Of a stretch of DNA of 64,000 bases, positions 1-64,000 are shown piece by piece. The notes beneath the pieces are model-generated. The model was not told where the DNA came from. It did no database searches and saw only the letters and a list, made by a program, of their open reading frames with translations. Origin of the DNA: Halichondria panicea (Eukaryota; Porifera; Demospongiae; Suberitida; Halichondriidae); assembly GCF_963675165.1 (NCBI RefSeq), contig NC_087383.1:3874979-3938978 (forward strand). Direction: 5' to 3'. How positions within the stretch are numbered: the first letter of the stretch is position 1; each line of letters begins with the position of its first letter. Both the position numbers and the translations under genes were made by a program.

Positions 1-1533
1 ACCTGGGACCAATTAAGCATGCAGGAGTGCATGAACCAAGGTTAAGAAGGTTAATAAGAGTATTTCAGTCCTATTCGTTTAAGAGCCTGGAATTTTGATT
101 GATTTTTCGGTATAGCTTCCGCAGTAAAATTGTGCTAAGCTGGTACACCCTTTTATTGAAGTAAAATCAATGCCAGCCTCTGCATTCTGCAGTACATGCG
201 AAGTTGTGAAATATTGAATAAGAGCTACACCATCCCAGAGAGTGTTTGTCAACACTGTAGTTATAGTGGGCTTCAAAAAGCTATCAAAATTCCAGTGTTA
301 GAAGTGATAAAGCATCATGTGGTGGTCAGACCATGAGGAGTGGGCTCTAAAATTAATTATAGTGAATCTACTGCTGTGCTCACCACCAACTCCTTCAAGA
401 TAGCACATCATAATGGGACAGGGTTCCGTCGTGACTCTGTCACAGGTTTTGTCTTCGTGCTCGTTCAACTACGCATGTTCAATAGTCGGCAATGAAGAGT
501 TTCAATTCTGGTTGATGATTTTTTTGTTAGACGTTGAGCATAAAGAAAATGTGCACACTCTGGAAAATATATGCGTCAAATCCTTGGCAGCAATTGAGAA
601 TCGAGAAGACTACACCAAGTTTCTGCCCAGCCACTTAGAAAAAAAAGGTTGACATCTGCTTCCTCTCTCGGCAACTCTTTGGAAGGTGGGCCAGAGTCCG
701 CCTCATCATCACGGGTGATTGCTCTGATTTCTTTCCATTCCCACCCAATGGAGACTGGAAGAAGGGTAGTTTGTGTGATGAATTTAAAAATACATTCTCG
801 TATTCCCATGCGATGCAAGTGCACGAAAAATTCGACGAAAACAATACAAAAATATTCCAAACTCTAAAGAAGATAACTCAAGGGAAAGATCTAAAAATAG
901 TTAACTTGGACAAGAAAGAGTATATGGATCCAAAAGCGTTTGATGGGAAAAGATTCATTGATTCCATTAATGCTGAAGAGAACCCAATGTTTAGGTACAT
1001 TATGGCTAAGAATCGCGAATCAATGTGTTATAGTTCGATAATAACTTTGATTCACTCCACTGGCCGTAGAAATGGAGATTTGCCGTTCCTTTTCGAATCA
1101 AAAGACGCGTGGGCAGGAGACAGGATTGTAATTTGCACCCCACAGCAAATTGACGACTTTCCGAGTTATACTGCAATTGCGTGGCCAATCCCTAGGGGCC
1201 CTAAGGTTATTATTACCTGATACATTGTCAAACTGAACGAATATATATGCATGTATGTAATTATTTTACTTTTTGCTGTTTTTGAATGACTTTGCATGAC
1301 ATGTACACACTACTTATGTATAATTATGTGTGATGTCAATTGCAGTAAAATTAATATTGAAGTTGGAATGTAACACTTGTTACTGCTGATATACATGCAT
1401 GAAACCCACGATTGAATGTTGTGTCGTTTTGAAATCCGGCTGCATGACGTTTGTAGTAGGTATATATAGCACTAATATAAACTCCTAAGATTTTCTCGCA
1501 ATCTGTTTAGGATCCTGCTTCCATTTGATGCAG
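1..1533. other. Upstream intronic or flanking sequence of NBAS
   Basis: The first recognisable NBAS exon starts at 1534 with a codon already open, so the N-terminal beta-propeller half of the gene must lie before the window and this stretch is probably intron. It contains the frameshifted ORF at 413-1220, described separately. In 1-412 and 1221-1533 I see only AT-rich sequence with no convincing exon, RNA gene or repeat. The acceptor at 1531-1533 was chosen because the alternative AG at 1509-1510 would put a TGA in frame before the conserved segment. Confidence 0.6.
413..1220 (+). pseudogene. Unrecognised ORF split by a frameshift at an A8 run
   Basis: An ATG at 413, preceded by an in-frame stop at 401, opens a 79-codon frame that ends at 652. 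From 639 a second frame runs open to the TGA ending at 1220. The two overlap at a run of eight A residues (639-646). Dropping one A would fuse them into about 270 codons with even composition, so this was probably a single coding frame. I do not recognise the protein: no signal peptide, no membrane segment, many charged residues, and a Pro/Gly-rich end. Lying on the same strand inside what should be an NBAS intron, it could be an inserted gene relic, a mobile-element ORF, or an intact gene with a homopolymer sequencing error. Confidence 0.4.
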
Positions 1534-19274
<17,741 letters not shown>

Positions 19275-19408
19275 TGAGTGATTTATCGTTACTTATGTGC
19301 TAGGGCCAGTATACTGAACATTGGACATCATGAATCTGTCTGTTAGAATTAGAATTATTATGATTGCTTATAGTTACAATTATAGTGCATCATAATCGTA
19401 GATTCTAC

Positions 19409-19414
19409 AATAAA
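19409..19414 (+). promoter_or_regulatory. Possible NBAS polyadenylation signal
   Basis: An AATAAA hexamer lies 135 bases after the NBAS stop codon. It is the first on this strand after the stop; there is no transcript evidence. Confidence 0.4.
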
Positions 19415-20212
19415 ATAATTATGAAGACAATCATTGAGTGTGCTTGTAACGGTTTCCATGCACTTCTAGCTAATATGAACTATTTTCTGTATAACCATGC
19501 ACGTAATTATGCATGTTGCTCTGTAGCTTTATTAGCACACCTGCACACCTGGGGCTGATAACATGCAGGGTTTTCGTACATTGTTTCTAGAAAAATATTT
19601 TTTACTGGTTTATTTTTACTGGTTCTATAATTAGAATAATTACGTATTATAGCATGGCTGGAAATATCTATAAGTGTTCCTTGTGGCATTGAGAGCATAA
19701 TAATTTGATTTCAGACATAAAACGGTTTTCGTATAATTATTATATCGTAATAATTATAGGCAGTGATGTAATGGCTATGTGCATGATTAACTATATACGA
19801 TAATTATGGTCTATTTGTTCTCAAAGATTATTAACCTGTTAGAGAGCTTAATTATTTCAGACTCACAAAATCAGTCAGATGAAAAAGAAAATAGTTAATT
19901 GGTAAACGTTTGAGCGAAGCTCATGTACTTATGGATATACCTTCAAGTATTGGCTTTGCTTCAGATGTAATGTTCTTGGTTGCATTCGTATCGTCTGCTG
20001 CCGGTCGATTCCTGTGATTGACTGTACATTAATCCCACTCCATTTTTTTGCATATACCATCTGAATAATAGCTAGATCTAGTACATGTTATAGCTAGCAG
20101 AGGTATAAAGTATACATCCTAAAAAAATAATAACGGTTTAAAGAAACATTTAATGGAAGCAATTACATAATTAATTATCAAATACTTCCTCTTCTGGATA
20201 ATCAGAAGGGTC
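19415..20212. other. AT-rich intergenic sequence
   Basis: Between the NBAS 3' end and the next repeat I see AT-rich sequence with runs of TAATTAT-like words and no supported gene or RNA. Confidence 0.5.
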
Positions 20213-20508
20213 TACCGTAATCGTTCTAATTATAGAACCACCCTAATACAAGCACCAACTGCATGTGTAATTCAATTTTTTCTGTTCTACCATTTCGCAA
20301 TGTTTTTGTGGTGCTTATAAGCTAATTAGAACGTACATGGCACTCCAGTTTTTTTAGCTGAGTTTGAGCTTTTTTAAGCCACGCCTATTGAACTGTTCCA
20401 AATTCGCTCTTTTGGTAAGAACCACCCTAATTGAAGCACCATTCTAGATCCATTATTCTTTTACATCAAGCACCATTTCCTTAATTTTTTTATGCAAAGA
20501 TTACGGTA
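20213..20508. mobile_element. Second copy of TACCGTAATCGTTCTAATTATAG MITE
   Basis: It begins TACCGTAATCGTTCTAATTA and ends AAAGATTACGGTA. Internal order matches the copy at 10653-10904; the right end is shortened. Confidence 0.6.
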
Positions 20509-20642
20509 TAATTATAGATGAACAAATTGGTCTGCAAAGTCGGGATTGAAACAAGAGTATTTTATTGAATTGGGTTTGTCAGCTCGTTTGTCAAGTGTCT
20601 TATTTATATATACCATGATTCTCTTTGAGAGTAGGGATGGAA

Positions 20643-20735
20643 CTAGCCTCGGTCCCAGGCCGATTTTTTTTTAATAGAACGAAGTTGAAAAATACGGCCT
20701 GGTATTGATTGTATCTGGGCGTGGCAGGAACCGGA
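20643..20735. repeat. TAGCCTCG foldback family fragment
   Basis: GCCTCGGTCCCAGGCCGA followed by a T run, ATAGAACGAAGTTG and GGCCTGGTATTGATTGTATC; the same blocks recur at 28304-28422, 35615-35688 and 41575-41650. Confidence 0.6.
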
Positions 20736-20874
20736 AACAAAAGCAGAGATTCTTCACATTTTGTTTCCTGCTTTTTTTCTGTAATACTAAAGGTGTACAT
20801 AGAGGCATTTTACTCCCGTAAAAGTTACAGTAATGTAGCTCCGTGTCATGTTCTCAATTTATAGCTAGCTAGCT

Positions 20875-21345
20875 ATGGCATGCAACGCGTTGTCTTGTTT
20901 GAAGCAAGATGGCCTCACTCTCATGGCAGAACAGGCCCAGGCTCTCAAGCTCCTGTTTGAGGGAAGGGACGTGTTTATCTGGTTCCCAACGGGGTATGGC
21001 AAGTCTCTCTGCTATATCAGTTGCTACCCTTTTTAATGGACTACAAGCTAGGTAGGACCAAGGCTCCTCCTGTTGACAAAAGTGTTGTTCTTGTTAATTG
21101 TCTCTCCCCTTGTATCTCTCATCATGAGACTCATGATTGACCAGGTCAGGAGTCTAAACAATAGAGGTGTTTCTGCTGCCATACTCAGTAGCAATAAAGG
21201 AATCGACAAAGATTTGGTTGCCACTGCCAAAGAAGTGTCTTCTGGGAAGTATTTCCTGCTGTATACTGCCCCAGAGGCTGTTGTTGAAGACCACTGTTGG
21301 AGGATTCATTTTTTGTTGTACCAGAGAGTCAATTTGTTTTATGTA
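20875..21345 (+). pseudogene. RecQ-like DNA helicase fragment, frameshifted
   Basis: From the ATG at 20875 the frame gives a start typical of RecQ-family helicases, with a Walker A motif FPTGYGKSLCY (about 20982-21014). After that the frame breaks. A shift near 21017 gives LLPFLMDYKL and a second near 21100 restores VSPLVSL (motif Ia) and DQVRSLNNRGVSAAILS. The Walker B DExH box is not found: the similarity ends near 21345, where a TAGCCTCG-family repeat (21351-21435) begins. The fragment has no introns and at least two frameshifts, so it is a dead partial copy; RecQ-family membership is recognised from motifs only. Confidence 0.65.
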
Positions 21346-21350
21346 TTAAA

Positions 21351-21435
21351 AAACCACGCCCAAATACAATCAATACCAGGCCTAGTAGGCGACCTAGCGT
21401 TCAATTGGAGACGGATCGGCCTGGGATCGAGGCTA
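21351..21435. repeat. TAGCCTCG foldback family copy
   Basis: Opens with CCACGCCCAAATACAATCAA and closes with CGGCCTGGGATCGAGGCTAG; nearly the same as 42790-42871. It truncates the helicase fragment to its left. Confidence 0.65.
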
Positions 21436-21714
21436 GGATGGAACAAGTTAGTGTTATCTCACGTTCAGGGTTTTTATTATCTCTCAAAACAGTTTCTCAT
21501 CACGAGCATTACAATTACGAGCATACATTCTCTGCCTATAATTATACACTTATAGTTGATTCTAGATTATATATCATGAAACGAGAATATTTTCTCAAAG
21601 GAAAACATAAAATTGAATAATAGTCCCAAAGTTGACAGTTGACTCCTGTTAAAACAACTATTACGAATTATCAGGCATGTTTGTTTATTGACTTAATGTT
21701 TCAACTTTAAATAC

Positions 21715-22200
21715 AGGTTTCGTTTGTTGGGAAAGTGCTACTGCATGCCCTTGATATGATACCGTTTAGGTATAACACTATCATGCACAGCTTGTTTCAG
21801 TCTAGTAATTGTTGTGGTCATCTTATACTAAAGTAACGTACTTTTTCATTTCCACAATTGCCATTATTATATTTAATGTTATGAGTTAAATCTGCTCTGA
21901 ATGCACATATACTTAGTGTACATGTATATACTGGAGTGCCACGTACTGACAATTAATTGGGCCTGAGTCTGTCTCCTTCTATAATGGAGACTATCCATAC
22001 ATATAATTATATCCGACTAGAAAAACATTTGCAATATGGAAAACTGCTAGGATTGACCGGGGGAAACACCAAAAAGCATGGAAATAAGATATCATGACGA
22101 GAGCATAACTCCAATTATTACACTGCTTGCAACTAACTGATATTCGTCCTTGCCGACAAAAGAAAAGTTGCACACAACATTTTATTGCTGACTCCGCTGT
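21715..22200 (+). pseudogene. Decayed copy of the receptor-like gene at 23537-27617
   Basis: Short blocks match the membrane-domain part of the downstream gene in the same order: GGAAAGTGCTACTGC and TTTAGGTATAACACTATCATG (gene 26180-26240), TTTTTCATTTCCACAATTGCCAT (gene 26285-26310), GAGTTAAATCTGCTCTGAATG (gene 26380-26400), CTTCTATAATGGAGACTATCC (gene 26478-26500) and CCTTGCCGACAAAAG (gene 27270-27284). There are many indels and stops, so it cannot encode a protein. Notably the last block lies beyond the gene's transposon insertion point, and this copy has no such insertion. It supports a local duplication before the insertion. Confidence 0.6.
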
Positions 22201-22205
22201 AATCC

Positions 22206-23071
22206 TACAATAGACTCTCACTATCCGGCTCCCTGAAGTACGGCCACCTCGATAATGTATGCCGGCCATTTAGTTTGCTAGCTACGGCCTGTACTGCCCA
22301 GGAACGATGAAAGGATGTGGTGGTTTCACACATGCACTGGCACAGTCTTTGGTACGCCAGGGTAGTTGTTTTTACGAAGTAAAAATATGGGTTCCAAATA
22401 GTGATTGGAAATATCGATCGCGAGCGGGTGGTCGACATCAATTAATGATGCCGTGAACAATGAAAGAGAACTCTTGTCTAGTTTATGCGCATGCGCGGGT
22501 GTGAATGTGACCTAGATTCTAGAATGAAGCAGGGACATTGATGTAACACTTTATGATAATTATTGGCCAATAATTCGAACAATTATTGACTAAAATAATG
22601 ATAGCAATAATTTGAAAAAAAAAAACGAAAATTATTGACAATAAATTCAACAATCATTGACAAACAGTACTATTGACAATAAGTTGAAAACTTATTGACA
22701 AACATGACAGACAATCACTGGATAATCATTGAGAATAGGCAACCCAATTATTGACAATCACGCGCATCCTTGTCAATATTAATTTTTTCACTTGCACACT
22801 TGCAGTGTCAGCATATTTAAGGTAGAATTTTCTGGTGGGTTATTATTGTCATTGATACAAACTAATACATTTATTACGGCCGGATTTACAATGTATTGTT
22901 TTGGGTGCATTGTGGTTTTGGTAAATAAATTTTCATTATCTATCCTTCATCATCCTCGAGACAGAACCGCAAAATTAGTCATTAAATCAGTTCGAGGTAA
23001 GGCCATTTTTTAGCCACAGTTATTTTCTAATACAGCCACCTCGCTGACCGGATTAACAAGAGTCTACTGTA
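22206..23071. mobile_element. TACAGTAGACTCT-type inverted-repeat element
   Basis: The left end TACAATAGACTCTCACTATC and right end GGATTAACAAGAGTCTACTGTA are inverse and share GGCCACCTCG/CACCTCGCTGACCGG words with the copy at 6313-6740. It spans 866 bp. The inner part includes several TTATTGACAAT repeats (22560-22760) and no convincing ORF. Confidence 0.6.
22560..22765. repeat. Cluster of AATTATTGACAAT-like short repeats
   Basis: At least seven loosely spaced copies of a TTATTGACAA core, separated by AATTTGAA or AATTCAAC-type words, read across this stretch inside the larger inverted-repeat element. Confidence 0.55.
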
Positions 23072-23536
23072 GTCCCAGTAACCATGCATACACCACTATT
23101 CGCCTTGCCAAAATTATGCAAATCTGGATTCAGCATGCCTCTGCTTTAGTGTTTAGACTAAAATAACTTTATTGATGTGTATACATGGCATTGCATGTAT
23201 ATGCCTTTAATCCTGGGTTGATACTGTTAGGTGTATGTGCATTTGTGTCACTGCATTCCCCTATAGACATTATCTCAAAGGAAAATATACTATACAAAAT
23301 TATGTGTTTCATTATACATAATTATAATAATTATCTATACATATAAAATGTTGCTTTATTAGTCCCAAAGTATATAATAGATCTATAGTACAATCATTCA
23401 TATTTTAGTCCCAAAGATGACTCCGGTCCTGCATGCATGCGTATATATAGTTGTTTAGTGAGAAATTCGAGTTGTACCCAAAAGAGACCATTAATTGTTG
23501 GTGCAACAGGCTAGCTTCCATGATAATTAATAGACA

Positions 23537-26500
23537 ATGGCTATCAGTATGCTACCTCTTTTTGCTATCATTTTGATCCTTCACTCTGGTCCCTCATCAT
23601 CACTCACCACTACTGAAAACTGGAAGCATCTCAACGTCCCTTGCAATACAGAAAGTGTATCCTTTCGTAATGTGACTAAGAAGACAGATATACATCTGGA
23701 TCACTGTACGTTTAATTTAAGATATCCACTACATATTTCGAACATAAACAACCTTCGTATTATCGGCAGTGGTAATGGAACAGTGATTAACTGTACAAGT
23801 GACAACGCTGGTCTATTGTTTAAAAAGGTAAATAACCTACTGTTAGAGAGTTTGACTATACAAAATTGTGGAGTGTTTAGTGATGACAAGTTGCAAATTG
23901 CTAGTGTTCGAATAGTGAGAGGTAAGAATGTAACTATCATGAATGTGACAATAGAAAATGGTACAGGAACTGGTTTATCTCTCATCAACGTTGGGGGTGT
24001 TGTGACTGTTGAGAATTGCACTTTCCGTCGCAACTTTTATTATGTAGATCGAATGTACCAGGTTGTGAATGCTACACACAATGACTTTACCCAAAGGGGA
24101 GGAGGTATGCAAATACGAATCGGCTTGAAGCATAGATCTGTGTATGTTATTCAGAGATGCAAGTTTTTGTTCAATTTTGCCTCCAGTGGAGGAGGTCTAT
24201 TTGTAGTAGTTCAGCTGCATGCATCGAATCATAGTATTACTGTTGAGAATAGTGACTTTATCAAAAATAAATGCCAAAACGGTGGCGGCGGTGTGCAGTT
24301 TGGCTATACAGCTCTGCGACTATCTTCAAAAAAAGTAAAATTCAATTCCATTATGTTCCAAAACTGTGTGTTCAGAGGCAATGAGGCTAGGTATGGTGGA
24401 GGAACAGCGATATTCTCTTCTTTGGGTACACCACTATTCTCCGATAACAAAATCCAGATGAACAATAGCTCGTGGTCTAATAACACTGCCTCTAAACTTG
24501 GAATGGCTGTTGACATAGCTATTGCTCCTTGGGAGACATTTAGCAGGAATGGTCTTTTTCCTAAACCATTGTTCAGTCACTGTAATTTTACAGAGCATAC
24601 ACATTATACTTTTCTCAGCAGTCCTAGAAGTATTTTCACCCTAACAGGATTCAGGATAGATTTCAAGGACACAATATTGTTTGAAAGAAACACAGGTACT
24701 GCAATTGAGGCAAATTTGGCTGAACTGAATTTTACTGAAAACTCGTATGTTAAATTTGGTGAAAATCGTGGAGTTAATGGTGGGGCTGTGAGCTTGAAGG
24801 GATTATCTGTGATATTTATTTACGATCACTCTACATTGGTATTTCAGGATAATAGTGCTTTGAAAAAAGGTGGTGCTATTTATGTTGATTCTTCTGGCAG
24901 GCATTCTGAGTCAGTTTGCTTTATCCAGCACAGAGGAAAAAAGCAGTTTCATGTTTCCTTTGTATTCGATAATAACACTGCAGGTTTTGAAAATTTTAGA
25001 CATAGAGGTGACTCCATATATGCTTCATCTCTTCTGCCCTGTCTTGGAAAGTGTTCTCAATTACATGATAATGTATCTGTGTCAAGGGCATTGGCATGCA
25101 TAGGAAAGTTTAAATTTGATTTAGTAAGTCGCAGACGACAAATTACCTCTGCAGCTCATCATTTTTCAAGAAGTGATACGTTAAATGAGCAAGATCCAAT
25201 GTGCAATTTGTTTATGGTCAATGACATCATTTACTCAAACAAAAATTATGTAACCAGAAATATCGATTACCATATTAACGAAAGCTTATACGTCACACCC
25301 GGTAACACTACAAAGATACCTCTGAAACTAGTGGATGAACTTTGTGGAGAAGTTTCCTTTCGTGTATCAGTAGAAGTATTGAAGTCAGACCAAGGAAGCA
25401 TATTCATTGACTCAACACACTCAATAATTACTGACAATTATATCACAATACATGGAGATCCACACGATTTCGGCACTTTACAGTTTTCTGCTGTTGGAGT
25501 ACGATGTGTTACTTTGTCTGTCAAATTAAATGATTGTCCCCCAGGCTATATACACAATAATTTAACGAAAAATTGCGTGTGCTCTTTGGCTACTCTACTA
25601 CACTACGATGGAATTGAGAGGTGTAGTGAAACAAACTTCACAGCGTATACAAAACACGGATATTGGCTGGGATACTTAAAAAACCCTAATAAGGAGACGA
25701 GACAGGACCGATTAGCTTCTGCCATTTGCCCCAAAGGTTTTTGCACAACTAACTCTTCCTCGGAGTATCCATTACCATCTGTAGCTTTGGATGATTTGAG
25801 CTCATATATCTGTAACGAAACAAGAAGAGGTATTATTTGTGGTAGCTGCAAAGAAAATAACTCTGCTTATTATCGCTCTACTTCGTTTTCTTGCAAACCC
25901 AATGATTTGTGCCACCTGGGGTGGTTGTTCTACATTCTGTCCGAGATAATTCCGGTAACTTTCCTGTTCTTCATTGTCATTTACTTCAACTTGTCATTCA
26001 CATCTGGTGCATTGAATGGTATTATTTTTTTCGTTCAAGTGATAGGCACATTTAAAATCGATGGTGAAAACTTTATACAATTCCCTGAAGGAGTAAAACA
26101 ACTGTCACGGATTTACAAGCTTGTTTATCGGATTTTTCTGTTAAAGTTTTTTGCTCTTGAAGAGGTTTCATTTTGCCTTTGGGAAGGTGCTACTGCCCTT
26201 GACATGCTAGCGTTCAGGTATGTCACTATCATGTACAGTTTGTTTCTTGTAATTTTTACGGTCATTTTACTAAAGAAACGTATATTTTCATTTCACGGTT
26301 GCCATTTATCAAAACAATTGAAAAAAGAACAGCCAAACTTGAAGCATTCTATACTTAATGGACTGTCAGCATTTCTGGTGATGAGTTACTCTGAATGCAC
26401 ACGAGTGTCTCTGATGATACTAACTACTGGAACACTGACCGTTGGGCCTATAACTAAACAAAAGTTTGAGCCTGTCGTCTTCTATAATGGAGAGTATTCC

Positions 26501-27617
26501 TTCATGGGTAAAGAACATTTGAAGTATGCGTTGCCAGCCCTTTTCTTCCTGTTTACGATTGTAGCTGTACCTCCAATACTTTTGATTGTCTACCCACTGT
26601 GTTACAAACTGTTCGCTTTGCTGAGGATAAATGAATCAAAGTGTGTCCAAATTACATGTAAGGTCATTCCCTTAGAGAAAATCAAGCCGATGTTCGATTC
26701 CATTCAGGGTGCATTCAAAGACCAATATCGTTTCTTTGCTGGGCTGTATTTCGTTTATCGACTCGGTGCTTCTCTAACCTTTTCGTTCCCAAGTGCTTTG
26801 AAAACATATTACACTGCTACTAGTGCTCAGCTGATATTCATTTTGATGGTACATGCCAGGGGCGTAGGCAGGAATTTGAGGAAGGGGGGGCTGAGCTGTT
26901 CACGCCAGAAACTACTTGGCGCGGAGCGCCGAAAATTCCGGTGACCGGAAGCCACACCCCCTAGTTAATGACTCTTGCGCATGTGCAAGAAATAGCCACA
27001 CCTTGCTTCAATTAATAATACTGCTAAAGCTAGCTACATGTAGCTAGCCGTAGCTAGCTAGCTTAGTTGCACTAAAGAATCAAAGTTACTAGTATAGTAT
27101 AGCTAGCTCTTGGACATGCTGTTTGTCTGCCACTAATCTATACCAGTAATTCCCAGGCTGAAGACTCATCAGAGAAGGTGGGGCTCTTAGTGTAGTTTTT
27201 GCAGAGAAAGGGGGGGCTCCAGCCCCCAAAGCCCTCCCCCTCCCTACGCCCCTGCATGCAGTGTGTTGTCCTTACCGACAAAAGTGGCACAACGTTTTGG
27301 ATGCCCTCTTGTTCTCAATCCTAGCCATGATCAATGCAATATCGTTCTTCAATTATGAACGTAATCAATCGGATGTAACGTATTTAGCAGGAGTTCAATG
27401 TGTACTAATTTTGCTTCCATTGGTATATTTGGTCATATACACTACATACAAAATCTATTCGAAGATTAAGACTGCTATGGCCTCATGCTCAAAAAGAAAC
27501 GACACAGAAGACGAAGATGACAACTTAAATGGGATTTTAGATATGGTGGATTCAAGAATTATTGAACAAGCAGATGATGGGGAAATAAATGATTACATGT
27601 TACTGAAAGCGAAGTAG
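23537..27617 (+). pseudogene. Beta-helix/multi-membrane receptor-like gene interrupted by a transposon
   Basis: ATG at 23537 opens 1,135 codons. Residues 1-22 are a hydrophobic signal peptide. Residues 25-480 are rich in short repeats with Asn/Gly turns and NCTF or NSDF segments, typical of right-handed parallel beta-helices. Next comes a Cys-rich stretch (CPPGY..., CSSCK-like GIICGSCKE near 775). From about residue 800 there are several hydrophobic membrane segments (e.g. FLFFIVIYFNLSF, MYSLFLVIFTVILL). Coding sequence leaves off at 26856 and resumes at 27260 in frame, through another two membrane segments and an acidic tail to TAG at 27615. Between them lies a 398-bp transposon. Without it the protein would be 1,225 residues in a single exon. 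The architecture is like the large uncharacterised families of sponges; the ligand is unknown. The insertion may be polymorphic, and splicing it out is possible but not shown. Confidence 0.7.
26857..27254. mobile_element. CAGGGGCGTAG inverted-repeat transposon inserted in coding sequence
   Basis: The left end CAGGGGCGTAGGCAGG and right end CCTACGCCCCTG are inverse; the 5-bp direct repeat CATGC flanks both sides (26852-26856 and 27255-27259). The element has G- and C-rich subterminal runs and no ORF. Terminal CAG..CTG with short duplication is compatible with a hAT-like element of the 5-bp-duplication type (inference). Confidence 0.85.
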
Positions 27618-28300
27618 GAAAGTGTCAACAATTAATATTCTCACGCAGTATATACATAATCATAATAATTATTATTCCGTATATATGAATAATGCATATA
27701 ATTATACGCATACATTATACACATACAATCACTGTACTTGTGCTTCACATGCAGTAAGATTTGTAAAAATTATGTCATCATAATGCACATATCTCTTCAT
27801 ACTTATCTTGAATTGATGTTAAGCTAGATCTAGATCTATATAAATCTGCTAGTCTGTTTTAATTATATTCTGTGACAGTATTGTATTCATAGCACCCCTA
27901 GCTAAGCGGAGAATAGAAATGAACAACAGATCAGAACTTGGAGAGAAAGTTGCAAACATGACTACAATTCCAGTTATAATTAAATGTAGCGATAAATAAA
28001 TGTTCCAATTGTGGTACTGGGCAGCAAAAAGTAGAAATGTGAATGGAATGTTCAGTATTCGAATCACGAAGAACAATATTAAGAGAATGACTCCATTGAC
28101 ATAGTCTATTTTGGTATCTTGTTACTGTACGTGTAGCTATAGAGGGTGTAGCTATAGAGGGTGTGCATGCGGCCGTTTGGAAGCAAGCATAATTATGATT
28201 TGGTGAATGTAAATATGAGCCACATGCTTGTGGTATAGATATACAAATACAAGAACAAATAATTATGCCTAAACATGCATGCATGTGCATGAGGAAGACT
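27618..28300. other. AT-rich intergenic sequence
   Basis: No supported gene. A minus-strand ORF at 27849-28076 is hydrophobic but has no homologue I recognise and no splice context. A near-exact tandem pair GTAGCTATAGAGGGTGT lies at about 28133-28163. Confidence 0.4.
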
Positions 28301-28303
28301 AGC

Positions 28304-28422
28304 CTCGACCCCAGGCCGATCCGTCTCCAATTGATTGCTAGGTCGCCTACTAGTATTTAGTTATCGTATTTTTCAACTTCGTTCTATTAAAAAAAAATTG
28401 GCCTGGGACCGAGGCTAGAGGG
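28304..28422. mobile_element. TAGCCTCG foldback element, complete copy
   Basis: It runs from TAGCCTCGACCCCAGGCCGA to TTGGCCTGGGACCGAGGCTA; ends are inverse over about 18 bases. The inside carries CTAGGTCGCCTACTAG and CAACTTCGTTCTATT blocks found in other copies. 119 bp, non-coding. Confidence 0.7.
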
Positions 28423-28479
28423 AAGACTTGAAATTTCATTTGGAAATAGCATGCAGTATAATTATAATTATATAATAGT

Positions 28480-28610
28480 TAGACACTGTTTAGGAAGTTT
28501 CTACATGATTTAGAAGCCCAAAGGGCTGGTTGTAGTATCCCGAACGCAGTGAGGGTTCTACTAGCCCTGAGGACTTCTAAATCATGTGGAAACTTCCTAA
28601 ACAGTGTCTA
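28480..28610. repeat. Long hairpin
   Basis: Left arm TAGACACTGTTTAGGAAGTT (from 28480) and right arm AACTTCCTAAACAGTGTCTA (to 28610) are exact inverses, continuing inward as CATGATTTAGAAGYCC/GGACTTCTAAATCATG with few mismatches: about 38 paired bases with a 50-base loop. Confidence 0.75.
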
Positions 28611-28659
28611 AGCATTTTAGATCATAGCAACCATGAGTATTTAGCCAATCAGATTTATC

Positions 28660-28735
28660 TAATCTTTGCTACATGATTTCTAAGTGAAGTACATGATTTT
28701 CTAAGTAAGTACATGATTTTCTAAGTTGGATAGAA
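28660..28735. repeat. Short tandem repeat of TACATGATTTTCTAAGT
   Basis: Three successive copies of a roughly 21-base unit containing ACATGATTTTCTAAGT lie next to the hairpin arms, which contain the related word CATGATTTAGAAG. Confidence 0.6.
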
Positions 28736-28840
28736 CACTCCCTTTAGCCAATTAGATTGCAGTATTTAGGCCACTCCAAATGAGACTGTAGTTTCCCGTC
28801 CAACTCGCGCTTCCTGCTTTAGCTATATACCGCAATAATT

Positions 28841-29830
28841 ATGCCTCGAGGCGTAGCCGCACGAGGGATACGGTAAAGCTGACTGTGTGTGTGTGTGTCT
28901 GTCTGTCTGTACTGTGTGTCTGTTCCAGCTGTAACTGCTCAACGGTTGCAATGCGACGAAAACTAACAGCTTCTATAGGCTTCTAGCCACGTTCTCTTGG
29001 ATTTTGATTCGTGGATTAGCAAACTAAAGCTTCTTTCTCGAGTTATGGCTAGTTTGACTCACATTGAAGGCTGTTGCAGTCTCTTCAGAATCTTTCATAG
29101 CATCATCTGTCCGCACAAACTTTCTATTCAATATATGAGTTAGCCTTGCACTAAAGCGCTAGCTTTTTGTTAGCTACAAGACTCAGAAAATACCTGTTAA
29201 AACAGCTAGCTAGCAGTAGCCATTTGTGAAATTGATCCCTTTGGACACACCCTTTAATTATTCCTGTGGATGTAATGCGCATGCGCGCTCATTCCCCATG
29301 TGTGATATCCAAGATCCAGATCCTCCTGGCAGAATCATATTTTTCTTGAGGGCCTGGTAAGCCACTATAATTATAACAATAATTATAGATAACAATATGC
29401 ATGTACACAAGTCTTTTCTTCTTAGATATTATAATTATACACTGAACTACAGATCCTGGAAGAAGAATCAATTTTCTTCTTTCTTGAGGTCCTGGTATTA
29501 AAGCCACATAATACAACAATAGATGCATGTAATAAGTCTTTTCTTCTCAGTGACTTTATATAGATATGCTAACTTTATGAAATAATTAGTAAAATTATGC
29601 ACTTCCGCTTATTGAAAACAAAATCTTCTTCTTTGTTGCTTCCTAGATCCTTGAGGTCCTGGTATAAGCAGCCACAAAACACAACAATGATACCATAATT
29701 ATACAATTGAATAGATGCAAGTCAGTTTTAGACAGATTATTTTATACACTTTTCCTCTTCTATACTTCCTCTTCTATACTTTTGAGCGAAAGCAAATCAT
29801 GGCGAGAGGCATTAGCACAGCGCCAGCTTG
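28841..29830. mobile_element. TGCCTCGAGGCGTAGCCGC element, near-complete copy
   Basis: The head is TGCCTCGAGGCGTAGCCGCA followed by a short GT run, then GGCTTCTAGCCACGTT, GCGCATGCGC near 29280, and tail CATGGCGAGAGGCATTAGCA near 29800. The copy at 56062-56965 has the same order. No transposase ORF is visible. A tandem-like set of AGATCCTGG/TTGAGGTCCTGG words at 29320-29670 lies inside. Confidence 0.6.
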
Positions 29831-30064
29831 AACACTAGTTACAACAGAATTTACAACAGAGTGGGTTAGGGTCTCTCATATACAACTGAATTCTTTATCA
29901 CAATTTTATTGAAATAATACAATGAAACAAGGCCAATTTAGACCAGGAGAGTACCATCTAAGAAAAATCAGTCACACAGCACATTAGCTAGCATATGTGT
30001 GTCCGATAACGGAGTGTCCTTTGCATATTCTTATGAGACAGTGGGGACATGCCATTGCAGTGTG

Positions 30065-32316
30065 CTACTGCTCTCTGCTAGGGATCTTCTCCCGAACATA
30101 CACTTGACAGCGCCCACGAGACACTCCGACACTATTTGCACTCACACGTGCGCCCTGTGATGGGGGGAAAACGATATTTAGACTGGCCAGACCCGAGGCA
30201 CTGCTACGAGTACGTGGCACACCCAATAGACTATGAATTAGTTCCAATCGAAACCCTTTCAAAGGCATGGCCTTTGAACCCACCCTGACACAGTTGTGCC
30301 TGTATAGAATGTATGCATTATTCACACTAACGTCAAGGAATTGAAAGAAAATCCTGAACCAATACCGCCGACACTTTCTATCGTACCCATAGGTTTTCCT
30401 CATACGCCCTGTATTGTCAACTCCTCCCATGTACATGTTATATGCAGGGAGACAGGGGGGGACACTCTGAGAGCGTAGGGTACCGTCTTTGTGCATTCGC
30501 ATTACAGTGTAGGGCATACGGTCAGGGAACACATTTGTTGCAAAGGACACAACTCTACGGTCGTTAAACATAGAGTAAGAAATATCACCAACAGTCATGG
30601 ACGTATAGTCACCTTTGTCGAGTACCACATCCTTAAGACTTGCTGGGAAACCAGCAGCATTCTTCAAAATTGTGCCGACAGTAAACACATTTTGCTTAGC
30701 CAACTCTTCTATCAATGGACCGGACGTGTAAAAGTTGTCCATGTACACAACATGCTGATGACAATAAAAAGGAGTGAGTAAACGATGGACTACATTTTTC
30801 ACAAGCCCTTTCACAGCTATCTTTTTCCCAGAGGAATCGGTGAGCTTACTTACCACTGTATACATCAAACACACAGAGATACCCACAGCATGAACATGAG
30901 CAGCACCATACCTTGAACCCCAGTTTAACAGGCTTCTTGGGCATATGAATTTTCCCGCTTTTACGACCCTTGTACTTTATCATCATCTCATCAACGGAAA
31001 GCTCCTGACTGGGATTATACCTCATGAAGTAGTTGGCTTTAAGAGTCTCTAAAACAGTTTTTAGCTTGCTAGTTACCTTACGTGCATCAGTGATGGACGT
31101 ATTGTCCTCACAGTGCAGATACCGCCATAAACTTTGGAACCTTTTGAGAGACATTACATTGCTCACAGATTGTACACCTAAAAGGGGATCCTTGGACCAG
31201 TAGTCCGTAATTTCAGGGAGCCTATGAATGCCCATCTCTAGTACAATCCCCAAAAACACCCACAATTCGGCACTGTTTGTAGCTGACCAACCCTTAGCAC
31301 CACACTGCCTAGCGTACAGGTTGGTCTGTTCGGCTATGTACTCACACAAACTATCGGGCCAAAGTAACTTAACAAAATCTAGGCATGGAGTTACAGACGG
31401 ATCAAGTTGATCGACAGGACCGACCACACCGCTAAAGACGGGGTATCTTCCTGTGGATTTAGCTTTTTGGAGTCCATTGTCCCTCGCCAGCTTCCTCCGT
31501 TTGGGAGTCGGAGCCATGCCATCGACCATTTTGTCATCATCCTCCACTGCAGCAGCTGCACGGAAACAAAAGTATGAATATCATTAGAGTACCACAAGAG
31601 TGCTCGCCAGTGCAGGTGGGGGACAGGCTATGAATGTCATTACGTGGGCGTACCGCACGCGTGTGGTGCTATGAATATCATTAACTACTGGGGGGTTAGG
31701 GCACATAGGTACAGTACAGCAGAGGAAAAGGCTCGTCCACATCAAAGGCTTGTGGGAGGAGCCCAACAAACCACAACAACCATGAATGTCATTACGTGGG
31801 CGTACCTCACACGCGTGTGGTGCTATGAATATCATTAACTACTGGGGGGGGGGTTAGGGCACATACGTACAGTACGGCAGAGGAAAAGGCTCGTCCACAT
31901 CAAAGGCTCGTGGGAGGAGCCCAACAAACCACAACAACCATGAATATCAATATGTGGGCGTAACGCACGCGTGTGGTGCTATGAATATCATTAACAACTG
32001 GGGGTTAGGGTACAGTACAGTACTGCACTCAAGGCGACGCCAAAAAGAGGCTCACACAATGTGGGAGGAGCCACAAAAGGCATGCACACGACGCCTCTGC
32101 CAAAAAGAGGCCACATATCGTTAGGGCATCACAATGCTGCCTCCCCAACCACTATTTAATGGTGCAATGACACAAACCTGAATCACTCTCCAGATCTGTC
32201 TCAAAATCGTCATCACTGGGCTCGTCATGGTCATAACAGACTCCCTGGTCGTCCTCAAGCTCTCTGACAGTGTGCTCAAGCTCGCTGACAGTGTCAAGGA
32301 GTCCAATCAGCTCCAT
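30065..32316 (-). pseudogene. piggyBac-type DDE transposase (two exons), frameshifted
   Basis: Exon 1 is 32316-32178: ATG, then an acidic Glu/Asp-rich start. The donor at 32177 joins in frame to exon 2 from 31555. The catalytic aspartates of the piggyBac fold can be seen in SVDEMMIKYKGR, VVYMDNFYTS and GGVDNTGRMR. Near 30850 the frame shifts (SGK then stop; the other frame continues SKLTDSSGKK), so one base seems lost. The stop at 30065-30067 interrupts the C-terminal Cys/His region: the same frame goes on with ACPHCLIRICKGH, which looks like the rest of the cysteine-rich domain. The intron holds a tandem repeat. Cut-and-paste transposition at TTAA is the family's activity; I could not identify TTAA-flanked ends here. 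The copy is very probably inactive. Confidence 0.8.
31633..32020. repeat. Tandem repeat, about 150-bp unit, 2.5 copies
   Basis: Units starting ATGAATGTCATTACGTGGGC at 31633, 31782 and (ATGAATATCAATATGTGGGC) 31940 share ACGCGTGTGGTGCTATGAAT, GGAAAAGGCTCGTCCACATC and CCCAACAAACCACAACAACC. The third unit diverges after its first 60 bases. The array lies within the intron of the transposase gene. Confidence 0.85.
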
Positions 32317-32516
32317 TTGGATTCACAAGTTTTGAAAAGTAACACTGCCATGAATATTCTTCTTCTCAAGTGGGTGTTAACTGACATGATGACGTGGTAA
32401 ACCACAGTATACTGCATGCGGTTTCGCAACTAGATGTAAACGGAAGTGTAACCAAGCACATGAAAAATGGAAAAATGCTGCAATCTGATAGGGCGCCACT
32501 ATAGTGGCGCTAGAAC

Positions 32517-32583
32517 AAATCCCAGATAGGCTTGCAACCCGACCTCCCGTCAGGGAGACGGTTGGGCCACGCCCAACTAGGTC
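32517..32583. mobile_element. Terminal-repeat-like segment related to the element at 59983-60337
   Basis: CAGATAGGCTTGCAACCCGACCTCCCGTCAGGGAGACGGTTGGGC..CCCAACTA matches the right end of the 59983-60337 element (GGATAGGCTTGATTCCCGACCTCC ... CCGACTA); CTGCAATCTGAT upstream also matches. No partner end was found, so it may be a solo end or the right border of the piggyBac-bearing region. Confidence 0.45.
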
Positions 32584-32589
32584 TGTTCT

Positions 32590-33610
32590 GAACTAAGGAA
32601 AAAAAACTGAGCTAAATTTAGATATAGATCTAGATCTTTAGTCTTTAGTCTTTACTAGGTAAGCCCTCGTCTACGATGTCTCCACGCTTGATTTTGGCTT
32701 ACTATCTACGATGCTAACAGCAGAGTTTGCAATGCGTAGGCTATCCTCGATCCCAGGCCGAGTTTTCGCTTTTATAACGGATAGGCGAACAACTAGCCTG
32801 GTACTAGTTGTCTGCGCATGCGTCAAATTTTCATTGTATATTTGTGGTCGGCAAAAATATTTATAATCGAAATTTGTACACAGAAAATGCACAGAGTGAG
32901 TACACAAAAGATGCACATAGGGAGCTGCTTCACAAAGGCCTGGGGAGTTGCCAGTTGTGCTGCAGCACAATTACAGTGACCCAGGGCAACTTCAGGATGA
33001 TTGAATGCCTTCAAATTACGTTTTAAAAAGATTTAGCAGGCTGCTGGACTTCTCTGATTCTAGGCCCCAACTCGTAACTCAGTTAAATTTTGCTTGAGAA
33101 AACGTAGATTCTCGATTCTCTTGATGTCTCTGAGCTACTCAGCAACGCTCGAATGAGCAGGTCATACTCCAGTCCTGTGAGTATAGGATAATATTAAAAG
33201 AAACCAAAGACGGTTAAACCCTTACCTCAAACTGTCCAGTCTCGTCCGTTAGTATAGCCAAGAGGAGCACTGTTGGGATAGCTGGACATTAGCCATTGCT
33301 CCTGTAGATATTCTAAACACGTGTAGATCTATATACATATTAAATTTCTCGTATTAAACAAATTATAGTGTCATTGTCGACGAGCTGATGATGGCAGCAC
33401 CAAGTTCTCTAGCTCACACTCTTCACTTGACCCACCATATTAAAATGATGAAACTATAGTCTACCTAGATCTTGCCAAACATGAACAAGACTTGATAGCA
33501 TAGGGCCCACACAAAAATATCTGACCTTGACAAAGCTTTATACCTCTTCCCTTGTTGTTTAGTCTTCAGAAGAATGTTTTCTAAGCTTCAGAGAAGAGAG
33601 AAGCTTCAGC
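32590..33610. other. Intergenic sequence with one small foldback
   Basis: Contains TAGCCTCG-family material near 32745-32815 (CCTCGATCCCAGGCCGAGTT, then CTTTTATAACGG) and otherwise no ORF or RNA I can support. Confidence 0.45.
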
Positions 33611-33618
33611 TAAGAGCC

Positions 33619-33715
33619 TAGCCTCGATCCCAGGCCGAGTTTTCGCTTTTATAACGGTTAGGCGTTGTTCACCTAACCGTTATAAAAGCGAAAACTCGGC
33701 CTGGGATCGAGGCTA
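33619..33715. repeat. Near-perfect TAGCCTCG palindrome
   Basis: Arms of 46 bases, TAGCCTCGATCCCAGGCCGA... and ...TCGGCCTGGGATCGAGGCTA, pair with one mismatch next to a 5-base loop (TTGTT). The right half recurs alone at 33835-33874, followed by a further inverted TAGCCTCGATTCCAGGCC/GGCCTGGAATTGAGGCTA pair to 33919. Confidence 0.85.
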
Positions 33716-34032
33716 CTAAGAGCCATCCAATCAATTCCAACAACGGGAACTGACTTCTAGTACACGATAGTACACGAATATAAATGTCACGAAAGTGAAC
33801 GAGAATATCCATTTGTCAGAATCTGACGAACCCTAACCGTTATAAAAGCGAAAACTCGGCCTGGGATCGAGGCTATGCGTAGCCGGGCTAGCCTCGATTC
33901 CAGGCCTGGAATTGAGGCTATGCGTAGGCACTGTAGCTTTTTGGTCTGTCAGGCTCCGCCCATGCAGTGATTGCCCACGTTCATTTTCACTCGCTACCAC
34001 TCGTCTACGGTACCGTCACGCGACTTAGCAAG

Positions 34033-35953
34033 GCAGGCTGTGGTGAAAACAGGGAATGAGAAAGGAGGAAATGAGAAATGAGGAAATGAGGAAATAAGAA
34101 ATAGAAAATGAAATAATTTATGGTTACGATCATCACCATGGCATTAATTTTCATACACAATAATTATGACATTGTTATAATAATATAATAGATGCACAAG
34201 GGTATTTAGTACGTATTTAGTTATCAGAGTTCATTGAGGTCGACGTGGTGCACTGTCTTGGTTGGATTCCCAGTTTGATCGTACCCTCCCATTAGGTACA
34301 GGGTATTTCCTATGAGAGTCAAATATAATTATAAGTAGCATCGAGAAGTTTCATGTATATAGGCACTTCCACACAATACAGGTTGTCAGACACATCGTAG
34401 GAATTATCGCTTCAGATGGCACACTGAGCTTTCTTTGATTGTAGCATCAGCCTTCACTATAGGCATTGCTTGTGAGAATGGTAATGGGAATTGCTTTCTT
34501 CACCCTGTAGCGGGATTGGATATGATACCAGTACAGTGTACTAATGTCATTACTTCCTGCATGCAGCTTTACAACAGGACTGGCAGATTAGAAATTGCTT
34601 GGTTTGACAAACAGTTTTGGAAGTTTCTTTGCTGTTGCTTACATGTAGATGTTGACATTGAGTCCAGTCCATTGACTATCACTTGCCCACCGGATTGTGA
34701 AATCGGTGAATGTATTGTCAGTATAGCCATGCACGCATAGGTAAATTGTTTGGGACTGTGGGACTGTAGGACAGTACATGTAGGTACCGTTACGTAGGTA
34801 GATATGATGTCTGAACCATGCCAGTCGTACATGGCACACACTAGCCTAGCCTCGATTCCAGGCCGCTTGAAAAAGGCGGCCTGGTATACCTTGTATGCGC
34901 ATGCGTGTACATTACCCCAAAAAGGGGGTAATCCGTGTATTTGTGGATACTGTCAGTAAAATAAACCGTATACTATTTGCATTCTGATTTTACAGTCCGT
35001 TACATAGAAGTATTGTGCAAAGATGACTGAGTTCTTACGCCCTTTATTGTATCAAGCCAAGTCTCTACTTAACGACACCCTACACTGTAAGGCTACAGAT
35101 GTTATAGGAAAGGCATGATGTGTTCCTGTGGGTCCCCTGATGAGGCTGTGGTAATATAGACCAGGCAAGTGTTCTGCTACTAAATCTTGCCTTTATGTTC
35201 GACAAGAAGTCATTGCTGAAGATAAAGAAGCTAATGATTACTCCTGAAAGCTTTTAATAAGCTTTAACTCGACACTCAGGAAGTTATTCACTCAAGATCT
35301 ACTGATGTATTAAAGAGTCCACCATTCTTCCTAGCTGGCAGCTCTAGCTGTCTGGGAGGTTTTCTTGAACTGTCTCTTTGATAAACAGAGCTAGAAGAAG
35401 CAACACTGCTGCAGCATAATTATTTTACTTTGATTAGTGTCTCTGAAAGCTGCCATTGTGGTCACATTGTCATACGTATTATTCCCTTTTGTAACTTTGT
35501 TCGTTTTTTACAATTTGTATGATGAAATTGTTGTCAATTATTTCGTGCATGCGCATACAAGGTATACCAGGCCGCCTTTTTCAAGCGGCCTGGAATCGAG
35601 GCTAACACTAGCCTCGGTCCCAGGCCGATTTTTTTTAATAGAACGAAGTTGTTCAATTGGAGACGGATCGGCCTGGGATCAAGGCTAGGCACACACTGAA
35701 GTAGATAATAGAGGTAGAGAGTGTCACACCGTGTACCAGCTGACAGAGGAACACATGCATAAGTTAGTACGCCTGTATGGATATGGTGCGATGGCAGAGC
35801 ACCAGGAGGTACCTGTTAGTGTATCTCAGTAGATGTTAGCTTCGTCTTCAGACTTGCTCTGCCCATAGATACTATCTATATGCTCCTCATTAATTTTCTT
35901 CATTTCCTCATTTCGTCATTTCTCATTCCCTGTTTTATCACCACCCAGGCAGG
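34033..35953. mobile_element. 1.9-kb inverted-repeat element with 5-bp direct repeats, carrying a kelch fragment
   Basis: Left end (34038) CTGTGGTGAAAACAGGGAAT and right end (to 35948) ATTCCCTGTTTTATCACCAC are inverse, continuing inward as GGAAATGAG/CTCATTTCC repeats. GCAGG flanks both sides (34033-34037 and 35949-35953). Inside are a kelch-like coding fragment, two inverse copies of a CGATTCCAGGCCGC foldback (34850-34910 and 35545-35602), another foldback at 35608-35690, and no transposase. Confidence 0.65.
34216..34312 (-). pseudogene. Kelch-repeat exon fragment
   Basis: On the minus strand an open stretch reads LIGNTLYLMGGYDQTGNP and then TKTVHHVDLNEL before a stop. A hydrophobic-hydrophobic-GG pair followed by a conserved Tyr and downstream aromatic or basic positions is the kelch beta-propeller blade signature. 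Only one blade is visible and no neighbouring blades follow, so it is a fragment, either the last exon of a lost gene or sequence captured by the surrounding element. Confidence 0.5.
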
Positions 35954-36114
35954 CGCTTAGTCCCGTATTTTATTTTATTGAACTATGACAAAGAACAGAA
36001 AAAGGAGAGGCTGCGAAGGAGGCTAGTAAATACACACGATCCTTGCCAGAACGCAATAAATTTTCTGCTGATTTGGCTCATTTGCAAAGGTTTTTCACCA
36101 GCAAAATATTCTAG

Positions 36115-37452
36115 TAATACCAGGGATACAAAAGAAAGGGGATTGGAAACGAAATTTTTGAGAAATTTTTGCGTGAAGCATTCCGCGTTATAGGGCGTGG
36201 CTAAAACTACAAAGGATTATATTTATAGTCAGCATGCTCATTACCTGTCTTGACTCCTCTACAATGTGTTGTACCATAGATAAAAGAGAGAAATGGATAG
36301 GAAACACTTAGCGCCTCGAAAACTATCCGCGTTTCCCCCGGGATTCATTCGAGGCCGCCAACTGTACATGGAAAAAAATGGCCAAAAACACAAAAAAGAG
36401 ACAAATGATTGTCTTACTGTCAGTGTGAGAACCCTGCTGCTGAACTTTTACTTCTGTTTAATACTTGAGGCTATATGACATACAGTGCACTACTTATTTA
36501 GTTTGTTCTAGCTGTATTATAGGTGTTATTGGTACAAGAAACATCCTAAGTAGTGAAAGCAATGTTTCTGTACCTCTAGCTACTTCTTAGCAATCCCAAA
36601 AAAGTTTCTGTTAGTTCCAAATGATACCTAGTACAAAGGGGCATTAAATTGAAGTGGTATGGAGACTTGGAAAGGTCTGGATTTTTCAAAACAGCCATAG
36701 AAGTAGTTTTCCTGGGGGTTTGGGAGCGAAACACGGCTGTATCACGCTCAGTGTATGTATTTTATATGCAGCTTATGGGATCACGTGATCCGTTTCCTAT
36801 CCATTTCTCTCTTTTATCTATGGTTGTACATAGAAACAGTGAAATTGTTAATGTTGAAAAGTAAAGAGGATTTAGCTCTAAAACAATGAAAAAGTCCACT
36901 AAGCCACGCAGCCACTATCACTAGACAAATAAATGCTATACAAGAAGGAATAGCCCTTACTATGAAGTCGTGGGAGGGACAGGCCTGTGGTGTGTCTAAA
37001 AGTATACTAAAGCAGTTTAAAGGACTATACTGCAAACGTTTATGAACAGTACAGCTCATCTATAGCATGAAACCATCCTATATAGCACTTAGATACATAA
37101 TAACCAAGTCAAGCAATGTCCTTTGCTGTTTTGACTTCACAGGAGGGGCAGAGAAAACTTGACATAGAGTAATTTAAGCTAAACTCAACAAAAATTGGAA
37201 ACAGAGTAAAGACAACGGACTTAGAGCTTGTCAGTGGTATAAGCTTACTTTTCTTGAGTACCTCCCAGCCCCTGAGTGATCGCTAGTGGATAGGAGAGCT
37301 AGAAACAGTTGAAATACAACCAGAGTACGGTCAAAACAAAAATAATCGCGAGTGCGAAATCATAACGCGGAGTGCTTCACCGGATGTCAGTCCTTTTACA
37401 CAGGGCGTGGGCGGTCGTTTCCAATCCCCTTTCTTTTGTATCCCTGGTAATA
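36115..37452. mobile_element. 1.33-kb element with CCAGGGATAC inverted ends and TAATA duplication
   Basis: The left end (36120) CCAGGGATACAAAAGAAAGG and its continuation GGATTGGAAACGA are matched exactly by the inverse right end to 37447. TAATA flanks both ends (36115-36119, 37448-37452). The body has no ORF above about 70 codons. It contains a second element (36274-36823). Confidence 0.85.
36269..36828. mobile_element. Nested 550-bp element with CCATAGATA inverted ends and TTGTA duplication
   Basis: The 32-base ends CCATAGATAAAAGAGAGAAA..GGATAGGAAAC (36274-36305) and their exact inverse (36792-36823) are flanked by TTGTA at 36269-36273 and 36824-36828. No coding capacity. The ends resemble those of the element at 60528-61765. 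Confidence 0.85.
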
Positions 37453-38014
37453 CGGTATGGCATATTGCATCACTACCATAGCAACCATATATTGCATGGC
37501 ACTATAATTATATAGCATAATTATAATGCAGTGCAATATAATTATGGCATGTTGCGCTGTGTGTAAATGCAGTAGATCAGTGAAATCTGCTTTTACCGCT
37601 CGTTAGTTTGGAACCATCCTTTCCTTTTTCCTGAATCCGCCACTGACAGATGTGTCTCTTTCTTTCTGCAGCTATACTGTTTGTAGGCGTTTCACATCTC
37701 AATTTCACATCTCAAACTCCCTCGTTCCAAGGCTGTATTGCAGACCCTTGCTAGCCTTTCTCTTCGCGTTCCAGTAAACCGCATTGAATTTACACCATCA
37801 TTATGTCATGCTATTGACCAAGTTAACTACGTGCATGTGCTGTTGAAAGTGTCTACATTATCAGAAAGAACATATATAATTACTAGAATGTTCGTACATT
37901 ATACACATGCACATGCATGCATGTCCACACAATGTGCCAATTCCAATTCATCTGTATACGCTTTTTTATTTCTATAATTATGGTAGTCTCAAGAATAACT
38001 GAAAAGTAAATTAA
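37453..38014. other. Intergenic sequence between transposon nest and NLR gene 1
   Basis: AT-rich, with no supported gene. On the minus strand an AATAAA hexamer (37965-37970, read as TTTATT here) lies about 45 bases after the stop of NLR gene 1 and may be its polyadenylation signal. Confidence 0.45.
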
Positions 38015-41000
38015 TCATGCATCCGTAAAAATCTCAGGTAATCCATTTCTCTTCCTCTTATTGTTAGCGTCCCTGAATATTGTCTTGGTACAAAATCTTA
38101 GGCTGCCGGGTATGTACAATCGTGTAAGTTCAGAGCTGTGGGTGGTTAGATGTCTGGCAAGTATCTTCATTCCATCTTCTGTTATTGAGTCATTACCCAA
38201 TATGCTCAGTGTTTTAATCTTGTTGATCAGTCCAGTTGATAGCTCCTCGATCCTTTGATTAGTCAGTTTACAGAAACCCAAGTACAGTGTTCTCAGAGTC
38301 TTATTGACTGCAAGTCCAGCAGCAATGTAACGACAGCTAGTCACTGTGTTATAAGACAAATCAAGATGCTCGAGGGAATTGTTCGTATTAAAAAGTTGAT
38401 AGAGGGTAGCTCCATTGTTGTCAGATATTTTTAGTGAGCAACTGCTCAGGTCCAGTCTCTTTAATGATGTGTTAGTTGACAAGGCCTCACAGATATTGTT
38501 TAGCTCAGTGTTACCAATAATATTGCCTGACGACAAATTAAGGCTTTCAAGAGTAGTGTTTGTACTCAGTAGTCGAGGGATTGCTCCGTGATCGTTGAGA
38601 GATAGTGAGCAGCTGGAGAGATTGAGGCTCTTTAATGATGTGTTAGTTGACAAGGCTTGACAGAGTGTGCTAAGTCCACTGTTGCCAATGGCATTAGCAG
38701 ACAAAATCAATGTAGATATTGAAGTAGTGTTCTCGATCATTTCAGCGATATGGCGTATCCCATTATCACGAATCTCATTATTAAAAAGATTAAGACTGAT
38801 CTTAGAGTGAGAGTGTAGACACTTGGAGAGTCCTCGGGCCAATAATTTGCTGCCTTGATCACCAATAGAGCAACTATCAAGGCTAAGTGCGCATCCAATA
38901 CTGGTGTTGGAACAAACTGATGCTGATACGAAATATCCAACAGATAGACAGTCAATAGGATTCATTGTAGTGAAATCAAAGTTTAGAGAGTGATTAAGAA
39001 GATTAGCCACAAACACATACAGTGACGAGTCTTCAACTTCGTACAAACAGTTGATGAGAGACAACAAAAGGATTTTTGGCTCACTATACTTCTTTTCTTT
39101 CTCACTTTTGGCAACCTTTCTGACCAGATCAAAAACAGTAGCTGGAACTGGACACAAGAATCGAGGTAGCAAGCTAAGGATTGGTCTACTAGTTCTCAGT
39201 TTGGTGATACCAGCATAAAACTGGAAGACTGCACTGAATCGAGGATTACCAAACAGCTTCTGGAAGACAGAAATCTGTTGCTTGGGAGACATGAGAGATA
39301 TGTGGATTGCTGCTAGTAGCTCTTGAATAGACAAGTGGAGAAAGCAGTAGTAAACCAGATGACCATCGCTAATGATACTGGAAACAGTTTGTAATAATCC
39401 AATGTTAGAAATTTCCTTCGTAATGTGAAGAGCGGCCAAATCACTGTCAGTAAATGTCGCTTTGTTTTCTTCAATCCCATGATATGCAAGTTGATACATT
39501 TGTACGGAAGATGTTCTGATTTCTGTGGGCAGTGAGTCTGGAGATGTGATGTCTCCCACTGGAGTGGTCTTCCCTAACTTATCCTGGAGGTATCTCTTGA
39601 GAGTGCTCTGGACAACAGATGTGAATATCCCGTGGTTGGATGTGGGGAGTGAATAGTTATAAGAAAGGAAGCAATTAACGACAATGGAAGCATTGAGGGG
39701 GAGGTAGCAGCTTCCTTCTACCACTGGGTTCTCTCGAATTCTCTCCAGTAGAGTCTGCACAGCTTGTGAGTCACCTTTCAGACACTCAGTGAAGTACTGC
39801 TCTAGTTCATGTGGAGTAAACCCCAGCACCTCCACCCTAGACGAGACTAGTGGGTGGAGCTCAGCCGAAGATGACGGTCGAGATGTTACGATCATAGCGC
39901 AATCATGTAGAACTTCTTTTTGTGACATGTTTGGTCGGATTAGTTTGTTGATGATCGAGTCTCTAGGGAGGTCAGAAGGAAGCTCGTCCCATCCGTCCAG
40001 CACCCACAGTACACCTTTGCCATACAGTGATTTTATTACTGCCTCTGTCACATTAGCCACGGCCGTATCGATGCAGGGAAGTATGTCAGCAATTGTCTTT
40101 GCTTCTCTAACAAGGGGATCTCTCAGTCTCACGAGGATTGCAATATCAAACTCTTGGAATAGTTTCCCCTTTGCCCACTCCTGACAGATGTGTAGAGCAA
40201 GGGTGCTCTTGCCAGAGCCGGGAGCTCCTTCAATCAAAACAAAGTTTCTTCTATCTCTAATCTCAGAGAAAATGTTCGTCAAGTTAACCGGAGTTTTTTG
40301 AAGTAAAATATCGTCGATTTTTCCTGTGATTGTTAAATTAACAAATTCATAATCGATTCTACCTCTCTGTATTTCTTCCTTCTGAATCATGGCCAGTTTG
40401 AACATTTTGTTTGTTGGGACGGGAGGCCATTGTGTGGCTGATGTGGATACTTGTGCTCTGTAGCGACTTTTTAGGTAGTTCCTGTACGAAGAGAGCTTGT
40501 GGTTTAGCAGGACCCTTTCTCGAGAAGGGGGACACGAGGTGGTGGAGTCTGCATGGGGAAACAAATCAATAGGTGAGTGCCATTCCTATAGTGATATATA
40601 GATAGAAAAGTGTGCGTGTGTAAAAATATAGGATTAGCTGAGTTGAAGAGTGAAGAGTTCCTTATTTGGTTGCAATCATTTCCAAACATATTATGGTATC
40701 ACAATGACTAAACGTAGTCTCGCGGACCCAGACCCTGAAAGAGGGTCTGGCCAATTTCACCGTACAGAGTTGTGATGACCGCGCCACAAATATCGTGGCG
40801 GATAAGTGTTTGTAGTAAGTTATGAAACCGCACAGCTGCACCGCTAGATTTGGCAAATCTAATTATGTGCATGGTTTCACACATCTGTCCTCCAACCACT
40901 AACCACTTATCAATGCAGCTAATGTGTAATTTGCCAGACGATACTATATCGGCTGGTCCACGAGACTAGGCCAAACGTATATGGTATCACAATGACCACA

Positions 41001-41457
41001 TGACAGTTCAGACTCACATTTGTCAGACAAGTACTTGCATACTTGAACAGCAATGTTTTCTTTGAGCAGAGAGAGTAAGATGAGTAGCAGAGCTCGGAAA
41101 GTGGCATCTAGTCCGTTGGTCAGTGTCCAGCATTTCAGAGCCAGTAACATTCCCGCCAGAGTGCCATCTACATGTGCTCTAGTCCTCACGTCAGTTTGTT
41201 CTCCAGGTGAGAGCTCCAGTTTTTCAAGATAGCCTTTGTGAACATTGTCGAAACATGCTGCTAACTCAGGTAGATCTGGTTCCTGTATTGCTGTATTGAG
41301 CTGCTTATCAGTCAGTTTCATTTCTGTTTTCAAACTGTCAATTGTGAGTTCTGAAAATAGATAGCAAGCAAGCACACAAAGTTAGCAATCACCAATGAGG
41401 GTTTATAGTAAAACATATGACTGAGTCTTCACCTTGTTTCTGCTCTTTAGTGGCCAT
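38015..41457 (-). CDS. Death-NACHT-LRR (NLR-type) innate immune receptor, copy A
   Basis: Three exons, 41457-41433, 41350-41018 and 40548-38015, join in phase to 963 codons. Exon 1 gives MATKEQKQ. Exon 2 encodes a Death-type helical domain (residues 9-119) with LELSPGEQTDV and GMLLALKCW. Exon 3 holds a NACHT NTPase with Walker A GAPGSGKST (about residues 227-235), Walker B VLWVLDGWDE (299-308) and the sensor-like VTSRPSS (about 340), then a helical region and leucine-rich repeats from about residue 670 (e.g. LKSLNLSSCSL, LEHLDLSYNTV). By family, such proteins are cytoplasmic sensors that oligomerise through NACHT and signal through the Death domain. No frame breaks; introns have GT..AG ends. 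The ligand cannot be inferred. It is one of two intact copies in a tandem duplication. Confidence 0.9.
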
Positions 41458-42880
41458 TCCAGCAAATAAATCTGTGCCTTGTATGTCTGAAATCAAGGCC
41501 GGGTATTGTTTGCTAGACTGGCGGCGACAGCCGCCCGAGCACGCACACTAGGGGCCAGTCTAGCCTCGATCCCAGGCCGATCCATCTCTAATTGAACGCT
41601 AGGTCGCCTCCTCGGCCTGGTATTGATTGTATCTGGGCGTGTATCTGGGCATGTGCTGTGGTTGCTGTGGTTGCTCAGGTATTTCGCTAAAAAAGAGCGA
41701 ATACCTGAGCATGGAGCGAATAGAACACTAATAGTGTATGAAAATCACCGTAAAATCACAAAGAACTCCGTGTCATAGGTCTATTCTTTGCAAGTTTAGT
41801 GTCATAGATATAGGCTTAGCTAGCTAGAGTGTGAGGACCTGTCTTGTGCGAAGGAAGAAGGAGCATCACTCTTGTGAAAGAACAGACCTAGGTTCTCAAG
41901 TTTCTGCTATCAGTGGCTACCTTTGATTGACTACACAATTTAATACAAGCGCTTGATTAGACCATTGATTGCCAGATACACTTGGTAGAGTCTATCCTCA
42001 GACTCTGGCCATCGATCTCTTGTATACTATGCTCAGGGGTGTCCACAAGTGGCTGGGCCTGGGATGTATTGTCAAGGTGAGCGATATAAATCAATAATAC
42101 CCTTTCATCATTGGAAATTGTACACTATAGCCTATAGCCCAATCCTTGGTATCTGGATCAAGATATGACATTACGGCACTGGCACTGGTGTTGTGTTAGC
42201 CTCCTTCACCGGCCTTCAAGGAAGTGCGGCCTGGGATCGTGGCTAGTTTGTGTGGACCATCACTGTGAGTTACAAAATGTATAGTGGAATGGTGAATTTA
42301 AGTTCATACTAATTTGTATACAGGAGCAAAATGGAACCTTCCCCTCCAACCCCCGTCGTACTCCTCCTAGCTGATGGGTGTGAACTCATTGAAAGAGGAT
42401 GCCCCAGTGCCACTCGTGTCCTTCCCAAGGGTCCGATCTTATAGAACTACCTGCACTAAAACTACTGACGTGGAATGGCTCTTTCAACACTTGTGGTTGC
42501 TATCCTGACCAGTGACGTCAGGATTCTACTGTCTCTTGATGCACTGTGAACACACAATCTTTGTTATGCCACCTGAAGGCTTAGCAGGCATATCCAACGC
42601 AGTATTTATTCAGTCTTCCTGGAAGCTCTTGTTTGAGATCTTCACTTTTAAACATCTGCATTTATTATGGACGCAGTACTGCTGTGCACAGTATTAATTT
42701 CTAGTGTCATTATATCATTATTTTTAGCCAACTGTGATAATTAAACTGAAGATTTTACAGTACATAGCTGATACTTACCAGTTTCCCGTCACGCCCAGAT
42801 ACAATCAATACCAGGCCAAGGAGGCGACCTAGCGTTCAATTAGAGACAGATCGGCCTGGGATCGAGGCTAGGGGCCAGTC
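41458..42880. other. NLR upstream region with foldback elements
   Basis: Any promoter of NLR copy A would lie here. TAGCCTCG-family copies are visible at 41572-41725 (including a GCTCAGGTATTCGCT hairpin), 42196-42246 and 42790-42871. The rest shows no supported gene; short open stretches near 41940-42080 and 42330-42440 lack recognisable products. Confidence 0.45.
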
Positions 42881-43136
42881 TAGTTGTTTGCATGGCTTGC
42901 AAAGAAAAGTGGGTGTATCTTGTTAGAGGGTGTGGTAAATCATGGATCGAGGCCGATTACTCTCTCTTCCCCGGCCCCCTGAGCTGAGAAAAGGGGGAAG
43001 GACTGCATGGCCCTCAGATTTGTCACTTGGGTAAGAATCAGACTGTTTCTGGTAGACTACATGGTACTTGGTAAGAACGGATGTTCAACCATGCATACAT
43101 GCACTATTTTATTATCTGATTTTCACATACCCCACA

Positions 43137-43345
43137 GAGACGAAACCTGGCTCCATTGCTAAAGTATTACAGCATTCTCCGAATGGAAAGATGGCGAGTC
43201 AATTGATCAGCCATAGATTTATTGTCTGGTTCATCTCTCGGTTTACGTTACCTTGTAAAGTCGTAGATTATGTTTTTCTGTACAGTTTGAGCTGAGGCTG
43301 AGAATGCTGCCCTGTCAGTAATGAACCCGACGTCTTCAAGTAAGA
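43137..43345 (+). pseudogene. Duplicated exon-like segments of unit A
   Basis: AGACGAAACCTGGCTCCATT to GAATGGAAAGATG (43137-43199) and a segment from about 43284 containing GCTGAGAATGCTGCCCTGTC match 53382-53444 and 53531-53580 in unit B. In unit B both could be exons bounded by AG and GT; in unit A the first has GC instead of GT at its donor and the second has a 4-base insertion. They encode ETKPGSIAKVLQHSPNGKM and (unit B) FEAENAALSVMNPT. I cannot place these peptides in a family; by position they may belong to the kinesin-like gene downstream. Confidence 0.4.
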
Positions 43346-43988
43346 AATTATTATGATTACCGTAATACCTTTAATTAAAGCGGTACTTTTTAATCATTAC
43401 AAAGCCAGAAGTCGCTTCTTTTAGAGGTTGAAAAATTGTGTTAAAAACCTGATGTCACATCTAATTATAGATAGCTCTACTCAGTCTATACTTCCCTGAT
43501 TTCTAGCCGCTTAAAAAGGTGTTTTTCATAACGTGGGTTAGAATCTATCGATGCTAGGGTGTACCTACATTTACTTCCATTTAGGACATGACATTAAAAA
43601 ATAATTGTCAACGCAGCTGTCGCTACTTCTAGAGGTCAGAAAATTACCTATAGTTTGCTTGAGAGTGTCGCATATTTGGAGGGTCGCCTTAGTTAGAGGT
43701 CTTACAGTACCAAAACTGCAGAGTTGAGTTTTTGCACTCTCTGATTGCCATGTATTAAATGTGCACCTTTGGAGAATTAAATCTCTCAAGTGATGCCTCG
43801 AGGAATGTTTTGCTTGGTAATTATAGGAAACAGAAGTTGTATTTGATTATGTATTTTTTGCCATAATTATGTATCTACAAAAAGAGGTCAGAGTTCACAA
43901 TGGCTGCTACCAGGCAGCACAGCTTTTGCTGCGCTTTTATGACTCTTGTAGCTAATAAATCATTAAATTAGTTCAAAGCTACATGTAG

Positions 43989-44440
43989 GCTAACTCATAA
44001 GTTGGTTGGGTTGTCTGAGGAGCCGATTTCCCTCCCCCAAGATATTTACCAGTTCATTGCGATCGGGGAGAGTAAGTTACTATCACTTGTGCACCTTGGT
44101 GAACCTGTCTGTCTAATGTGATCACCCTGTAGCCAGGTTAATGGCCCAGTCTCCATAGGGTTGGTTTCAACCTGTGTTAGTATGTCACCTCTTTATTACG
44201 GCCACTGTTAGTATGCCTGAGTGTGACCCTCAGCCTTAGCCTTGTGTGCACATGCATGTACATGCATGCTGCCTGTGCACCTGATGTGCTGGTAATGTGT
44301 ATAATCTCTTCTACTCAGAGAACCGGACATTTGGATCTACCAATGCTAATGAGCACAGCTCAAGATCACACACAATATTCAAGCTGACCATTGAAAGCAG
44401 GGTTAGAGATGAGGAACGCACTATCAGGGTGGCCTCTCTG
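43989..44440 (+). pseudogene. CENP-E-like (kinesin-7) motor fragment
   Basis: Two exons, 43989-44071 and 44319-44440, with matching phase and GT..AG borders, read LVGLSEEPISLPQDIYQFIA then GEKNRTFGSTNANEHSSRSH and TIFKLTIESR. NxxSSRSHTIF is the kinesin switch I motif, and GL.EE..S...V..LI..GE.NR.FG.TN.N is the spacing of kinesin-7 motors. Upstream P-loop and downstream switch II (DLAGSE) exons are not found in the window, so it is a partial copy, probably not functional. A remnant of the second exon's end (GTGTCCTCTCTG then GTGAGT) is in unit B at 53918-53935. Confidence 0.65.
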
Positions 44441-44696
44441 GTGAGTGGGTTGGGCAAGTGTGTGTGTATACAGCTGTGAATAAATTCTTGACTGATTGAC
44501 GTCGGCACTGCTCCCAGGGTACATGTATGATGAATATACAGGTTGGTTATTCTGTTGAAGTAAACTTTATGACCGACTTTGAGCAGCTATAATTATAAGC
44601 ACTGCAATAATTACGTCCCTGGTAATCTGCTATTTCATTGTACACTAATTAATGTATTAAAGCTATTTTCTCAATTAAATCTTCTGTTGCTTGCAG

Positions 44697-44774
44697 TTGC
44701 ACCTCAAGCTTAAGGGCAAGCTCAGAGGTCTGGAGAATTGGACCAACAGCTGTGATAAGTCAGCGCTATCAAAG
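44697..44774 (+). pseudogene. Coiled-coil-like exon, unit A
   Basis: A 78-base open exon between CTTGCAG and GTGAGC encodes LHLKLKGKLRGLENWTNSCD and KSALSK. The unit B counterpart is 54797-54868, which is two codons shorter. Heptad-like Leu spacing is compatible with a kinesin stalk, but this is inference from position. Confidence 0.4.
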
Positions 44775-44784
44775 GTGAGCTCAA

Positions 44785-44880
44785 TCACTTTACCGATTAT
44801 ACGCCGCCGCAGACGCATTAATGCGTCATGTCGGTATGACGCCATAGACGCATTTTTGCGTCAACCGCAGTAATCCGGCT
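44785..44880. repeat. GACGCA-rich palindromic segment
   Basis: CGCAGACGCATTAATGCGTC followed by ATGACGCCATAGACGCATTTTTGCGTC forms two back-to-back short hairpins, directly after the donor of the 44697-44774 exon. Confidence 0.5.
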
Positions 44881-45095
44881 TCTCTCTGCTCTAAAGAAAC
44901 CAGGGAGCGGTTGCTGCTATTTTAACGCTACTACTACGTCCAGTTACTGTTCAGGTAAGTATATATGCAGTCAAAACTTTGTACTGTGCAGAAAATATTT
45001 TGGCAATACACGCTTGAATATGTAGCTAGTTTACAAATTAAATATTAATTATTGGCATGAACAAACACTATCAAAAAATTATATAGAGCTACTAG

Positions 45096-45292
45096 CATGG
45101 CTAAGAGGCCACACTAGATCAGTGAGGAGGTGCTGCATGAAATTGTAGGCTACCCACTAGCTCTGGGACCTGCACAGATTGACATAGAAGACCCAGTAGC
45201 CAGAGTACAGCAAGGTAACAAAGATGTGCCAGTCATGGAGGGCAGTGATGATGAGTTTTCTGGTTGAGAACAGTTTGGAGAGGAGCTGGAAG
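45096..45292 (+). other. Degenerate open stretch, unit A
   Basis: Reads MAKRPH, stop, ISEEVLHEIVGYPLALGPAQ and then acidic residues, with another stop near 45265. Composition (acidic, start Met, GT donor at 45293) recalls the first exon of transposase genes such as the one at 32178-32316, but there is no direct match. Confidence 0.25.
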
Positions 45293-45481
45293 GTAAATGC
45301 AACAAATAAAATGGCTTCACTCAATGTATAGAATAAAAACAAGAACATCAAATACCCGGTACAGTATAACAATAATTACAACATTAAATTATCAAAAATG
45401 TAGATCTGCATCGACACTGCATGAGCTGACCACTGTTGTGAAAGTCCTACCACCAACGTCAACCTTCCTGTACATGGCATT

Positions 45482-45510
45482 GTCTGTGCGCGTGTATGTG
45501 TGTAAGTGGA

Positions 45511-45551
<41 letters not shown>

Positions 45552-46150
45552 GTACGTATGTGTGTGTGTGTGTGTTTGCATGCGCGCGTGTGGATTTGTG
45601 TGTGTGTGTGCGTGTGCATGTGCACGTGGGTGTCAGTGGCGGATCCAGGAAATATGAAAGGGGGGTTCCAAACTACGAGCGTGCAGCGTGAGTAGTGAAA
45701 GTCGCACGTAGCGCGAAATTTTTTGGGGTTACGCCCACTTCCGGTCACACGTGACTAGGGGAAGTCCCATAATAAACTTGCTAGCTAGCTAGCTCTGCCA
45801 CGAACAGTCAACTAGCTAACCTAGGCTAACCTGAACACTCCTTTGGCAGTTGATGCATCAGAACAACAGGTACAATCATTGAATCAAGCTACAATACTGA
45901 TAAATAGCTACAATACAGATAAATAGCTAGCTGGTAGCTGTAGTAAAGCCACAATAGCTTAGTCTGAAAGGGGGGATCCATGGCACCCTGGGATCCCCCC
46001 CTGGATCCGCCACTGGGTGTGGGTATGTGTGTTTGCGTACGTATGTGTGTGTGTGTGTGTGTGTGTGCGTGTGCATGTGGTGTGGGTGTGCGTGTGTGTG
46101 CGTGTGTGTACGAGAGTGTTTGTGTATGCTTGTATGTGTGCGTGTGTCTA
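45482..46150. repeat. GT-rich simple repeats flanking a transposon
   Basis: GT/GTGC runs at 45512-45632 and 46016-46146. Open frames here are artefacts of the repeat. Confidence 0.85.
45634..46015. mobile_element. CAGTGGCGGATCCAGG inverted-repeat element with GGTGT duplication
   Basis: Left end CAGTGGCGGATCCAGG and right end CCTGGATCCGCCACTG are exact inverses; GGTGT lies directly on both sides (45629-45633, 46016-46020). It is 382 bp with G- and C-run subterminal regions and no ORF, closely similar in plan to 26857-27254. Confidence 0.85.
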
Positions 46151-46439
46151 ACCATGTATTCTACTCTTGACAGAGGCGACTCCAAGGTACTCCAAAAGGG
46201 ACCCAGTGGCAGTGATCAATTGATAGCAAAGTATTCATGGACATATACAGCAGTAGCCACAACATCAGACACTTTTTATATCTATTGTTAGTTACGCAAA
46301 GAATTATAATCGTTACTGATGGTCCAAAAAATGTTTTTCAAGGCTTGAAGAACGAAAGGCGAGGCTATTATTTTACTATTCAAGGGCTATATATAATTAC
46401 ATAATAGGTTATACACACTCTAATCATAATGTTGGTGTA

Positions 46440-47040
46440 GTCAACAAACGTAATATGTATCCTGGCTCACCTCGCTGCTACTGCCACTGTTCACTGTACA
46501 TACGCGGCCCCACCTCCGGATTATTGGATCCAACCACACCTACATGTAGTGTACGTATGTAGATCTACACAAAGAAGGCTAATCAATGCTGCTTAGCACT
46601 ACAAATTCTAGATACAACTATCTACCATGTACAGTCAGTACCAGACCATAGAGCTTCTAGCGATTCTACAAACGCATGCAACAAGTACGAACAAGTACTA
46701 TAGCAACTACAACCGGTTGTATTTTTAATATTAATTTTATGCGCCTGATTTTAAGTAAATTGAAGTCTATAATAGGTGATGCAGGCCCTAAAGTAGACTC
46801 TAAACATTCAGTAGATTCAACATACAGCTTAGGAAGCTTGTACTCACCTTTTTACCACTGCCACTGTTTCTCTTTACACATAGCTGCCTCTGGTTATAAG
46901 CCACACCCAGTACCTTGTGTAGCTGCACAGAAAAAGGCTAAGCAACGCTTCTCAGCACAACAAACTCTACAGCTACGTCCTATATACTTAGTACAGTCAA
47001 TAAGTATTAGGCTGTATGACACTTCTAGCGAATGGAAAAA
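46440..47040. repeat. Diverged direct repeat, about 200 bp, two copies
   Basis: 46480-46640 and 46850-47030 share, in order, CTGCCACTGTT, ACACATA or ACATACG, CCACACC, ACAAAGAAGGCTAA or GAAAAAGGCTAAGCAA, CTTAGCAC or CTCAGCAC, and CTTCTAGCGA. An ORF at 46676-47146 crosses the second copy but shows no recognisable domain. Confidence 0.5.
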
Positions 47041-47522
47041 GCCATGTAACAAAGTAGTATTATACGCAACTACTACTTACCGCTTGACAGAAGCAGATCA
47101 CAGCCAAACCTTCGAGATAGTAAGCGATTCGGGCATCATCTTGTAGATCTTTGACTGGTCTTTCTTCCTAGTCTAACTTGCACAATCAAAAGTCGAAGCG
47201 CTTTCAAGTTACGAACAGTTTTCTAAGAACATTGGGACCAGTGGATCAGGTAATATCCACCTAGGCCAGCCAAACTCTGAAGGAGCTTTGAATACTCAGG
47301 TGCTCTGCACTACAACCGTCTCCCGCTATCCTCAAAATCATGTCCCACCTAATTAAAGTTGTTCAAAACCTCCCTGAAAACCCTACACATTACAATCTAG
47401 GAGAACACCTGTCATATATGAATTAATTATCTATATGTACGTTTTATATTTTTTCTTTTCTTTTATATAGGACCTGCATGAAAACCTACCATTATGGTGG
47501 ATGCAGCATTCCTATCCAAATG

Positions 47523-47527
47523 AAAAT

Positions 47528-47557
<30 letters not shown>
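47523..47557. repeat. (TATC)n microsatellite
   Basis: About eight uninterrupted TCTA/TATC units. Confidence 0.9.
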
Positions 47558-47558
<1 letters not shown>

Positions 47559-48133
47559 ACTGACTAATTTGTGCATTTTTTAAAAATCAATATGGCTGCG
47601 GGGGTGTTCCCGCAACGTGACGTCATGGCGTATATTCGGGAGTACAGTCAATCGATGTACACTAAGCTGTGTCTTGTGTTTTATTAGTGAGCATTTTTAG
47701 TTATTTATGTGGTACGAATATATATTTCATGCTTGTGCACAGTTCAATTCCAGTGCTTTACAATTTTCATTCTCCTCACAGCAGCTGTCCAGACGGAGGA
47801 CCATGTGTCTGAGTCTTCTCTCACGTGACACTGCGTCCCACCAGCCCTGGTCTGAGGCCCCTCCCCCCACAACCGCCTCTCTCACTTTAGCCCCACTCAA
47901 ATCCTCAACCAAGTCTGTATCCTTTTGCTCCAAGATTATGTGACGAGTCCTTCAGAGTGCACTTCACTCCTACCAGATTCATGAAGTTCCTGAATGAGCA
48001 GGAGGTGAGAGGAGGAATGTTTGTGCTCAAATATCTTTAATGACCCTTTACCTGTCAATGTGGATCAATTGCAATGTTGTTTGGGAGTAGATCTTTACCA
48101 AATGCATAATTATTATGTTTTCATACCCCCTAG

Positions 48134-48735
48134 ATTGGCAGTGAGAAGAAGTCCAGTCCTCTAGACAGTATCAGAGGGCCTCCCTCGTTTCTTACCACCC
48201 ACTGAGGTGAGAGATACACATGTGCAGTACAAGTTTAGAATATTCAGTGGCCTTTAGATCTACTATTTGCTAGGCATTACTTTTTTGCTAGTGAGCTGCA
48301 TTTCTCTATGCTCTGAATAGCCGATCTGATGGTGTACTGTGTGATTGCAGCTGTATGTACACATACGCTACTATCTCTTTATAATAGTTATTGCAACAAC
48401 CCTGATAGCAGATGCCTATTTAATACGTAACTACAGTCCAACTTTAAGCTGACCTTTATCTCAAAGTGGGAGAATACCGCTAAATTTCATTGCCAGATTT
48501 TCTGTAGTTGACTGTACATGTACGTCACTATTGTATGTCGAGTATTCTCCACCTGGCAGCAACTTATTGATGTTCCCCTGTCAGGTTGAGGAGAAGAGTG
48601 AGACCAATCGATGTCTAGAGGACAACCTGCTGAGGTAGTTGGAGGAGAAGTTGCTCGAGAGGTCTCAAATCATGGACCCGGGTGTCATAGCTGAGCTGGA
48701 GTGAGAATTGGAACTGGCCAACAGAAAGGCAGATG
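48134..48735 (+). pseudogene. Stalk-like exon remnants, unit A
   Basis: Segments reading IGSEKKSSPLDSIRGPPSF (from 48134) and, after a TCAG acceptor at about 48584, VEEKSETNRCLEDNLLR, stop, LEEKLLERSQIMDPGV. The unit B copies at 55590-55655 and 55877-56015 are the same peptides without the internal stop (RELEEKLLERSQ). High Glu/Leu content suggests coiled coil. The in-frame TAG in unit A marks decay. Confidence 0.45.
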
Positions 48736-48795
48736 TGAGTTTAGTATGAACATGTATATGCACTCGGTGAATACTGTATAATTAATACATGTACA

Positions 48796-48975
48796 GTAGA
48801 CTCTCGTTAATCAGCCACCCTTGGGACAGTGCAGCTTGGCCAGATCAGCGAGGTGGTTTGCATTTCAGAAAATAGTCGCGGCTTAAAAACGACCCTACCT
48901 CTAATCTAATGACTAATTTTGCAGTTTTGTCTCAAGAATAATTAATCATTTTGCTCTCTATTTCCAATTTTATCC
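48796..48975. mobile_element. Partial TACAGTAGACTCTCG element
   Basis: TACAGTAGACTCTCGTTAAT head followed by CCCTTGGGACAGTGCAGCTT and TCGCGGCTTAAAAACGACC, matching the left part of 6313-6740. No right end found. Confidence 0.55.
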
Positions 48976-49070
48976 GCTTGACTGAAGCTCAGACTCTACT
49001 ACTAATCTAGGCTTAACAATTAATTCCTACATGCAGTGTGAGGTTATTAATTTATGCCCCAATCTTCATG

Positions 49071-49327
49071 CAGGGGCGTAGCAAGCAACTTTAAAGTGGT
49101 CAGGCCAACTTACAATTAAAGGTCAACTGTTTTTCTACTATTGGGTTTTTCTACTATTGGAACTTTTGCATACAGTGGTGAATTTTTACCTAAGAAAAAG
49201 GTCATCACTTTTCCTCACCAAAACAGCGTGCGCATTATCACTCACAATATTTACGACCATTACCTACACAGCTACAAAAAGTGGTTAGGCCAAAACCTGG
49301 CCAGCCTGACCGCTTGCTACGGCCTTG
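49071..49327. mobile_element. CAGGGGCGTAGCAAGC inverted-repeat element
   Basis: Left end CAGGGGCGTAGCAAGC and right end GCTTGCTACGGCCTTG are inverse with two mismatches over 257 bp. It belongs with the CAG..CTG elements at 26857 and 45634 by its ends; flanking duplications are not clean. Confidence 0.55.
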
Positions 49328-49911
49328 ATCTTATGTGCAACGTTATGCTATAATAATGTGAATATTATTTCTCATTCGCCCAGGTTCAGGTTCGGAAATG
49401 TTAATTGTGTTTGAGATCACGTCAGGCAGATAGAGAAGGTGGAGCTGGTCCTCCAGGTGAGGGTGTGTGTACAGGTAGAATTAATTTGGTAGGTACGTAA
49501 AGTGTTCAAGAAGTTTACTGTCTTGTGTCAGGTATAGTGTTGGTATGCTTGTATACTGTGTATGTAAGTACATGTATTCATTTGTCTTACAAATATATGC
49601 GTTCTTTGTCTTATACCAGTTGAAGTTCTCCCGACCTGCTTCAGCTGCAATACGAGGGCCTGGCAATCATGAAGATGTTTGGAAGGGACGTTAATCTGCT
49701 CATCTTCCTATAAACAAAAGGCGTGGATTTCACTAGCTAATTACTTGCATGTATAATTATATATTCATTGACAATTTACAGCGCATTTCATTATTAATGC
49801 GCTATAGTTGTAAAAACCTTAAATTTGTTTTACTATACTATCGCTAATTTTCTCAAATTATTTGAATATCATCATGGCAGAAAAAAATTATTACATGTAT
49901 TGTTAAAACTA

Positions 49912-52900
49912 TTAGAATGCATCAATCTGAGTCAGTCCATTTCTCTTCCTCTCTTCGTTAGCGTCCCTGAATACAGTCTCGATACAGGATCTTAGGGGAT
50001 AGGATACCACCAATAGTGTCAGTTCAGAGCTGTGGGTGGTTAGATGTCTGGCAAGTATCTTCATTCCATCTTCTGTTATTGAGTAATTACCCATAATGTT
50101 CAGTGTTTCTGTATTGCTGATCAGTCCAGTTGATAGCTCCTCGATACTCTGATCAGTCAGTTTACAGTAACCCAAGTGCAATGTTCTCAGAGTCTTATTG
50201 ACTGCAAGTCCAGCAGCAATGTGACTACAGCTAGTCACTGTGTTATAAGACAAATCAAGATGTTCAAGGGAATTGTTTGTATTCAAAAGTTGATAGAGGG
50301 CAGCTCCATTGTCATCTGATACTGTTAGTGAGCATCTGCCCAGGTCCAGGCTTTTTAATGATGTATTAGTTGACAAGGCCTCACAGATATTCTTCAGTTC
50401 AGTGTTACCAATAACATTGTTTGACAAGTTGAGGATTTCAAGAGTAGTGTTTGTGTTCAGTAGCCGAGGGATTGCTCCGTGATCGTTGAGAGATAGGAAG
50501 CACTTGGAGAAATCGAGAGTCTTTACTGATGTATTAGTTGATAAGGCCTCGCAGAGTGTGCTAAGGCCACTGTTGCCAATGGCATTAATAGACAAAATCA
50601 ATGTAAATATTGAACTAGTGTTCTCGATCACCTCAGCGATGTGGTGTATCCCTTCTTCATGAATATCATTATTGCTAAGGTCAAAATTAATCTCGGAGTG
50701 AGAGTGTAAACACTTGGAGAGTCCTCGGGCCAGAAATTTGCAGCCTTGGTCACCAATAGAGCAACTGGTGAGGTTCAGTGTGAATCCATTACTGGTGTTG
50801 GAACAAACTGATACGAAATATCCAACAGAAAGGCAGTCAATAGGATTCATTGTAGTGAAATAAAGATCTAGATTGTGATTAAGAAGATTAGCCACAAACA
50901 CACACAGTGATGAGTCTTCAGCTTCGTACAAACAATTGACGAGGGACAACAAAAGGATCTTCGACTCATACTCTTTCTCTTTCTCATTTTTAACAACTTT
51001 TCTGACAAGATCAAAAACAGTAGCTGGAACTGGACACAAGAATTGAGGTAGCAAACTGAGGATTGGTCTACTAGTTCTTAGTTTGGTGATACCAGCATAA
51101 AACTGGAAGACTGCATTGAACCGAGGAGTACCAAACAGCTTCTGGAAGACAGAGATTTGTTGCTTGGGAGACATGAGAGAGATGTGGATTGCTGCTAGTA
51201 GCTCTTGAATAGACAGGTGAAGAAAGCAGTAGTAAACCAGATGACAATCGCTAATGATACTGGGAACAGTTTGTAATAATCCAATGTTTGAAATTTCCTT
51301 CGTAATGCGAAGAGCGGCCAAATCTCTGTCAGTAAATGTTGCTTTGTTTTTTTCAATCCCATGATATGCAAGTTGACAAATTTGTACGGACTGTGTTCTG
51401 ATTTCTGGGGGCAGTGAGTCTGGGGATGTGATGTCTCCCACTGGAGTGGTCTTCCCCAACCTATCCTGGAGGTATCTCTTGAGAGAGCTCTGGACAACTG
51501 ATGTGAATATCCCGTGGTTGGATGTGGGGAGTGAGTGGTTATCAGAAAGGAAGCAATTAACGACAATGGAAGCATTGAGGGGGAGGTAGCAGCTACCTTC
51601 TACCACTGGGTTCTCTCGAATTCTCTCCAGTAGAGTCTGCACAGCTTGTGAGTCACCTTTCAGACACTCGGTGAAATACTGTTCTAGTTTATGTGGTGTG
51701 AACCCCAACACCTCCACCCTGGACGATACTAGTGGGTGGAGCTCAGCCGAAGATGACGGTCGAGATGTTACAATCACAGCTGATTCGTGTAGCGGACTTT
51801 CTCGTGACATTTCTGGTCGAATTAGTTTGTTGATGATTGAGTCTCTAGGGAGGTCAGAAGGAAGCTCGTCCCATCCGTCTAGCACCCACAGTACACCTTT
51901 GCCATACAGTGATTTTATTATTTGCTCTGTCTGATTTGCCATGGCCGTATCGATGCAGGGAAGTATGTCAGCAATTGTCTTTGCTTCTGTAACAAGTGGA
52001 TCTCTCAGTCTCACGAGGATTGCAATATCGAACTCTTGGAACAGTTTCCCCTTTGCCCACTCCTGACAGATGTGTAGAGCAAGGGTGCTCTTGCCAGAGC
52101 CGGGAGCTCCTTCAATCAACACAAAGTTCTGTCTATTTCCAATCTCAGAGAAGATATTCATTAAGTCAATTGGAGTTTTTTGAAGCAAAATATCGTCAAT
52201 TTTTCCTGTGATTGTTAGTTTAACAAATTCATCGTCGATTCTTCCTCTCTGTATTTTCTCCTTCTGAATCATGGCCAGTTTGAAGACTTTGTTTGTTGGG
52301 GCAGGAGGCCATTGTGTGGCTGATGTGGATACTCGTGCTCTGTAGCGACTTTGTAGGTAGTCCCTGTACGAGGACAGCTTGTGGTTCAGCAGGACCCTCT
52401 CTTGGGAGGGGGGACACGAGGTGGTGGAGTCTGCATGGGGGAAACAAAACAATAGGTCAGTACCATTCCTGGTGATAGTTAATAGAGAATGATATGTGTA
52501 ACAATAGCAATTAAGTTAAAATCACTCCCACAACGTATGGTACCACAATAACCACACTCTCACATGACAGACTCACACTTGTCAGACAAGTACTTGCACA
52601 CTCGAACAGCAACGTCTTCTTTGAGCAGGGAGAGTATGATGAGTAGCAGAGCTTGGAAAGTGGCGTCTAGTCCGTTGGTCAGTATCCAGAATTTCAAAGC
52701 CAGCAACATTCCTGCCAGAGTGCCATCTACATATGCTCTAGTCCTCACGTCAGTTTGTTCTCCAGGTAAGAGCTCCAGTTTTTCAAGATAGCCTTTGTGA
52801 ACATTGTCGAAACATGCTGCTAACTCGGGTAGATCTGGTTCTTGTATTGCTGTATTGAGCTGCTCATCAGTCAGTTTCATTTTTGTCTTCAGATCGTCAA

Positions 52901-53043
52901 TTGTGAGCTCTGAAAATAGATAGCAAGCACACAAGGTTAGCAATCGTTAATCATGAGGGTTTTATGCTTTAACAATCATTGGGTTTATCCTTTATAGGAA
53001 ACATGACAATCTTTATACCTTGGTTCTGCTCTTTAGTGGCCAT
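49912..53043 (-). CDS. Death-NACHT-LRR (NLR-type) innate immune receptor, copy B
   Basis: Exons 53043-53019, 52909-52577 and 52430-49912 join in phase to 958 codons, the same three-exon plan as copy A. Exon 1 gives MATKEQNQ, exon 2 a Death-type domain, and exon 3 a NACHT with Walker A GAPGSGKST and Walker B VLWVLDGWDE, then leucine-rich repeats. The NACHT half is almost the same as copy A. Differences concentrate in the LRR (e.g. LKSLDLGRCSLTVSDDNG where A has LKRLDLSSCSLKISDNNG) and at the C-terminus, which ends QIDAF instead of EIFTDA. Copy A's SYFVSASVCSN is shorter here by two residues. No breaks in frame. This pattern fits a recent duplication with sensor divergence (inference). Confidence 0.9.
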
Positions 53044-53381
53044 TCCAGCAAATAAATCTGTGCCTTGCAGCTAGCTAGCTATCTGAATTTGGGTATTGAC
53101 TTGCAAAGAAAAGTGGGTGTGTATCTGAGCACATGCCAAATACTGAGATACGCCCACTTTTCTTTACATTTACCACACCCACCAAAGACTGTGTTGAAAA
53201 TATCAGCAGGAGTCTTTCTATCCTCTCTCCACCCCTCCCTGAGAAAAGGTCTGGCCCGCATACTAATTTGTCACCTGGGTAAGAATGCAGAGTGCTCAGT
53301 TTCTGCATGGTAGACTACATGATAATGAATGGATGTTTGACCATGCACTATTTATATCTGATTTTCACGTACCCTAGCCCT

Positions 53382-56017
53382 ACAGAGACGAAACCTGGCT
53401 CCATTGCTAAAGTATTACAGCATTCTCTGAATGGAAAGATGGTGAGTCAATTTATTAACCATAGATTATTATCCGGTTCATCTGTTGGTGCCTTGTAAGT
53501 GTGGATCATGTTCTCTGTTCCTTTGCACAGTTTGAGGCTGAGAATGCTGCCCTGTCAGTAATGAACCCGACGTATTCAAGTAAGAAATGTGATTACCGTA
53601 AGACCTTTAATTAAAGCGGCACTTTTTAAAACTTATTGAAGCCAGAGATCGCTTCTTTTGGAGGTTGAAAATTATGTTGAAGACCTGGTGTCCATTATTT
53701 AGATGGTCGCATCTAATTGGAGGTACATGTAACTCTACTCAGTCTAAACTTGCCTCGATTTCTATAGCCGCTTAAAAACGTATTTTCTAGTGACTTAGAA
53801 GAATCTTTATAGGGTGTGCCTACATTTACCTCCATTTAGAACGCGACATTAAAAAATAATTGTCAACGCAGCTGTCGCTACTTTTAGAGGTCAGAATTTA
53901 CCTAACCTCGAAGGTGTCCTCTCTGGTGAGTAGGTTGGGCAAGTGTGTGCCTACAGCTGTGTTATTCTTAGCCAATTTTTTGAGAGGCCGCTAATAGCAA
54001 GAGTCCCATAATAAGAGAGAGAGAGTATCCAACGTAGCATAACATGTATTTGGAAAGTAGTGTAACTTCCTGCTTTGTAACTAACCAATTTAATTGATAC
54101 GTGTTTCAGACAGGGTGTCACGTTACTTTCCGAATATATCTGATGCAAGATAGCGATGCGTTCGATACTCTCTCTTTTTTACTATGAGCTCTGGACTGAT
54201 TGTACTGCTCCCAGGGTACATGTATAATAATATGGATCAAGTATGTATGGTCGACTTTAACTGAGCACCCTTGTATTAGCCATAGTTATAAGCACTGCAA
54301 TAATTATGTCCTTAGACAGCGAACTTGCATGTCTGTTTCTGAGGTACCATATATCTTCTAATTTATCGCCTCAGACACTTCTAATTATCCCTGACACTCT
54401 TGCCTGCCAATTTTCGTTGTTCTAATACAACGGACACTCTTGTGCTTTAATATTACATTTGTCCGGACAATACCTTGAAAAGTTGAGTTACATTCATAAC
54501 CGGCCAGTAATACTTAGAGTGCTGCAGTTAGATAGCTTTGAGTAACTAGTTTTAGATAGCTAGTGCAACTATTCTGTCGTACCTTGTTCTATTAAACTTA
54601 GCTTGCTCGTATGCAGCTGCATGCTAATTATTCCCGGACACTTCGCATGCGCTATAAAAATCTGTTCCAATTATACCCGGACAATTTCCTGTCCAGAACA
54701 TGATAATGCTGTACTTTATCTGGTAATCTGCTTATTCAGTGTCTTCTAACTTTATTTCTTTTCTCAACCTCAACTTAAATCTTCTGTCACTTGCAGTTGC
54801 ACCTCGAAGGAAAGCTCAGAGTTCTGGAGAATTGGACCAACAGCTGTGATAAGTCAGCGCTACCAAAGGTGAGCTCAATCACTTTAAGAATAAATGTATT
54901 TGAGCAGTATATTGGTCGCCAGAGTTGAGAGAGCTGAGATCTCACTAGGGAAAAGTAAAATTGTTTCTTATATAGTTTTGATCGAGTTGGTAGAAGAAAT
55001 CATATTTTCAGAAGGCCCTAACGCTTTAGCTGATATGAAGTTGTAGTAAGCCTCCCATTTCAGACACAAACAGTCCAATTAAGATCTTCTTATCAGAGAG
55101 TACCTGCATTTTATGTGACTCATCAATAGCAACTGAATGCCATGGCCTACCATTGATGCTCACAACAAAAGCCCCTTGCTGGCACATTGCTAAGATGGTG
55201 GTGGGCATTTCAAGCAAATCAGCAATATGGGCGTGAGATTATTCTCTCTGATACGTTTGATGGTCAAACGCTGTGAAAATAGATGCCATTTTCTTTATGC
55301 ATGATCCAGCCAGTGTGTATGTGGAGGGTTGGGCAGGTTGTCTAGAGGAACTGAAGTTCATTTGTATACTTTTAGATTCGTTAAAATGTTGTACACCAAG
55401 TGGTGTGTGGTGTTTTATTGGTGAGCATTTTTAGTTAGTTATGTGGTACGAATAAAATAGTACATGTATTTCGTGCTTCTGGGGAATGTTTGGTCAAACT
55501 TCATATTTTACTTTAATAACCCTTTACCTGTCAATGTGCAATGTTGTTTGGGAGTAGACTTTGCATATTTTGTTTTTATACCTTGGCAGTGAGAAGAAGT
55601 CCAGTCCTCTAGACAGTATCAGAGGGCCTCCCTCGTTCCTACACCACCCACAGAGGTGAGAGATACACATGTGCAGTGGTTAGAATATTCACTGGCCTTT
55701 AATCAAAATCGATCTACTATTTGCTAACAGTCCAACTTTAAGCTGACCTTTATTTCAAAGTGGGAGAATACCTTTAAATTTCATTGCCAGATTTTCTGTA
55801 GTTGACTGTATGCACGTCACTATTGTATGTCGAGTATTCTCCACCTGGCAGCAACTTATTGATGTTCCCTTGTCAGGTTGAGGAGAAGAGTGAGACCATT
55901 CAATGTTTAGAGGATGACCTGCTGAGGGAGCTGGAGGAGAAGCTGCTCGAGAGGTCTCAAATCATGGACCCGGGTGTCATGGCTGAGAATTGGAACTGGC
56001 TAACAACAACTCAGATG
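53382..56017 (+). pseudogene. Duplicated exon-like series, unit B
   Basis: Unit B repeats the plus-strand pieces of unit A in the same order: 53382-53444 (ETKPGSIAKVLQHS), 53531-53579 (FEAENAALSVMN), a stub of the kinesin exon near 53918, 54797-54868 (LHLEGKLRVLENWTNSC), 55590-55655 (GSEKKSSPLDSIRGPPSF) and 55877-56015 (VEEKSETIQCLEDDLLRELE). The motor exon with SSRSH is almost wholly missing. It is therefore a relic of the same gene, not a working kinesin. The spacing is shorter than in unit A because A holds additional insertions. Confidence 0.45.
55030..55235 (-). other. Conserved-looking ORF fragment
   Basis: The minus strand reads MLEMPTTILAMCQQGAFVVS, then INGRPWHSVAIDESHKMQVL, with Trp, His and an IDESH motif that looks coding. 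I think it is a piece of a mobile-element or multi-copy host protein, but cannot name the family. It stops near 55026 and has no visible continuation. Confidence 0.3.
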
Positions 56018-56061
56018 TGAGTTTTGCATGTACATGTTTGCACTCGGTGAATACTGTATAA

Positions 56062-56965
56062 TTATGCCTTGAGGCGTAGCCGCATGAGGATACGGTAAAG
56101 CTGACTGTGTGTGTGTGTGTGTGTATTCCAGCTGTAACTGCTCAACGTTTGCAATGCGACAAAACTAACAGCTTCTATGGCTTCTAGCCACGTTTTCTTG
56201 GATTTTGTTTCGTCGATTAGCAAACTAAGGCTTCTTTCTCGAGTTATGACTAGTTTGACTCACATTGAAGGCTGTTGCAGTCTCTTCAGAATCTTTCGTA
56301 GAATCGTCTGTTCGCACAAAATTTATATACGTTAGCCTTGCACTAAAGCGCTAGCTTTTTGTTAGCTAAGAGCCAGAAAAGATATGTTATTAGCTATAGA
56401 CTATTATAGTAGCCATTTGTTCTCTTTGCAGACACCCATTATTCTTGTAGATTTAATGCGCATGCGCACTCATCCCCACGTGTGAGATCCTGATCTACTT
56501 TTTCTTGGGATTCTGGTAAGAAGCCACAAGCATTACGATGATTATAGAATAGATAACAATAGATGTACACAAGTCTGGTAACAATAGATACATGTAACAC
56601 CAGTCTTTTCTACTTTTTGCAAATACTACTGTTGTGTTTAAATATAAGCCTCATGATCCAAATTCTCTATTACTATTCTGTACAGATTGTGCCTTTGACA
56701 AAGGTTTGCTCCCACTGTTTGGCTACAGGCCATATAAATAACATACAGTTACTTCTATCTTTGAAGATTGATTATTCATCAAGCCATCAGAATGGCTTCT
56801 GTTTCCATTCAGCTCCTCTCCTATTCTATTTGTAATTCAATTCTGTCAACTGCAATACATTATATGTAATGTAATAACGTAACATTACCTCTTCACCTCT
56901 CTAACACTCATAGTTGAGAGAAAGCGAAACATGGCGAGAGGCATTAGCACAGCGCAGCTTGCAGC
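56062..56965. mobile_element. TGCCTTGAGGCGTAGCCGC element, second near-complete copy
   Basis: The same block order as 28841-29830: TGCC..GAGGCGTAGCCGCA head, GT run, GCTTCTTTCTCGAGTTATG, GCGCATGCGCACTCAT near 56458, and CATGGCGAGAGGCATTAGCA tail at about 56930-56950. Confidence 0.6.
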
Positions 56966-56980
56966 ACTCGTTAATACATG

Positions 56981-57550
56981 TACAGTAGACTCTTGTTAAT
57001 CCGGCACAGTGAAGCTTGGCCAGAATAGCGAGGTGGTTTAAAATAGCCACGGCTTAAGGGGGGAATGGACCATAAATAATTATATGTTTCACTAATCCTG
57101 CCAAAACGTCAGTAGTGTTTAAGTTTTTACTATCAAAATGTAGCTTTTAGAGTACACTGTTAAGTGTGCTTAACACAAACATATAACTCGTACAGGGGGG
57201 GGGGGTTACAAGGTATGTTTCAAAATGACTTAGGTACATTTGTGATTTTTATCTTTGACAGTTGTGGTGTAAAAATAATCTAATTCATAGATAGTACTTG
57301 TCTGTGGTTGTGGTGAATTGTGAGGAATTTTAATTTTGTTTCAATTAGGAATCCAGTAAAGTACCTATTTATCGAATCTAATAACTAATTTTTTGTGGTT
57401 TTGTCTCGAGGATAATGAATCATTTTGTTATTTTATCTGCCAAACCACACCCAAGTGAAGCAAAAGGAATTTTTACACGGAATCACTGCTACACCACGCC
57501 TACGTTTTTTGTTTCGAATGTTATACCCTACGAAAATGACCTGCTATACA
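56981..57550. mobile_element. Degraded TACAGTAGACTCT element
   Basis: Head TACAGTAGACTCTTGTTAAT and internal GCTTGGCCAGAATAGCGAGG, TGTCTCGAGGATAATGAATC and CTGCCAAACCACACCCAA as in 6313-6740; the right end is replaced by TTATACCC..ACGAAAATGACCTGCTATAC from another foldback family. No gene. Confidence 0.5.
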
Positions 57551-57667
57551 GTATGTACTGAATATGTCTTAGGCAAAATACACAATACATGATGCCGATT
57601 GCGTCTACATTACTTCGACAATGGCCGTTTTTAATTTTGCCATGTAAAAGGTTGCATCTCTGGTAGT

Positions 57668-57934
57668 CAGGGTTTCATCTAGTGGGGGGGGGGGTGGTTC
57701 TCCCCACCCCATGTTGTAGAATAATGACATCATCACATTAGTACTACATGTCACCACATTAGTTAATGTGATTAACTGAAGGTAGATCTACTGTGATGCG
57801 TTAGGTTAAGCATGGTGTAATCAAATTTTTTTTTAAACAAAAGTGGGCATAGCCAAACACTTTGCGACGCGCTTACGCACTCCCAAATCTCCCCCCCCCC
57901 CCCTCCCCAACTTGTTATCCTAGATGAAACCCTG
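57668..57934. mobile_element. CAGGGTTTCATCTAG element, full copy
   Basis: Left end CAGGGTTTCATCTAG and right end CTAGATGAAACCCTG are exact inverses; G9+ and C9+ runs sit just inside. 267 bp, non-coding. Related copies at 14990-15193, 8222-8330 and around 63040-63280. Confidence 0.75.
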
Positions 57935-58159
57935 TTAGTGTATTAGAGAGTACAAGAATGATTTGTCAGAACAATCTCATGTACCTCTTTGGTAAACATA
58001 CACTAACTGTGTTGTACTGACTTTCATTGAATCACTGTATCACACGTCACTCCCCTTGCAGCTATACAATAAAGTACATAGCTGCGATAAATTGCGATAA
58101 AATCCTTCGATGTTGTGGATGGGCAATCAGCTGTCTACTGACCAGGTGTATGTGGGTGG

Positions 58160-58475
58160 GGTGGAATGGATTGCGCGTGGAGCTCAGCCGAAGATGACGG
58201 TCGAGATGTTACAATCACAGCTGATTCGTGTAGGGCTCCTTTTTGTGACATGTCTGGTCGAATTAGTTTGTTAATGATGGAGTCTCTAGGGAGGTTACAA
58301 GGAAGTTCGTCACATCCGTCCAGCACCCACAGTACACCTTTGCCATCAGTCCCTGAAGTTGTTGCCCCTATTTGGCACGCCAGTGTTGAATTCCTACAAG
58401 GCAGAAGATCTTCTATTGTTTTTGCATCTCTAACGAGGGGATCTCTCAGCCCCACCCACTCTGTGAGTCTCCACC
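58160..58475 (-). pseudogene. NACHT fragment of a further NLR copy
   Basis: The minus strand reads LRDPLVRDAKTIEDLLPC, then GKGVLWVLDGCDELPCNLPR and VTSRPSSSAELH, the middle of the NACHT domain seen in the intact copies, including Walker B with Trp replaced by Cys. It has no Walker A and no LRR and is embedded in the plus-strand exon region of unit B. It cannot be the missing NACHT of copy C in situ, because it lies downstream of that gene's 3' end. Confidence 0.8.
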
Positions 58476-58883
58476 TACGTACTGGAGAGTGCATAGCAGA
58501 TAGTCATGCTAACATACTTGTGTTGTGTGCTTAGATCTTTAATATGGGCTGTCAATGTACTAAATAGAATATGTGCTTTCAATTCCTGCGTACATTGGTG
58601 TCACGGTATTGATGCTAAGAGCTTCGTATGTCTCTTGTCATTGATGTACTATTCTGGGAATCCCTCTACTATGATCAAACAACATGATAATCATCGACAT
58701 GTGATCTTAATATTATTGCTCTTGTACATACTTTGTCCAGCTTCTACTACTAATCTATTTCAGTGTGAGGCTATTGACTTGCCTCTATGTGTAACGTTGA
58801 GCGCTATGTTAACACTCCCCCAGGTTCAGAAATGTTGTGTATACCAGTTGAAGTGTTTCACTGCCCTCTCTTCTCCCCACACA

Positions 58884-59010
58884 GGACCTCCTTCAGCTGC
58901 AATACGAGGGCCTGGCAATCATGAAGATGTTTGGAAGGGCCAAAGTGAACGTTAATCTGCTCATCTTCCTCATGAACAATAATTGTCAGAGCGTTAAATT
59001 GGATTTTTCA
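58884..59010 (+). pseudogene. Last exon-like segment of unit B
   Basis: After CACACAG, DLLQLQYEGLAIMKMFGRAK is open, ending VNLLIFLMNNN and beyond. Unit A has the truncated counterpart at 49637-49712 (CTTCAGCTGCAATACGAGGG, with an 11-base deletion after ATGTTTGGAAGGG). It closes the repeated series in both units. The family is not recognised. Confidence 0.4.
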
Positions 59011-59371
59011 TTAGCATAATATATTCATTGACAATTCACAGCAGTGCATTTGAGCATTGAATTATTTATATCATCTGCATGTACTATTGACACGTTGATT
59101 ATTCTTCATGTATATACTATTGATATTCTTATTGACGACCTAATGTTCTAACATACTATGGTACTTTGCTACTTTTCTCCTAAATTGTCATTGAAGATAA
59201 TTATGATATAATTTTCAAAAAGTAATTTAAAATCATGATCGACCATTGAATGCATTTAGTAGTAACAAACAACATTAGATGTACGCACAACAATATCATA
59301 ACAATAATAATATTATAACAACAATTAATTATATAAACAACACCAAACTCGAATGAATAATTAATCTCAGG

Positions 59372-60522
59372 TAGTCTATTTCTCTTCCTCTCTTCGTTAG
59401 CGTCCCTGAATACTGTCTCGATACAGGACTCTAGGTGGTCGGGTATCCACAATAGTGTCAGTTCAGAGCAGTGGGTGGTTAGATGTCTGGCAAGCGTCTT
59501 CATTCCATCTTCTGTTATTGAGTCATTACCATTAATGTACAGTGTTTCAATCTTGTTGATCAGTCCAGTTGATAGCTCCTCGATACTCTGATCAGTCAGT
59601 TTACAGTAATCCAAGTCCAATGTTCTCAGAGTCTTATTGACTGCAAGTCCAGCAGCAATGTGACGACAGCTAGTCACTGTGTTACCAGACAAATTAAGAT
59701 GTTCGAGGGAATTGTTTGTATTCAGAAGTTGATAGAGGGCAGCTCCATTGTCGTCTGATATTGTTAGTGAGCAATTGCACAGGTACAGGCTCTTTAATGA
59801 TGGGTTAGTTGACAAGGCCTCACAGATATTCTTCAGCTCAGTGTTATCAACAACATTGTATGACAAATTGAGGTCTTTTAAGAGAAGTGTTTGTGTTCAG
59901 TAGTCGAGGGATTGCTCCGTGATCGTCGAGAGATAGTGAGCATTCAGAGAAATCGAGACTCTTTAATGATGTGTTAGTTGACTAGTCGAGTGCCGCCGCC
60001 CTCCTTGAAGGAGGTCGGGAATCAAGCCTATCCACAGTTTTGTTCTGGCCTGTTACGCAATAGTATCATGAATATCATTCATTCTATGTGGGAGCTAACC
60101 AATAGCGATGAATATCATTTATTAAAGTGAGTGTTGGCCACGCCTCTCAGTCAATCCAACGTGTGCAAAATTCACACGTGGTACAGTTGAGTGGGTGTGA
60201 TCACTCCCCTTGAGATATACTGCAATCTGATTGGAGCTGGTGGAATTGTTGGATTTCCAACAACAGAACAAAACTGTGGATAGGCTTGATTCCCGACCTC
60301 CTTCCGGGCAACGGTAGAGGGCGGCGGCGCCCGACTATTAGTTGACAAGGCCGCACAGAGTGTGCTAAGTCCACTGTTACCAATGGCATTATTAGACAAA
60401 TCCAATGCAGATATTGAACTAGTGTTCTCGATCACCTCAGCGATGTGATGTATCCCTTCTTCATGAAAATCATTATTAGAAAGATTAGATCTAGCTATAT
60501 GGAATCATACCCTCACCCAAGG
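59372..60522 (-). pseudogene. NLR copy C, leucine-rich repeat remnant
   Basis: The minus strand carries the LRR end of a third copy: LDLSNNAIGNSGLSTLCAAL (about 60400-60341), then a 355-bp transposon, then LKSLYLCNCSLTISDDNGAA and LDLDYCKLTDQSIEELSTGL to NRLPEI near 59372. The usual stop is absent and the frame runs on to 59201. There is a frameshift near 59870. Death and NACHT sequences are missing; in their place is the 1.24-kb element at 60528-61765. Exon 1 survives at 61798-61777. Confidence 0.8.
59974..60346. mobile_element. 355-bp element with TAGTCG..CGACTA ends and 9-bp duplication
   Basis: TTAGTTGAC occurs directly at both sides (59974-59982, 60338-60346) of an element starting TAGTCGAGTGCCGCCGCCCT and ending with GGGCGGCGGCGCCCGACTA. 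Long inverse ends continue through GGAGGTCGGGAATCAAGCCT and CCACAGTTTTGTTCTG. A 9-bp duplication with long ends is the pattern of Mutator-like elements (inference). Non-coding. Confidence 0.85.
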
Positions 60523-61770
60523 CCTGGCCATAGATAGTAGAGGGGAGGGATTGGAAACATTTCAGGTGACCAATGTATTGCCCTAGAGAATTCTGACACC
60601 ATGCGTGTTGCATTCCGCAAGTATTGATTGCGATTGATTGCGAGCCAGATGCAAAGACAAAAGAGAAGAAAGTGAAGAAAACTGCAGTAAGCACTGGCAG
60701 AGCTAGTCTGTATGTACATTATCCATAGTAAATGTATGGTTTACATCATTTACCTAATTTACTTGATCATCAGAGCTCCATGTTACACTGTTACATGTAT
60801 TTAGCTAAGAATTGGTAAGTAAGAAACTTTGTGGGGGATATCTTGAGCTAGGAAGTAGCCATGGTTGCTTGAGAGTGATCAGAGTGTAGAGGGAGCATTG
60901 AAATATGCAGTAGGCATAGCCAAGTTGAGCATTATGCTGTTTAATGTTGAATATTTGCTTTTAAGTGTGAAAACAAGGATTCACAAGTAACTTGTTTTGC
61001 GGGGGAGCTACTGGTTAACAATAAATTGTACATCACTATTGTTTAGTTCTACATGTTGCTTAATGATCCCGATGTGCAGTAAGAAAATATTTTCCTTGCT
61101 AACGTTTATCGTTTTGGAAATATACTAATTTAAACTTACCCATACATTTTTTCCCAGGGGTACTCAGAAAATCAGAAAATCTGCCAAGACCCTTTTGTAT
61201 GCCAACGGCAGAGGGGAGGGACACATGATAACCCCACTGTTATGTATTATGATTAGTACATTCTTTTGCAAGAGCTAAACAGTGACCGATGACGAGAATA
61301 CACCATTGCCTAAAAGGGCGTCAAGCTCATAAAAAATTATGTTTTGTGTTTGTAAACATTTTATGTAAACATCAAAATTGTGTGATTGTGTGAAAGTCAT
61401 AATGTTATGAAGCAGTCTATAATAATGAACAGTGCCTAGTACTAGTACCATAAAGTATAAATAATTATCGAGTTCCTAGATTTAATTTCTTGTAAATGCA
61501 TGCCTTGTTATTTTCAAGGTTTGTTGAGAATGTGAGAATGTGTAATCTCCACTCAAGTATTTGCAAAGAGAAAAGTGTCAGTCATTCGGATGTACAGCAG
61601 CAACCAGAGCAACTACATGTAGCTAAGTAGTTGATCAGCATCTATAATAAGCAGCTTTCCCCCAATCTCCTCCCATTGAATTAACTTCCTGTCAATTTCC
61701 GGTGCGACACGCATGGGCCGCGTGAAATCCCTGTGTTTCCAATCCCTCTCCTCTACTATCTATGGCCTGG
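60523..61770. mobile_element. 1.24-kb element with CCATAGATAGTAG ends and CCTGG duplication
   Basis: Left end (60528) CCATAGATAGTAGAGGGGAG..GGATTGGAAACA, right end to 61765 its inverse with one base fewer; CCTGG repeats at 60523-60527 and 61766-61770. No ORF of note. It sits where the Death and NACHT exons of NLR copy C should be. Confidence 0.8.
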
Positions 61771-61776
61771 CCTTAC

Positions 61777-61798
61777 CTTGATTTTGCTCTTTAGCCAT
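61777..61798 (-). pseudogene. First exon of NLR copy C
   Basis: ATGGCTAAAGAGCAAAATCA then AG and a GTAAGG donor: MAKEQNQ, as in exon 1 of the intact copies but one codon shorter. It lies only 6 bases from the right duplication of the neighbouring transposon, so its downstream exons are gone. Confidence 0.75.
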
Positions 61799-62450
61799 TC
61801 CAACATCTAGACGTACGTACATATGGCCAGCCATGGGTTTACTTGCTTGGGTACCGTAAGCCCTTTACTATCTATGGTAAGACCTCGACACTTTTTAATA
61901 TTACGTTTTGCGAAAGTAGAGTTTTCAATGGTGCTATAATTTATGCGAAATGTCCAAGTGTCGCATATTTAGAGGGTCGCCTTATATAGAGGTTTTACGG
62001 TATCTTGTTTTTTGCAAGTGGGTGTATCTTGTAGGTGGGTGTGGTAAATCATGAGCCCCCATCTCTGCCCATCTCCCATTTGCTTTCCATTTGATTCTCA
62101 GCAGCACATGTCAGCAGCTGAAGGAGGATCATGGAGCGGAGGATGAAGCTCGTGCATGCACTGATCGAGCTGAAACTGTAATACTGATTTGTCCCCTGGG
62201 TAAGAATGCAGAGTACTCTGGTACATGGTGAGAATGGAACATGCATGCAGTTTCTGTATTAATTTTACATAGAGTCTATACCTGAAGGCCAGTAGAATAA
62301 GTGTTCTGAATTCAATATACTTAAATGCATGCTGTCAGCTGGATCGTTCTCTGCATGGCCCCTCAAACTTCAGAATCAGGCTCCTAGTGGGCTGTGTATG
62401 TAATCTCCTGTCTAAACTTTTGAACTGTACCATGTGCTAGATCAAAATGG
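61799..62450. other. Unit C flank
   Basis: Parallels the region upstream of the other NLR genes: GCAAGTGGGTGTATCTTGTA and GGTGTGGTAAATCATG (62014-62053) match 42902-42945, and CCTGGGTAAGAATGCAGAGT (62196-62216) matches 53274-53293. A short open segment at about 62110-62180 (QLKEDHGAEDEARAC) could be an exon remnant. The duplication becomes unrecognisable after about 62230. Confidence 0.45.
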
Positions 62451-62649
62451 TACCGTATATAGCGGGTATATTTTGAAGGTATAAATGTTCGTGGTTTTCG
62501 CGGATTAGGCATGAACCGCGAATTTAATATTGCATGCATGCATGCATGCTGCAAAAAGGGCGCTATTCCACGAAAATTAAATCCGCGAAAACCTTTCTAA
62601 AGGCATTTCCGCGAAAATTTATACCCTCGAAATATACCCGCTATACGTA
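62451..62649. mobile_element. TACCGTATATAGCGGG foldback element
   Basis: Left end TACCGTATATAGCGGGTATA and right end TATACCCGCTATACGTA are inverse, as are the inner CGTGGTTTTCGCGGATT/AATCCGCGAAAAC words; 199 bp. The left half alone recurs at 63694-63775. Confidence 0.7.
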
Positions 62650-62707
62650 TGTAAGAGGCTTTTTCTCAACTGATACACGTAGAATAATCATTATAGCTGC
62701 ATGTACT

Positions 62708-62740
62708 AGATCAAGAGTTCATTATGAACTCTTGATCTAG
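62708..62740. repeat. Perfect 33-base palindrome
   Basis: TAGATCAAGAGTTCAT and ATGAACTCTTGATCTA pair exactly around a single centre base, eleven bases before the larger hairpin. Confidence 0.9.
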
Positions 62741-62751
62741 ATCTACACATG

Positions 62752-62921
62752 TACAGTAAAAACAGATTCGTTATAATAACATAAAACATCTCAAATAAAA
62801 TGCATCATTTGAAATTTAATGTAGAAATGACAGAAATTTATGTCATTTCTACATTAAATTTCAAATGATGCATTTTATTTGAGATGTTTTATGTTATTAT
62901 AACGAATCTGTTTTTACTGTA
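62752..62921. repeat. Perfect hairpin, 81-base arms, 8-base loop
   Basis: The arm 62752-62832 (starting TACAGTAAAAACAGATTCG) and the arm 62841-62921 (ending CGAATCTGTTTTTACTGTA) are exact inverse complements with loop GAAATTTA at 62833-62840. Ends read TACAGTA..TACTGTA, so it may be a very young foldback transposon. Another possibility is a double-stranded RNA or small-RNA precursor. Confidence 0.95.
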
Positions 62922-62962
62922 TCGATCGATCGACGTACGTACGTATATATATATATATATCT
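62922..62962. repeat. ATCG, ACGT and AT simple repeats
   Basis: Directly after the hairpin: ATCGATCGATCG, ACGTACGTACGT and nine AT units. Confidence 0.9.
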
Positions 62963-62994
62963 GTACAATTTGGTATGACATCATTAATTTTTCA

Positions 62995-63290
62995 TGTTTC
63001 CAGAGGGGGAATTTTGGCAAATGGGGGGAAATCCCAGGGCTCCCACCCCTCTTCATGAAACCCTGATTATAACCACAGCCACTTGAGATACAATGTGCTA
63101 GCCCTTGTAAAGGTACTTTAGATCGTTGCAAACATCCTAATTTAAGATTTCACGACAGCCAGGTTTTGGGTGAACCTTTATGTATAGATTTACTGTGATG
63201 TAATAGGAGGTGTGGTAAACATTTTGCGGTGCACGTACACCTCCCCCCCCCAAAGTTTTTATCCTATGAAACCCTGACAGCATGTGACAA
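62995..63290. repeat. CAGGGTTTCATCTAG-family remnants
   Basis: CTTCATGAAACCCTG at about 63051-63065 and CCTATGAAACCCTGACAG at 63264-63281, with C runs before each, are two ends of this family in direct order. Confidence 0.5.
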
Positions 63291-64000
63291 AGGTTGAACA
63301 GAACGCCTACTACGGTTTTAAGTACATGGAGTTGCGTACTCTTCCTAATGAACTAGGCCCTGGCAAATTATGCTGGCATAATTGGAGCATAATAGGTTAA
63401 AATTGTGAATTTGGTCAGTTTCGTGCAAATCCAATGGTTCCCTGCTGCTGCTGAACGTGTTTTAAAAGCCTTCTTTACATCTTGAATCTTCAGTTTTGAC
63501 AAATGCATGTACAATACAACAAGAGATAATTTTTTAGTTATGATGAAAAAACATCAATGTGGGGCATAATAGGTTCTTTCCACAAGCATAATAGGCTGAA
63601 TTTGGGGCAGTGCTCAAAAGCATAATAGGCAGAAAAAAGAGCATAATTTGCCAGGGCCTACTTGCTAGTACAGTGGTTTTCCTTACCTTTGCATACCGTT
63701 ATAGCGGGTATATTTCGAGGGTATAAATGTTCGCGGTTTTCGCTGATTGAGCCTGTACCGCGAAAATTTGAATAGTACGCGTGTTCAATATTATTGACCA
63801 CACCTATCGACTATAAGAGGAAAGAAAAAGGAAGGTTGCTGCCCCTGAGCTAGGATAATACAGTTCAAAGAAGCTCAGGCTTGAAAGTTTAAAATAATCA
63901 TGAACAGAATTCAGTTTCTTGCACTATCAGTATGGCATTGCTGTCTGTCTATCATGATCAAACATTGTTTTGCAGTTTTGTGGGTGGGGCTCTCCAGCAT
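63291..64000. other. Intergenic sequence at the window end
   Basis: A repeated GCATAATAGG motif occurs at about 63387, 63564, 63588 and 63620 next to GGCCCTGGCAAATTATGC and its inverse GCATAATTTGCCAGGGCCTA (63353-63372 and 63641-63660), so 63353-63660 is another inverted-ended element. 63694-63775 is a half copy of the TATAGCGGG foldback. Nothing coding is supported. Confidence 0.5.

Follow-up and report, generated by a model that had tools for sequence, protein, structure and literature searches.

Three short elements with inverted ends (A, B, and C), one nested in another, lie in the 64-kb stretch of Halichondria panicea DNA analyzed here (the window) and raise the question of which class of transposon they belong to and which enzyme moves them. 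Inverted arms of 33 to 41 nt, with 95 to 100% identity, bound all three elements, as the initial annotation had described. Each arm has about 31 to 32 nt within the element, and its remainder is flanking sequence; the call of A's arm starts already with GTAATAC. The elements start with CAGGGATAC or CATAGATA, and A and C contain inner repeats of 14 to 19 nt besides their inverted ends. Features of the window, and of longer copies elsewhere in the genome, are collected in Table 1.

Table 1. Elements, duplications, motifs, and a candidate footprint in the window, with long copies from elsewhere in the genome
Feature	Position or length	Strand	Support or remarks
Left target-site duplication of A, GTAATAC	36114..36120	.	
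Element A, tip CAGGGATAC, split by B	36121..37446	.	Exact 7-bp duplication, inverted ends, paralogue
Motif GGATTGGAAAC, A left	36140..36150	+	
Left duplication of B, GTTGTAC	36268..36274	.	
Element B, 548 bp, tip CATAGATA, inside A	36275..36822	.	7-bp duplication, blastn, empty site
Motif GGATAGGAAAC, B left	36295..36305	+	
Second motif ATCCGCGTTTCCC, 50 bp from B left tip	36325..36337	+	End type adjoining ORF2 in L039
Second motif AGCCGTGTTTCGC, 84 bp from B right tip	36726..36738	-	End type upstream of L039 transposase
CACGTG, 35 bp from B right tip	36782..36787	-	
Motif GGATAGGAAAC, B right	36792..36802	-	
Right duplication of B, GTTGTAC	36823..36829	.	
Motif GGATTGGAAAC, A right	37417..37427	-	
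Right target-site duplication of A, GTAATAC	37447..37453	.	
Left duplication of C, GCCTGGC	60522..60528	.	
Element C, 1236 bp, tip CATAGATA	60529..61764	.	7-bp duplication, blastn to L026
Motif GGATTGGAAAC, C left	60548..60558	+	
Motif GGATTGGAAAC, C right	61735..61745	-	
Right duplication of C, GCCTGGC	61765..61771	.	
Candidate footprint, 14 bp of tip CATAGATAGTAAAG	61856..61883	-	Flanks alike 6/7; about 85 bp beyond C
Long copy L039	4660 bp		Duplication GTTTTAC; transposase with PF21787, PF21788, PF21789
Long copy L045	4622 bp		Duplication GTTTTAC
Long copy L046	5124 bp		Duplication GGCAAAC
Element around L048	5982 bp		Duplication ATTAAAC

The initial annotation read 5-bp duplications (TAATA, TTGTA, and CCTGG) around the elements and drew its argument about class from that length. 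The duplicated unit was instead found to be 7 bp, with the true tips one base further inward on each side, so that the outer "C" is part of the duplicated target and not of the element. The shared C/G looked like inverted repeat because all three targets in the window have G first and C seventh. Among 99 ends (the first listed of 671, all on contig C1), 19 adjacent facing pairs were taken with no filter by match, and 15 of them had an exact 7-bp duplication. When all ends were paired against all, 19 of 2,394 pairings matched, with the true pairs counted among them. Two of the 15 exact pairs (both CTTTGAC and 908 bp) may derive from a single event. The four facing pairs that did not match had 3, 7, 5, and 4 mismatches, and two of these, spanning about 7 kb, may join different elements. 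At retrieved loci, 21 of 22 pairs, from a table that lists near matches only, had an exact 7-bp repeat, none of which reached 8 bp; the remaining pair (L007) was poor. Nine of these 21 did not combine a first G with a last C. Full 7-base duplications found elsewhere, in copies whose outer bases differ from those in the window, were CTGCCAT, CCTACAT, ATTAGTC, GTTCAAA, GTTGAAG, TGTGGGC, CTTTGAC, GTTTTAT, and CTTTAGC.

Base composition of the targets at the 99 listed ends was palindromic (t1 G at 50 and t7 C at 46, t2 T at 74 and t6 A at 71, t3 T at 45 and t5 A at 50), and the preferred target is the palindrome GTTNAAC. Such a palindromic preference can disguise a 7-bp duplication as one of 5 bp. 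An unassigned class of transposon with 5-bp duplications and CCATAGATA/CCAGGGATA tips would fit all three window copies, and any copy whose target has G first and C seventh is compatible with both lengths. However, if the C/G belonged to the element, almost every one of the 99 ends would have G at t1, and the tip-adjacent base was as expected in only the 50 ends counted above; it also covaried with the host base at the far side. Seven base pairs were needed by 10 of the 15 exact pairs, in which one or both tips lacked the "C" required by the shorter reading (tips not CC), and duplications such as CTGCCAT and ATTAGTC refute that reading outright. Where ends of this kind enclose a transposase, it is P-type, as described below, and a 5-bp class has virtually no probability left. 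Other superfamilies that make duplications of about 5 bp (hAT5, Transib, and Ginger) were dropped as candidates after the 7-bp unit was recognized.

The nesting of B inside A, also proposed at the outset, was confirmed by an empty site: L043:1075-1852, a paralogue of A that lacks B, keeps a single GTTGTAC at the junction. By blastn, each of B's two ends resembled a different end of L039 (93% across 44 bp and 78% across 83 bp). Both ends of C resembled the sole available end of L026 (85% across 61 bp and 97% across 31 bp); this copy contains fragments of a transposase and of a second gene, ORF2. At L043, the left-end interiors of two copies (223-989 and 1075-1852) were similar and their tips differed (CATAGATAGAACAG versus CAGGGATACAAAAG). 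Each has a separate 7-bp duplication, so one transposon body may exchange tips, as far as these sequences indicate.

The window contains six copies of GGATWGGAAAC, one per element end, versus 0.06 occurrences expected, and none of 100 shuffles attained six. CCATAGATA also occurred six times (0.59 expected), with four of the six at element tips. A search of the genome for the end sequences, recommended in the initial annotation, was productive. Across the 131-Mb assembly, the pattern CCATAGATAN{5,25}GGATWGGAAAC, in the CCATAGATA form, gave 401 matches, and the CATAGATA form of tip plus motif gave 671 matching ends, with tip and core exact and any base but G allowed at the eighth flanking position; with the reversed control, both counts were 0. 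The initial annotation had tied its grouping to two properties, and these fared differently: 5 bp was not the duplicated unit, and the motif GGAT(T/A)GGAAAC was strongly enriched near the tips. The grouping itself holds, with the end motif common to many families and to copies that carry a transposase.

The distance from the CA tip to the motif was 18 to 20 bases in 65 of the 76 ends read at retrieved loci and larger in the others. Situated there, GGATTGGAAAC would most likely be the part of the end that the transposase recognizes. A second, ATCCGCGTTTCGC-like motif lay 49 to 51 bp inward on the ORF2 side and 84 to 98 bp inward on the transposase side of L039, L045, and L046, although in both L045 and L046 the match was weak (4 to 5 mismatches) on one of the two sides. 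With at most three mismatches, it was present in 33 of 74 ends versus about 1.4% of shuffles, the motif having been chosen by eye out of the very ends later scored. Its position, about 50 bp versus 84 to 98 bp inward, may distinguish the two ends, and both motifs are putative binding sites. CACGTG also occurred at the transposase-side end in L039, 35 bp from the tip, and in L046, 40 bp from the tip, and was not found at that of L045.

Within the 64-kb window, there was no match to a P-type transposase or to ORF2, in keeping with the initial observation that the window holds no transposase of this group. A search for long copies with a transposase, also suggested there, recovered four that have an end on either side and are flanked by exact 7-bp duplications (L039, L045, L046, and L048). 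PF21787 was present in all five transposases of an alignment (A2) that includes these four; a scan of later exons, made for L039 alone, added PF21788 and PF21789. In L048, both the transposase and ORF2 are broken into two frames, and one stop falls within the PF21787 match. The A2 profile matched the Drosophila P transposase (6p5a; E = 5.1e-9), with Asp residues opposite positions 230 and 303 of the chain, which are catalytic Asp residues of that enzyme (PMC7776569, in excerpt). The enzymes thus have the RNase H-type organization of P transposases (TNP-like RNaseH N and C, with a GTP-binding insertion), and the duplication falls in the 7- to 8-bp range of the P superfamily, at 7 bp. The group formed by A, B, and C almost certainly belongs to the P-transposase lineage, with a duplication unit of 7 bp. 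The argument about class that had been built on 5 bp was wrong, the unit being 7 bp, which fits this superfamily.

A, B, and C are ordinary nonautonomous P-like transposons. They would move by cut-and-paste, using transposases that longer relatives encode at other sites in this genome. PF21787 had 46 matches at 42 loci genome-wide, and nine long loci were read (L039 and L045 to L052, with L049 to L052 read over 5.0 to 5.5 kb); no ends were recognized at L049 to L052 within the 5.0 to 5.5 kb taken, and L047 had one end only. L020 and L039 were 99.7% identical over 1,536 bp, which suggests recent movement. A further end pair of 5,991 bp (G000:C1:7527847-7533837) had an exact CTAAGAG duplication and no PF21787 match. 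Searches beyond this genome, in IMG/VR (profiles A1 and A2) and GTDB genomes (A2), returned 43, 24, and 37 pattern-matching stretches, none of which was confirmed as a relative.

The transposons belong to the P-transposase lineage and are not canonical, THAP-bearing P elements, because an N-terminal THAP domain was not found. The transposase ORFs had no THAP match, inspection by eye of the frames in the 560 bp upstream of the L045 transposase showed none, and the closest of the 14 genomic THAP matches was 13 kb away from any P transposase. The region before the catalytic domain contains five Cys residues that are invariant in five copies; it had no Pfam name and only weak matches, including HTH. 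At the other end of the protein, the transposase stopped 65 to 72 residues past the presumed catalytic Glu in seven of eight matched loci (L047 breaks off at 30), that residue being placed by a motif within the PF21789 match and not by alignment to E531. A similar basic tail ("PLPKRKR" type) ends the protein in seven of the eight, and in these eight loci no in-line C-terminal domain followed the presumed Glu. The Drosophila P transposase has a total length of 751 residues, and with that length about 220 residues follow E531. E531 is the catalytic Glu of the Drosophila enzyme, and its C-terminal domain is described as all-helical, with a basic tail and contacts to transposon and target DNA (PMC7776569, in excerpt).

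ORF2 lay near 34 of the 42 transposase loci and was absent at eight. One ORF2 query gave 76 matches at 56 loci, of which 35 were at most 12 kb from a transposase locus; in all 35, ORF2 was downstream and on the opposite strand, so that the two genes converge. The gap between the genes was 1.2 to 2.1 kb in 31 of the 35, and the other four gaps, of 2.6 to 8.5 kb, may join different elements. The predicted protein had 299, 324, 335, and 339 amino acids in four copies. It is conserved as a protein, much like the transposase: identity at the three codon positions was 0.46/0.59/0.36 for ORF2 (fourfold sites alike at 86 of 246) and 0.50/0.63/0.37 for the transposase (241 of 738). At L051, a diverged P-like transposase had other frames downstream on the opposite strand, and a 272-amino-acid frame there did not match the ORF2 profile A1 (probability, 0.4%).

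An origin of ORF2 as a gene captured from the host, or as an antisense frame open by chance, would be in keeping with its position on the strand opposite the transposase and with the 21 of 56 ORF2 loci that have no PF21787 match within 12 kb, which are perhaps deleted copies. Such an origin is nevertheless very improbable, given that the protein is conserved at 30 to 36% identity to the L045 version with third positions near saturation, that ORF2 lies downstream of the transposase exons and not across them, and that it is linked at so many of the transposase loci. ORF2 as a separate accessory or regulatory protein (a repressor, a DNA-binding protein, or a host-interaction factor), with no relation to the P C-terminal domain, comes close to an even chance. 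It agrees with the outcome of the similarity searches: no similarity to Drosophila 6p5a was detected, nothing significant was found in Pfam or PDB, and the Pfam matches to ARID (E = 0.019) and DUF7836 (E = 0.079) were below the cutoffs of those families. A PDB match that would make ORF2 a relative of ribosomal protein uL30 (E = 0.32 and 0.9 only) was taken as chance. The accessory-protein reading accords less well with a linkage that always takes one arrangement, with conservation comparable to that of the transposase, and with a transposase that is too short past its presumed catalytic Glu to hold a domain of that kind.

Those same properties leave room for ORF2 as the detached C-terminal domain, which we regard as possible, at somewhat below an even chance. 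The proposal draws on a matching size, on a basic tail (across eight complete ends, the final 25 residues have a net charge of +3 to +10), and on how short the transposase is. Sequence comparisons speak neither for nor against this identity. The short transposase, THAP-less as found, would need the ORF2 protein, which would act in trans as a detached C-terminal DNA-binding domain. A fuller version, just as tentative, is a split P transposase whose catalytic chain lost both the THAP and the C-terminal domain, with ORF2 supplying the latter and the Cys-containing N terminus replacing THAP in the recognition of GGATTGGAAAC.

The window elements are closest in duplication and target to Galileo of Drosophila. 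Galileo makes 7-bp duplications, reported as GTAGTAC in D. buzzatii, GTANTAC in six genomes, and GTATTAC in D. willistoni (PMC2775673 and PMC4168063, both in excerpt). The 7-bp palindromic target is thus shared (GTANTAC-type there and GTTNAAC here), as are a P-type transposase and many deleted copies. Galileo differs in having long inverted repeats and a THAP domain (PMC4168063, in excerpt), whereas the elements here have inverted ends of about 31 to 32 bp with short inner repeats, no THAP found, and ORF2; long, internally repetitive inverted repeats of the Galileo type were not found in A, B, or C. With Drosophila P, the group shares an RNase H transposase with a GTP-binding insertion and internally deleted nonautonomous copies, and it may share unequal end spacing. 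The spacing is 9 versus 21 bp in the P element (PMC7776569, in excerpt), and here the motif positions differ between the ends (in L039, and in L045 and L046 weakly at one end). The P element, however, makes an 8-bp duplication and encodes a transposase of 87 kDa that unites THAP and C-terminal domains in a single chain, unlike the 7 bp, the lack of any THAP found, the lack of room for an in-line C-terminal domain, and the convergent gene seen here. Zebrafish Pdre2 has the tip CATACC (CATACCTGTCAAC), separate subterminal inverted repeats, and an 8-bp duplication (PMC10983969, in excerpt). A tip starting with CATA and separate subterminal inverted repeats are therefore common to Pdre2/THAP9 and this group, and the 8-bp duplication and THAP9-type transposase set the former apart. 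Both the 7-bp duplication and the tips are ordinary for the P superfamily, because Galileo makes 7 bp and Pdre2 starts with CATACC. A paper on a coral MITE (PMC2872659) was set aside because its subject is piggyBac.

The long relatives are a new variant of the P lineage, with two genes and no THAP found, known here from this genome alone. In the literature searched, mainly open-access papers in excerpt and thus weak evidence, no THAP-less or two-gene P element was found. The class of a large transposon group is corrected by these results. Most of what is known about P transposition comes from enzymes that consist of one chain and carry a THAP domain. If true, a THAP-less, two-gene version would reveal separable parts of the P transposition complex and offer a new handle on how P transposases recognize ends and targets.

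Candidate excision footprints are consistent with the movement proposed for these elements. Six of 23 distinct tip stubs lay between 7-bp flanks alike at at least six positions, versus 1,126 of 20,800 random sites (binomial P = 0.001, from a small sample), and excision is supported to that extent by sequence. Cleavage with a 17-nt stagger is a feature of the P superfamily; in the candidates here, the flank repeats stood 10 to 25 bp apart. A GGC-rich repeat contains one of the six (L031), and another (L010) shares its left flank with a nonqualifying stub in the window at 35864. An earlier count (9 of 16 stubs versus 784 of 9,600 random sites), which contained duplicated places, was replaced by this one. 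At 35864-35882, two tip-like stubs stand back to back (CATAGATAC TATCTATATG), with no inner motif and a best flank match of 4/7; a shorter stub at L010:2910 has a 7-bp left flank identical to that of the 35864 stub. A search of the retrieved loci for a double-stub footprint found none.

Other features of the window were observed alongside the three elements. Two overlapping reverse-strand frames at 30065-31547 matched piggyBac-type DDE_Tnp_1_7 and are likely one broken transposase gene. Minus-strand genes of one repeated kind occupy 38015-40564, 49912-52452, and 59201-59866, with transposons between or beside them; the first had NACHT and LRR matches, and the other two are similar to it by eye.
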